Positions 1 through 64,000 of a DNA stretch of 64,000 bases are shown here, piece by piece. Below the pieces are notes generated by a model. That model did not search any database and was not told the DNA's origin. It was given only the letters and a program-made list of their open reading frames with translations. The position numbers were made by a program, and so were the translations under genes. The stretch is taken from contig MSJI02000910.1 of NCBI GenBank assembly GCA_001931905.2, positions 1 through 64,000 on the forward strand, given 5' to 3'. How positions within the stretch are numbered: position 1 is the first letter of the stretch; each line of letters opens with the position of its first letter. Source of the DNA: Cladosporium sp. IMV 00045. Lineage: Eukaryota > Ascomycota > Dothideomycetes > Cladosporiales > Cladosporiaceae.

Positions 1-276
1 GGATTGACAGAGATCGGCGAAGACGAGGTTGAGGAACAGAATGACAAACTGGCTGCGGTGAAGCGCGGCCGTGGTGCGGGCCTGCCAGGTGATGAGTCGG
101 TAGAGGAGAGAGGTGAATACCATGAGGGTGGCGACGAACGAGGCGAGTCCGCATGCAGCAACGGTGATCACGGCGTACCTGACTCCCGGCGTAAGTGGGT
201 TGATGCTTGCAGGCGGCGGGAAATGGCCTTGGTAGGCGCCGGCGTCGAGGTTCGCGTTAGTCGCGGCCATGTCCAT
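1..276 (-). CDS. Putative 7-TM (GPCR-like) membrane protein, 5' part only
   Basis: Only the first 92 codons are present; the gene continues beyond the left edge. The start at 276 is chosen because an in-frame stop lies shortly upstream and a normal receptor N-terminus follows: a short polar, Pro-containing extracellular head (about residues 1-31), a first hydrophobic helix (about 33-60, beginning YAVITVAACG) and the start of a second (about 75-92, with FVILFLNLVFADLCQS). The second helix resembles TM2 of fungal integral membrane proteins annotated as G-protein-coupled receptor-like. That assignment is inference from two helices. No catalytic or ligand-binding residue is visible in this fragment. 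It could also be another polytopic membrane protein. Confidence 0.5.
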   Translation of the reverse strand, partial: MDMAATNANLDAGAYQGHFPPPASINPLTPGVRYAVITVAACGLASFVATLMVFTSLLYRLITWQARTTAALHRSQFVILFLNLVFADLCQS

Positions 277-2051
277 GATGGCCAGGATGTTGCAATCGCG
301 GTGACTACGAGAATCTGAAAGTCGTCAGTGTCAATGGCCGTCAGTGCGAATTCACTGGTAAACGACGGTAGCGGCAGCAAGCAACTCTGGTCAATGTGGC
401 ACCTATGATATGAGGTGTGTTTGTGGTAGACCGATGTTTGGAGTTGTTGAGGTTTGCGAGCAAAGCGCAAAGAGAAGAGAGGTTGTGCGAATTCAAAAAC
501 AACAACATCGCGGTCGTGCCTTCCTCGTTCGCTCCTTCCTCGTGAAAACCGCCACTACCAGTACAGCGACCCAGATGTGCCATTTGTCGTTATCACGAGT
601 CTTCCACGCTCACGTACCATTCAGACATTGTCAAGACCCCGGCCATCCGGGCCATGCTCCATGTAGATTGCAGATCGACCCAGTACTTCTCCTCGACATT
701 CACTCGCAAAGTGTGGTTAGATGACCCCCTGCTCCTCACGGCCCTTCACCAATGCCACCAAGAACGAAGTCAACTAGCTTGTGTTCACTGTTGCAATGCG
801 CATCCCGCCAGCTGTCAATGTCAGATCCAGTGAGACTCAGCTCTACAGTGAACGTAGACAATCGACACAAGAAGCAAACTGCCAGAAGACCTTAGTAAAT
901 TGTTCACAGAAGACAAAACAACCCATCAGTGGAATAAATAGCAAAGAGGTGAGGACTCGGTAGAGATGACGAAGGTGTGTGCAAAAGATCCACGCCAAGG
1001 AGGGATTGCTCTTGTCAAACAGCTGAGCGAAAGGCACGACGGGCAAGACGTGAGGTCGTGCTACAGCTACTATACATGTACAAATACATGTAAGCTGCAG
1101 CCGCAGCGTGGTCAGCGATCAGGTTACGCCACGCCTTTTCGTCAGCACCGCCATTGACATATTGTGACCCGGTCAGTGAGATTCCGTAAGACTCCTAACG
1201 CTCGGTAAACACCTAAGGACCTGTTTTCGGACAGTACCGTATTGAGATGCAGAGCATGCTCGTGGCGTAGGCATATAGCGGGGTAGGATACCAATGGTGA
1301 GGTAGTCAATTCGCTAAGGAAAGCTAGATTAGTACTGCCCTCTGGGCGTAACGGGAATGTGCTAAGCTCTTCAGCCGTCTAGCGACTCTGACATAGTACC
1401 GGAGGTCGCGTGGCAGTTCTATTATTGAACGTTTGGCGGCAAGGGAGATGTTCAGCTTATGCAGGTAGAAACATTGGTACCACCTCATTGGGAATGCGGA
1501 CAATCTAGATCCGACGCGTAATGTAGATCTTCCTCGCATACCAGACAGTCGGGAGCGCGTGGTATTGCATGAGTGATGTGTGCGAGATGGAGACGCGCTT
1601 TTGAGAGTTGATGTTCTTCGAAGTCTGCTAATACAAGAAAAAGCAAACCATCAAGCGACCAATGGAACTGCAAATTTCATTCAAAAGCTCATCGCGAAAA
1701 CAAATCTCTAAAGGAAAAAACGAAACAGAAGGGGGTATATCTAGTTAACGTAAAGTGCCTGTGACCAAGAGCGTTTCCTTGCAAGTCCAGGCGTCCAGTG
1801 TTCTTGCATGTAAAATCGTCTTCGGTTCCAACAGACAAAACAAAAAAGAAAAAGAAACTAACCAGAAAATCAACGCTGATGCTGCCTTGCGGCGCTGAGG
1901 AATGCTCCACTTATCCCTTGCACTCTCACCCCTCCAACATTAGACATCCAGCAGGGAAACACTTGTCGTAATCCTGAAAAGAAACATAAGTAGCCAGCGA
2001 AGCCAAAATTCGCTTCCAATCAAGTTCTTCGCCATCGTCGTTCGTGGAGGC
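277..2051. other. Intergenic, no gene seen
   Basis: About 1.8 kb between the receptor-like gene start and the septin 3' end. Both flanking genes are on the minus strand, so it holds the receptor promoter and 5' UTR on the left and the septin 3' UTR on the right. Open frames here are short, overlap one another and show no domain or codon pattern. I see no repeat or RNA gene. Confidence 0.6.
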
Positions 2052-4445
2052 TTAGAAAGCGGTAGCAGGCGTGCTAACAGCCATCCCAACAGGTCCGCCA
2101 CCAGCAGCGCCAGATGCAGTGCCCTGCATTGCATTACTGACAGTCCTGGGCACACCGCCGGGTCCAGAGAAGTTCCTGACATCTCCTCTGCCCTCTTTCG
2201 GCACACTGGCGACAGGCGTGACACCACCAGGAAGACACATCTTGGTACCTGGGACGTTGCGCAGGCGTGAAGTGCGCCATTGCTCGTACCACCGCGTACG
2301 GCTTAGCTCGCGCAAATCGGTACGCCATTCGAGGAAGACCGAGTCACGGAGACGAGGAAAGTCGCAGTGTTGAGGATTGAGAGGTGAGGCAGAGCCCCAG
2401 GGGAAGACACGGGAGAGCTCTTCCTCGGTAGCAACGCCGGTCTTGGGGAGGATGTAAGGGTCGGGAGAAAGAACTGAAAGTGGAAGGTAGGGCTCTTCCT
2501 CCAACGAGGCTCCGGCCTGAGAGGGCTGACGCATGTGCGAGGCGCGCTTTGAAGCACGCTTAGCTTTGGCAGATTGAGAACGAGAGGTGGTTGAGGAGTT
2601 CGAGGAAGAGCTATCGAGGAGATTGTCGATGGGCGTTTGCGGACTTTGGTCGTTGCTGTGAATCGGGAGCGCGAGATGGCCGTCTTCCTCGTCCTCCTCC
2701 GGTAGGACGTCGGAATCGTCATAATCATCCTCATCATCTTCCTCGAGGTCAAGCGCGTCAAGCGGGTTCATCGAGTTGTCCTTGATGTTCTGCCAAACAA
2801 CACGTTTCAGATGAGACATATGCTTCGTGGTCAGAGTATCCGCCTTTGCGATAACAGGAATAACTACAGTCTTCTCCCAAAGCGCGCGAAGAACCTGCAG
2901 ATCAACATCGTCATCCAGAGCAGAGGTACCGAAGGTGATTGTGCCACCTTTGCCGTTAGAAGAGCCCGCGATATTAGCGTCAAGCCTCAGAGGGTCGAGC
3001 ACAAGGAAGACACAATGTATGTGGGTGTCCCTAAAACCCGGACTACGCATCACCTTCTGCTCTTCGGCAAACGTCTCCTCAAACTTGGACTCGATGAAGG
3101 CAGACATCTCCCTGAGCTGCAAATCGACAATGTTCTTCTCCAGACCAGCGGAGTCCCAGAGCGTGAGACCGACTCTCTCACCGTCCATCTCGGTTTCCAG
3201 GTAAGAAGAGGTGAAGTTGCCACTGGTCTGAGCCGGCGGGCTCTCGGTGTCGCGTTTCGAGCCAGCAGATGCAAGAGAGTGTTCAAGGAGCGAAATGAAC
3301 GAGCTCTTGCCACTATTCTTGGTTCCAACCACGAGGACGCTACTCGATTGTTAGTTTTATGCACTTCATTCCGATTGGCACTGAACCAAGACTTACTTGA
3401 ATGGCGTAGGATCCTTCCTTCTGCGCATCCTTCTCGGACTGTTAACATTGCCAGTCTGAGCAGCCGTGTGCGTATAACTGTACCGGCCGCGATTTCTCAT
3501 GCTCCCAGTTCTCTCGTAGGCATCCTCGCCATTACCGGTAGCCATAGCCGCAGTTACTGGCGGTGGGCTGACCGACGAGGAGGCACCTCGAAGTGCGTAC
3601 GCCGGCGAGCTGGAGTTGTCTTTTGGAGCTCCCGCAGTGACAAAATTGCCAGGTCTGGAGAAGTTGGCAGTCGTTGCGGGAGTATGAGGCTGAGCATTGA
3701 CGGCTTGCGGCGGGAGACGATTCGACGGGTGATGCTGATTGAACATGGCGACACTATCGGGACGAGCACCCTCGCCCCCAAAGCTGGGCATGCCTGGCAG
3801 AGGGTTATGGCTCGGAAGCTGCGGCGGTTGTTTGGGCAGCATCTGCGCCTCGCGCTGTTGACGCTCGAGTTCGGCCTGCTGCCTCGCCTTGGAACCTCTT
3901 CGCAGCATGTTGCCTTCTCGAGATTTGGAACGTGAGCGAGAGCGGAAGAAGGTGCTACTTTTGCGTTCTGTCTCGGAGTCTTCACCGGATTGGCGACGTG
4001 GTGGGATCTGGGTGGGTTTGGGTGTTGGATAGGCGGTGCTGGTGACGGTGGCAGCGTGTCCGTAATGAAACTGCTTGTCCGGGTCGTCCTGCGGCAGTGG
4101 TGGAGGAGGGAAAGGCGGCGGTGGGAGAGGAGGAGCGGCCGTCAACGCGTTGTAATCTTGGGCAGTGACTGCCTGCGTTGATTGTGTGTGGAACGTGGAG
4201 CGCGAGATCGAGCCGCCGCGCAGCAGCTGACCCAAGCTGTTCTTCCTCGACCTGCCCTTGACAACGCTTCCGCTACCTGAGCTCTTCTGGCGCTGGTGGC
4301 CTATGAACTGTTGCTGCGAGAACTCGGGCGAACGATTGGGGCTGGCGGTGGAGGTGACGGAAGGAGGAGCGGGCGGTGGGCGGTGGGGAACAGAATAATC
4401 TACATCGTCCTGCAAGTTTCCGGCGCCGGATATACCTGAAGCCAT
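2052..4445 (-). CDS. aspE: Septin, AspE-like, with long proline-rich N-terminus
   Basis: Two exons: 4445-3397 and 3339-2052. The 57-nt intron has a GTAAGT donor, a CTAAC branch and a TAG acceptor. The spliced protein is 778 aa. Residues 1 to about 345 are disordered, with poly-Pro (around 105-125), Arg/Ser-rich and Gln-rich stretches. The intron lies just before the GTPase P-loop; the junction reads PTPFNVLVVG, then GTKNSGKSS (G1). DSAGLE (G3) and AKAD (G4) follow. The septin-unique part is recognisable (FPWGSASPLNPQHCDFPRLR). An acidic, Ser-rich insert of about 100 residues splits the domain between the G4 region and that part. Septins form filaments at the cortex and septa; AspE belongs to the group found in filamentous fungi and lost from yeasts. 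The C-terminal tail is Gly/Pro/Ala-rich and has no coiled coil. The aspE symbol rests on family resemblance only. Confidence 0.85.
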
Positions 4446-5288
4446 GCTCTTACCGCGCGGTTGAGTAGCAGTAACCAGTGCAGCAGCACACGCGGGACAA
4501 TATGCGGCAAGGATGCGACGTAGCGCGATCCAATGTGACAGGGTTCCAATGCGCCTGCCGAAATTAAGGATGCAGCATTCACTTCGATCGCGTGCTCGTC
4601 ACGTGGAAATCGTCAAACGTAAGTGAGGTGTATTCGGGTAAGAGGAAGGAGATGAACGTGGCTTCGTAGCAGCATATGAGTAGTGAATTGGGCCTCTGAC
4701 TACGCCTGAAAGTCAGATGGGGCTCTGTACAGCTGCAGCGATCGTCACCAAGAGTCCCACATCTGCAAGCCTCCAGGGTCGCTGGCGCTGCCTTGGGCGC
4801 TGACGTCGCCGGCCCCCCTGGGGAGAAGATTGGGACATCTTGGGATTGGATTCAGCCACCCGTTACGCTATGTTCGCCCGGCTCCACAGGGGACTCGACT
4901 CAATTTAACTACGACCAGGTCCAGGTCTGGATTTTTGGTCCTAGGAGCGAATCACTGGCACAACTGGGTGACGGTAGTTGAATTACACAGCATAAAGCCA
5001 CTGAAATGCCTGCCTTGGCGACCTGCAGCTCATCTGGGCGATATCTCGGCAATATCAACTGGCTCGAGTCATGGACTGAGTGCTGCCTACAAATGTACAA
5101 ATGGAGATGTCGACAGATACGAGTATTGTAATTCTTTCAGAGACGGCGATATGAATTGACTGAGTCCCGCGGAGCTCTTATTGCCTCCCTTCGCAATGAT
5201 ATCTTGACAATCATGGGCCAAATAACAAAGACTTCCTGCCCATTGATACAATCTACACCTCCAGCCGATTGAGATACGAAAAATCACC
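4446..5288. other. Intergenic, divergent promoter region
   Basis: About 840 nt between the septin start (minus) and the start of the broken gene at 5289 (plus). It must contain the septin promoter. I see no coding frame, repeat or RNA gene. Confidence 0.55.
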
Positions 5289-6095
5289 ATGTCAGGCCCA
5301 CCAGAACAGCTTGAAGTAGCCCTCTCAGAATTCAGACTCCGCATGTCAGCCAGCAACCTGGCATGGTGGACAGGCAAAATCCAAAGCCTCGAGCAAGAAA
5401 GCTAGCTGAGCGACAAACAACGCCTGGACTACCTCGCGCAATATCTCGGCCTAGATCGATGATCCGAGACGGGTCACGCAGTCGTATCGCCTTCCCGGAT
5501 TCTACTGCCACCCGAACACCCAGAACATGTCGGACTGGGAGATCCGCCGTGTTCATTCGACGGCACCGGGCCTCCCATGCCGCTTGAGATGCGGCAAAGA
5601 TTTCTTGTCGACCTCTCGCAAGAAGTCAACGAGGCGGCTGGTCAAGAGATTCCCTTGCCCGACGAGTTGTCACGATTCCTCGAGCTCACCGATCATGCTG
5701 ATGGAGGAATCCTGAGAGACTTCATGCCCGTCGGCTTGCACGGATTGTTCCTACTTGGGATTTGCCCTCGCGAGTGGATGAGTGATCGCCTCCCGTGCAG
5801 AGATGCTGACTGGGAAGCGATGACGGGTTGGCAGTCTGCGCTTGGAGAGGGCTCGACGCAGATTCTCTACTCGAGGAAACCAAATGGAAACGCGGACGAG
5901 GCTCGGTGGAAGCGGCGCGTGTACAACATAGGTAGCAAGGACCAGGACGAGCATTGGTTCGAGAACATAGCGGACTTCCTGGATTTCATGGCAGGATGGT
6001 TCGATCGTCTGCCCGACGGTTGGGAGGATGAGCGCAAGGAGCCCATGGAGTATGATAGTGAGCCAGAAGTCAACTCTGAAATGTGTTCTGAATAA
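5289..6095 (+). pseudogene. Broken gene, weakly SMI1/KNR4 (SUKH)-like, two in-frame stops
   Basis: A single reading frame runs 269 codons from ATG 5289 to TAA 6093-6095, interrupted by TAG at 5403-5405 and TGA at 5460-5462. Protein-like sequence is kept on both sides of each stop: 38 residues before the TAG, then LSDKQRLDYLAQYLGLDR, then the rest. This argues for one former gene rather than chance. The intact distal part, from ATG 5577, is 172 codons. Its core LPDELSRFLELTDHADGG resembles the start of SMI1/KNR4-type domains, and the tail is acidic with Trp and Asp. That family link is weak. I found no convincing GT-AG intron that removes both stops while keeping this sequence. Alternatives are a shorter functional gene starting at 5577, or stop readthrough; neither stop context (TAG-CTG, TGA-TCC) is a known strong readthrough signal. 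Confidence 0.5.
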
Positions 6096-6429
6096 TGGTG
6101 AGCTGCTCAATTCAGAGTCGAAGCTTGATGCGCCTTCAAAAGTCGATGATTTGCTCTGGAACTTTGGAGAGAATTCACCCGGAGTAATAAACGGCTTCCT
6201 CTACCATTTTCACGGCCTGGCCTGGAGCGTGGACTCAAGACTTCACATTATACATGATACATCTCGCCATCATCGATCTACGAGACGACCGGACTAAAAG
6301 CAAACACCATTCCATTTTCAATTATGTAATTAAGAACACGGATATCGATTACGTCCCTTGGTACCAACCCATGCAAACTCCCGAGCATCAAAGCTCATCG
6401 ACCAACCCAGCAGTCAATACCTCATAATT
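6096..6429. other. Short convergent intergenic region
   Basis: About 330 nt between the 3' end of the broken gene (plus) and the C-terminal end of the chitinase (minus). It is expected to hold both 3' UTRs. No gene or repeat is visible. Confidence 0.5.
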
Positions 6430-9171
6430 TCACCCGGTAGGAACCCCAGAAATCAAAGTCGCCGACGGATCGTAAGAAACAGCAGAACTCCCACCAGCAC
6501 TCCCACCCGCCGCACCCGCACACTCGGTCACAGTAACGGCACTCGTAACGCTCACAGTGACCGTCACAACACTCGCGCCCTGCGCTCCAGACCCGCCGTT
6601 AATTGTTGGGGAAGACGACGGTTACGAAGAAGAAGATGAAGAGTTCGACGTTGCGAACGGACTCGAAGTCGTCTGTTCGCCGTCCGTGCTGGGCGAAGTG
6701 GAATTGGGCAGCAACTGCGTTGGCACCAGAGTCGCACCGCCTGCTGCCGGCGGTGAAGATTGCACTGCTGTGCTTTCGAGTGAGGTTGTTGCCGCACTCC
6801 TTGCTGCTGCTGGTGAAGATTGCATCGCGGTGCTCTCGGTTGGTGCTGTTGCCGCGCCACTGGCTCCTGCGCTACCTTCGCCGCCTGCTCCAGCGCCAAT
6901 GCAGTAGCTCTCGTCCGCCCAAAGCGCCGTTGAGCAGGCTGCTCCGTCTTGACCTAGCACTGCGTTCCAGGCGTAGAGCTGCGCTGGTTGAATCCCATGC
7001 GCGGCCGCGAAGCCAATGCAAGTATCGCCAACGGTGGCGGTGGCGAATGAGTTGCAGTCTGAGGCGATGCCCGACTGAGTCTTGGAGGGAGCATCGGTGC
7101 CAGCCGCCATACTACCACTCGATGTCATAGTTGGCGCGTCGGTGCCAATGGTCGTAGGCTGACTGGCCGATGCAGATGTACCTATCGATGCACTACCGGC
7201 CACAGTCGTCTCGGTGCCAGCTCCAGCAGTAGCGCTTGGTACCATCGTTGGCGCATCGCTGCCAACGATCGTAGGCTGAGTGATAGTTGCAGATCCAACC
7301 GACGATGCACTCAAAGTAGCAGACGACGAAGCACTGGCACTCGCGCCAGCTCCTGGGCTAGGTGCAGGAGGCGGCGGCGCAAGAACATACCAGCCTCCAG
7401 GCGGGGAAGTGCAGACAAACTGTCCTGGAGCCAGAGCATCCCACGATCCAAGGACACTAGGATTCCAGGCCTGGAGCTGGGCGCACGTGATGTTCCCGGC
7501 AGTGGCGACGATAGAATCGCAGTTGGTGCTGGCAGAGACTTGCGTGAGAGTGCAAGCAGCTGGCGCACAGAAGTCGGTGGCAATCTGGCAGGTCGGGTCG
7601 GTGAGGGCTTGCAAAGTGCCCGTTGCGATGCTGTATTGCTTCGACAGGCCCTCGCAGGTCGCGTTGTCCGCTCTGGGTTTCAATGACTGATTGAATCGCG
7701 AAATAGCACGTTTCTTAGGAGCAGCAATTGTCTGCCCTGCGCAAGACGCCGTGCCGTTACCCTGACCCGCCGCACCAGTCGTCGAGTTCGAGCCTGACGG
7801 TCGCACAGCCGCAGGAAGCCCACAGGCGCTCTTTTGATTTGCCTGGTCCATCGCCCAGACCATCGTACCGCCCAAGCAGCGAGAGCCAGCAAAGGTCCTC
7901 TTGAGAGCGATGGTATCATCATCATCGTACCCCACCCACTGCGTCTGATTATACGCCGTGTACTTGATCGCAGCGGTTTTGTCGAGCTTAGGCGTGAGCG
8001 ATCCAGAAGAAAGGATATCCTGAATCTCATATAGATTCAAAATGCCCGCAGAGTCCGAGCAAGGGCCCGGAAGCGCAGCCTCTTTGAACTGGCACACGCC
8101 GTTTGGCACAGCACATTTCGAATCTTCGAGAGTGAACGATCGCCCATACCAAGCCATGCCCATATTGACCTTAGCGGGCGCCACCTTGGCTCTCCAGAGC
8201 ATATCAAGACCCTCGTCAATCTCAGTGATGTTCGTGTGCGGGCGGAGATACGGTCCCATGCCTTTGGTCTCTTTGTCCCACACGCCGTGCAGATCGTAGG
8301 TCATGATGTTGAAGAAGTCCACGTGCTCTTGCATGTTGGCCACGTCGAAGTTGCGCATGTAATAGTACGAAGCCGGGAGCGTGACGGAGAGGCCGTACTT
8401 GGTGCCGAAGGCCTGGCGGAGATCTTTGGTCAGGACGACGAGGTTCTGTTTGTCGGCGGGCTTGCCACCGCGGTCGCTCGCTGATGGGTATTCCCAGTCG
8501 ATGTCCAGGCCATCGAAGGCGTAGGTGTTCATGAAAGAGACGATCTCGCGAGCAAACTTCGTGCGATTCTCTGGCGATCCCACCATGTTAGAGAATGCCG
8601 TGGCGGTTGGGCCTGGCTCGTTGAAGTTCCAACCGCCGATTGCAACCCAAGTCTTTAAGCCGGTATTTTTGCTCTTCAGGTCCGTGAAGCGAGTGATGAG
8701 AGATGTGCCATTGCTGTCAGCGGATGCGATAGCGAAAGTGTTCGGGTCGAAGAGCATGAAGCCATAGTTGATGTGCGTGAAACCCGTGATGTTCAGCTCT
8801 TCCGGCGAAACGCTCTGGCACTTGCGGTTGATGGCCCAGGATTCATAGTAACCGATGGTCCTTTTTGTTGACGCTGTCGCACCATCGCATGCCGGGCGCT
8901 GCAGCTTATCACATCCGCTTTGGCATCCTTTGCCGCAGAAATCAGCAGTCGTGCCACAGTTGCCGTACTCGCTGCAGCAGACGCCGAGTGGGCATGTTTC
9001 GTTGCCTGGAGCGGCGTCTTTGCCACACTCGGCTATGGCGGAGGTATTGTCGCGTCGGAAGATAGTGTTCAGGTCAGAGTGGGTGCTGCCGATTCCTGGG
9101 AATCGGATACTTGCTAACGAGAGGCTGCATAGCAGCGATATCTGAGCGATGATGGTAGTCGTTAAGCGCAT
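6430..9171 (-). CDS. Secreted chitinase: CBM18, GH18 and LysM domains
   Basis: The main frame (9171-6622) encodes 849 aa. A signal peptide covers about residues 1-20. A Cys-rich CBM18 chitin-binding domain lies at about 49-87 (eight Cys). The GH18 barrel starts near 105 ([15 protein letters not shown]), with VAIGGW at 176-181 and the catalytic [10 protein letters not shown] at 220-229 (acid E227). Two Cys-containing LysM-like segments lie at about 545-600 and 700-750, followed by Ser/Thr/Ala-rich linkers. This layout matches the fungal subgroup C, killer-toxin-like chitinases, which hydrolyse chitin at the wall or extracellularly. The frame ends in poly-Ser at TAA 6624-6622. The same frame continues downstream with coding-like Val/Thr-rich sequence to TGA 6432-6430. 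A 54-nt intron (6625-6572, GTAACC donor, TTAAC branch, GAG acceptor) would join them, giving 895 aa. The conservative 3' end is 6622. Confidence 0.9.
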
Positions 9172-9586
9172 GATGGCTTTAGCGATTGTCGGTGATATCG
9201 ATGTTCTGGGTAAAAGTAAGGAAGCAGAAGATAACTTTGCGTTGCATTGTTATATTACGTTGAAGCGTTAGTGAATTCAATGTTTCGCACTCGCCTGAGC
9301 GGGAAGTAGCCAATGCAGTCATTTGTACAAAAGACCGTTTCAGTTCTTATTGTACTACCAGCCACTGCGTTCCCTTGTTGCACACAATCTAGCAGCGCGC
9401 TTGAATGCAGGTGCTCATTGGCATGTGCTCGTGCGGTTCTGTATTTGCTTTCGCTATTGTGCGAGCGCAGCAAACTGCATTCACAGGTGCAACTTGCTAA
9501 GACAATAAGACATTCATGAGTGACAATATGGCATTCTCACCTTAAGCGACCCGTGTGCTATTCACCATCGACTGATATGAACATCA
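9172..9586. other. Intergenic: chitinase promoter and glutaminase 3' flank
   Basis: About 415 nt between two minus-strand genes. It should contain the chitinase promoter and the glutaminase terminator. No coding frame or repeat is visible. Confidence 0.5.
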
Positions 9587-11876
9587 TCAGTAGAATCTCC
9601 CCCAATACCCATCCTTGATCGCCACTAAAGCGAAGTTCGACCCAACAGTGCTCCTCGCCCGGTTCCCAACCCACTTCCCGATTTCAGCTCCCTGCACGTT
9701 GTACTTCGTACCAAAAGGCACGTTGTGACGACCGTTCGTCAGGTACGCGTGCGTTGTATTGACGATGGCTTCTTGCACCGACGAGGAAGACGCTCCAGCA
9801 GCAACCAGATCTGCAATTATATAGTCAGCAAGAGAAAGTGAAGACTGATGCGGAGGAAGACTGACTCCAATCGACCAAGCCCCACTCTAAAGGACTGCCA
9901 GTATAGTCAAGATTGGTCGAAGGACCGGCAAAAGCAAGGCCCAGCTCCTGAATCTGCGACTCGTACCATTTAGACTGCAGGGCCCAGGCCTCTGAAGGGA
10001 AAGTCTTAAGATCCAGCAGAACATCAGAGAAAGCTGGGAAGAGAACATTCCACGTGTCCGTTTTGCCATAGTTGTAAGTGAAATGGCCACTGTGTGTAGG
10101 GTCTGCACCGTCGAGACCAAGGCCTTCCTCGTACAAGGTTTTGGCGAAAGAGCTAGCTGTTTCGGATAGTGTGACATTGTCGAGGATGACGCCAGCTGCT
10201 TTCAGACCGATGGCGGATTGAATTGCGAGGCCGGTCTGGTTGGCCGTCGCCGGAATGGCATCGACACTGATGAGCTGGCTTGAGGGATAGAGGGAGTTGT
10301 GGACGAGATACTCAGCGTATCCTTCAAGTAGCGAACGGTATTCCTGTGCGTAAGCAGTGTCTCCGCTGTACTTCTGATAAGCGAGGAGCAGAATGAACAA
10401 GCTCGAGGTTTCGAATAGGGGCATCTGTTCTGCTTGGCCATCGTTATGGCCCGTGGCATTTGGGTAAGCTGTAGAGAAATCGCCGAGTTAGTACGATGTC
10501 ACATTGATCCTCTGAAGATCGATACTTACAAGTTCCCAAATCATGTATAACCCAAGGCTTCGGCCAACTCCTCTCTTTGGGCAGCTCCAAATACGAAAGC
10601 ATCGGTTGCAAGAATAGTCTAAGGTAATCTGGATTCAAGCTGACGAAGACCGGCCAAGACTGGAACAGAACATCGACGGTGTTCAAGTTGCCATTGCTCG
10701 AAATCTCCTTCAAGAAGACAAAAGGCGATGCCGAGAGATTGTCCTTTGGGACCTGTAGACAGTGTCAGAGATTGGTCCGAGAAGAACGTGTATCATACTT
10801 ACCGTCAGCTCTAGCGCACCAAAGGTCTGCCGAACACTAGCTTCAATGAGATCTGCATACTGTTCGCCGAAGACGTGAGAGACCGCTTCCGACCGTTTGC
10901 GCACTTCTTTGTCAAAGCTATTCGACGCTGAATTCGCGTTGGAATAATCTTGCAAGAAGAACTCGACGGCTTCAGAAATGGTCGGCCAGCGAGAGCGGTA
11001 ATAGCCCGTTTGAGTATGGCCCAGATAGTTGATAGCATCAGTCCGGTCGAAACCAACGGCGAATGTTGCGCTCTTCTTATCTTTCCCAGACACTTTGCCC
11101 AAATCCTTGGAGAGCGCCGCTAGATTCCGAGTGTTGCCACTATCGTCGGCAGCGAGTTTACCGGTTTTTGCAAAGCCTGAGACGATGTCCTCGGCGGCTC
11201 CTTGAGCATGAGAAGTACCCTCGCCGCTATCAGTGCTCCAAACGACGGTTCCATAAGTCGCCATCGCCTCATTCGTCTCGGTGAAGAGGATCTCATTCGG
11301 GTTGTGGAACTGGAAGTATTGTGCAGCCTTCGTCTCGGTATAGTTCAGTCCGGCAGCTCCATTTTGGTTCGTCCATGTCTGGTCAACGCCACTAAGGATT
11401 TGAACACTCGCCTCATGGTCATCCCGGGTGCTCGCAGAGACAGTCAAGTAAGAATAAGGAAGAGACTGGCGGGCGAAGTCCTCAGAAGCAGGGAGGACAG
11501 GGGAGAAGAAGTCGAGGGTGAAATCAGTATCTCCAGCATGCAAATTGACGAGAGTATGCGAAGAGGTATAGGATACAGAATCGGTGACTGCGTTCAGCAC
11601 ATTGTCGAATGGCTCTGGCACGCCAAAGAGCGCGTACGTGGTTCCATCAACGCGAGCGAGGATAGGCCAAGTCAGATTCTGCCCGTTCCAGAACTGTGGC
11701 CGCGCGCTTGCAGAGTCCTCAAGTTGCTTTCCGGGAACCCATGTAGACAAGTATGGGTGTTTTACGGCCAACGGATATGAAGGCAATGATATCGTAGTAC
11801 CATGAGTTGTTGGTGCACAACTCAGTAAGGAGAACACAAGAGTGCTGATAAAACTAGCAATGCTGAAGAACGGCAT
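9587..11876 (-). CDS. gtaA: Secreted glutaminase A (GtaA family)
   Basis: Four exons: to 10803, 10752-10530, 10468-9866 and 9810-9587. The introns are 50, 61 and 55 nt, with donors GTAAGT, GTAAGT and GTCAGT. From the chosen start at 11876 the product is 707 aa. An upstream in-frame ATG at 11984 exists, but MPFFSIASFISTLVFSLLSC at 11876 is a clean signal peptide, so I prefer the inner start. Family hallmarks are LPSYPLAVKHPYLSTW after the signal, the long beta-rich N-terminal part, VPKDNLSASP, WVIHDLG, YPNATGHNDGQAEQMP and the C-terminal KWVGNRARSTVGSN ending in GYWGRFY. These match fungal glutaminase A (DUF4964/5127/4965/1793 architecture), which releases ammonia from glutamine outside the cell. 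Many N-glycosylation sequons fit secretion. Confidence 0.9.
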
Positions 11877-13112
11877 GAGGAAAGACGGCGGGGAAGAGAG
11901 CTGGTTTGTCCATGTTGTAGCAGCAGCATGTGCAGTTATATTGGCTGCTGCAGTGTCCAGCATAGGAACTTGCAGGATCGCCATGGCGCAATACAGGTAA
12001 GAAGAAAGTGCGACTTGTGTGATCAGATAGCGCGAAGGTAATGTGACTTTGCAACGAGTAACGAGTCTGTAAATATTGATGACTTGTCTGTCACCTACCG
12101 AACGCAGTATGGCTGCAGCTCACCGTTCTGCAAAAGTGAGGAGTCGCGAGTAGAAAATCGCTTTCTGCAAGATGTTGTGCTGAAGGCGTGATGATGTTCG
12201 CTTTTAGCGAGATGTCACGAGGTAACATTGTTGGTGTTGAAAGAGGAGAGAAGTGCGGTGCAGCTCCCCTTGCAAAGACGATCATGAGTTCATTGTGGAG
12301 TCGACCGAGGGACATCGCAGCTGGCGAGGCGACCTCCTGGCTATCCGAGTGCTCACCCAGAGACCAAATAATAAACATAAATGCTGCCTGTATATAAGTG
12401 TATGTTGGCAAATTAGTGTTAGATCTGAGTTCGAGACTTTTGGTGGCGCAGGTTCGGTTGTCATGCCACAAGGAAAAGTCAACGCTCTATCGTCTTGTTT
12501 GTGAGACATGCGAGATGGAGAACAGCTCGCAGTGCACAGACCCTAGCTTACGTCCTCTCCTCATGCGTTTGCATATCCACTACGGACTATGTTAAGAATA
12601 GTCACAGTAATTAATGCTGGTGCCTAATTCAGCGCCTCGAGGGTAACGTCAGTCTATGCGACTTCGCTTGGTGTTAAGCTTCCTGCATGCGTGTGCTTTT
12701 GAGTAAAGGTCGGTTGTGGCAGGAGATTATGCACTTGCAGATATCATGGATATAGCAACAGACGTAAATACATTAATTTCCAATTAACGCGCACTAATTG
12801 TACACTTGATATTCCTCCCCTTCCCATCATCAATGCGTGAACCCACCAGAATTAGATATAGCCACCCGGAAAAGAAACCCTCCCATGGATATCGTTTGAA
12901 GACATGTGAAGTCGGTGAGCGAACGCTTTGGTTTTCTTTTCCAAGACGCCTCAAAGTGATCCGCCGTTCGTTTGTATACGAGATGAAAAGACATTACGAG
13001 ATTTTCCCTGTGTTTTCCTCTTTCATTCTCCTTTGGGACGTGTCCCCATTATTAGACATTAGGTGATTACTCGTACCTGCGAATTGTTAGTTTACGAGTC
13101 GCCAAGACGAAC
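11877..13112. other. Intergenic, no gene seen
   Basis: About 1.2 kb. It holds the glutaminase promoter on the left and the 3' flank of the Sur7-family gene on the right. The 12580-12830 part is AT-rich. Short open frames overlap in conflicting frames and show no domain. Confidence 0.55.
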
Positions 13113-14004
13113 CTATTCGGGTGACACGTACTCGTCCTTGACACGCCTCTGGCTCTCGCTGTCGATGAAGCTACCACGGCTGCGGGCGCTGCGTGTGCTC
13201 CTCTTACGGCCGAAGTAAGACTTCTTGGCGGTGCGGTTGCTGTCGTCCTTGCCGACTTTGCCGCCCATGCAGAACAGGACAGTGGCGATGAGGAAGCAGG
13301 CGAAAGCAGCCCAGGTGAAAGCGTAGGCGTATGTGCCGATTTGGGCTTCTTGGTTGGAAGAGCGGAAAGAGTTGCGACCCTGGACAGTCCATGCACTTGG
13401 AGAATGTTAGTACACTGGGGTGGCGATTGGAATGGAAATGGACCAATTACGTACGTCATGAGAGCAGCAGTAATGGCCTGGAAGAAGAGAGCGATGGCAG
13501 TGTTGAGGCCGGTGAGGTAGGCACCAAGACGGAAGCACAGAGCCAGAACGCTGGTGAAAAACGCGACGACGGCGAAGAAGAGCGCGATGATGTAGAACGC
13601 GAACATGAATCTGCTCATGTAGTAGAACTTGTTCGTGCCGATGAAGCGATCAGGGATGTTCTGCTCAGTGCCGAAGTTGTTTGGCGGGTCGAAAGGCAGC
13701 GCAGGCTGGGTGCCACGGCAGTTCGCATTTTGTCCATTCTCTGCTCCGCAAAGCGCGAGGAATGTCCAGCGCGTAGGGTTCCGCACATCGGGTCCAGAGA
13801 TGCCGTTGGTAGTGGTTTGGAGGAAGTAGACGTTGCCGACGGGAGTACCGTTGGTGGCACCGGAGAGGATGACGAAGAATTGGAGGAGGATGCCGCCGGC
13901 GAGGATGATCAATGCGATCAGTCCGAGAATGGGGCCTTGAAAGTGTTGTTAGTATTTCGCATGGCGCGCCAGAGTGTGAAAAAAGGCTTACGGGTGAGAG
14001 CCAT
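13113..14004 (-). CDS. SUR7/PalI-family four-TM membrane protein
   Basis: Three exons: 14004-13992, 13935-13455 and 13395-13113. The introns of 56 and 59 nt both have an ACTAAC-type branch and an AAG acceptor. The product is 258 aa. The first exon is only 13 nt (MALT plus one base). TM1 is at about residues 5-28. A long extracellular loop follows, with the family pattern of Trp then two Cys (W-TFLALCGAENGQNANCRG). Three more hydrophobic helices lie at about 105-135, 140-165 and 183-205. The cytosolic tail is basic and Ser/Arg-rich. Sur7-type proteins sit in eisosome/MCC plasma-membrane domains and affect cell-wall and lipid organisation. Which paralogue this is (Sur7, Pun1 or Fmp45 type) cannot be decided from the sequence alone. 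Confidence 0.85.
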
Positions 14005-15610
14005 GGCTGTGGTGGTGTCGTAGGACTTCTGTCGGAAGTAAATAGAGAGGTAGGCAGCTGCGGTAAACAATTAGCAATCTCTTCGGGTAAGCTGCCGGGA
14101 GGGTAGGGTAGAGACTCACTCGTCTTGACGGCGATTAGATGTTGCGCAAATATGAATGTTAGTATAGAGAGTCGCAGAGCAGCCAGGCGTTTCAGGTTGG
14201 TCGCGTATACGGGAGATGGCAGCAGCGGGAGGAGGACTGGAAGTAGTGAAAGGATGCAGGATTGGAAGTTGATGTGCTTGTTGCTGCGAGGTGACGTCGG
14301 CCGTTGGGCTTGGGGCGTGCTGTCGTAGGCTCGCCGACCGTGCAAAGTCAATCGTGTGCGCGAGCACTTGTGCGCGGTACGCAAATGACCTTTGTCTCTG
14401 GTGATGCGGATCGCTTCGGGTCTATGCTAAGCCTTGTTTCTTGCGCACCAACTCTACTCCGGCTTTCTGTCTGTCTAGGTGTGTCTGCGAATTTTTCGAC
14501 TTGGCCTGGATTTGCTCTTGCGCCGCTAGAAGCAAAAAGCCGCTTTCGTCATGGTATTTGGAAAGATCGACGAAACTATGTGCCGAGTTGTCCCGTGACT
14601 CTTGTCAATAATGACGGCAGAGACCCGAGCGCGTTGGGTGCATTCCAGTTTGTTCCTGTTTCTTTGTCCTACACGTGGACTCGACTTGGGCTTGCTAGAT
14701 GCCGTCTTGGGACGCCGTCATGGATTTGTACGCCCAAGGCAGCATCTCGTGCTACCTGACGCCGAGGTCCTGGCTTGTTCGGTACTGTTTGTTGTCCAAT
14801 ATGCTGGAAACTACAGGGTCCACCGTCTGATTACGTTCCCCGATGATTGTCACGAGATGCGCGCAATCGACATCATCCTCTTGTGGCAGCGCAAGTCAAG
14901 CTTCATCTGATCTGCACTGGGGTTACGAGCATCGAGACTTGTATGCGATGATGCGCGCAAACCACAATTCTCACATGTGAGCTGGTTGTGCCTTCTCGGC
15001 ACCATGCTTTCACCAAACCGTACCTAACCTCTTCTATATAAAAGTATTTTGAGAGAGCTTGCTTTTCCTCAGTCTTCTCGTCTATCGACGCTCGATTCTG
15101 GGCTAGTGAAAGGGGGCCGATTGTTGAGAATACTACGTCTGGAATATGTTCGGCTTCCATGACTCTATGCTTTATGCTAGATGGGCGAATCCCTCAATAG
15201 CTGCAACGGTAGAAAGTATCGCTCGCCCGCTTACATTTTCATGGCCTTCATGGCAAATGCATACATTCATAAAGAAAATTATTCCAAGTAACAACATACG
15301 TATGCAGGTGTTTGCGATGTCTTAACATGTCACTCATTTCGACAACCCCGATGTCATGTTGCGGTTGCCGTCCAGTTCTATAGGAATGCGTCCAGATCGC
15401 ATAGGAATTCGCAGCTCAACTTGGCAAATTCGCGGCTGGCACTTTACGCGTAATATTCGGACAATCAGTATCAGTCAATACTTTCTTATAGTGGTTCCAT
15501 GAATACCATATCATCATTCAGAGTCCTGTTAAAGAAAATTATCAAAATGTTCATTGGTTGGTTCTGCCAGAAGCATGCTGACCAAATCAATCACCCGCAT
15601 GAAGCAGCCC

Positions 15611-15626
15611 CAACCCTAACCCTACC
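15611..15626. repeat. Short interstitial telomere-like (telobox) motif
   Basis: AACCCTAACCCTACCC is two copies of the fungal telomere unit TTAGGG on the reverse strand. Such teloboxes occur in some fungal promoters. Here it is far from any gene start, so its role is unknown; chance is possible. Confidence 0.4.
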
Positions 15627-15633
15627 CAGGCCT

Positions 15634-15687
15634 CACGATCGCAAAGCACAACGCTTGCGTCGTTCCATTCGATCGCGTGCGATCGTG
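15634..15687. repeat. Perfect 10-bp inverted repeat
   Basis: The arms CACGATCGCA (15634-15643) and TGCGATCGTG (15678-15687) are fully complementary, with a 34-nt spacer. They could form a hairpin or bound a small element. No target-site duplication was identified. Confidence 0.45.
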
Positions 15688-16280
15688 TAGGATGTTGTCT
15701 TCGTGTTGCTTGCTATTTGTATTCATTCATGCTTTGCATTACGTGCCTCTGCGATAGCCGGCTGTGGTCCAGTGTTAGGCGGAGACCGACACAGTTGGTT
15801 CGTAGAATCGACGCACTGATGCCCGTTGTCACCATGTACGTATTTGGGCTGGCAAAATGCGCGTCCAACTCTGCATATACGTATCAGTTGTCCCATCATA
15901 TTCGGGCACAATGAATGTCACTATGACAAATGAGAATGACATTGGCTGCAGTGTAAGTCAATCAAAATCGTTTGCAAACGATAGAATCGGTAACGAATCG
16001 ATCTTCCGAGCCTTGCTCTCGTCTTTGGTCAACCCTGATCGATCGCAGTATCGTTTGGACATCGAACGCATCGATATGCCCGCTATGTGATGAAGTTCAA
16101 CAATGTCGACCTTTTGACAATGAACTGTTGAGTGCTATCCAATGCTGAGTATCTAGATCAATTCCTCGCCTCAGAAAGGCTATGGGAGGGCCTGGAGAGC
16201 TTGCCCTCGGGGCTAGCGGCTTGGCAAAAAGTTACCTCACTAACATCGGAGGAAAAAGTTGGCAACTCAACCGCTGCTTC

Positions 16281-16367
16281 TTCCTACACGGGGAATCGAA
16301 CCCCGGCCTGCTCGGTTCGTGGAAGATTCCTGAAAGCGAGCGATCCTAGCCACTAGACCATATAGGA
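16281..16367 (-). tRNA. tRNA-Glu (anticodon UUC) with a 15-nt intron
   Basis: Read on the minus strand, the acceptor arms TCCTATA and TGTAGGA pair in seven positions with one G-T pair. The A-box region is TGGTCTAGTGGC and the T arm is GGGGTTCGATTCCCC. The anticodon stem GCTCG/CGAGC encloses 22 nt, which is a 7-nt loop (CTTTCAC, anticodon TTC) plus 15 extra nt after position 37, the canonical tRNA intron site. The mature tRNA would be 72 nt before CCA addition. A T5 run on the minus strand at 16257-16253 would serve as the Pol III terminator. Confidence 0.92.
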
Positions 16368-17723
16368 TGTTGTTGATTTGATAACGGTAAATCAAAAATT
16401 GCGTATATAAAGCTCAACATCTCTCCAGGCAAGCCCGGCTGGCCAAATCGAGCCCGACGCTCAGCAGACCGAGATAAACGATAGAACAACATGACAATAC
16501 CGAAGGGAGAGCCTTAAGAGTCCTATAACAAGTACACATCTCGATCTTGAACGAAGTGAAGTGAGACAAGCCTTTTCAACTTTTCGAAAATCATCAGGAC
16601 TACCCGTCTTGCACGACCTATCCCCGACGATTTCGAACGTTTACCAGACAGTTCAATCAACGACAGTACGATGAGATTGAGAGTATACCACTGAGAAGAC
16701 ATAGAAAGCGCCTGTATGGCATGCGCTCGGGATCGACACATGCAACCAAGTTTCAATCGTGAATCCGTCGAACGAGGGTTGGGACGTATCATGTTCCGAA
16801 TGAATGAGGCATCAATAACAACCCTGATCGTTATTCATGGATCGAAAGCAATCCCTTGCAGCATGCCCGCCGGGCGCGCCCCAGGGTGGGCTGGCTTAGA
16901 AAATTTCACATGAAGTTGATGTGTGCCTGGATGCCTGAGGGCTCTTCAATCGCGCCTCAGCACGACACACTTCATGCGAGCAGCTCGCACCAGGAGGCAT
17001 GATGAATATATACATGATGATTATCGTTGAGATATCAATGAGACCATTCAGAAGACTTGACATGACTATTCTCATGGCGCTTTTCATTGGGAAGTGAGAC
17101 GAAAATCTCACTACTCATCACTCAAACGCTCAACCAAAGCGCGGCCTCAAAGTTGAAATCGTACGCATGTATACTCCCCTCCCAACCATGGATATACTGT
17201 ACTTGCCATTGAGATATCTAAAAGAACCATCTTGACAGTCACGCAAATAAACACCCAGCCGTCGTACGAACATCAGTCTACGTGCCGATCCCAACCACTC
17301 AACGATCCACGCGATGCAAATTGGCCAAGCGCAGGATGTTGGCTTGCTCGACTGAAGAGCTTACGAGCGAATAGTACGCGACAAACGAAGGGTCCTGTTA
17401 CCGAAATGCTTATAGACATGTAGGTATTTCCTACACCGACTCAGTTCACGATTCTTCACAAATATTTCACATTGCATGAACCAAGACAAGGAAATCTCGA
17501 AAAAGGTAAAGTGGGTATCATTGCAGCTGGACTTGTTCATTGCTTTTACAGACTGATGTCTTCGGCTGCGGCGTAGCCTGCGAACGCAAGAGGCTAGGGT
17601 GCTAAACCCCCAAGCCTAGTAAAGCAACCCGAAGCACGAAAGGGCGGAGGTACTTTTCGCAGCCTCTCCCAGACTGTTCTTACCATCCCAAGACCACCAA
17701 ACGCCATGCTGTCAAGTAAAAAT
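16368..17723. other. Intergenic, no gene seen
   Basis: About 1.36 kb between the tRNA and the 3' end of the RPS4 gene. No coding frame with domain content, repeat or RNA gene is visible. Confidence 0.5.
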
Positions 17724-18732
17724 CTACTGGCCAGCAAGGGCGTAAGCGCGGCGGCGGTCACGCTCCTCGGCGATGGAGAGCTTGACACCCTTGCCCTTGG
17801 GGAGGGAGATCCAGGGCTTCTCCTGGCCGATGACGAAAACGTTGCTCTCACGGGTGGCGAACTCGTTGTCAATGGCGTCCTTGATGTGGACGATGTTGAA
17901 GCCACCATCGTGACGCTCACGGTGGGTGATGACACCAACACGACCCATGTTACGACCACCAGTGGCCATGGCGATGACACCAGTGTCGAAACGGATGAAG
18001 TCGGCGATCTTGCCTGTTGGAATGTATCAGTAAGCTGCTCGGTCGCCTTCTCTGCTGCAAGTCTCCAAAATCTTACCGGTGGTCAGGTCGATCTTGACGG
18101 TGTCGTTGACCTTGATAGCGGGGTCGGGGAAACGAATACTACGTAGAAGTCTCAGTATACTGAAATCGCCAAACATTGGTCCAACGTCTGATAGACGCGC
18201 AATCACTTACGTGCGTGCGTCATGCGTAACCAAGAATGGGATGCCGCCCTTGCCCAACTGCACCCTCTTGACCTTGCCGAGCTTGTACTCGGCCTCCTCG
18301 CCAGTGATGCGGTGGACGGTGAAACGGCCCTTGGTGTCGTAGACGAGGCGGAAGTGCTCGCCAGTCTTCTCGATGGAGATAACGTCCATGAAGCCAGCAG
18401 GGTAGGTAGGGTCGGTGCGGACCTTGCCGTCGACCTTGATGAGGCGCTGCATGACAATAGCCTTCATCTCGCGACCGTTGAGGGCGTACTTCAGACTGTG
18501 AGAAAATCGCCGTTAGCCTCTGGTGTCCCCATTGTTGCCTCCTCGCAATCCCTCCTCGTGTCTCGTGGTTCTTCTTCGCATACCGGTTACGGATGAAAAC
18601 AATGAGCGGCATGCAGTCGCGCAGCTTGTGCGGACCGGCGGAGGCCTTGGGCGCATAGCTGCCGCTGAGCTTGTCGAGCAGCCAGTGAGACGGCGCTGAC
18701 AGACGCTTCTGGTGCTTTCCGGGTCCTCTCAT
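17724..18732 (-). CDS. RPS4: 40S ribosomal protein S4 (eS4)
   Basis: Four exons: 18732-18584, 18495-18211, 18138-18077 and 18013-17724. The introns are 88, 72 and 63 nt. The product is 261 aa, the usual eS4 length. Unmistakable blocks include [36 protein letters not shown] (S4 RNA-binding/KOW core), [22 protein letters not shown] and [19 protein letters not shown]. It is a structural protein of the small ribosomal subunit. The start at 18732 follows a good context (GTCAAGATG). The N-terminus reads [11 protein letters not shown] and lacks the extra Ala/Gly and one Lys of the common M-x-RGPKKH form. Several introns in a ribosomal protein gene are normal for this group. Confidence 0.97.
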
Positions 18733-20770
18733 CTTGACGGTTGTCTGGTTGCTGGTCGAAAGGTCGCTTGGGAGGGAAGAAGTTCAAAGTCGCAAAGCCC
18801 ATGCCTGGATTTGACGAGCGAAAAGTGCGGGTCCGTGTGCGGGCCCGTGCGTGAAATTGCCAAGGGCAGGGACTATCCGCGCGCTTGCCTTTGTGGGACT
18901 CTGGCTTCGCTTCACTTCACTCGTGGAGTGCTTAAGATGTAACATTGGCCGATATTCTCTAGTGAAAATAATTCGACCAGACGATGATGATGATGATGAT
19001 GATGATGAATTTCGTTCTCTGCTTTTCAATTTGGTGTCGCAACTGAGAATCGAGCCACTGCAAACAGATTTTGGCTTCGATTTCGCAGGACAGCCGAATG
19101 AAACACTGGATGTGCTACCTTTTTGATCTTCTACGAAGTCATGTGTAATCGCAACTATGGTCACTGGCATGCAAGGCTCGCTGAACTTGAATCATTGACC
19201 CGGACCGACCTAAGCGGCAATAATGCTGGCTGGCATCACCATTTGATCTCCTGGCTTAGATTTCAGTCTTGCGGCATCACGACCTGTCGTTGCCAATATC
19301 GTAAACCTTCTGCTACTGGGATTTGAAAAATGGCAAAATGTTCGCTTTGATTCCTCGTTCGCAAGAAGGCGACATCTAATTGACCTGCTCCATCGCAAGG
19401 CAACGTTAGACTCCTAATATCTACCTCGAGATCGTCTCAACCATGCGCACGTCAGTCTCGTCATGGGCACTGCATACTTTACTTTAGGGAGTACGAGTTG
19501 CAGTCCTTTGATGGCAATACGTTGGCCCAGAATGCTATGCAAGGCAACGCTCGGTACATGTGGCCCATCTTCAACCTGTAGTTCATTAGGACAACAACCC
19601 AGCTACCAGGCTTCCCAACCAGAAGGCCCTCTCAGTGACGGCTGTCAATCGATCTTCCAACTTGTCGAGACCAGGTCCCACTTCACAAAACTCCTACTCA
19701 CCACATAACAGGCGACCGAGCAACTTGCATATCGGAAGCTGCGACATTCCCGGCATATCCAGCTTCTCAGCTCTGAACTCGGTCACGTTGTTCGTACTCT
19801 TATTACAGATCCAAGTAACGTGCCTATCGGTACAGTGCATGTTCGCGAGATTGCTCAAGCCATCGACCATCTATATGGTGTTCTCCTTCGTTTGGGTCAA
19901 GAAGGTTGACGAGGAATTCCCTCACAATCTTGCTTTTTCTTTTGGATTAGAGCTCATCAAGCACCTCCCCATCCCATATGCGAGGTAATAATTTAATTCA
20001 ATTTCGCAGCGGAAATCCATCTTGAAAACCCATCAAGTCCTGAATCAAACATTACCCCAACGTTACCGCCTAGCCCAATCCAGGTTCATTCCTTTTATTC
20101 CCACCCAAGGCCGATCTATAGAGATGCACCGCATCGGACCTTGCTTCTTTGCCTTAAGACCGAAGGCACCTCGATGGACCGTGTTTGTTAGTCGCAGGTT
20201 GCATCCAAGTCCTCCTTGCATCTTAAAAAGAGCGATAAAAGGTCGACAAAAATCAAGACGACAAGTCAAGATGACTACAAACAGAAAGACTTCCCATTCC
20301 GAGTCCGATGTATCTATCAAGAAAAGAAAAGAAAACATGACAAAAAGTAGTAATGCACGCCGCAGTGGCGCCTGTATCTGCGATCCCTCTATATAGAAAA
20401 GAAAACAAAAAACCTTCCATTCCCCTTTCTAAGAACACCCTAGCCTTACATCTGACGCCCAAACAATAAGAACCATAAACGAGACACAGCGCAAGCATCC
20501 AGCAAAAGCACCAAGGGCGCACTGCCGCTACTGCAGCACCTTATATGCCTCAGCCCTCAGTCGAGCAAGCGAAAGAATCCATTCACTTTCAGTGAAAATA
20601 CGGAATCGGGGAGAAATATATGTGAAAAATATTATTTGTAGTTTTGAATTTAGCTTTCTCGTCGGGATTTGTATGAGATGAAGTCTTGACTCTGCGAGTC
20701 CTGATAAAATGACGTGTGAGGGAGGCATGTTGATGGAGGTGAAGATGGGATGTATTTGGCTTGGGGGGTA
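18733..20770. other. Intergenic with a GAT microsatellite
   Basis: About 2 kb between the RPS4 promoter and the Rac 3' end. It contains a (GAT)8 run at about 18983-19008. The 19980-20650 part is A/T-rich and probably includes the Rac 3' UTR. No gene is visible. Confidence 0.55.
18983..19008. repeat. (GAT)n microsatellite
   Basis: Eight consecutive GAT units, about 200 bp upstream of the RPS4 start. No function is assigned. Confidence 0.8.
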
Positions 20771-21612
20771 TTAAAGAATGGCACACTTGCTCCTCTTGGG
20801 CTTGACGGGGGGTCGAGGGCTTATTACGGCTCTGGCGAGAAGGAAGAATCACGTTAGCAAAAAATCCTCTGCATCTTCTTGAACACCAGCAGACGGAACG
20901 CCGGCCGCGCCTGCAGCTTGGACTTTTGTTCAGGACTACTCACTTGATCGCCTCGTCGAACACGCTCTTCAAATTCCTCTGCGTCAAGGCCGAGCACTCC
21001 AGGTACTTGACGGCCTTGATGTCCTTGGCGACCTGCACCGCCTGCTCGTACTGTATGGGCTGCATTTTGCGTTGGCGCAGCTGCTCCTTGACCTCTGGAT
21101 CGTCGCGCAGATCGAGCTTGGTGCCGACTAGGATGATGGGGACGCCGGGTGCGTGATGTTCTATTTCGGGGTACCACTGTTTTTGGGAGAAGAAGATGTG
21201 GTTAGCGAGTTGATCTTGCTGGTATACGCGCAGGAATTCTTGGGATTTGCGGTGTTCTGCAATTCCTAATCTCTTTCCTCCCCGCACTCTCGTTTCAAGA
21301 AAGCCTTACCTTGGCCTTAACGTTGTCAAAACTAGACGGCGAAACAATGCTGAAGCAAATGAGGAAAACGTCGGTCTGCGGGTAGCTGAGCGGGCGCAAG
21401 CGGTCGTAGTCCTCCTGACCCGCGGTATCCCAGAGGCCCAAGCTGATGGGCTTGTTGTCGACCATGACGCTCGCCGAGTAATTGTCGAACACGGTCGGGA
21501 TGTACTCGCCGGGGAAGGCGTTGGTGGTGTAGGAGATGAGCAGACAGGTCTTGCCGACGGCACCGTCGCCGGTGACGACGCACTTCAGCGACTGAGTAGC
21601 TGGGGCGGCCAT
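20771..21612 (-). CDS. rac1: Rho-family GTPase Rac (RacA/Rac1)
   Basis: Three exons: 21612-21310, 21176-20944 and 20831-20771. The introns are 133 and 111 nt. The product is 198 aa. The G1 motif GDGAVGKT is followed by switch I/effector [10 protein letters not shown]3 [21 protein letters not shown]4 GTKLDLRDD and G5 [11 protein letters not shown]. The basic C-terminus ends in the CAAX box CAIL, predicting geranylgeranylation and membrane anchoring. The TQRNLK and WYPEI blocks and the overall match point to Rac rather than Cdc42 or Rho1. Rac controls polarised hyphal growth, actin and NADPH oxidase in filamentous fungi. Budding yeast lacks it. The last intron ends 22 codons before the C-terminus. 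Confidence 0.95.
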
Positions 21613-23056
21613 GGTTGTCGCGGTGGAAGGGTTTGTGTGTTTGTGTTTGTCGCTGGGCGGAGTCGGGCGAGGGACACTGCGTTGTCCTTAGGGGTATGCT
21701 ATGCGATGAGGTCGCCGGGCGACGGGCGACGCGGTAGGGACGGGTGCGATTATCGAGAAGGATCCAGTACAATCCGGTATGCTGAAGATCTCCTCCAGTC
21801 CTCCAACTCTTGCAGTGCGAAGCCTCAAACACGTGCAACCCGGTGTGGTGGTACGTGCCGCTCGACTTCACTCCACGAGGCGTCGAAGTCGAAGTTAAGG
21901 GTCCCGGTGCGTGAAGGGATCACGGGGTCCTTTGGGCGAGTGAGGTCCGTGGGCGTGGGATCCTGTTCGCCTGGATAGTGAATGGTCCAGGGGAGGCAGA
22001 GGTGGCGGAGAGGTGCCCAGCGGTGGTGAAAGGCGGCAGACCTGGGATCACCGGTCGGCTCCAATTGGCAGGGTGTAGTTGCGAGTGGGGGGAGGTGGTA
22101 GGTGTGAGAGCGGAGGGGGTTCGGTTGAGATATCTTGGGTCTCGGTTCGCGCCGTGGCTCTGGCTCGATCGGGCCGTCGAAGGATGAGAGTCAATGCTCG
22201 TCAGACGGGATGGTGAGTTCGACGGCAGTGATGCTGGACGAAGCTGTATGGGGATCAGTTATCATATGGATGGAAGTGCGAGTGAGAGTGGCAGAGTGGT
22301 GGAGTCGGAGTCGTAGCCAGACGGACAAGGTTTCCCTGCGGTGAAGTGAGGTTGGCCTTGTTGCACTCGCCACTGCAGCAGAGAGGGAGAGAGTGGGCTC
22401 GCAGGCTTGCCGGCTAGTCCGAAAGCGGAGGGCTGCCGTCCGCATTGTTAGCAGAGGCCCATGCCAAGCGGGCATATCAAGGATGGGCGAGCTGCATGTG
22501 AGCTCGCAAGAACGCACGGCGCTTACACCGACAAACCTACTTGTCGGCGAGGGGCCAATCGCGGCATCGTGTGCTGTCGGATCTGCTATAACATGTGAGC
22601 GATAGGCTATAGAGACCTTGCAAGCGCATACATGTGCCCTACTTATGCAGGCCCGGGCACACGTGCCAAATCCGGCATGCGGCAGACAATGCTGGATGAT
22701 GTGCTGATGCGTTGGTGTGCGGATGTGTTGAGAACAATCTATACAAAGCGAATGAAGTAATCTAGTAGGTATGAAGACGGGTGTGATACATGCACATGAA
22801 CAGAATGCAGGCTATAATAAACAACAAGACGAGTGCCCTGCCCCCTCTGCTTTTTCGTCCAACCCCCTTCAACGAATGCTGACATAGAAAATGTAATCCT
22901 CGTCCAATCGTACTAAGGAAAGAAAAAGAATAAAGATAGACACGAAAATAATAATAAGTCATCGCTCGAACGCAGCCAAATAACCAGAACCAATAACGCC
23001 ACATGAGACCCCTGTCCTCATGTATGACTTTCTTCTCAGTCAAACACCATATAATA
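21613..23056. other. Intergenic, no gene seen
   Basis: About 1.4 kb. The left part is the Rac promoter and 5' UTR; the right part is the MED12 3' flank, with an A/T-rich stretch at 22740-23050. No convincing coding frame or RNA gene. Confidence 0.55.
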
Positions 23057-26000
23057 TTATACCCTTCTTGCACCAAACAAGCCCAGACTAATCGCACAAT
23101 CGTTCTCGCCCATCACTGGGGTCGAGTCCGGCATGATTTCCCAGTTGCGTAGCCAAACGGTGTAAACTTCATCTCCACTGGCTGCTGGCGAGCTTGCTGG
23201 ACCGGACGAGCGGCACCGCCAGTAGATGCTTGAGGGGCCTGGCGCTGCTGTTGCTGACGGGCAAGAGCGCGTTGCTGCTGGGATTGCGCCGGTTGAACGC
23301 GAGAAGCCACTGCCAGGCTGGGATATGCTGAGGCCGCTGTATTTGAAGAGCCCAGTAGAGACGCGAGACGATTGTCGACGGTCGCTACTTGCCGCGAGAG
23401 CATTGCAAGGCTTTCTTCCGGGAGCGCGTCTGCATACAGAGCGGCGACATCGTGGACCTGATCCACCAGGCTTTGCTGCATTCTCAAGCGAGGGTGCACG
23501 AGCAGAGTGCACAGCGCTGCCAGCAACTGAACGCGAGCTTGCTTGGCGGCATCACTGGCAGCCTCAGCTTGAGAGGGCAGAGCGCAGAGATGCAGGAGAG
23601 TGCGGATTGACTTCTCAATGGTCTGTAGCTTGTCTTGATAATCGGCAATGGTCATGTTGAGATCACTCAGTAGCTTCTCTTGCACTTTGATCTTCTCCGT
23701 AAGAAGCGCAAGGATGGCCGCATCATCTTCGGTCTTGACCGAGTGGTAAGTCACGTCCAGCACCTCACACAATTGCCCAGCGGTACTGCCAACGACCTTG
23801 GTACCTTCTTCCTGTCCAGTAGGAATCTCGGTCAAAATCTGCCCTCTTGCCCACGCATGGATCTCTCTCAAGCTCTCTGGCTTCGCCACTGCAAGGAGTT
23901 GAGGCCATACTTCAGACTTCTGGGAGACCGCTTCCAAAAGAGCACTTTTGACGGCCTCCTCGTTTTTGATAGTAGCTGCGGACTGGCCAGTTGTGTGAAA
24001 CCGGAGCCATCCAATCGAGAAGGGTGCATTGAGAGCAGTAGCCGAACGAATAACTTGACATTCGTTCAATTCCAGCGTGGCAGACTCGGGCACACCTTGC
24101 GACAGCAGAGCCTTGCAGATCCGTATAGCCGCTTGTTGTACGTTCTGAGATGGCTGATCGCTAGTGAGAGACTTGAGAAGCTTGCCCGGGTGGCGGGTGA
24201 TAATCCGCACGATCAAGTCCAGCATCCACTCGGCTTCGAATGAGACAGCGGGATCTTCGGCAGCTTTTCGCAGGAGACTGGCTACGTCGTCGGCGTTCAC
24301 ATCGAGAAAGCGATGTTGTTGTAGCCGGAAGCTGTAGTCTTCACAAAGACCGAGGCTGGAAGAATGCGCAGGCGCAGCCAGGATTTGCAGCATGCCAGCC
24401 ACGGGCTTTGGCGATACCTGGCTGCCTGCTGCGAAGACAGCGTCAAGTTCTAAGCACCTACTTGCCACGAGTGCTATGATACCTGTCGTAGCCGAGAGAT
24501 CCGCAGGCCTCTTTTGAACAGTAGCAGCGACATACTCCTTGGCGAGCTTCTCAAAGCCGGTGCCGTCCACGTTCCGCAGCTGATTCAGCCATCTAGGCAC
24601 GTCACTTCTTGCTCCGGCGATGTCCGCATCGGTCTTGCCCGCTCGTTCAATCACTCGTAAGAAGACCCGCTGCATGGTCTGCTCATCCATGGAATTTCCG
24701 CTAGCGAATACGGCGTCGATTTCTGCATCGCTGTTGAGATTGCCGGCTTGCATGCCCACGAGGTTATCTGATGCTGGGGAGCAAACGACGGCACTGTGTT
24801 GTTGTTCGTGGGCGGCCAAGTCGCTCTTGAGCAACTTCAAAACGCTAGTTCGATTTGGACAGCGTTTGACGAGCGATATCAGCGCAAATAAGAATGTGCG
24901 ATCTAATGTATGATTTCGGAGTGTCATGTGTCGCTCAACCAGTCGATCGAAAATCTTCACGAAAGATCCTAGAACAGTGAAACCGAGAGCATGCATGTTC
25001 ACCGTGTCCGTGACACAAGTCAACAGCTGTACATCTTCTGATTGTATCGTAGCGTCGACGAGTGAAATGAGCGCAGGGAGATCGTTGAAGTCTTCGAGAA
25101 GATCTCTAATGATTCCGAATGCTGGTAAAGACATGTTTTCCTCTTGCGCCATGTCAACAGCCCTTTTGCGGAGCCAATTGCCAACGCTCAGCTTAGCAGA
25201 GCCCGACAGCGGTTTGACAATACCCATGAGATCACTGTATTGTTCGGGCGAGCCTGCAAGAGCTTCCTCGATGGCCAGCTTGGCTGCATCGATCGAAGAC
25301 TGCTCGCCATCAGCTTGTCCCAGACGAGCAAGCAATGTCATCCTCAAGTTCCGAAGACGCTGCGGCATTTGCTCTACAGGTAGCGATGCGAGCAATCCAA
25401 TCGCCAGATTTGACTTGTCCGAGCTGAAGACCGCGCCACTAGCGATAATTGACTGCAGGTACGCGCCTGTCGCAAAACAGTCATATCGAACAAGTTGGCC
25501 GATGATTGCCCACAACAGTTTTGCCTCAGAAGGCAGTGCGGAATTCGGGTGTTGCAAGTAAGACAGAACGGCTCTGTCAGTATCGTGGCCAGAATCGTGT
25601 AAAAATGCGATGATTTTCGCTGCCAGATAGATTCGTACATGGCCGCGCCTGTAAATTGTGCTGGACCAGTGCAGGATAGCTCGAACGAGTTCGTGCGCAT
25701 CAGTCATGATTTCCAGACACTCCGCGGATAGTTTGTTCAGATCAACATTCAGATCGACGTTGTCAAGAAGGGTGTAGAGTGCCAGTAATGGGCTGCGAGT
25801 ATTCTCAACGTTCCTTCCCAAAGGCTCCGCGAGAACTTCGTTGCGTCGAGTGACATCCGCCATCGCGCGTTGCGAGTCAGAACTCGAGTTAGGCAGCTCT
25901 TGTGTACTGAAATATCGTCTGTACTTTCCCCAGACAGTAGGCACAATCAGACAGAGCCTAGAGGTGGTGGCCAGCAAAGTGACCAAGTGTCTCAATCTTG

Positions 26001-27378
26001 ATTTGAGCGGCTCCAGAGCCGCATTCTTCTTCTCATCGACAGCGTGCAAATGCTCCAGTATCGCTGTAGCGAGTCTGCGTCCTCGTTGCCCGAGCTTGAC
26101 CAGCTCTCGCCAGTAGATTTGCGTGATAATCATCCACAGTGGCAACTTGTCCAAAGAAGCAGAAGTGAAAGTCCTAACAAGCCAGTCCAGATACTCGTCC
26201 CGATCCAGCAGGCCCTCGCTGTAAAATACAGAAGTAAGCTTGATAGCATAGTCGATCTTCGCCCTCCAGTTCTCCTGGCCACATGCATCCGCTATGGATT
26301 CCAAGAATTGCTCGACCTGTACAGTCCAATCGCGAACCCATTTCGTCTCGCCCTGCGCGGCAGCCGAGCCACTGACGCCCTTTCTCCGGAAAGATCGCAG
26401 TTCGTTCGCACCCACGCATTTGGCCAGCCAAACGGCGCGCTGGAGAGGAATCGACTTGGCAAGACATTGTTCCATGAGAAGCTTGCCTCTGATACCATGA
26501 GGGATCGTCCTGCTTTGGCGGCGAAGTGGGATATTCGTGTTCGCCAGGTCTTTCAGCCAGGCCTCGCGTTTCGTGTCGGTCACGGTGACTCTAGGTGGAG
26601 GCTTGAATGAACTCGGTGCAGTAATCTTGGCCAGACCTTGTCTTTTGTCGAGTGCTTGCGTGAAGAGATGAGACAGCGTCTGTAAAGCGATGTTGTTCTT
26701 CTGGCTGAGATTGGGCCATATGCTGTGCCGAGCACTGTTACTTTCATTTTGGCTTGGTCCAGGTGGCTTATCGAAGTAGCCAGTCTTGATCACTTGCTCG
26801 TTGAGATTGTCTTCCGGATGTAGGCCAACCCATGGGTTGAAATCCGCAACCAGTTTCGGGGACGGTAACCGTGTCGCCATGAGAGGCGGGTTTACGCCTC
26901 CCGACTTTCGTGCTTGGTCGTTTGGAGCTTTCCTGGGTAGACCGCGTACCACCGTGTTGGTGTTCTTCGGAGGGAAATCAAGCGGCGCTCCAGGGACCTT
27001 TGTATGTGCATTATCGACCGTGTGTTGTGCAGCCGACCCTTCGCCGACTTGTTCAGGGCTGCTCACAAGCGCATTCTCCCCCTCGATCTTTAACTTCTTC
27101 CTCGGCCTCGCATCTTCAATATCATCGCTCGCTCCAGTAATGTCTATTACACCTCCCAACCCCACCCGCTCCTTGTTCTGTTGCCATACCTCGACGTTTC
27201 GCGTATCGGCGCCGTCCGCGGTCAGGTCGACGAATTGGCCCGGGCCCGAGGCTGAGCGGACATTGCTCAAGCGTGAGGGATGGTTCGGACGAGAGACAGT
27301 CTGTTGAGGCGTGCCAGAATAGGAGCGCTGAGGTTGGGGTGGCCGTGTTGTGTTGCCGACCGCTGATCGATTTAACAT
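23057..27378 (-). CDS. MED12: Mediator subunit 12 (Srb8), apparent frameshift near C-terminus
   Basis: One long intron-free frame from ATG 27378 encodes 1421 aa to TGA 23115-23113. The N-terminus is disordered and includes FVDLTADGAD. The MED12 signature follows at about residues 215-340: PRVTVTDTKREAWLKDLA, IPHGIRGKLLMEQC and RAVWLAKCVGANELRSFRRK. The rest is helical, ending in a Gln-rich stretch. MED12 belongs to the Cdk8 kinase module, which regulates RNA polymerase II. The annotated frame ends in an unlikely tail. Shifting by one base at about 23155-23152 gives LRNWEIMPDS and ends in SLGLFGARRV at 23057, which looks like the conserved fungal Med12 C-terminus. I therefore extend the gene to 23057 (about 1440 aa) and mark one missing base. 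The unshifted end is 23113. Confidence 0.88.
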
Positions 27379-29573
27379 GGCACTGTTGATCGCCCATGCG
27401 CGCTGTTGTTGAGCATTGCTGCTTGGTGTGGATGGAAGAGAGAGTGTCTAGCGAGCCATGCTGACGACAGTGCGGTGAATGCCGGAAGAGCGCATGACGT
27501 GATAATAGTATTGTGTTGTATGGGGAGGTGTCAAGGCAGAGGTCGAGTCTGGAAGTGTTGGGCGTGGTGGGACAAACAGCAGTAGCACAAAGGGCAAGGA
27601 CTGGACACGGCGCAAAGCAGTGAGACAGAGCGCATGAACGGCTGCACACGTCTCCAAACACACTACTTGAGGTGGAAGCAGGCAGGGACAGCAGGGCGGG
27701 ATGGGGGAATGCCCTGAGGTAGTAGTGTGAGGTAAGAACGGAGACCTCGGGACGATGGCGCGGGCAAGCCGGATAGTTTGGAGGTAGAGGTAGAACGAGG
27801 AGAGACAGCCGCGAGAGACGAACTCGACTCGCAGTCCACTCCGACAAGAATGATGAGACGGATCTTGGGGAGAGGGAGAACACAGACCAACGAGAAGGAG
27901 AGTTACGGTAACGTTAACAGGCAGTATGCGGCGGGCATGGGCGGGAACATCAGCCGGACAAATAAATGCAAGCAAGCAAGCTACTACCCATCGACTACCA
28001 CCAACCGCTGCTTGTAACTACTGCAGCATGCACAAAGAGAAGAGCGCGCAGATCACAACCAAGAACGAACGTGAGAATGTCGGTGCGCTGGCTGATGTCC
28101 TTCGGTGGCTTAAACGTATCGCGTCAACTTACCGCCTCTCCCTCTGGCACGTCTCTCTCTGCCTCTCCCCCTTCAGGCTGGCTCTCGGCGCAACTCGTCG
28201 CCTCCGAAGAATTGCCCTTTGCTACGTTTCGCAGACTCGCATCGCCTGACCGCCCACTCCTTGTCATGGGAAGAAAGGGTGAGGCTGAGTAGGAGGTATG
28301 GGACATGAAGCGTGAAGACGGGACGAGCTGTGCCAATCTTAGGCTGTCGTTACCATTCACATCTCACATCTCGCCCCCTTCAGCTACCCTTATTTCCCCA
28401 ATCAGGGAAACGATAAGTGTCATTCGGACTGTGGAGGACCAATCGCCGGATTAGTGACGGCGAGGAGCCACATGGCGTAGGCGATCGACTTCGAAACGAT
28501 AATAATACCGGCGGCCTTTGAAGGGCACAGGAATCGGCTCGCTGAGGGCTGGGCAATCACGCCTCCTGCTGTTTTCCTTACGTGACCCCCGAGTTTGTTC
28601 GGGCTGCTGGCCGAGCGAGACTTCTTATTAGTGATCCTGCGGATAATATATCGCCGCGGGAAGATCATCTGAGGATATGCAAGATATGCACCTCTGCTGA
28701 CCTCGATACCGCGAGCATCCTATCAGGCTGGGGAATATTATTTTCCACTGTCCGGATGGTGACGGTACGCTGGATGTTGGGGGTCGTGGCATGATGACCA
28801 CCCGTCACACTCGGACATTTTCACCACGATACGAATGCCAATACGAAGCCTTCCGTCGCGACTTGGTTTATTCACCGGCCAGACCCCCAAGTATCTCATC
28901 AGAAAGAAGCAAACCTGCACATTCCTGAGGGTGTATCGACATTTCAGCCGGAGAACGTAAGGTAAGGTGGTAAGCGAAACGGAGTCTCGATCCGCGCCAC
29001 CTACCATCCACGCAGGCATATGCTGCTCATCGCCAATCTTCACGCTGCCTTCGATTGTCAAGCATTCTCACATCCACCCGTACCTGTGCCGTCTCACGCT
29101 GTGCATACCCGCTGTCGCTGTGTCCAACAGCAGCAGCATCAAAAGCTCGTGCAACAGCGGTATTTGCCGTTGTAAGAAAGCCGTGCAGAACGATCATTGT
29201 CTTTGAAGTGACTGCCAAAGATTACAGCGTTAATTTCAGTTTAACAACATAGAAAATCTTATATCGTGAACAGTCGTATCTCGCGTGCTACCCTTCCCTT
29301 TCCATCTATCTGTCTCCTTCTCCCTCCGCTCTAGCCAGCTCCAGAACTTCCCCGCTAGAGCAAACGCGGGTCCAGCCTCTCAGAACGACAGCTTGGCCTC
29401 TGGCGCAGGGTAGAGAGAGGCGCGAATGGGCCCGAGAAAGACCTCACTACATCACATACCTACTATCTGACCATCAGCCAATCTCTCCGATATCTGCATT
29501 TGCCTTTCCTGTGCTACATAAACATCTCTCTTATCTCAGCACGTGACTTGGTATAATCGCAAAAACCGCAACA
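27379..29573. other. Divergent intergenic region
   Basis: About 2.2 kb between the MED12 start (minus) and the Asterix-like gene (plus). The MED12 side is pyrimidine-rich on the coding strand, typical of fungal leaders, and makes several long overlapping open frames without domains. No gene is supported. Confidence 0.5.
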
Positions 29574-30218
29574 ATGGCCACCAAGAAGGATATGAGGAGG
29601 GAGGATCTCAGTACGTCTATCACTCATCGACGAGGCGAAATAATGCCTACCCATTCGTATCTCAGAGCATGAAAGCTAACACATCCCAGTCGTCCCCTAC
29701 ACCGAAGGACCCCAAGACAAAGAAGCAGGAGACTTCCAGGGCACCATCTCATCCACCCTCCCCATGGCCGCTGTACGTGCACCAACTGTCCTTCCATATC
29801 CAAGACCCTTCAAACCAACAGGCCCGAAGTCGAATCCAACCCAAAGACTCTCCCAAATACTGACCCATCTCTCAATCCAGATCTTCACCCGCAACAAAAT
29901 GATCGGCTGGACGGCCGTCGTCTTCGCCATCCAAGGCTGGCTGGGCGAGACGCCCGCGCAGGCCGCCGCGGCCTCCACCCCAGCCTACCTGCAAGTCGGC
30001 ATGGCGGCCATGTCGCTTGGTGTAGTAAGTTTGAACAATCCCTCCTTTGCGAGCTAGAGATGGCTATTTGCTGGCGCTATCTATCTCGCGCTGCCGTCTG
30101 GATGGGGAAGGTGAAAAGCTGACTCGCTGTGATGTAGGCCTACATGCCCCTTTTCCTCCCTCCCAGCATGGGCGGTGCGGGCTCGTCGACTGGGCCGGCG
30201 CCTCCTGTTGCTGCGTAG
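29574..30218 (+). CDS. Asterix/PAT10-like small ER membrane protein (ASTER, UPF0139)
   Basis: Four exons: 29574-29610, 29690-29772, 29881-30024 and 30138-30218. The introns of 79, 108 and 113 nt have GTACGT, GTACGT and GTAAGT donors. The product is 114 aa. The N-terminus MATKKDMRREDLIVPY is polar. Two hydrophobic segments follow: KMIGWTAVVFAIQGWL and VGMAAMSLGVAYMPLFLPP. Short size, two membrane segments, the RNKMIGW motif and the ending fit fungal UPF0139/ASTER proteins. The animal homologue (WDR83OS) is part of the PAT complex, an ER chaperone for membrane-protein insertion. The assignment is by overall resemblance; no catalytic motif exists in this family. Confidence 0.75.
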
Positions 30219-30619
30219 AGAGGAGTGATATCAAAATCAAGTTGGGATGGAGCTTTGAGCTCATCAAGAAAGGCTTCTAATTTACTTTCGTGTGTAATAC
30301 CTAGGTACTTTCAAAGCGTTGTACATATTGTTCGAAAATCTTTCAATTATACAGATAAGGGTTTTTTGATCTATGTCCATGAAACCTGCTTCCTTGTGTC
30401 CCCGTGTACATAGATCATCTTCGAGAGACGCGAGTTGAGCTGCCTCTATTGGGGAGTGTATGCTGCCTCTTCTAGAAAAGTGAACGCCTATATGTTAAAA
30501 ACCACCGCAGATTGCCAAACAAATATCCCGACCCCTGTCCCATCCGCGCCATGCATGTTGAAGGAAAATTGGAAAACAGAAGATATCACGCGAACCGTCC
30601 CCTATCGGAACAGCAGAGT
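30219..30619. other. Convergent 3' region
   Basis: About 400 nt, A/T-rich, between the ends of the Asterix-like gene (plus) and lipoyl synthase (minus). It holds both 3' UTRs; nothing else is seen. Confidence 0.5.
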
Positions 30620-31858
30620 CTAAGTGCTCTTCATAGCCTCAAGCTGCGCCGCGCTCTCCGCAGCGAAAAGCTCACTCTTCTTCGCCCTCTTCTTGAGCAC
30701 GTTCTCAATGAACGCTTCGCCAGCCTTGTAGCTGCTGCGCACCAGCGGGCCGGAAGCGCAGTACATGAAACCCAAGTCCAGAGCGCGCTGCCTCCACAGC
30801 TCGAAAGTGGCCGGCGTCACGTACTCCTCGACCTTCATGTGGCGCTTGGTCGGGCGCATGTACTGGCCGAAAGTGACGACGTCGACGCCCACGCTGCGCA
30901 GCTGCTTCAGGGTGTCCCACAGCTCGGCTTCCGTCTCGCCTAGGCCCAGCATGATTGAGGTTTTGGTGATGAGCTCTGGTCGGGCTTCTTTCGCGGCTTT
31001 GAGGACGGAAATTGATTGGGGGAAGGTCGCGCGGCGGTCGCGCACGTAAGGGGTGAGGCCGGGTGTGGTTTCGACGTTGTGGGCGTAGACGTCGAGACCG
31101 GAGCGGGCAACGAGCGCTACTTGCTCCAGATCGCCGGAGTAGTCGCCCGTCAGCGCTTCGACGAGGGTGGAAGGCGACTTCTGCTTGATTTTGATGATGG
31201 TCTCAGCGAAGTGACGAGCGCCACCGTCGACCAAATCGTCGCGGTCAACGCTGGTCAGGACGACGTAACCGAGACCCCATCGTGAGAGAGCCTCAGCGGT
31301 GTTCTCCGGCTCGTGCGGGTCGAGAGGCGGAGGCGCGCGAGAAGTCTTGACGGAGCAGAAGCGGCAGCCTCGTGTGCAGGTGTCTCCCATAAGCATGATC
31401 GTCGCTGTCGCCGCGCTCTTGTCACTTCCGCCCCAGCAGTCAGAGATGTTGGGGCATTTCGCTTCCTCGCACACAGTGTGCAAACCCAATCCTCGCAAGT
31501 CATTCTTGATCTTCTTGTAGTTGTTGTTGCTCGGGATAGGCGTCTTCAACCACTCTGGCAGACGAGTGTGCGTTCTCTTGCGGCCGGCGGGACCGACCTG
31601 GACAGTCTTGAGCTCAAGTGCATCTTCGGGTGTGATGGGCTCCTCTGGCTTGCCGCCGACGAAGTCTGCGAACGAAGGACCTGCATTGAGGCGGTCGGAG
31701 AAGCTGCTCGAAGGTCTGGGTTTGGCAGATGATTGTGTGACGGTTGAAGGCTCGTTGACGGTGGTGGCGAAGCAGCGCTTTTGCGGAACGAGGGAGGATC
31801 GGGAGTCGAAAAGCGCAGAGGCGACGAAGCGCCTAGCTGGAGGTCTGATCGCGGCCAT
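30620..31858 (-). CDS. LIP5: Lipoyl synthase, mitochondrial
   Basis: A single exon of 412 aa from the start at 31858. An in-frame ATG at 31948 would add 30 residues, but the Arg/Ala/Ser-rich [17 protein letters not shown] at 31858 is a typical mitochondrial presequence. The first Fe-S cluster motif is [13 protein letters not shown]; the radical-SAM motif is CTRGCRFC. Further family blocks are [34 protein letters not shown] and FGQYMRP. The enzyme inserts two sulfurs into octanoyl groups on lipoate-dependent proteins such as PDH, OGDH and GcvH. It shares a 270-nt bidirectional promoter with the molybdopterin synthase gene on the plus strand. Confidence 0.96.
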
Positions 31859-32128
31859 CGCTGTGTGTAAAGGGTGTATGAGGTGGATGTTGGTGAAAGT
31901 TGCGATGCAATTGTTTGACAATTCCAACCATGTCGATAGGGCGTGCAAGGGTTCAACTGCTCAGCGATAGAAACCGAAGAGCGGCGGCTTCGCCTCCGAG
32001 AACAAGCCGTGATTTGCCGCTCACCATGTCCGGGCCCCCACCACTCGTCAAGCATTCATCGCCCGCAATCACTTGCCTGTGTTGGAACTCACTTCCCATA
32101 GAAAACAACATAACACATATACCAGATT
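31859..32128. promoter_or_regulatory. Bidirectional promoter, LIP5 / molybdopterin synthase
   Basis: A 270-nt spacer separates two divergent starts (31858 minus, 32129 plus). It must carry both core promoters. I could not pick out a specific factor site. Confidence 0.5.
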
Positions 32129-32750
32129 ATGGCAGCCCCCTCAGCATCAGAGAACACCAGCAATGATAGCGGTTTCTCTGCCCGCCTATTCGAGGGCGAA
32201 AAGTCATCCTCCTCACAAGATGTCTTCGTCTCACTCACCTATGACGAGCTCGATGCCAAAAACATGATGGACCGAGTAAAGAGTCCGAAAGCAGGCGCTG
32301 TAGTTCTGTTTGCTGGTATATCTCCCTCTTCAACGATAATCGCCATCAGTCTCCAGCACCAATCACTGACACCTATCGCGCAGTAAGCTAAAATGTAGGC
32401 TCTCTGTAGGTTGTACTCGCGACTCTTTCGCTGGTGAAACAGTCACTCATCTCGCTTATTCCTCGTACCCTCCTCTGGCTCTGCGTACGCTGCAATCGAT
32501 CGCGACTGGTATTAAAGAGAGACATGGCTTGGTGGCCATCGCTGTGACCCACCGCTTGGGTAAGGTGGACATCGGAGAGGAGAGCATTTTGATCGCTGTG
32601 AGCTCGCCACATCGACAAGCAGCTTGGAAGGCTGGCGAGGAATGTTTGGAGGAGGTCAAGGAGAAGGTCGAGGTCTGGAAAGAAGAGTGGTTCGCCGACG
32701 GAGGCGTATGGAGGGCCAATCGAGATGGCCAACATGGTGTGAAGGTGTGA
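32129..32750 (+). CDS. cnxH: Molybdopterin synthase large (catalytic) subunit, MoaE family
   Basis: Two exons, 32129-32315 and 32410-32750, with a 94-nt intron (GTATAT donor, TAG acceptor). The product is 175 aa. The intron falls inside the conserved AGAVVLFAG-CTRD block; the spliced junction restores FAGCTRDSFAGETV. The hallmark HRLGKVDIGEESILIAVSSP is followed by EECLEEVKEKVEVWKEE and the C-terminal WRANRDG. The enzyme transfers sulfur to precursor Z (cPMP), making molybdopterin for nitrate reductase and other Mo enzymes. In Aspergillus this subunit is CnxH. The N-terminal ~30 residues are Ser-rich and not conserved. It is convergent with the Aim11 gene, with a gap of 113 nt. Confidence 0.93.
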
Positions 32751-32863
32751 GCTGCGAGAGATGCCCGAAGGTCGCGTGGCCGCCGGCTGCAATCGTGGCC
32801 GAAGTCGAGAAATATACTCATGGATATCATAAACTATTTTTACAGTGCTTGCCCTCCGCTCTA

Positions 32864-33514
32864 TTACTTCCGACCCTGCTGTGCACCGATCAGAGCCTTG
32901 GCCTCTGCCGTCGCCTGCTCTTTCCTCTCCATCTCCATTAGCTTGTCCACGATCTCCTCTTTGAGATTCCCAAACCCATCCTTCCGACTCAGCATCTCAG
33001 CTACCCACGCTTCAATTTCTTGGTCTGCATCCGTCTCTCCTCCATACACATCGAATCCCACACCCTTCCGCACCTTCTCTCTCAAATCCTCCACATCCGC
33101 GATGTCGTAGTACATGAAGCCGGCGCCGATGGCAGTCATGAAAACGGACACTGTATTCATAGTGGCGAGACCCAAAGCCTCAACGGCGTCCAGCCCTCCC
33201 TCAGCTTTCGGTGGAGGTGCATTTGAAGGTGTGAATTTGGTAGGTATTGGCGGGCGCTTGCGAATGAGTGAGCGGCGCGTTACCCATGCGCTGAGCATGG
33301 CGAATCCTAGACCGCCAAAGAAGAGAGCATTCTGTCTGCGGAATCGTCTAGCGGGGTCTATACGTTCCACCGCTGCTGAGGTGGTGGAGGGTTTGATCTG
33401 GTCTCGTTGGAGCTTGTTCTCGGGATGTTCGCTTGGAGGTGGAAGTGGAGGTGCGAGTGCTCGGCGACGAGCGCGTAGGTCACCGGGAGCGAAGTAGCGG
33501 TCCCAGAGAGACAT
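32864..33514 (-). CDS. AIM11: Aim11-like mitochondrial membrane protein
   Basis: A single exon of 216 aa. Residues 1-60 are basic and Pro-rich. Then comes the family motif RRQNALFFGGLGFAMLSAWV (about 59-78) forming the first TM helix and ending in TRRSL. A second helix follows (TMNTVSVFMTAIGAGFMYYD), leading to the conserved ADVEDLREKVR. The tail is an acidic-basic helix. Aim11 was named for altered inheritance of mitochondria in yeast; its biochemical role is unknown. The identification rests on the two-helix layout and these motifs. Confidence 0.82.
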   Translation of the reverse strand: MSLWDRYFAPGDLRARRRALAPPLPPPSEHPENKLQRDQIKPSTTSAAVERIDPARRFRRQNALFFGGLGFAMLSAWVTRRSLIRKRPPIPTKFTPSNAPPPKAEGGLDAVEALGLATMNTVSVFMTAIGAGFMYYDIADVEDLREKVRKGVGFDVYGGETDADQEIEAWVAEMLSRKDGFGNLKEEIVDKLMEMERKEQATAEAKALIGAQQGRK

Positions 33515-34317
33515 GTAAGCGAGTGTAGTCTTTGAGTATTAAAGTGGGTGTTGTTGGTATATCAGTGCCCAAGGGTCTGTTGCTTTGATTGCTTTAGCTT
33601 TGGAGCCTGCCAACATCCGAGGTGGGCTGATTGACTGGCTGGCCCTGGTGTTTCACTTCCCCAGATTGCGCTTGCATGGGCAAGGGCGAGGCCAGCGAGT
33701 TGGACCTCGCGCCTACCTACTCTACATCCGTGCTGCTGCGCCTTGGACTCAACATCCAATAACAACACCCATCACTCTCTCATACCATCACTCTGAACCC
33801 CACCGCCTGTGTACAACAGTCACATCCGGACGACTCTCTTCCTCTGTTTGATACTCACGCACTATATTCGTCTAGAAGAGCCGGGACAAGGCTGGAGAGC
33901 AAGGGAAGACAGGGATTCACTTGCTCTTGAACGGAAAGACGACGGGATACTACACTACACTGCACTGCACTGCGATCAGAGGCCTTGCATTTTTCATTCA
34001 TACCTACAATTGCCGCTCTGTCTGCGAGCTCTGTTTCTATCCTTTGTACACTTCGCTTCTGTACGTATTGACCATGGCACGGGCGCATCATATACTTGAG
34101 GGATCATGGCGGGAATGGCGGCGATTGGGAACTCTCTCCTTTTTCTATTGTACTTATTCTGACAAAGCTTGATTCAGACCTCGCATCGCGCGGAGCAGAG
34201 TGTACATATACTCAGAGACAGAAACAGGACGGCGAGCCGATTAAGCACATTGACGTAGCCAGCCTATACACCTCTACCTCGTTGGCACTAATCTAGCGCG
34301 GCTTGGACTCTCACATC
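33515..34317. other. Divergent intergenic region
   Basis: About 800 nt between the Aim11 start (minus) and the CPSF6-like start (plus). Small open frames show no domain. It contains both promoters. Confidence 0.5.
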
Positions 34318-35565
34318 ATGTCTGGCGAAGACGATAACTTCGATATCGATATTTATGGTGACGAAGAGGAAGCACAGCCGCAGCAGCAGCAGCAGCAGCA
34401 ACAGGAGCAAACGCAAGAAGGCGACGACTTTGATTACAACTACGAAGAGACGCAGGAGCAGCAGAACAGCACAGACAACAATGGCCAGAAGCACGCCTCT
34501 AACGGCGGCAACGACGCAACGAACAACCATGAGGCTTTACAGCCTCCCGCAGCAAAACAATCCGCTGTTCCACAACAGAACCTCAAACGCAAAGCGCCAG
34601 ATGACGAGTCCGAAGAACAACAAGCACAGCGCCCATCCACCAGCCAGACACCCGTCGCCACCGACGGCCGCCCACTAGACCCAGGCGCCCTCCCAGCCCT
34701 GAAACTCTCCGAACTCCACTGGTGGACAACAGAAGAAGACCTACGCGCCTTCTGCGCCGCGGCCAACACCGAGCCGGAGCTCCGCGAAGTCGCTTTCGGC
34801 GAGCACAAAATCAACGGCAAAAGCCGTGGCGAAGCCTACCTAGAATTCACCTCCCCGGCAGCAGCGACCGCCACCAAACGCGAAATTGAGCGCATGAACG
34901 CCGAGAACGCAGCGAAAGAGCCCGGCACAGGTCCCAAGGACAAATTCCAAGCCTGGTACACGCAAGTGGGCAACCCCTACCGCGGCAAAGACGGCGCGGT
35001 GGGCGAGAAGAAATTCGGCGGGCAGGCGGGCAAATTCAACAACCAGGGCGGCGCGTATAACAACAACTACCAGGGCCGCGGCAACTTCGGCGGCGGGCGC
35101 GGAAACTACAATCGCGGTGGAGGCTTCAACAACAATAATAACAACAACATGATGGGCCGCGGCGGCGGCAACCAGAACCAGTGGGGCATGAACGGCGCCG
35201 CCGCAGCGGGCTTCACCAACCCCATGATGGCAGGCTATGGCAACATGTACGGCAACATGGGCTACGGCGGCAACAACATGATGGGAGGCGGTCGCGGAGG
35301 CATGATGAACGGCATGATGGGCGGTGGCGGCCGCGGTGGTTTCAACGGCATGAATATGGGTATGGGCGGGATGGGAGGTATGGGGATGGGGAACATGATG
35401 GGCGGGTTGGGGAATATGGGCGGTATGGGCATGAATGCGGGTGGAGGTGGAGGCGGAGGTAGAGGTGGAGGTATGATGGGTCGAGGTGGTGGTGGCTGGG
35501 GTGGTGGAGGGATGGGGATGGGTGGGATGGGTGGTCAGGGGAATAAGAAGCCTAGAATGGAGTAG
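34318..35565 (+). CDS. CPSF6-like RRM protein with Gly/Met/Asn-rich tail
   Basis: A single exon of 415 aa from ATG 34318. An in-frame ATG five codons upstream is disfavoured because MSGEDDNFDIDIYGDEEE is the conserved acidic beginning of fungal members. Poly-Gln lies at 22-29 and a Lys/Arg patch (NLKRKAPDD) near 88-95. The RRM spans about 128-200: LKLSELHWWTTEEDLRAF as the first strand and helix, then NGKSRGEAYLEFTS as the RNP1-type region. The rest (about 235-410) is low-complexity Gly/Asn/Met with RGG and GRGG elements. This layout matches fungal CPSF6/7-related proteins and suggests a role in mRNA 3' processing or another RNA-binding role. The Gly-rich tail may support condensate formation (inference). 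Confidence 0.82.
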   Translation: MSGEDDNFDIDIYGDEEEAQPQQQQQQQQEQTQEGDDFDYNYEETQEQQNSTDNNGQKHASNGGNDATNNHEALQPPAAKQSAVPQQNLKRKAPDDESEEQQAQRPSTSQTPVATDGRPLDPGALPALKLSELHWWTTEEDLRAFCAAANTEPELREVAFGEHKINGKSRGEAYLEFTSPAAATATKREIERMNAENAAKEPGTGPKDKFQAWYTQVGNPYRGKDGAVGEKKFGGQAGKFNNQGGAYNNNYQGRGNFGGGRGNYNRGGGFNNNNNNNMMGRGGGNQNQWGMNGAAAAGFTNPMMAGYGNMYGNMGYGGNNMMGGGRGGMMNGMMGGGGRGGFNGMNMGMGGMGGMGMGNMMGGLGNMGGMGMNAGGGGGGGRGGGMMGRGGGGWGGGGMGMGGMGGQGNKKPRME

Positions 35566-36100
35566 GGTTGCTTCTGAGGGTTTTTCTCCTCACTGACTAC
35601 TTTGAAGAGAAAGAGACTTGAGGGTTTGCATGCAGACATGCAAGGAAACGAGAGAGAAGGGAGTACATTTTCGGCTAATGCTTTTGGTTTCTTCTCTTCT
35701 TTCTCCTTTCTGGACATTGATATCATCATCTAGCGTGGCGTATGGTTCTTTTCTTACGCTTTTATATCTTCATTTTCTTTGGGTGGGAGTCATGGATATG
35801 AGACAGACTGGAGGTCGGGAAACAACGGGCTTCATGTAAGTTAATGTTGGTGGCGTTCTTACAAGGGGAAATGGAGATTGATATACAAACATTTCATTAG
35901 TTCTCCTTCTGGTCAATTTGTTTTCTTTTCCTTGGCCATGTGATACGCCGTGAATCGAAAGATGTGAGGGACTTCTATGTTGAAGCGGTTCGGTACATCT
36001 AGCGACTACATACAGGAAAACCTCGTTAGCCACTCCGTATGTTACTTGCCGAATTGTGATAGGAGTGAATGCTCTGCTGAAATATCACGATGGAAAGTGA
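35566..36100. other. Convergent 3' region
   Basis: About 535 nt between the ends of the CPSF6-like gene (plus) and the NACHT-ankyrin gene (minus). It is T-rich, consistent with 3' UTRs. No gene is visible. Confidence 0.5.
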
Positions 36101-39100
36101 CTATAGATCTTCGTCCTTGTCGATGAAGGTGGCACCTCTTTCGAGCAGAAGTCGCTTAATCTCCTCGTTGTCGCTATGATTACGCCGTTCCGGTTTCCGC
36201 ACTCGTCCAACAGAGGCACCACGCTCCAAAAGCAACTTCACAACCGGCAGGAAAGAACGTTCTGACGCCCTCGAGAGTGCAGTGTCTCCACGATTGCAAT
36301 TGGCATCGATGTCGGCTCCGTGGTTTAGTAGCATCCTCAGGATATGTTCAGACCTTGCTCCAGCTGCGTAGTGAAGCGCAGTCAGCCCGTCACTGTCTCT
36401 GACGTTGATGTCAGCCTGGTTGTTGATCAGTAACTGTGCAGTGTCGCCATGATTATTGTAAGATGCCAGCATGAGTGCCGTACTCAGCGTGTTATCGCGG
36501 GCATTGACATCGGATCCTTTGTCAAGTAGCATCTTTACAATCCCCTCGTTTCCCCAAATGGCTGCATATTGAAGGGCAGTGCGCACTGCTCTATCTTTGA
36601 GACTCACGTCTGCTCCGCTCTCCAGCAACATGTCAACAATGTCGTTGTAACCCAGACGTGATGCAAGTATGAGAGCAGTTTCTGCCCTATCGGCGAGGGC
36701 ATTGACATCGGCTCCTCTGTCAAGCAGCATTTGCACGATTGATGAATGCTTATTTTGAGCTGCAAGATGAAGTGCATTTTCGCCATCGGAGGCCCTGAGG
36801 TCGAGGCTCGCTCCGCTTTCCAGCAGGATCCGCACAACTTTCATCTTGCCTTCACGTGATGCCCTCATAAGTGCAGTGGATGACGCTAAGCCTCGAGAGT
36901 CGACGTCGACGCCAGCAGCCAGCAGTAATTGTACTGTCTTGTCGCGACCTTGCAAAGCCGCCTCCATTAATGCCGCGCTTCCATCTACGAGGTTCAGTGC
37001 AAGTCGAACGATCGCTTCGGGTGCTAGATTGTCCCAAGCACCTTCGGGAAGGGCATCGCCTCTTTCATGCAGTTGATCTGCTACAGTATGATGTGTCATC
37101 AGAGTTCGAAGGATGTCGATGTTCGCTCGCTGGATAGCCAATCGGAGTTCCATGTGTGAAGAGCTTCTTAATGCAGCACCGGAATCTATTAGGCTCCGCA
37201 CCATCTCAAGATGATCCTTTTTGACTGCTAGGGACAGGCAGGTGCAAGAATCTTTAGCCGGGGAATCAGGACTTGCGCCATGAGCGAGGAGTAAATTGAA
37301 CATTCGCTGGTCGTCGAGATCTATAGCAGCACCGAGCAATGATTTGTGCTGCTCGTGCCGCCATCCTTGGTCGCGCGAGAAGACGGATTCCTCTTGAAGG
37401 ACTTTTCCCACCAAATTGTGCGCACCGAGCAAGACGAAGATGTAAATCGCCGACGCGTAAACGCTCAATCGGCGGATGTGATATCTGACGGTCTTATTGT
37501 AGAGCCTGTGCCAAAGGTAGCAGGGAAAGTCGACGGTGAAATCGGTTTGCGACAGGCCGTCACGATGAGCCGAATCCGCATGAAACACGAGGCCAGCCAA
37601 GGCATAGTCAAGAAAGGGCCAACGAGTCGTTGTGCGAGTTTGCAGACTTTCGATACCTCGCGCGTTGCGACTTAGATGATCCATCAGGCCGTCCTGTGGT
37701 GAGACAAGGCAGACGGATTCGCACTTTGTGATGTAGTGATGGCAGCATTGCTTGAGTCGGTCATGGCAGAAGCCGCTCAGATTATCGTGCAGACCAGGCT
37801 CCAGAGTCCTCAGTCCGGTTTCGAGTAGATAGTCTCTCACAGACTCATGGATGAATTGAGTGGTAGGCTGCTTCCCTCTAGTCAGCTCCGCCAGGCCTCT
37901 TGAGGAGTCTAGAATGAACATCTCCATATCGTTGGTGCTCACTTCACCGGGGTCCCAAGCCTCAAGTGGGTCATCATCCATGCTACTTGTGACAGCAAAG
38001 TACAGCTCTTCACGACTCAAGGGGCGTTTGGCAAACAAAAGCCATTGAAACGTCAGAAGAACCGTCTGTCTGTCACGGTCGTCCAAAGAGTCTCTCTGCA
38101 GTATCCTCTCGAACAGCTCGTGCAGATCCGCTGGGAGCTCCTTTAAGCGACTCTTGAGCTGGGAGACCTTGCCTTGCGATTTGGCCTTGTTGAGGATTCG
38201 GATCACGAGGACTACCCATAGAAAGATCCCAGAAGCCTTGCGTTGTATTTCGTCTCTGATACCTTGAGCCGCTCTTGAATTGCCAATCTGCAGTTTGTTT
38301 CTGGTGTAATCTGCAATGTCCAGCTCGTGACCCTCTTGTCCGTCAAGGATCAGCTCCAGGCAGCTTCTGATCAGGATGTGTGGATAGTGGCGACTTGACA
38401 GAAGCACACGAAGGTGGACCTGCTTCTCCACCGCCAATTCGCTGAGCGTCTCAAAAAATTCAATCATGTCTTGTGCTTCGTCGTCTTCGCATTCGTCAAG
38501 CGCATCAACGTAACATGTAAGCCTTGTTGAGCCCATGGCCAGCACAGCTTCCCGGAACATATTTTTGAGTTGTTCGACGTGCCAGACGCCCTGATGGACT
38601 CGCTGGCCAAGGTTCAGCTCCATAGCTGAGAGGCGAGGCACTTTCGTCAAGAGTTGATGTAGTAGTGAGCGATACATCCCTTCTGCACATCTTTGAAGTT
38701 GTGTGCCTCTAGCGTTGAAGAAGAACGAAACGATAGCATCTTCTTTGAACGTTCGCACGCCATGGTCATAAGCGACTTTCATCACTGTCGACTTTCCCGC
38801 GCCTGGTTTTCCTTTGATCCAGAGGAAACCTTGGTGACTGTGCAAGTCGATCTCATCCTGCCACATTTTGTACTGCTCCGTCTTGAATAACCACCGGCAT
38901 GTTTTGGAATATGCCGCACTGATTGTACTGTAACGCTCATCCATCTCGTCAAATGACAGTGCGTCTACGAGTCCTGTGGCCGTGTCTGGGGTCTGTTCAT
39001 TAGCCTCTGGTTGAGGCACTGTGGTGGGTGTAGAGTGTTGCGGGTACACATTGTATGTGTTATTGGTGGTGTTGGTCGCATGACTGGTATTTGTGTAGTT

Positions 39101-39319
39101 ACCGAACACACTTCGGGAGTTGCCTTGTGCTGTAGCATTATCGTAACGATTTCCTAAGCGCGGCGCATCGATGTCGAGTCTTTGCCTCTTCGCTGGAGGA
39201 CCATTCACGTCGTCATCATCGGTCAACTCTCGACTCCCACCAGATGCCGCGACTTGATTGGATCCTTCTGCGCTCATGCTGCCGTGTGTGCTGGGTTTGA
39301 TGACTTGGGTTGGTGTCAA
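36101..39319 (-). CDS. NACHT-ankyrin NOD-like receptor with N-terminal amyloid-like motif
   Basis: An intact, intronless frame of 1072 aa (alternative start M15 at 39277). Residues 1-55 are disordered. At 59-77 lies the motif YDNATAQGNSRSVFGNYTN, matching motifs in the neighbouring HeLo gene and the HET-s-related amyloid pattern. It sits in an Asn/Thr-rich, prion-like stretch (to about 92). The region around 118-165 is the usual fungal pre-NACHT segment. Walker A is GKPGAGKST (169-177), and the Walker B region is CYVDALDECEDDE. A helical arm with LPADLHELFERIL follows. From about 660 to 1066 there are about 11 ankyrin repeats (for example TALMRASREGKMKVVRILLE), most regular at 780-1035. Such NLRs are STAND ATPases that oligomerise on ligand binding and nucleate a partner effector. 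It is divergent from the HeLo gene, 555 nt apart. The ligand is unknown. Confidence 0.92.
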   Translation of the reverse strand: MTPTQVIKPSTHGSMSAEGSNQVAASGGSRELTDDDDVNGPPAKRQRLDIDAPRLGNRYDNATAQGNSRSVFGNYTNTSHATNTTNNTYNVYPQHSTPTTVPQPEANEQTPDTATGLVDALSFDEMDERYSTISAAYSKTCRWLFKTEQYKMWQDEIDLHSHQGFLWIKGKPGAGKSTVMKVAYDHGVRTFKEDAIVSFFFNARGTQLQRCAEGMYRSLLHQLLTKVPRLSAMELNLGQRVHQGVWHVEQLKNMFREAVLAMGSTRLTCYVDALDECEDDEAQDMIEFFETLSELAVEKQVHLRVLLSSRHYPHILIRSCLELILDGQEGHELDIADYTRNKLQIGNSRAAQGIRDEIQRKASGIFLWVVLVIRILNKAKSQGKVSQLKSRLKELPADLHELFERILQRDSLDDRDRQTVLLTFQWLLFAKRPLSREELYFAVTSSMDDDPLEAWDPGEVSTNDMEMFILDSSRGLAELTRGKQPTTQFIHESVRDYLLETGLRTLEPGLHDNLSGFCHDRLKQCCHHYITKCESVCLVSPQDGLMDHLSRNARGIESLQTRTTTRWPFLDYALAGLVFHADSAHRDGLSQTDFTVDFPCYLWHRLYNKTVRYHIRRLSVYASAIYIFVLLGAHNLVGKVLQEESVFSRDQGWRHEQHKSLLGAAIDLDDQRMFNLLLAHGASPDSPAKDSCTCLSLAVKKDHLEMVRSLIDSGAALRSSSHMELRLAIQRANIDILRTLMTHHTVADQLHERGDALPEGAWDNLAPEAIVRLALNLVDGSAALMEAALQGRDKTVQLLLAAGVDVDSRGLASSTALMRASREGKMKVVRILLESGASLDLRASDGENALHLAAQNKHSSIVQMLLDRGADVNALADRAETALILASRLGYNDIVDMLLESGADVSLKDRAVRTALQYAAIWGNEGIVKMLLDKGSDVNARDNTLSTALMLASYNNHGDTAQLLINNQADINVRDSDGLTALHYAAGARSEHILRMLLNHGADIDANCNRGDTALSRASERSFLPVVKLLLERGASVGRVRKPERRNHSDNEEIKRLLLERGATFIDKDEDL

Positions 39320-39874
39320 GTGTCAGATGTAAGACAGCAAAGACACCCCAGCCTCGCCGTGCGATGTGGAAGCCAGGTGCTCGTGGATACCATGCAAAGC
39401 TGTCTCAATCAGGTGTTGTCAGCCAAATAAAAGTACTCTCGAGATGTCGTATTTTACAGTAAAGACCTCCCTCAGCTTCGCCGTGCCTTCTTGAAGCAAG
39501 ACACTCATGAATATCAGGCTGAGGTATCCCAGTCAGGTGATGTCAGCCAGATGGAAGTACATCGCAAGTGCTTGCATGAGGCCGCCGCCCCAAGGCGCAG
39601 CCTAGCCGCTCGCTTATATCGTCGTGCATGAAGCTGGACCCGCGCCATGCAGAACCTCCAACCAATCGATCAGACGAGTGGCTGTCTAAGCCTTGCTGTA
39701 CACGGCGGCAGACAAGCTGAGCCTTGTATGTGCAGAGAAGTGAGAGATGGTATATAGTGGGCGCAGCGCCTCTTCAGTCGCCAGCATTATATATGAACTG
39801 CAAGCATTGTGATCGGTGGAATGTATTAGCACGATTTATTAGTTCAAGTTGCAAGCATCTCACAAGAAAACATA
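39320..39874. promoter_or_regulatory. Bidirectional promoter of the receptor/effector pair
   Basis: A 555-nt spacer between the NLR start (minus) and the HeLo gene start (plus). It holds a diverged tandem duplication at 39334-39570, listed separately. A TATA-like TATATA lies at about 39787-39792, roughly 85 nt upstream of the HeLo start. Confidence 0.5.
39334..39570. repeat. Diverged ~115-nt tandem duplication in shared promoter
   Basis: Copy 1 (about 39334-39446) and copy 2 (about 39456-39570) align along their length, offset by about 122 nt. Shared blocks include ACAG-AAAGAC, CTTCGCCGTG/CCTCGCCGTG, TCAGGTG-TGTCAGCCA and GAAGTACAT/AAAGTACTC. The copies differ at many sites, so the duplication is old. 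Confidence 0.75.
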
Positions 39875-40872
39875 ATGGCCGAGCTAGCCATCGGTGCCGT
39901 CGGTCTTATTGCGCTCGAAAGCACGGTAAGTTGAAGCTATCTGTATCGTCCAGACCTAACGCAGCGCATGGCTGATAATCCTCCAGGTGGACAGCTTCTT
40001 CACAAAGGCTTCGACATGGAGGCACTACGGCAAAGACTTCGAGCAACACGCCCTTTCGCTCGACTTGGCAAGCATTGCCTACAAGAGATGGAGGAAAAGT
40101 GTCAGGCTTATGGATGGCACCGCCGATGCACATGTCGCGGAAATGACAGTCGCTTCTGAGGAAGAAGCCTCTACTGTCGTGAGGCTCCTGGGAACCATCC
40201 AACTGGCCTTTCGGAATGCCGAGAAGACCATGGAGCGGTACGCTGGTGATGAATCGGCGGTGGTGCCAAACGCAACATCAAGTGATCTTGCTGCCAGAGT
40301 AGATGCTGTGAACAAAGCTCGCCAGTCCAACGCGAACGCCTTCCAAAAAGCGCGTTGGGTCTTCCGCGATGCAAAGTCTTTCAAGGAGCTTGCAGAGTAA
40401 GACATCATTCGTCGAACGTACCCAGGAAAGCCGCGAGCTAACGTATTCCAGAACTGTATCGCGCAATGTTGAAGGCTTGACCAAAGTCTTTCCACCAGCA
40501 ATCCAAAAGATCCAAGAGCAGCTGGCCGCAGTGGACCTTCAGGACATAGTCCCACCCGGCTCTGCCGCTACAAACTCAGGAGTGCTCACAGCGGAGAAGC
40601 GCGATCTGGCTCAAGTCCGCGACGTTGTCGCCAGCATTGACCCAATACTGCAGCAAGTGGCGGATGAGCAGATTCCGCAGGTCGGCCGTAGACACCTGTA
40701 CGATCGAAACGTCGCCGAACAAAACGCTAGGGCCTACTACGGCGATGAGATTTATGGGCAAGATGACCCGAGCAGAGTTGGCAGTGTGTACACGAATAGT
40801 GTGGTCCGTGGACATGCTCGTGCCCAGTATGGAGACAGAGTTAATCCGCAGAGTAGTTTTTGGGATGATTAA
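39875..40872 (+). CDS. HET-S-like HeLo-domain protein with two C-terminal amyloid-like repeats
   Basis: Three exons: 39875-39925, 39987-40396 and 40452-40872. The introns are 61 and 55 nt. The product is 293 aa; HET-s is 289 aa. It has a hydrophobic N-terminus (MAELAIGAVGLIALEST) followed by a helical HeLo domain to about 230, with YGKDFEQHALSLDLASIAYK and RWRKSVRL in the position of the conserved HET-S block. The C-terminal region carries two motif copies, at 237-255 (YDRNVAEQNARAYYGDEIY) and 267-285 (YTNSVVRGHARAQYGDRVN). The chain ends in FWDD, like the terminal Phe-Trp-Asp of HET-s. HeLo domains act as membrane-disrupting cell-death effectors when the C-terminal region folds into a beta-solenoid amyloid. 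The motif match with the divergent NLR argues that it is that receptor's effector. Function is inferred, not shown. Confidence 0.9.
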
Positions 40873-42463
40873 GGGAGGTAGGTCCCTGTTGGCTCGGCGG
40901 ATACTTGTTGGCGGGTCATCAAGCAGGTGCCATGAATGAGATGGCTGTTCCGAAAGACTCTTGGTATTTTTTTTGTTGCCCCTTCATCTGCTCTGGATGT
41001 AAGATTGGGAACTAGACGGCGTAGTATCATTGTGTGTATCAAGGATTTGTGGACGCCGAGTCCTCCATTTGAAACTCCTTTGAAAGGACCACTTCCATGA
41101 CGGAATATGCGCGAGCACCTCGAGATCCAGCGATAGCCATCACTGCAATGGCAATATTAATCAGGTGCTGTGACCAAATGGGGATACACAGTCATGCCAT
41201 GTGGCCGACCACCGAGGCAAGTGAGGTAAGAGGCACCGATTGGGCTGCACAAGCTGGAATGCTGCGATGCAACGCCAGGCTCCTCGGGCAACGTCGAGCT
41301 GAGCAATGGATGTACCTGTCGTCAGTGGTGGTGAGATCCAAGTTACTCAGCGGCCTTTCCTTTGTCCGTCGTGTCGGAAGGAAAAGAGGACGACCCTATT
41401 TCATGGGTGCCCTCTTATAGATTATTGCGGGGCGAAAGCCGAAGGAAAGCCCTCCGCGCGCACGATCGGCCTCTTTGCCAGCCGAAGCCAGCAAAGCCCA
41501 AGCAAGTGGGAGCGAACTGCTGGCCCGAACCTCTGTCTGCCCGTGCAGGTGGTGAGATGTAATTAGGCGATTGGCTTGCTCGTGCACCTCCTTTCGCCCT
41601 GTCATTCATCCGTTGAGGTAGACATGTACCGTCATGTACACAGTAGCTGTGCCTTGTTGCATGAAGATGTCGCTTTCTAGCTGGGTAGATCTCACGCTGC
41701 TGCTACCGGTGAGCTGGGAGGGGCATCAATTGCGCCGATGGCTGCCGGAGGGCTGCCCCAGCTGTATACCCGAGCTGAGCCCAAGGGTGTCTCTCACATG
41801 TATTGGGTGTGGACTGACTGCGATCATGCTGGGGAGATGTTACTGGTATTGACTAGGACTTCACAAGTGGCCGTGTTATCATAAGAGATCTGCTCTATTC
41901 ATCAATTATCGATTATCCCTACTTCCCCGTCGAACCGAATATCCACAGCGCCAGTGGCCCGGAACGAGCTCGCCTGCATGGACGCTAGCAATCCCCAAGG
42001 CGCTGCCCGCATCTGTGCTCGATGCTGTCTCTCGCTCTCTCTGTTGGCCTGCGCGCTGCCTGCACTTAGTAGTTAGCTATACTGCCACTACTACCACGAC
42101 CGCCATACACCCTACCACCTACTACCCTGACGTGCCCTATACCCTTGCCACGACTCTACACGACTCATTATCTAATCCCACTCTCCACCAACGCTTCACC
42201 GCAACTACCTACCTTAATCTCCCTCGGCCGGCCGAAACACCTTCTCATTCTCGCCCCAGCTACGTCTACACCCACCACCGGCTGCAAAGCGGGCATAGCG
42301 AAACCCGCCACATACTCACCGGACCGCGTCGGACGACCATTGATGGGACCCAGCTAGCACTTTTGCGCCTCTCTCCCTCCTCGCCCACCGTGGCACGCCG
42401 CCCGATACCTTCGACGTCTTTTCATTCAGTCCCCGCCAGCCGTGCTGGCAAGCTTGCGAGAGC
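40873..42463. other. Intergenic region and adenylate cyclase leader
   Basis: About 1.6 kb. The left part is the HeLo gene 3' flank. From about 42020 it becomes a C- and pyrimidine-rich leader of adenylate cyclase that holds a 150-codon open frame overlapping the cyclase start codon (see findings). No other gene is visible. Confidence 0.5.
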
Positions 42464-45400
42464 ATGACGCTGCGCGGCAAACTCCACATTGGACACAACG
42501 CAAGCAGCAATCCTCCTTCGAGCAACCCCACCAGCAACCCTGCCACCGGCCCAGCGAGCAGCGACAACATTCCGCAAAATCAATACCAGCAGCGCCATGG
42601 CTCTGCTGAGAGTTATCGGTCCACGGACACGGTGAGGGGACCTGGCGTGTCGGCTGTGGATGCGAAAGCGGCGAAAGGAACTGGCTTTGGGAAGTTGAAG
42701 GGCCAGAAGTCTGGGTAGGTCATATCGTTGGAAATATCCTTTGTTGCGCACTCATGCGGGCGTCGCAATTTGTCGAGGTGGTTGTGTCCTCTCATCTCAG
42801 ATCGGGTGGCACGCACGAAACCTCACAGCGTTGTGCAAGCTCACCCGACGCTTGGCTGCAGATTTTGTTCTGCGCGGCTTCTTGCATGCGCGCATAGCCA
42901 CTCCATAGTTTGCAGAGCGACAATACTGACATCCGCATGCGCAGATTCGACAACGAAACTGCCGTCTCGCCGGGCAGCCTGCCTCAAAAACCACAACCGA
43001 ACCAATCTAGCGCCGACATCGCGCCATGGGACGACGGCGGCCCTTCGCCTATGGAGCAGCCCATGGATAGATACCAGAGCGAGTTTCCCATACACCATGG
43101 CTCAACCAGCACGCCTGCGATCAACCGACATCCTCCCACCTCCAGTGCGATCCCTCCCTGGGCGACAGGCAAACATGACGGAAGGCAAATGGCCACTTCC
43201 GTATTTGACGGATACTTCGCGCATTCAAACGAGAACCTAGGCCAGGTCTCACCAGGCTGCGCTCCACTAGGCGGAATGGGATTCCCAGGAGACGGCGAAG
43301 ACAGACGGCCTTCAATAGCCAGCGCGACCACGATATCGTCACAAGGTTCAAAAGGAAGCATGGGTGGCAAGTTTCAGAAAAAGCTCCAAGGTTTCTTTGG
43401 CGAAGAGTTCGCCAATGAGTCGTCCAGCAGGACAGGAGGATACGGCAGTAGGCAAAACTCGGAGACGAGCTCGTTGAAGAACTCCATCCCAGGATTCGCT
43501 TCGGGAGGTGGCCCACGGAACAGGAACAACTCCATGAACGATGCTATGCTGAGAGGTAGCGGGCCTCCGAGCCCTACGAGCTCACGTCCGCGGACACCGG
43601 CGCCTGCGCCAAGTAGTGAGGTGACGCCGTGGGTGTACCAAGATACCCAGGTAAGTGTGAAGATGCTTAGAGGTTGAGGACGATTGTCCTTTGGAGAATG
43701 TCCGGGCTAATAGTTTGGCAGGAAGCGCCCAACCAGAGCAACAGCCAACCATCACAAGCCGAATCTAGCAACAGCGGTCGATCACATAAAGCCTCGATTG
43801 GTGGACATAGGCTACACCTGCCAGGACACAGGCACAATCGAAGTAACGACGAAAAACAAACCGGGGGTTTTGGCTTTCCTCTGAGAGCTTCTACAAGTCG
43901 TGACCAAACTGCAAATCCCCTGCGACAAGGTTCTACTATGGGCTCAACACTGAATTTGAGGAGCCGTGCAACAAGCCCGTCGCCGAGCATTAAGAGTGCG
44001 CAAAGCCGCGATAATAGCATTGCACAGCGGTCACCCAGTGGACGAGAGCCAAAGCGATCGATTGTGGATCGCATAACAGGCAGACACAAGCGAGAGAAGG
44101 GCGCGCCTGAAGCACTGGGCTCTTCAGCATCTACGACCTCGCTACAAAGTCAGCAACAGTCCCAACGGCCTAACAAGACACGCATGGATACAGCCTCCGT
44201 ATCTCGACCATCAGCACGCCCTATCGAGGGCCCCAATGGCACATCGGCGTCGCAGAAACAGTCACGGTTGCCATTCGGAAAGCGGCGGGGTGAGACGAGC
44301 TCTGAGTCGAAGCAAGCCAAAGATCCAAATGCACATGAGACGGGAGGGGCGGCACTATGGGATCTGGACACAGATTTGAACAACATGGAGGGTATCATTG
44401 ATCGACGGCAACCGCCCATGACACCCCCAGCAAGTGAAATCTACACGGGATTCCCAGGCGAGCAGCAGACCCAGAAGGAACAGCAAAAGGAGGAGGCGGG
44501 CGCCTGGGACGCACCAGATAGTTGGGCCGTCAAACGAAAAACCGATGAGAACGTCGAACGCTTACGAGAGATCGACGAAGACGGCAACATGCCTGGTGAT
44601 GAAGATCCTGGTCCAATGTACTTCATGCGAATCTTCAGAGCGGATAGCACATTTGCTGTCATATCAGCAAGCCTTAACACAACCGCGGCGGAGCTGATCT
44701 CCATGATGGCGAAGAAGACCTTCCTCCAAGACGAGCTCGACAACTATCAGATCGTTATGCGCAAACAAGATACAAGTCGGCAGCTGGAGGCTGGTGAGAG
44801 GCCGCTCGTAATGCAGAAGCGGCTGCTAGAGCAGGCTGGATATCACGAAAACGACAAGCTCGAAGATCTTGGACGTGAGGACCATGGATACCTCTGTCGA
44901 TTCACTTTCTTGCCGGCCAAGATGAGCGGCTATTCCAGCTTGGAGCGCGATCCTGGTTTCAACAAGATGCAGCGCTTCAACCACATTGACCTGTCCGGGC
45001 GCAACCTCGTCACCATCCCAATTGCGCTGTACCAAAAGGCCACCGAGATTATCACACTTAACCTCTCACGAAACTTGAAGCTTGACATTCCCAAAGACTT
45101 CATTCAGAGCTGTACGCAGCTTCGAGAGATCAAGTATACAAGTAATGAGGCCTGGCGGATACCTCAGAGTTTGCCGCTCGCTCTCAAATTGACAATGCTG
45201 GATATCTCCAACAACAGACTGGAGCAACTGGAGCATGCGGAGTTGTTCAAGCTGTCAGGTCTCGTCAGCTTGAAGCTCTCGAACAACATCCTAAACACCA
45301 TCCCACAATACTTTGATCGATTTGGCGCCCTGCGGAGTCTCAATCTTTCATCAAACAACCTCAATGAATTCCCCGAAGCTCTGCGTGAGCTTGCTACGCT

Positions 45401-48400
45401 CGTGGACTTGGACGTGAGTTTCAACTCTATCTCTGACCTGGGCGACATCAGCAATTTTACGAACCTCGAAAGACTGTGGGCTACGAACAACCTACTCGCT
45501 GGCCCGCTTCACGGGTCATTTGCCAACCTCACAAATCTCAAGGAGATTGATGCGCGCTTCAATGGTATCAACAACATGGATATCGTGTCTCAACTGCCTA
45601 AGTTGGAGATGCTTATGCTTGGACACAACTCCATCTCCGCCTTCGAGGGATCCTTCTCGAGACTGAAAGTCTTATATCTCAACCACAACCCCGTGACGCG
45701 CTTTGACCTCAACTCTCCCGTACCAACGCTTTCTGTGCTTAATCTGGCTTCGGCGAAACTTTCACAACTACCTGACGCATTGTTTATGAAGATGTCGAAC
45801 CTTACGAAGCTTACGATCAGCAAAAATCACTTTGTCTCGCTTTCACCGCATTTCGGCAATTTATCAAAACTGGAGTATCTAAGCATCGCAAAGAATGAGC
45901 TCAATCGGATGCCAGCAGAGGTCGGTAGGTTGACCGAGCTGAGATATCTCGATGTGCGTGAAAACAACTTGGACCGCCTGCCGCCAGAGATCTGGTTCGC
46001 GAAGCGCCTCGAAACACTGAACCTGTCTTCCAACGTACTCAGCGAGTTCCCGAAGCCGGGTAACCCGCTACCTGCGCTGCCAGAATCAGCAGGTACAACG
46101 CCTCAACAGACTCCTAGCATGGGCTCTAGTCAAGAGTTTGAAGATGTGGGCAAGTTGGAGGACTTCGCTCTGCGACGTCCGAGCCAGGCGTCGGGAATGC
46201 TCAGTGTGTCTAGCTCGCCGGGAGCAGCTTCTCGAAAGGGCTCTGTCGTCTCGCACTCCTCCCAGAAGATGGGCGGCATTGGTCGGACTAATACTGCGGC
46301 CAGCATGCAAACCATGACACCTCAGAACAGAAAGGACTCGACGCTTTCTAGTAAATTGGCGGCTACGTTTTCGACTTCGTTGAGGCACTTGTTTCTTGCA
46401 GACAACAGACTTGAAGACGATGTGTTCAACGAGCTGGTCTTGCTTCCTGAGCTGAGGATTCTTAATCTCTCTTACAACCAGCTTTACGATATTCCGCCTC
46501 GCACCATCAAGCGTTGGACGCACCTCACAGAGCTGTACTTGTCGGGCAACGACCTCTCTTCCTTGCCGACAGAGGATCTTGAGGAGGGCTCTTCGCTCAA
46601 AGTCCTGCACATCAACAGCAATAAGTTCCAAGTCCTACCAGCTGAGCTGGGTAAAGTGCAGAAGCTTGCAATCCTTGACGTTGGTAGCAACATGCTCAAG
46701 TATAACGTGTCCAACTGGCCTTACGACTGGAATTGGAATTGGAATCACCAACTCCGATACCTCAACCTGTCCGGCAACAAACGCCTCGAGATCAAGCAGA
46801 CGCCCAACGCCGCGAATGGGCGTGAGTCTAGGGACCTCACGGACTTCTCTTCGCTGGTCAACTTGCGCATTCTTGGTCTCATGGACGTGACGTTGACGAT
46901 CCCCTCAATCCCGGACCAAGCACCAGACCGCCGTATTAGAACGGCAGGCTCAGTGATCGGGACTAGTATGCCCTATGGTATGGCCGATACTCTGGGACGC
47001 AATGAGCACCTCTCCACCCTCGACATGGTCGTGCCTCGCTTCCGAGGACATGAAGCCGAAACACTCATCGGTCTTTTCGACGGACAGTCTCTCTCCTCGG
47101 GCGGAAGTCGTGTAGCCAAGTACCTTCACGAGAAGTTCAAGCACGTCTTCAGCGAGGAGTTGGAAAAGATCAAGTCTGGCGAAACTCCCGTCGATGCGCT
47201 CAGGCGAACCTACCTGGGTCTGAACAAAGACCTCGCCACGGCTGCCATGCAAGCCATCAATGAGAGGGAACACCCTGGCAGCGCGCTCGTCCACCGAGGT
47301 AGCGTCTCGGGTCCTGAACTGGGAGATGACGACATGACCAGCGGTAGTGTCGCTACGGTCATGTACCTCCACGGGATGGAGCTGTTCATGTCGAACGTGG
47401 GCGATGCTCAGGCGTTGCTGATTCAATCTGAGGGCGGACATCGTGTCATCACTCGCAAGCACGACCCTGCAGAGTCGCTCGAGAGGCAACGCATTCGCGA
47501 GGCGGGTGGCTATGTTTCCAGACAGGGCAAGCTCAACGACCAGCTGGATGTCTCAAGGGCATTTGGGTTTGTGCAACTCACGCCTTGTGTGATTGCTGCA
47601 CCGCACGTTGTTCAGGTCACTCTCAAGGAGTCCGATGAGATGATTCTGCTGGCTTCGCGTGAACTGTGGGACTACCTGACGCCAGACTTCGCGGTCGATG
47701 TTGCGCGTTCAGAGCGTGGCGATCTGATGCGTGCGGCTCAGAAGCTGAGAGATCTCGCCATCGCTTTTGGCGCGACAGGAAAGATCATGGTCATGATGAT
47801 CGGCATCACGGACCTGAGGAAGCGCGAGCGCGCAAAGGTCCGCACGCACAGCATGAGCATGGGTCCCTCCGGCTCGCCACCGCTCGACTACTTCAGTGCT
47901 GGTCGCAAAGGCAAGCGTGGCAGGGAGAACGTCGGCGACTCCAAACTCGCCCGTCTCGACCAGGAAGTCGACGCCCCCGTTGGCGATGTCACCTTGGTGT
48001 TCACCGACATCAAGAACTCGACCATCCTCTGGGAAACATACCCCATCGCCATGCGCTCTGCCATCCGCATGCACAACGAAGTCATGCGCCGTCATCTCCG
48101 TATCATCGGTGGATACGAAGTCAAGACCGAAGGTGACGCTTTCATGGTCGCCTTCCCAACCGTCACCAGCGCACTGCTGTGGTGTTTCACCATCCAGTCT
48201 CAACTCCTCGAAGTCCAGTGGCCGCAGGAGATTCTCTCCTCAGTCCACGGCGACGAAGTCCAAGACGCCGACGGCAACGTCATCTTCCGCGGCCTCAGCG
48301 TCCGCATGGGAATCCACTGGGGTCAACCCGTGTGCGAGGTCGACCCAGTGACAAAACGCATGGACTACTTCGGCCCCATGGTCAACCGCGCCGCACGTAT

Positions 48401-49214
48401 TGAGGGAGTCGCGGACGGCGGCCAAATCTGCGTGTCCTCCGACTTCATCGCCGAAGTGCAACGCCTGCTCGAATCCCACATCGAAACCGACCGCACCAAC
48501 TCCACCGGCAGCGAAGAGACCATGTCCGACGACCTCCTCTCCGAAGCCATCCGTCGCGAACTCCGCTCTCTCTCCTCTCAAGGCTTCGAAGTGAAAGACC
48601 TCGGCCAGCGAACCTTGAAGGGCCTCGAAAACCCAGAATACATCTACCTCATGTACCCACACAGCCTGGCGTCGCGCCTGCTCGTGCAGCAGCAAAAAGC
48701 CGAGGCGGAAGCGCGCTCCAACGCCGAGAAGGACCAGCTCACGTCCCGCCAGCGCGGTCAGCCGCTTACCGTCGATACGCAGAATGTCTGGGATTTGTGG
48801 AACGTCAGCTTGCGCCTTGAGATGCTCTGTTCCAGTTTGGAGAGTACCGGTGTGACGAGCCTCAAACCGCCCGAGACCGCGCTGCTGGAGCGCATGAAGC
48901 AGCGCGAGGGCGAGGTGACGGATCGCTTCTTGGTCAATTTCGTGGAGCATCAGATTAGTAGGATTGAGGTAAGTCATCACCGTCACGATCACTATCATTG
49001 TGTGTTTTGTTGTGAACGGGAAATGCTGACCGAGTCTTCTTCCTTCCAGACTTGCATCTCCACCCTAGCAATCCGCAACATGGTCCGGCCCTTCAAGAAC
49101 GGCATGCTCGAGCAGGCGTGCCCGATGCACGATATTCTCACCGATGTCGCCAGTCAGCTGGGTGAGTTGAAGGAGTTGAGACGCCAGGCGGACTTTGAGA
49201 TGGCGCCTTCTTGA
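42464..49214 (+). CDS. acyA: Adenylate cyclase (RA, LRR, PP2C-like, cyclase domains)
   Basis: Four exons: 42464-42714, 42945-43650, 43722-48968 and 49050-49214. The introns are 230, 71 and 81 nt. The product is 2122 aa, normal for fungi. Residues 1-530 are disordered and Ser/Pro-rich. A G-alpha-binding-type segment lies near 535 (ALWDLDTDLNNMEGII) and a Ras-association domain at about 612-720. Leucine-rich repeats span about 740-1110 and, after a linker, about 1200-1345. A PP2C-like domain lies at about 1420-1680, with ALVHRGSVSG and YLHGMELFMSNVGDAQALL. The class III cyclase catalytic domain, about 1735-1960, starts at VTLVFTDIKNSTILWE and contains KTEGDAFMVAF and RMGIHWGQP. The C-terminus resembles the CAP/Srv2-binding region. 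It makes cAMP for PKA signalling under G-alpha and Ras control. The last intron (81 nt) is a multiple of three and open if retained. Confidence 0.96.
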
Positions 49215-50934
49215 TTTTTTTTTTTTTTTCTTGATTTTCCTGAGGGAAGGTCCACCTTTTTTTTATGCCTTTTTTCTTGGTTTTGAATCTTTCGCGCGTC
49301 TTTTTGTTTTATTCTGATTTGTGTGACGAATGCTTCGCGAAGCCTGGCGTTTTTTTTTTTTTTTTTTTTTTTTTTTTTGGGGGGGGACGGGATATCCTTG
49401 GATGAGGGGTTGGATGAAATTGGGTGGGAAAGGAAAGGCTATCTAATTATTGGCTTTCTTTCTTTGGTCGCTTTTCCTTGACGCGCTATGGGGTTATGAG
49501 AGTTTTTCTCCTTATCGAGGAATAAATGATCTGGCGTGGGAGTGGAAGTTGGATAGCGTTCTGATTACTTGAGCTCTTTGGGCTTCTGTATTGATTATTT
49601 CGTGTGATGAGGATGAAAGAGGGGAAGTGAGGTTTATTTATTTGTTGCTTTGATGCCATTTGAGAAGTCTGTTTTGGATTTCCAAGTCGTCTTGAATGAG
49701 AACGAGGAGAATTGCAAACCCATTCCTCTCTTGCTTGTACTTCATGAAGTTGGGTTTCATTGGGGTCATTGGTACGTCTTTATTCCTCCCTTTTCTTCTG
49801 TGAGGTATGTATCTTGAGGCACGCGTCTTCGTGTCACCTTCGATGTACGCCTCCCGGATCGTCTGCCGTGCGAAGGAGATTTCATGATCTCAGAGGTAGT
49901 TGATATCAACCATCTCGTTGGAGGTGAGAGTAGCTGCATGAGTACATCGTTTTTGAGTACCGAGACGCTGAACTGAGCGGCAACAGAAGGGATCCTGGTT
50001 GCGGGAAGCGTCGCGATCGTCGCGATCGTCGTGGCCATTCCAGGCACTACGATTGTAGCGACGGCCATAGCTACCCTCGGAGTCATCCCGGTACATGTCG
50101 AAGAGTATCCAGATGTATCATAGTCTGTGTGCTTGCCAAGTCTCACATGATCCTGTGGCGGCTCGAACTTTGCAATGCAGAACGCCTCGATGGTGATTCT
50201 TGCGTGGAATTGCTCCAACGGATATACCGAAAGGTAGGAGCTGCTGTCCTCAGTCGTGGAGTTTGAATTTCCGTTCGCTGTTGAGAGAGAGCATCCTTCA
50301 TGTGGCCTCGAGATCGCGCGTCAGAAACGCCCAGCACCAGGTTAATACGGTCTCGACCTCCTTTGTCAACGACGGTGCCGTCGAAATGTCGAACAACGAA
50401 GCTGTCACCCAAAGCGCTCCCATCGCCAATGGAGTCGATCCAATCACCGCAATGCATGCGATATGGGAATGCGATCTCCAGTCGTGGAAGTAGAAACCTA
50501 GTTGTTGTTTGAGGGAGTCAGTTTGTTGCCATTGGGCGGCGGTTTCGAATTGGTCGGCAGTTGCTGACTTTAGGGCTAAGAGTGCTCATTCGAAGAGGTC
50601 TATCACCATGGCCCAAGGCCTCTTTGTGAGCAATGAACAGCCGTTCCGGGTTGGAGGTTGTTGTTGTATATAGCAGGAGAATGCTTCGATTCGTGTCCGG
50701 ATGACTCTTCTTTTCGTTGATCCAAACCAGTCATGGTGAATCGATCGATAGAAGGTAACTTAGACCCTGTCAAGCCAATCTCAAGTGACTCTCCATAGAC
50801 CCATGGAGCATTTCCAAAAAGTCGATCCGGGTATGTAAAAGAAAATCATATCGTCGCATTATGGGTATCATAACAACAAAACGCCAAACCAAGTCCGCCA
50901 TCCCCCAACATCCCATCAATTCCTCCAAACTCCT
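49215..50934. other. Intergenic with long homopolymers; no gene accepted
   Basis: About 1.7 kb. It holds the adenylate cyclase 3' UTR with T15 (49215-49229) and T29 followed by G8 (49350-49386). The 49766-50490 part has several overlapping open frames on both strands; some read like protein, but none gives a coherent gene. The right end is the Spc19 3' flank. Confidence 0.5.
49350..49386. repeat. Homopolymer tract T29 then G8
   Basis: An uninterrupted run of about 29 T followed by 8 G, 136 nt past the adenylate cyclase stop. Its exact length is likely unreliable in any assembly. Confidence 0.85.
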
Positions 50935-51523
50935 TCACTGAAAAGCCATACTCTTCCTCAACTGCCTCTCCCTCTGCCCCGCCTGCAACTCCAGCCTGCC
51001 AACAGCGTAACTCAACCTTTCCTTCTTCTGCCTCAACTGGCTCATCTTCAACTGCTCCAGACTGCTCAAACCACCTGCGGTGCTCTGTCGCGCGCTGCTC
51101 GAAGCCTTCCTACTGCTGCTGCCGCTTGGTTGCGCGGTCTTGTACAGCCGACCCTCTTGCAAATCGGCTTTGGCGATGAGCGATTGTTCGCGTCGAGCCA
51201 TTTTCTCAAGGTGCGCTTCGACGCGCGTGAGGAGGGCGTTGAGTTCGGGTTCGAGCGAGGAGAGGAGCGTTTGTTGCGCGGTTTGGAGAGAGGGTTCTGA
51301 GACTAGTTCGAAGTGCTGGGAGGGATTTCCGTCAGATTTGTGAGTCTGAGAGGGGGATTTTACTTCCAAGTTCACTTACGCGTGTGGTTTGCAACACTTT
51401 GCTCAGTCGTGGATAGTCGTGCACGCCGGTGTCGAGGATGTTGATGCTCGATTCGAGGAGTTGCATGCTGGTGCGGAGGGAGGTGACGCAGCCTGATAGG
51501 GCTGTTGAGGAGGAAGAGTCCAT
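50935..51523 (-). CDS. SPC19: DASH/Dam1 complex subunit Spc19
   Basis: Two exons, 51523-51380 and 51315-50935, with a 64-nt intron (GTAAGT donor, CAG acceptor). The product is 174 aa. The N-terminal helix SLRTSMQLLESSINIL leads to DYPRLSKVLQTTR; the junction then restores HFELVSEPSLQTAQ. LLTRVEAHLEKMARREQSL and LQEGRLY match the Spc19 family. The C-terminal part is a basic coiled coil. The DASH ring couples kinetochores to microtubules in fungi. It is divergent from the ATP synthase subunit j gene, with 275 nt between starts. Confidence 0.9.
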
Positions 51524-51798
51524 GATTGTACGGTGTTGTCTTTTCTGTAGTTTTTATAACAATTGATTCTGTTTCGCTGTCGCAGTAATCAATCCATCAT
51601 CTGAAGTAAACATCTCGAACGCAACCAGCCGGCCAATCATCGGCGGAACTGACGCCGACCTCCGGGATGGCCCGAAGCTTTGAACTTGCTTGCTTGCTGG
51701 GAGGACTACCGACGACGAGTCGAACGACGACCGCAAGAGCACCCGCATACCAACCAACCGACTCATCTCCAAACCCCACCACATCCCAATCGCCCAAT

Positions 51799-52427
51799 AT
51801 GTCTGGTCTCCTCGGCAAGAAGTTCCCCGTCAAAGTTGGTGAGTAGACTCTGGCAGAGGGGAGGGCAAATGCGCGCTGCGCCGCGGATGGAAGGGAAGAG
51901 GGAGGAGGGATTAATGGGCGCAAAGCAGAGGGGTAATGAAAGCGAGTAAATGGGGCGCTGACATGTATTCTCAATCACAGTCCAGCCCATGTGGCCGTTC
52001 TACTCCGCCGGTACGATATTCCCTGGACCCCGATTTGGCGCGTGAAATGGAACGGATGATATGAGATATACATATGGAGGAGAGGAGAAGAAGAGAAGAC
52101 GCTAAAGCGGTTATATTTCCAGGCCTCATCATCGCCTACGGCATCAACTCCCTCGCCACCTCTCTTGCGCAGAGTACGTTTCTCTCCCTTTGTCCCCTTT
52201 CTGGTTTTCTGGACGCACGAAGAGGAGGTCTTGATGGGAGAACTTGGGCGTGTAAAGGGTGGAATTTGGGCATCCAAGAAGCCTATGCGCAAAGACACGC
52301 GCATATGGGAATTGGGACGAGAAGGGAAACAGGATGACTGACATGCGATTCTCCCTCTCTCACAGGCGACGAGTACAAGAACGACCCTCGCAACCCCGCC
52401 CTCAAGAACCAGAGCAAGGGCCACTAA
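51799..52427 (+). CDS. ATP18: ATP synthase subunit j (Atp18)
   Basis: Four tiny exons: 51799-51838, 51981-52010, 52123-52173 and 52366-52427. The introns are 142, 112 and 192 nt, so introns outweigh coding sequence. The product is 60 aa, the usual length. The order is LLGKKFPVKV, VQPMWPFYSAG, then the single TM helix (LIIAYGINSLATSLAQ) and the matrix-side tail SDEYKNDPRNPALKNQ. The P-x-x-PMWPF start and EYKNDPRNP end are family hallmarks. It is a small peripheral-stalk/membrane subunit of mitochondrial F1Fo ATP synthase. All splice phases were checked and restore these motifs. Confidence 0.93.
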
Positions 52428-55400
52428 GCTCGTCTCTCGTGTGTGAAAACATGATGTACAGCACGCGGAGATGATGGAGGGATGGTCGAAGAGGATTTGT
52501 GGAAGTTCACGGGATGGAGAAGATGATGGATTCCTCTAGTACCGATATAGAGGGAGAGGCTTGGCTGTGCAGCTAGTTGCAAGGCTTCATTTGTATATTT
52601 ACCGTATCAAAAGCTGTCACAGGCGTGGAAAAGAATTGTCTTCTTGTTCAGATGGATTTGTATGGAGCTGATGTCGTGATTAGTCTGGGACGGTGAGACT
52701 CGAGGGCTACGTGAGCTTTCGACAGATGACCATTGACACGCACTGCAACGACAATGACATGTCGCCAACCTCAAAGTCGCCCATATGGAAGCCAGGCTGG
52801 ACTGAGTCCGTCCAATGGCACACATCATTCGGTACCCTCGGTACCACCAAGCAAACAAGCAAGGCCCAACAACACCTCACCGACGTCCAATGTCTGATAG
52901 CCACAAGCACGCGACACATACCACATGATCTTCAAGCTTGTACCTGTTTGTATGCAAGGGAGCCTTGGAAAACCACGTCACAGCCCGTTCCGCACATGTA
53001 TATATCACGCATGGGATATCGGCCTGAAAGTCAAGCTCTTGACCCACGCTTCAAGATCTTGGGGAGTGATACCTACACATACACGTTATGGTATCTCGTG
53101 TTTTGGAATGCTTCTGACAACAACCCAACCCGGAAGGACTACATATCAACCCGACCCAAGAGCGGGCATATGTCGAAGACTGTCAGACTGCCGTTATAGC
53201 TACCTCAGGTATCAATGTAGGGTATGGAATACCACTGCAGATTTCCACCACATGACCAAGCTACACTTTCCCCTAGATACCTAATGCCTCGAAAGCCAGG
53301 TCATGTGGCATCTGTAGGCTATATCAACTCTTATCATATCGGAGACAAACAGCTTGACAGCAAGCAGAGCAAAGAATGATCAGCATAAGGTATGTGGGAC
53401 ACTAGTAGAGGAGAGAGCCAGAGACGGGGGAAATGGTGCATGCAGAATCGCGCCGCCTTTGCTGCCCAAAAAACTTGCTGTGCATGTACATGTACACGTA
53501 CATACATGTCGAGTATGCAGGATAGAAAAGACACTCCTCTTCTGCTTCTTCTGCAGTCTTTTCAGGCGGCTGGCGCTTAGATCTGCGGGTCTGATAGGGC
53601 GGTGTCTCCTACCTCCTATGGAGCTATGGATGATGAAGCGAGACAGATAATAATGCCCTCTGGGCCTCTGGGGCGGTTCGTGATGAGACGAGCCGAAGGA
53701 CCAAGGCAGCTTCAATAATGAGGGAGGAATCCATTGCACGCGAAGATCTATCGATGGCGTTCGAGGCGTTCGGTTTGTATTCTTGCAATTCGCGCCCTTC
53801 GCTCTGCAAGGTAAGCTGGAGAGTTGTAACACAAACCTCTAGCTCGTAAGACAACGTGACGCCCTTCAGCAATCGTCACGGGACATTACGAGTGATCAGA
53901 TACCGCGTGACAAAAATAACAATAAGCCCCCGATGCGAGTCTTTGCATCGGGTCGAATGGCAGAGATACACATCCTCTAGTCAGCTGTGCTTGCATGTGG
54001 CCGAATCTCACAGGCTATCCACCGATCTCGATACATAGCTTTGGGCCGAATTATAAATACCTACCTTGTCTCTCAAGCGATCCGTGAGTTTTGGGTTGAG
54101 GCGCACCGATTACATGCCCAGACGTTTTTTTCTGTTTCGCCTTCTTCTCCCTTTTCTCTCTATTCCTCCGATGCTAGCGCTTGCAGTGATGCCCACCGAC
54201 TCAACTGACCAATGAGATAGAGCCGGGGGTTCAATCCGAGCGCCGGTGGTTGGGGATTGGAGTGGTTTGGCCAACCGTTTGCTGGGCTGCCGCTGGGTTT
54301 GCTTGCTGGCTGCGAGGCAAGGGAGCAAGCATTTGTACAGAGATGGATGGGCGCCAGCGAAGCGCGGTGGCTTTTGTGGTTTATCGGCATCTCTGATGGT
54401 GCGATGTATGTATTCCTCCATGAACACACTGATTCATGCTGGGTGACGGAATCTAGACCACAACCAAATCACACCCTCCCAATACTGTCAGCCTCGTTGC
54501 CTCGAGACTGCATTAGGCAATCGTACAGAAGGGCGTGGACAAAGGCAGAGAGGCAAATCGTGGGATTGGACAGATAGGAAAAGGCGAGGCGGCTTCGTTG
54601 GGGTGAGACGTAGGCAGAGTCAGCGGCGCATGATTTCGTGCCGCGTCACAAGAAAGGCGTGCGAGGTGAGGCAAGGCAAGGCAAGGCAAGGTATGTACAG
54701 GATTGGGCGTGTGTGTGAGCTGGTGACATGGAGCTTGGTGGGTGGTGCATGATGTATGAGGGTTTAGAGCCACAGCTATCAGTGAAGATATCGAGCATAG
54801 AAGGATGCCTAGGGTGATATCAAGCAAGTGAGGAAGTGGTTAGATGAGATGAGTGAATATCTGGAATATACTTTTCATAGCACGGTATATCATCATCGAC
54901 ATAATCGTCAACCGGCTTCAATCGGCCGATTAGATCTGCTCTAAACTCCTCCCAACTTTCAACAAACCAACCCCTCTCCGACCGTCAAAGCAAAGGCTGA
55001 TCATCGGTGACAAGAGAATCTCAGCCTGAGCCAGACAGCCAGCCAGCCCCGTGAAGCCTTTCACCGCGACTTGCCAGAGAGGAGAACTGCTCTCAGCCAG
55101 TCACCTGCCAAGCACACCGCCCTACCAACTCCTTCCTGCCTTACCGTCAGTCTCCTCCCAAAGCCCGCAGAGAGCGCTGCCACCGCCTGCCTCGCCTTGC
55201 CTGCCTGCCTGCCTGTGCTTTGCAACGTCCACTACACTACGAACCACCGCCAACACTACTACACTACTACTGCCACATCCACACCCACCCGCCTCTCTCC
55301 TCCCTCTCTCCACATCCGCACCACACAACTCCCACCACCACCGCCGCCGCCGCCTCACCCTTCACGGCATCACCTCCCTCCCTCCCTCCGCACACGGCTG

Positions 55401-55507
55401 CGGCACACTCTGCTCCGCTCAGCATCCTTACTGAGCACACCCCGGCGCCCTCCGACCCACAAACACACCTCCCATTCACTCCTCGTCACTGAGGACATAC
55501 CGCAAAC
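52428..55507. other. Longest gene-free stretch of the window
   Basis: About 3.1 kb. It begins with the ATP18 3' UTR and ends in a CA/pyrimidine-rich casein kinase leader with a TGCC repeat (about 55197-55214). Inside are a GGCAA-type repeat near 54669-54690 and an 8-bp perfect hairpin at 53929-53952. Open frames are short and inconsistent. No gene is supported. Confidence 0.5.
54669..54690. repeat. Pentanucleotide (GGCAA)n repeat
   Basis: About four tandem GGCAA units. A simple repeat with no assigned role. Confidence 0.7.
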
Positions 55508-57000
55508 ATGACGACCATGGTGCGTACCGCCCACACCACCCCCGGACACGTGACCGCGCTGGCATACGTGCACGTCAGCCCGGTCGCTTGCTTCTCTCAC
55601 CTTCCTTGCAACAACCTTGCACAACAACAACCACTGACAATATGCAGGACCTCCGCGTGGGTAACAAGTACCGTATCGGCCGCAAGATCGGAAGTGGTAG
55701 TTTCGGTGACATCTACCTTGGTAAGGCTCAGTGAAGAGACATGCCCACAAGACATCCTACTAACCCTCCCTCCCAGGCACAAACATCATCTCCGGTGAGG
55801 AGATTGCCATCAAGCTTGAGTCCGTCAAGGCCAAGCACCCTCAGCTCGAGTATGAGGCTCGTGTCTACAAGTCCCTGGCCGGTGGCGTCGGTATTCCCTT
55901 CGTCAGATGGTTCGGCACTGAGTGCGACTACAACGCCATGGTTCTCGACCTCCTTGGCCCTTCGCTCGAGGATCTCTTCAACTTCTGCAACCGCAAATTC
56001 TCTCTCAAGACCGTCCTCCTCCTCGCCGACCAGCTGATCAGCCGCATTGAGTACATCCACGCAAAGAGCTTCATCCACCGCGATATCAAGCCGGACAACT
56101 TCCTCATGGGCATTGGCAAGAGGGGCAACCAGGTCAACGTGATCGACTTCGGTCTGGCCAAGAAGTACAGGGACCCCAAGACTCACTTCCACATTCCCTA
56201 CCGTGAGAACAAGAACTTGACGGGTACCGCCCGTTACGCCTCCATCAACACCCACTTGGGTGTCGGTAAGTCTCGCTGCAAGTCATGACATCCTCAATCA
56301 GAACATTCACTTACATCCTCACAGAGCAGTCTCGTCGTGACGACATGGAGTCTCTCGGATATGTCATGCTCTACTTCTGCCGTGGTAGCCTTCCCTGGCA
56401 GGGCCTTAAGGCGGCGACTAAGAAGCAAAAGTACGACCGCATCATGGAGAAGAAGATGACCACTCCCACCGAGGTCCTCTGCCGTGGCTTCCCCAACGAG
56501 TTCGCCATCTACCTCAACTACACCCGCTCTCTCCGCTTCGACGACAAGCCGGACTACTCCTACCTGCGCAAGATCTTCCGCGACCTCTTCGTCCGCGAGG
56601 GCTTCCAGTACGACTACGTCTTCGACTGGACCGTCTACAAGTACCAGAAGAACGCCCAGGCAATTGCCGCGCAGAACCAGCAGGGTCAGATTGCAGGCGA
56701 TGACGAGGACAAGACTGGTGCTGGGCGTCGCACTAACCAGGCTACCGCTGGCAACACTGCCGGCCTCACTGACAAGCGTCGCGGCCCCGTCAACCCGAGA
56801 GCCGAGGGCACCGGAATGTGAGTTGCCGAAAGCACCAGACTCTGCCCTTCTCCGCTCTTGTAAGCCCCTTCTCCTCTGCGTTCGAACGTTGCTTTGGCGC
56901 GAGGGGACAAAGAAGACTTTCGCTAACGACGCTCCCTTCGCACAGGCAACTTCGTTCTAGCAAGCGTGGCGCCGAACAGCCTGGCTATAACGGCTACTGA
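55508..57000 (+). CDS. ckiA: Casein kinase I (CK1 delta/epsilon, Hrr25-like)
   Basis: Five exons: 55508-55519, 55648-55720, 55777-56265, 56325-56817 and 56946-57000. The introns are 128, 56, 59 and 128 nt. The product is 373 aa. The first exon encodes only MTTM. The kinase domain starts at [19 protein letters not shown]. The catalytic Lys is in EEIAIKLES, the catalytic loop is [10 protein letters not shown], the DFG region is [12 protein letters not shown], and the CK1-specific [14 protein letters not shown] and [15 protein letters not shown] follow. The tail after about 295 is short and Gln/Gly-rich, ending in GYNGY without a Cys-Cys palmitoylation end. This suggests the nuclear/cytosolic Hrr25 type rather than membrane-bound Yck. 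Known roles of the type are DNA-damage response, ribosome maturation, vesicle traffic and circadian control (FRQ phosphorylation in Neurospora). Confidence 0.95.
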
Positions 57001-58634
57001 ATGGCTCAATGAACATGGGCAGGGTTGTCTGGGATGACTAGCACAACTTCTGACTCTCGACTCAACTTTTGGCGGCTTGACCCGCTTGATGTTTCGGCTT
57101 GTTTCTGCACGGCTGGACGTCACAATCATCTTTCATATCGGTATCGACTGCGTAATACATGGCTGAGGCTCGTTCTTTCGTTCGACCGCTCGCAGCTCTA
57201 AGAAAACGACACAACAATTGCGGAGGTTTCTCCTTTGGTTTACTGCTGGAGTAACTCCGACAATCACACCACCACCACAATTGTATCGTGCAGCAGCGGC
57301 GACGACGAGCTCAACAGCATGATTGAGCAGCATCCTGGAGTGTCACTCGGCAGGGTCTTCGGTTTCAATGATTTCTTCACGGATATCAAAAGACTGGATT
57401 CATCTGCAGGCCTTTCTTGGCCACCTCGAGACACGTTTGCTTGTTCAGGTTCTTTTTCCTAGCGCAAGTATCGATCGAAATCTCCTGATTGCACCCCACG
57501 AAACAACAACAAAACCCACAAAAAAAATAACAACAACATCTAATCCTGGAGCGAATCTCCACACCGGACATCAGTCAGCAACACGGGTGGAATTTTCGAC
57601 TTCTTTGGGTTCTTCACTCTTTTCCTTATCAGACTGCAAACAACTGTTATGCTTGGTACTTTCTCTGGTGGTATGGACTTTTGGCACGCGTGGGGAGGTA
57701 ATCGCGGCTTATGAGGGGCAGGCAGATGGACCGTGGTAGGATGCACGAAGGAGTCTGGAACGCAGTCGTAGGATTGGAGGCTCGTGGCAAGCATTCCGAG
57801 AGAAGTGCTTCTGCTGCAAATTAAGCCTTCTATGCTATGGCTGCGTCTGATCAGGCTGGCTACCGCTGCTGCTATCACCGGTCTGGGGGAGAGTATTGAT
57901 GTGTTTCTCCTGATTTCTTTGCTCGTTTTCTTGCTTTCTTCTTCTGCTGCTTTTATGGTACGTGCTTCCTCTGCTGCTAGTTCAGGAGTGTGTAGTACTT
58001 TTATCATGCAAATTGGGGTTTATTGGGAATCATCTGTTTCTCTTCTGCCGTGCCCGTCCTGGACTACGTGATAGCCCGTAACGAGCACTCGATTGATCGT
58101 GGAGTGTTTCCGATCCGAGAGCGGTTCAGGTCTGTCATCTCATTGTGAGGACCTTGGTATCATCAGGACAGGACTGCATGACTTTATTAGTTCGTTCGCT
58201 AGGTGATGAAGTCTGCAATACCTTCAACACTCGAAATGCACTCGTCAATTCGACGAGACCTTGCACGGTACTCTTCCTTTTCGCCACGTCCTTCAGAGTG
58301 ACTCAACTTCTCCGTTATAGTGTGGTACTGTATGGCATAATATTTCATGGACTGACTGCCGTTCCTCTCTCTGGCCAATCACGGAGCTCAAATTCCAGAT
58401 TTGATCTTGCCCCATCTCGACTTTCCTTCGCGAGCATCATTATTAGCTCTCCATCTTCGCCACTCTCTAGCAAAGCACCTACACACGACTTCTTCTGTAT
58501 CAGCTTTCATTTCATTCTTTTTTTTTCTACCCATCCACAAGCCATTCATAGCTCATCAATAACGAACACCACCACAAGCCGCCCGCCCGCCGACTCCAAA
58601 GAAGAAAACCCAAGGGCAGGGCTAAACAACCACA
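57001..58634. other. Intergenic, no gene seen
   Basis: About 1.6 kb between the CK1 3' end and the Rsm22 start, both plus strand. The right end is a C-rich leader. Open frames on both strands lack domains. Confidence 0.5.
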
Positions 58635-61235
58635 ATGCTCTCCCACTCCCTCAAACTGCAACAACAAGCCTCCCGCTCCGCCTGCGCCGCTTGTCGGTTA
58701 CGACAGGATATTGCCGTCAAGCAGCTCGCGAGGTCGAGATGGTCTGGTCTAACTCAGGTGCAAGCGCGGAATGCGACTACGGCTACTTCGACTTGGAATA
58801 ATGGCGGGAGCAAGAGGGGGTTCGCTGCGAGTTCTGCGCTGGGCGTGAGGATGAGGAGGGCTGGTGGGAGGGGTGTGGGGGGTAGGGAAGAGAAGGGTGG
58901 TGAGGGGGGAGAGAAAGCATCACGATCACGACAGGAAGAAGAGGAGGAGCAAAATGAAGGAGAAGCAGAACAAAAACAACGAGAAATCTCCCCCGAACAA
59001 GCGCGCCTGTCCCGCCTCCTGTACGCTTCCAGCCTGAAAGCCAACATGAGCACGCAGCGCCTCGTCGAGCTCGTCAATGTGCTGAGGCAGGATTTGAGCG
59101 CTGAGCAGAGGGCGCTGGAAGTCAGGAAGGCTTTTGGCGATACGTTGCCGGAGGGTTTGTTGGGCGAGGAGGATGAGATGGTCTATTTGAGGCTTTATGG
59201 GGAGCCGGTCGTGAGGTTGTGGGAGAGGGATTTGGAGGCTTTGGAGGAGGAGGTTTTGGTGGAGGAGTTGGAGGGGGAACAGGAGGGTGAGGGGACAAAT
59301 TTGGCGAGGCAGGGGCCGGAGGGGGAGTTCGAGGAGGTGGAGTTTGTGGATGAGGAAGGGGAGGAGGTCGGTGAGGGTGAGGAAGGGGAGGGGGAGGTTT
59401 TGGAGGGGGATGATGCGAGGTTGAGGGCTGATATTCGAAATGCTTTGGATGCGGAGGAGGCGTTGGAGGAGGCTGAAGAGGACGCGGAGGAGGAGGATGA
59501 GTTTGGTCCCACGATGCGAGCACATCCTCTCACTGTCGCTGGCCGCTTCGCCACTTCGCCTTCGAGCATACAATTGCCTAGGGATACGTTCGTGGAGCCC
59601 GTGCAGCTTCTCATCTCCAGAACAGCTCCGGTGCATTTGAAGGATGCAGCGCACAAGGTGTTTGGAGGGATCGGTTTGCCTTACAGTGCTTCTACGCCTT
59701 CACTTGCGAAGACGATGCAGCAGAAGCCGATCCCTCTCGACGCCACTCAAAACAGGATGTCGGATATCGACGCGAACAGTTTTCTATCCGTCCTCATGCC
59801 GGCTATGTACTCTTCCGTCATGGCAACGCTCGTCGAGACGAGGAAGCGCCTGGGCACCGCTTGGGCGGAACAGTTGGTCCGCAAGGCGGAGGTTGGAGAG
59901 CTCAAGATTCTGGACGCCGGAGGCGCTGGCGCAGGTGTCCTCGCCGTGCGAGACATGTTGAAAGCCGAGTGGCAGCGCATGCGTGAAGAGGATCCAGAAG
60001 CGGCTGCGAGCACCGCTGTCGCTGAGGCTGATGGGAAGGTCGGAGGTGCTGCTCTGTCTCCTCCACTTGGCAATGCTACCGTTCTCACGGCTTCGGATGC
60101 GTTGAGGCAGCGCTCGGCGGCGCTTTTGGAGAATACCACTTTCATCCCTCGTTTGCCTGATTATGTACATGCCGAGACCGAGACTGCGAGGAAAACTGGA
60201 AAGTTTGACTTGGTCATCGCTCCGCATACTTTGTTCCCCATCAGAGAGGAATGGGCTCGTAGGAATCACGTCGACAACCTATGGTCTCTGGTGAGCTCTG
60301 AGGGTGGCGTGTTGGTCATGCTCGAGAAGGGCATTGCCCGTGGCTTCGAAGCCATCGCCCTCGCTCGCGAACACGTGCTGAAAACCCACATCGCCACTCC
60401 CGGCCCCGAAGAAGAGAGAACGCAAAACATCGACGAGGAAGAAGTCGTCTGGGACGAGCCGAACAAAGAGACCGGCATGATCATCGCCCCCTGCACAAAC
60501 CACACCGAATGCCCCATGTACTCCGGCAAGAACAAGGGCGTCATCAAAGGCCGCAAAGATATCTGCCACTTCCAACAACGCTACACCCGTCCGACCTTCC
60601 TGCAGAAAATCCTCGGCGCCCGCGACAAGAACTTCGAAGACGTCAAGTTCTCCTATGTCGCCCTCATGCGCGGCCGAGACCTGCGCATCCCCATGCCCGA
60701 GCGTGCCGACGATTCCGCCTTCGCAAGCGCACCCACCGCGGTCCAAGGCGACGAAGCCACCGACAGCGCTTTCGAAGGCTACGAAAATGTCGAAGAGGCC
60801 GCCGACTCCGCCTCCCCCGAGACAGCCACAACCGCGCCCTCCCCCTTCTCCCTCCCCCGCCAGATCCTCCACCCGCTCAAACGCCGCGGCCACGTCATCC
60901 TCGACATGTGCACGCCCGCTGGCAGCTTGGAGCGCTGGACCGTGCCGCGCTCCTTCAGCAAGCGGGCTTTCCGCGACGCGCGCAAGGCTTCCTGGGGCGA
61001 TTTGTGGGCGCTGGGAGCGAAGACTAGGGTCGTCAAGACGGCGAGGGTGGGGGATAAGAAGAGACTGAAGGAAGCGGAGAAAGCACAGGGCGAGGGGGAG
61101 GAGGGCGGCAGGCCCGAGAGGAAGAAGTTGACGAAGAGAGTGGCGAAGGAGAAGAGGAGGGTTAAGGAGAGGAAGGCGGGGAAGAAGGGCGTGATTTTGG
61201 GGAGGGCTGGGGAGAGGGATGAGGAGCTTGATTAG
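58635..61235 (+). CDS. RSM22: Mitochondrial Rsm22-type protein (METTL17 family)
   Basis: A single exon of 866 aa. The N-terminus (MLSHSLKLQQQASRSACAAC) is a likely mitochondrial presequence. Residues about 95-300 are Glu-rich, with repeated acidic blocks unusual for the family. The methyltransferase-like core follows: HLKDAAHKVFGG, SVMATLVETRKRLG and ILDAGGAGAGVLAVRDM as the SAM-site-like loop. FDLVIAPHTLFPI and GVLVMLEKGIARGFEAI come next. The Cys motif CTNHTECPMY with the later DICHFQQRY corresponds to the Fe-S cluster region. The C-terminus is Lys/Arg-rich. Rsm22 proteins help assemble the mitochondrial small ribosomal subunit. It is not clear whether it methylates anything. Confidence 0.92.
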   Translation: MLSHSLKLQQQASRSACAACRLRQDIAVKQLARSRWSGLTQVQARNATTATSTWNNGGSKRGFAASSALGVRMRRAGGRGVGGREEKGGEGGEKASRSRQEEEEEQNEGEAEQKQREISPEQARLSRLLYASSLKANMSTQRLVELVNVLRQDLSAEQRALEVRKAFGDTLPEGLLGEEDEMVYLRLYGEPVVRLWERDLEALEEEVLVEELEGEQEGEGTNLARQGPEGEFEEVEFVDEEGEEVGEGEEGEGEVLEGDDARLRADIRNALDAEEALEEAEEDAEEEDEFGPTMRAHPLTVAGRFATSPSSIQLPRDTFVEPVQLLISRTAPVHLKDAAHKVFGGIGLPYSASTPSLAKTMQQKPIPLDATQNRMSDIDANSFLSVLMPAMYSSVMATLVETRKRLGTAWAEQLVRKAEVGELKILDAGGAGAGVLAVRDMLKAEWQRMREEDPEAAASTAVAEADGKVGGAALSPPLGNATVLTASDALRQRSAALLENTTFIPRLPDYVHAETETARKTGKFDLVIAPHTLFPIREEWARRNHVDNLWSLVSSEGGVLVMLEKGIARGFEAIALAREHVLKTHIATPGPEEERTQNIDEEEVVWDEPNKETGMIIAPCTNHTECPMYSGKNKGVIKGRKDICHFQQRYTRPTFLQKILGARDKNFEDVKFSYVALMRGRDLRIPMPERADDSAFASAPTAVQGDEATDSAFEGYENVEEAADSASPETATTAPSPFSLPRQILHPLKRRGHVILDMCTPAGSLERWTVPRSFSKRAFRDARKASWGDLWALGAKTRVVKTARVGDKKRLKEAEKAQGEGEEGGRPERKKLTKRVAKEKRRVKERKAGKKGVILGRAGERDEELD

Positions 61236-61670
61236 GATTTGTAATTGTAGGGGTGTTGGGTTGGTTGGGTTGTAAGATAGGGTATACCTGTAATATGTAT
61301 TGTACTATATGATCAGACGTGTCTATCGCTTTTGCGTCGAAGTTCTTGGGAGATGGGCTAGGTTGGTGGGTTTACATTCAGCTGGAACAAAATGTCAACA
61401 GGAACCTTCAGCATCATGTATATTTGATTGGAGTCCTATAATCGTCGATTATCATGATTTTCTGCAGTCGAACTGCTATACAGGAGTCGATTTCATCGTT
61501 CGTATGTCTCGAGACGTTCTGAAGTTCTCAAGTCGCTCGTTGCTACAGCGACGTCCGCCACCCGAACAAGCCGGACATCAGCAGCAAGACCAGATGGATA
61601 TCTGCATGGCATTAATATATTTATGAGATATAGATAAACACCAGGCGCCCTAATTATACTGTCGGCAAGA
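61236..61670. other. Short intergenic region
   Basis: About 435 nt between two plus-strand genes. A/T-rich 3' UTR, then the promoter of the right-edge gene. Nothing else is seen. Confidence 0.5.
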
Positions 61671-64000
61671 ATGTCGCACGGGTACGAGCTCTTGGTGGCG
61701 GAGGTGGATAGAGTGGTGAACAGCCCATATCCAACACAACTCAAGGTGAGTGTACATGACAAGCCGCAATAGTTGATAAGAACAGGATACTAACATCACC
61801 AGGAACTACACACGATCGCTTGCCAGAAGTGCTCAGACGCAGATATACTGGAATGGGCCGCCGCAAGGCCTTGCCAGGTCGATTCTCTGGCGAGGAATCT
61901 CACCCAAGCCCTCCAGCAATGGCCCTACGTTCTGGAGATCATCACCAAGTTCTGCGCGTCAAAGGGCGTGCGAGATGCCTTGCTCAGACATGAGCCGACA
62001 TTACTCTTCCAGACAGTCACACAAGCCGTCAACGGTGATTGGAAACACAGCAACGCTTCGATCGCCATGCTCTCCCACCCACTCCCTCGCCACATAACCC
62101 TCCCAGCAGCCAGTCAGAACCTCTTCCTCGGAATCGTCGACTACGCCACCCAGCAGCCTTCCACGACCTCCATCAAACCCATCTACCAACTCCTCAAAAG
62201 CGGCCTCTCACCCCTCCTCGGCCTGCTTTCGCACGAAACTCTGTCGCAGCTAGAAGCCCACTTCGTCACCATCCTGCGCAACACCATCGGCCAGGAAGAC
62301 CAATGCCTCACCCTCTACTGCCTAGCCATAATGAAAGCCATCGTCACCGCCGCCGACGCAGACCCCTCTTTCTCCAGCACCACCGCGCCCTGCTACGAAA
62401 CCCAAGAACTGCTCGCCAGCACGCCCAACACCCCCCGGTGGAAGCCAAAGAACATGCAGCAGTACTTCAGCGGCAACAAGGCGCAAAAAACGCTGCACCT
62501 GATCGTCCTGAGGGTCCTGTGGGCTTCGCGCGCAAGCGTGGAAGATTCCGTAGAACACACCGTCGAATGTCTCGGGTTGGCGAACGAGCTCATAACTTTC
62601 CTGCCGCAGGCGACCCGCGAGGCTTGGTGTGTTGAGAATCCGATCATTGTGCGCAAATTGCAGGAGAAGGCTTGTCAGAGCGGGTTGGACGATCGGGCTC
62701 GCCTGCCGGCGTTTGCGTTTATTGCAGCCTTTGTCGCGCGAGGAATGTTCCTGAGGGGATGGTTGATTCGCTCGCTAGCTGCTTTGTCGGACGGAGAATT
62801 TGACGATGCAGTTGGCTGGGGGTGTGGAGCCTTCCTTGCACTGGTGTGCCGGTTTGCTTAATGGCGTGCAGCTCGCGGAGGTTGTTGGGTCGGTTACCGC
62901 GTTTGCTGTCAAGGCCGCGCCGGGGGAGGTGGTGAAGCATGCTGAGACCGTTGTGGCGGTTGTGGAGTGCATGACCAGGAGCTTGAAGACGCATGAGTCT
63001 ATGGTTGATGGGGCGTTGGTTGCTTTGAGCTCGGCGGCTGTTGCGCAGGATTTGACGGATCTGAGGCGCGTTATGAGCAACGAACCGGAGTCAAAGACGG
63101 TTGAAGCAGGCGTTTGTGCCGCTGCTCTTTTGTCTGCTCGCAAGATAATGGGACATGCGATTACAAATTGTTTCTGAGCGCTGCTCTCGCTGCCGATCAT
63201 TCGCAGACGGACGTGGCGGCGGAGATATATCCTCTGCTCATCGAGACGCATGCTTTGACAGTCGCTAATGGACCACCTTGCGCTCACTCGATCACTCAAT
63301 CCCGCACACAGCAAGAGAAAGCAGCTCCCATCGCCATCGAACCGATCCACCCCGGAAGCGACTGGCAAGACATACTCGCCCAACACCTCCAGAGCAAAGT
63401 CCAGAAAGACCACAAGATCCTCTCCGCAGTCTTCTCCAACGCCTGCGCAGATCTCGAGCGAAGATGCTCCGAAGTCGAAGCTCCTCTGCGCGAAGAGAAG
63501 GCCAAACGCAGAGAACTGCAAGACCAGTACGATGACCTCTACCGCGCTTACGCCAGCTTGGAAGACAGCAAGGGTCGCGTGGAGATGCGTGCCGATGCTC
63601 TTGAGGCGGAGAAGGGCGAGTGTGTGCGGGACTTGGAGCAGGCAAGGGAGGAGAGTGATGGGCTTCTCCGACGGGTTGAGGAGTTGGAGGAGAGTCTGAG
63701 AGTCAACCAACAGCAGGCTAGGGAGCAGTTGGAGGAGATGAAGAGGGAGTTCGCTGATGCTGAGATGGTTCATGCTACGGATTTGGCGCAGTCGGAGGAG
63801 CGTATCGAAGATTTGGAGGTGAAGCTGTCGAATGTTGAGTCTGAGAGGACCAGAGAACAGGAGGCTACTGTGCAACTACAGAATGAGTTCGCAGACGTTC
63901 GCTCGCGGCAAGACGGTCTCGAGGCTGAACTGCAGACTTCACGTGTTTCTGACGAGGAGCACAAGAGCATTATTGCTGCGGCCGAGCAGGCGCGAGCAGT
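61671..64000 (+). CDS. Unrecognised helical-repeat/coiled-coil protein, 3' truncated, with frame changes
   Basis: Exon 1 is 61671-61745 (MSHGYELLVAEVDRVVN...). A clean 57-nt intron follows (GTGAGT, TACTAAC, CAG). Exon 2 opens at 61803. Up to about 62810 the protein is helical, HEAT/ARM-like, with many Leu/Ala. The frame then stops at TAA 62859-62861, while coding-like sequence continues one base out of frame to about 63170 and returns to the original frame until the window end. The last part, from about 63380, is a long Glu/Arg-rich coiled coil. Two unusual introns (62811-62871, donor GTTGGC; 63112-63206, donor GTTTGT) would also repair both frame changes in phase. I do not recognise the family. 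The gene runs off the right edge, so total length and function are unknown. Confidence 0.6.

Follow-up and report, generated by a model that had tools for sequence, protein, structure and literature searches.

A divergent NACHT-ankyrin receptor and HeLo gene pair in Cladosporium carries an HRAM-like motif that is common among the NLR loci of the same genome

Results

The window analysed here, a stretch of 64,000 nucleotides from Cladosporium sp. IMV 00045 (contig MSJI02000910.1), contains two intact genes arranged head to head and 597 bp apart. This agrees with the first-pass annotation, which described a divergent NLR/HeLo pair with both reading frames open. The gene at 36101..39277 (minus strand, stop codon included) is a single open exon for a NACHT-ankyrin NLR receptor of 1058 aa, for which the ATG at 39277 is a more likely start than the TTG at 39319. 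The receptor matches the Pfam model NPHP3_N (111.8 bits) and ankyrin families. Its NACHT-type nucleotide-binding domain, as delimited by NPHP3_N, covers residues 126-296 (38390..38902, minus strand) with a P-loop, GKPGAGKS, at residue 156, and part of the ankyrin repeats lies at residues 831-1024 (36206..36787, minus strand), where Ank and Ank_2 have their best stretches. Close to the N-terminus is an HRAM-like motif, r0 (residues 41-64; 39086..39157, minus strand).

The effector gene lies on the plus strand and its true start is at 39875. That it encodes a HeLo protein is correct, but the 167-aa ORF at 40369-40872 by which it had been represented is only part of a spliced gene for 293 aa. Two introns (39926-39986 and 40397-40451) separate exon 1 (39875..39925, beginning with ATG and followed by a GT-AG intron), exon 2 (39987..40396) and exon 3 (40452..40872). 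Exon 2 encodes the bulk of the HeLo domain and by itself matches PF14479 with 54 bits; in the spliced protein the match extends over residues 4-185 (83.7 bits, against a curated cut-off of 23.2) and the domain resembles the solved HeLo chains of HET-S/s (2wvo, E 2.4e-13). Exon 3 encodes the end of the HeLo domain, a linker, the first motif copy r1 (residues 233-256; 40687..40758, plus strand), a loop, the second copy r2 (residues 263-286; 40777..40848, plus strand), an aromatic tail and the stop. The exon-intron structure is identical in the second-subgenome copy.

AlphaFold2 predicted no strand in exon 3 alone, at low confidence (mean pLDDT 48.5), and neither the effector tail nor the motif profile matched the solved HET-s structures. 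Only the window's own ORF was returned when relatives of the tail were sought among the sequences searched. The HeLo relatives P0002-P0004, metagenome proteins of 40-42% identity, all stop short of the tail, and no relative came up when viral contigs were scanned with P0004. The divergent intergenic region (39278..39874) holds a pair of 91-bp direct repeats, 39346-39436 and 39470-39560, which are 74% identical and have a spacing of 124.

The three motif stretches proposed earlier, one in the receptor and two in the effector, are present in frame and align without gaps. They were scored with a profile of 24 positions, which was built from the N-termini of 21 further NLRs of this genome and left out the pair itself. 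The profile is only partly independent of the pair, because its training N-termini were retrieved with the receptor's own N-terminus and cut by a pattern modelled on the motif; with it, r0 (35.1 bits), r1 (32.9 bits) and r2 (30.8 bits) are the sole high scorers among the 65,684 stop-free six-frame 24-mers of the window, the next best reaching 10.5 bits (overlapping r0) and 9.7 bits. When the last 100 residues of the effector were shuffled, neither the r1 score (0/20,000) nor the r2 score (0/20,000) was ever reached, and shuffling the first 120 residues of the receptor never reached that of r0 (0/20,000). A chance origin of the three stretches is excluded. No Pfam model matched the motif in the 14 sequences scanned and there was no match to PF11558, the HET-s prion domain, at E<=10; of the 155 two-repeat proteins published, PF11558 matches just 38 (PMC4518210).

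The effector, with 293 aa, two repeats and a 9-residue loop, has the dimensions of an HRAM protein (<310 aa, loop of 6-18 aa; published loops have 6-18 residues in 154/155, PMC4518210). As in HRAM proteins, an aromatic tail follows r2, and the adjacent NLR carries a single N-terminal copy. G19 is kept in r0, r1 and r2 and in the three second-subgenome copies, and all four effector repeats of the two copies retain G19, Y5 and Y18. Position 15, at which HRAMs favour a positive residue (R or K), is R in r0, r1 and r2; its counterparts in the second copy are R in r0, K in r1 and Q in r2. Of the positions that are hydrophobic in HRAMs (5, 8, 10, 16 and 18), 5, 10 and 18 are hydrophobic here and 16 mostly so (S in r0). 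At position 11 the two effector repeats carry opposite charges, E/R in one copy of the gene and D/R in the other. Position 8 is polar in the effector (N in r1, S in r2) and A in r0; the commonest residues there across the 39 receptor-side copies are N, T, I and S. At position 3, r1 alone of the window's three copies has H (S in r2, N in r0); H3 also occurs in the two second-copy repeats and among the receptor-side copies (15 of 39). Judged by sequence, the motif conforms to the HRAM pattern as published, position 8 excepted. The suggestion of an undescribed Tyr-rich variant can thus be kept for the absence of a Pfam match and for position 8 of the effector, where the HRAM rule calls for a hydrophobic residue and is broken, but not for the rest of the motif, which follows the published pattern and in many copies has H3, as in HRAM3.

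That the motif would mark this pair is not supported. It is found in 38 of the 106 NLR loci examined (two subgenomes together, broken copies included; antisense count 0) and in 83 of the 120 receptor homologues listed. Homologues with a fused effector domain lack it (0/10, against 83/110 of the others, p 3e-6), as do the fused-effector NLR loci of this genome (0/9 against 38/97, p 0.025), which is expected if the motif replaces the effector. Likeness also fails to single out the neighbour receptor as the partner: by summed BLOSUM62 the effector repeats are closer to distant receptors than to the neighbour r0, which ranks 19 (r1) and 17 (r2) of 39, and in the second-subgenome copy (C597) its own r0 ranks 9 and 12. 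Grouping of r0 with both repeats is usual but not universal in the published set (82/90 r0, PMC4518210), so it is not a strict criterion. A private pair, as the leading view from similarity alone, was dropped because the neighbour r0 is mid-ranked.

On the effector side, the carriers found are the window gene, its second-subgenome copy and a frame-broken HeLo gene, C637, whose two motif copies are separated by a frame break that at first hid the tandem. Single-copy effectors may have been missed: the concatenated motif query, which single-copy effector motifs could escape, gave 23 places (2 effector and 21 NLR), which falls short of the number of carriers known. Four PNP_UDP places, considered as HRAM3-type effectors, have a best motif score of 7.8 bits and no copy. 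The 3' sides (~700 bases) of 15 SesA/PigL_N matches outside NLRs (9 SesA, 6 PigL_N) likewise hold no copy (best score 8.5), in a scan that left out six further matches not sitting immediately 5' of a same-strand NACHT domain (C864, C722, C663 twice, C235 and C181) and would miss a motif behind a later intron. With no motif copy on the 3' sides inspected, PNP_UDP, SesA and PigL_N genes were dropped as motif effectors.

Between the subgenome copies, r0 has a dN/dS of 0.07 (3 nonsynonymous and 8 synonymous changes), comparable to NACHT (0.09) and HeLo (0.07). The first 40 residues of the receptor have a dN/dS of 0.53 (contrast with r0, p 0.07). Effector residues 233-293 reach 0.72, r1 alone 1.11 and r2 alone 0.35; the contrast between r0 and r1+r2 has a p of 0.014. 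Head-to-head linkage is kept in both subgenomes, and in the second the effector is intact and the receptor frame-broken.

Discussion

With a single motif copy in the receptor and a pair in the effector, the locus reproduces the NWD2/HET-S layout, as was first recognized from the window. We consider it likely that the locus encodes an NLR-controlled cell-death module of the NWD2/HET-S kind, with r0 probably a shared plug, because the motif is present in about one third of NLR loci and intact HeLo-motif effectors occur at only one locus per subgenome. The shared switch motif is probably amyloid-forming. From the observed layout, domains, motif counts, conservation of r0 and HeLo, and sharing of the motif by other NLRs, we infer the subsequent steps. 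A ligand held by the ankyrin repeats would cause the NACHT domain to oligomerise. Refolding of the effector tail would free the N-terminal helix of HeLo, and the freed helix would make the membrane permeable and so cause cell death. That r0 serves as a common signalling plug for several receptors rather than as a private key is probable, but it is the least certain step.

These data suggest that receptors share one signalling line and that HeLo executioners are few, such that many sensors may feed very few of them. A fuller version, which we offer only tentatively, is that about a third of the NLRs use one amyloid dialect, outside the HRAM position-8 rule, and signal through a short N-terminal plug to just one intact locus for a HeLo executioner in each subgenome, giving a many-sensors, one-killer logic like that of sensor and helper receptors. 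A shared hub does not lead one to expect that the effector repeats evolve fastest and r0 stays conserved, as is seen here. The middling rank of the neighbour r0, with the ranks in C597, is in turn not what is expected if HeLo is activated by the neighbour receptor alone and the remaining motif NLRs signal through undetected effectors or through none. Such a private arrangement would fit the linkage retained in both subgenomes and the possible escape of single-copy effector motifs from the searches, but the lack of a motif copy beside the SesA/PigL_N and PNP_UDP matches also speaks against it and we regard it as rather unlikely. Less likely again is that r0 mainly drives receptor-receptor assembly, as an NLR scaffold, with HeLo recruitment secondary. 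The much stronger conservation of r0 than of the effector repeats and the small number of effectors point towards a scaffold, and such a role has been suggested for some partnerless motifs (PMC9815663); however, the effector has two correctly spaced copies and the fused-effector NLRs have no motif.

The near-neutral effector tail, the broken receptor of the second subgenome and the broken C637 gene could instead reflect a decaying or allelic system, in which post-hybridisation copies diverge without function and the fast repeats are relaxed. This is improbable given that strong purifying selection acts on HeLo and r0 within these very genes, that the window copy is intact and that G19, Y5 and Y18 persist in every effector repeat. 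We give least weight to the view that a separate adaptor recognizes the motif as a short linear motif of non-amyloid kind. Amyloid nature is read here from sequence and position 8 departs from the HRAM rule, but the tandem effector copies, the G19/R15 pattern, the loop length and the tail all match HRAM proteins, and HELLF shows the beta-solenoid fold to be retained at identities down to 17% (PMC7889193).

The preferred reading, a shared plug, can be set beside known systems. NWD2/HET-S of Podospora anserina (HRAM1) resembles this locus in that an NLR gene with one N-terminal motif lies next to a HeLo gene with two C-terminal repeats, and the two systems have in common G19, R/K15 and the greater part of the hydrophobic pattern. 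The NWD2 sensor consists of WD repeats, whereas the sensor here is made of ankyrin repeats, PF11558 does not match, position 8 of the effector is polar and the motif is common to many NLRs. The motif also starts at residue 41 here, whereas most NLR HRAMs lie at positions 5-9 (PMC9815663). The HRAM3/NLR12 motif is similar in H3, present here in r1, both second-copy repeats and many receptor-side copies, and in that NLRs outnumber effectors per genome (published mean ratio 5.7:1; PMC4518210, PMC9815663); it differs at position 3 of r2 and r0, the likeness being drawn from the published text and not from logos. NLR12 effectors are PNP_UDP proteins with a single motif, in contrast with HeLo and two motifs here. 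Motif-rich Basidiomycota repertoires also have dozens of NLRs per motif and few effectors, and the many-to-one idea has already been put forward for them (PMC9815663). The present case, compared with theirs by description and not letter by letter, is from an ascomycete and its effector is still linked to one receptor. In the accessible part of the FNT1/HELLF report (P. anserina, HRAM5; PMC7889193), an NLR is likewise coupled to a helical-bundle executioner with two pseudo-repeats, but the domain is HeLo-like, no shared repertoire is reported, and the Podospora systems are described as parallel private lines whose prions, where tested, do not cross-seed.

The HRAM kind of motif is already known; its repertoire-wide ascomycete version is new. 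No description of this receptor/HeLo pair was found in the open-access literature searched, and NACHT and ankyrin are absent from the accessible main text of a Hortaea werneckii HET/Het-C survey (PMC9535773). In Fusarium oxysporum, an assembly for which 23 amyloid signalling motifs were counted (17 sigma and 6 HET-s) is called, in the accessible part of its description, the most motif-rich chromosome-level fungal assembly annotated (PMC12261475); our 38 loci are not directly comparable with that number because other profiles were used there and two subgenomes and broken copies are counted here. As the motif is matched by no Pfam model here, plug repertoires may be undercounted. With one motif carried by 38 NLR loci and by two HeLo copies that are intact, specificity versus sharing becomes directly testable, since a natural r0 panel is already at hand.

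The receptor/effector locus and its second copy

The receptor gene lies on the minus strand (ATG at 39277, stop at 36101) and encodes 1058 aa. Residues 126-296 form the NPHP3_N/NACHT domain, whose P-loop is at 156, and ankyrin repeats occupy the C-terminal part. Among the 120 homologues listed of 2601, the closest is P0005 (92%), and Cladosporium fusiforme supplies the best one that has a species name (58% identity). The divergent effector gene starts at 39875 and contains two GT-AG introns (39926-39986 and 40397-40451), giving a spliced protein of 293 aa; the splice sites were placed only from the sequence and from agreement with the C597 copy described below. Effector residues 4-185 match the HeLo domain (PF14479, 83.7 bits); among solved structures the closest chains are those of the HET-S/s HeLo domains (2wvo, E 2.4e-13). 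The 167-aa ORF that the first-pass annotation took for the effector consists of the final exon together with intron and upstream exon sequence read in a different frame.

A search of the genome (49,867,185 bases in 954 contigs, the window being on C906) found a second copy of the locus on contig C597. The two flanking alignments are 90.0% and 89.2% identical to the window and the pair itself is 81.2% identical over 3,394 aligned bases. Because this divergence is like that between the subgenomes of the diploid hybrid Hortaea werneckii (89% identical, according to the cited part of PMC5952469), we infer that C597 carries the second-subgenome copy. A Gly/Asn-rich protein (34303-35565), RNA-binding-like by eye only, lies beside the pair. 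Its presence next to the C597 copy as well (L015:1788-3065) is in favour of synteny. The C597 receptor (L015:3688-7009) is divided over two overlapping frames, which may be either a genuine lesion or an assembly error; the adjoining effector is intact. Between the receptor and effector genes there is a pair of 91-bp direct repeats (39346-39436 and 39470-39560), and the C597 copy has shorter repeat pieces at 124- and 121-bp spacing (L015:7019/7143 and 7083/7204). These repeats are possibly a shared regulatory element.

Three copies of one motif

We built a profile from 24-residue stretches of 21 other NLR N-termini of this genome, leaving the pair out. Because these stretches were retrieved with the receptor N-terminus as query and cut with a motif-shaped pattern, the profile retains some dependence on the pair. 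The pattern required G at position 19 and R, K, Q or V at position 15, and conservation there in the receptor-side set is therefore partly by construction. In a six-frame scan of the window (65,684 24-mers) the top three scores were the receptor copy r0 (residues 41-64; 35.1 bits) and the effector repeats r1 (233-256; 32.9 bits) and r2 (263-286; 30.8 bits), followed by 10.5 bits (overlapping r0) and 9.7 bits. When the effector tail was shuffled 20,000 times, no shuffle scored as high as r1 or r2; 20,000 shuffles of the receptor N-terminus likewise gave none as high as r0. Profile ranking and shuffles thus bear out the earlier claim of three shared copies. Pfam, including PF11558, left the motif region unmatched in all 14 sequences scanned, and searching solved structures with the profile gave nothing credible, the best hit (E 0.23) being short and unrelated.

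The pair resembles the HET-s-related amyloid motif (HRAM) systems, as set out in the cited sections of PMC4518210, in its short HeLo protein, two repeats, 9-residue loop, G19, R/K15, aromatic tail and adjacent single-copy NLR. It departs from the HRAM pattern at position 8, which is N and S in the effector. From the precedents of NWD2/HET-S, FNT1/HELLF (PMC7889193, in part) and PNT1/HELLP (PMC12881547, in part), the module probably works as a relay in which the ankyrins would sense a ligand, the NACHT domain would oligomerise, r0 would nucleate, r1-r2 would be templated and the HeLo domain would attack the membrane.

Distribution among NLRs

The motif is not confined to this pair: 38 of 106 distinct NLR loci (30 plus 80 fetched, less four double counts) carry it at 20 bits or more with similar training rows omitted; these are loci rather than working receptors, as they come from two subgenomes, include some frame-broken carriers and are not an annotated gene set. 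The next highest scores are 18.1, 16.8 and 13.6 bits. In the antisense control 0/106 reached 12 bits (maximum 6.8). Of the 133 NPHP3_N places in the genome, the 106 leave out those whose start is far into the domain, along with several more (e.g. C596, C948, C862, C685 and C852). L036 (C687) and L048 (C2), NLR copies that appear related and contain in-frame stops, differ in motif type (TRAQLGD against SQSHQGD). A protein on C861 (27100-29800, minus strand; L136 and L137) has the motif near its N-terminus, then ankyrin-like sequence by eye, with no recognisable NACHT domain.

Beyond this genome, at least 20 bits were reached in 83 of the 120 homologues listed (of 2601), a sample tilted towards carriers because the query, residues 1-330, included r0. 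In 82 of the 83 the copy is within the first 200 residues. All four listed C. fusiforme proteins (P0006, P0031, P0077 and P0084) and the sole listed C. allicinum protein (P0092) have the motif; it was not found in the one listed C. halotolerans protein (P0047), which has a short N-terminus. Directly upstream of its motif, P0081 has another stretch that resembles it, weaker at 29.5 bits; P0096, P0101 and P0105 have similar ones that are weaker still.

Listed Pfam domains include PNP_UDP or HET in 10 of the 120 homologues, and SesA or PigL_N lies directly upstream on the same strand in 9 of the 106 NLR loci (one, C708, being below the family cut-off). The motif is present in 0/10 of the former against 83/110 others (Fisher p 3e-6) and in 0/9 of the latter against 38/97 (p 0.025), both p values being upper-end estimates of significance with kin loci counted separately. 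Such a swap would be expected were the motif a substitute for an effector domain.

Candidate effectors

A search of the genome found six HeLo places. The window effector and its C597 copy have two motif copies apiece, as does a HeLo gene on C637 (L019:5548-5619 and 5643-5714; 33.0 and 27.1 bits). The C637 copies have Q at position 18, also a feature of published HRAM4; HeLo and both repeats are in different reading frames and the gene looks disrupted. No motif was found in either C420 HeLo gene or in the C852 HeLo gene. On C852 (L016), an NLR outside the 106 has the motif (5218-5289, 20.7 bits) and is head to head with the HeLo protein (7220 onward), which runs into a kinase-looking region by eye, an MLKL-like architecture, and has no C-terminal motif.

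Neither a tandem consensus query of the genome (nine places: two effector, six NLR and one on C861) nor a concatenated query (23 places: two effector, 21 NLR) gave a new effector-like place. The motif was also absent from 4/4 PNP_UDP places and from 15/15 regions beside SesA or PigL_N matches. Further effectors with single-copy, divergent or intron-split motifs are possible.

Pairing and selection

If the pair were private, the receptor and effector motifs might be most alike, and neighbouring NLR and effector motifs do usually fall in one group (PMC4518210, cited sections). Here they differ from that HRAM pattern. We compared r1 and r2 with 39 receptor-side copies, the C861 protein supplying one of these. 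Among the 39, the neighbouring r0 is in 19th place for r1 and 17th for r2. Copies encoded on other contigs lead both rankings: L026, L039 and L031 for r1, and L038, L026 and L031 for r2. At the C597 locus the adjoining r0 comes 9th (r1) and 12th (r2). Judged by sequence similarity, the neighbouring receptor is not singled out by the effector repeats. One reading is that many motif-bearing NLRs feed few HeLo effectors. In the cited part of PMC9815663, NLRs with an HRAM3-like motif outnumber effectors, motif-bearing NLRs number in the dozens in Basidiomycota but only a few per ascomycete strain, and control of one effector by many NLRs is already raised as a speculation. As far as our literature search went, the new element is that this case comes from an ascomycete, has a HeLo effector and uses a motif invisible to Pfam. 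In its strong form this shared line is a tentative reading, less likely than not, and the fast effector tail speaks against a rigid hub.

Nei-Gojobori dN/dS between the window and C597 copies (one pair, no outgroup) comes to 0.07 in HeLo (185 codons) and 0.33 in the linker. The tail (residues 233-293, 60 codons) has 42.9 nonsynonymous against 15.1 synonymous changes and a ratio of 0.72, with r1 alone at 1.11 and r2 alone at 0.35. The receptor values are 0.53 (residues 1-40), 0.07 (r0; 3.0 nonsynonymous and 8.0 synonymous changes), 0.19 (residues 65-125) and 0.09 (NACHT). On rounded counts, HeLo differs from the tail (p 5e-8) and r0 from r1 plus r2 (p 0.014); for r0 against residues 1-40, p is 0.07. 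The r0 copy is constrained as tightly as NACHT, while the effector repeats drift. Y5, Y18 and G19 are kept in all four effector repeats of the two copies, and the charges at position 11 are opposite in r1 and r2 of both (E/R and D/R); charge complementarity between repeats at this position is a published HRAM feature (PMC4518210, cited sections).
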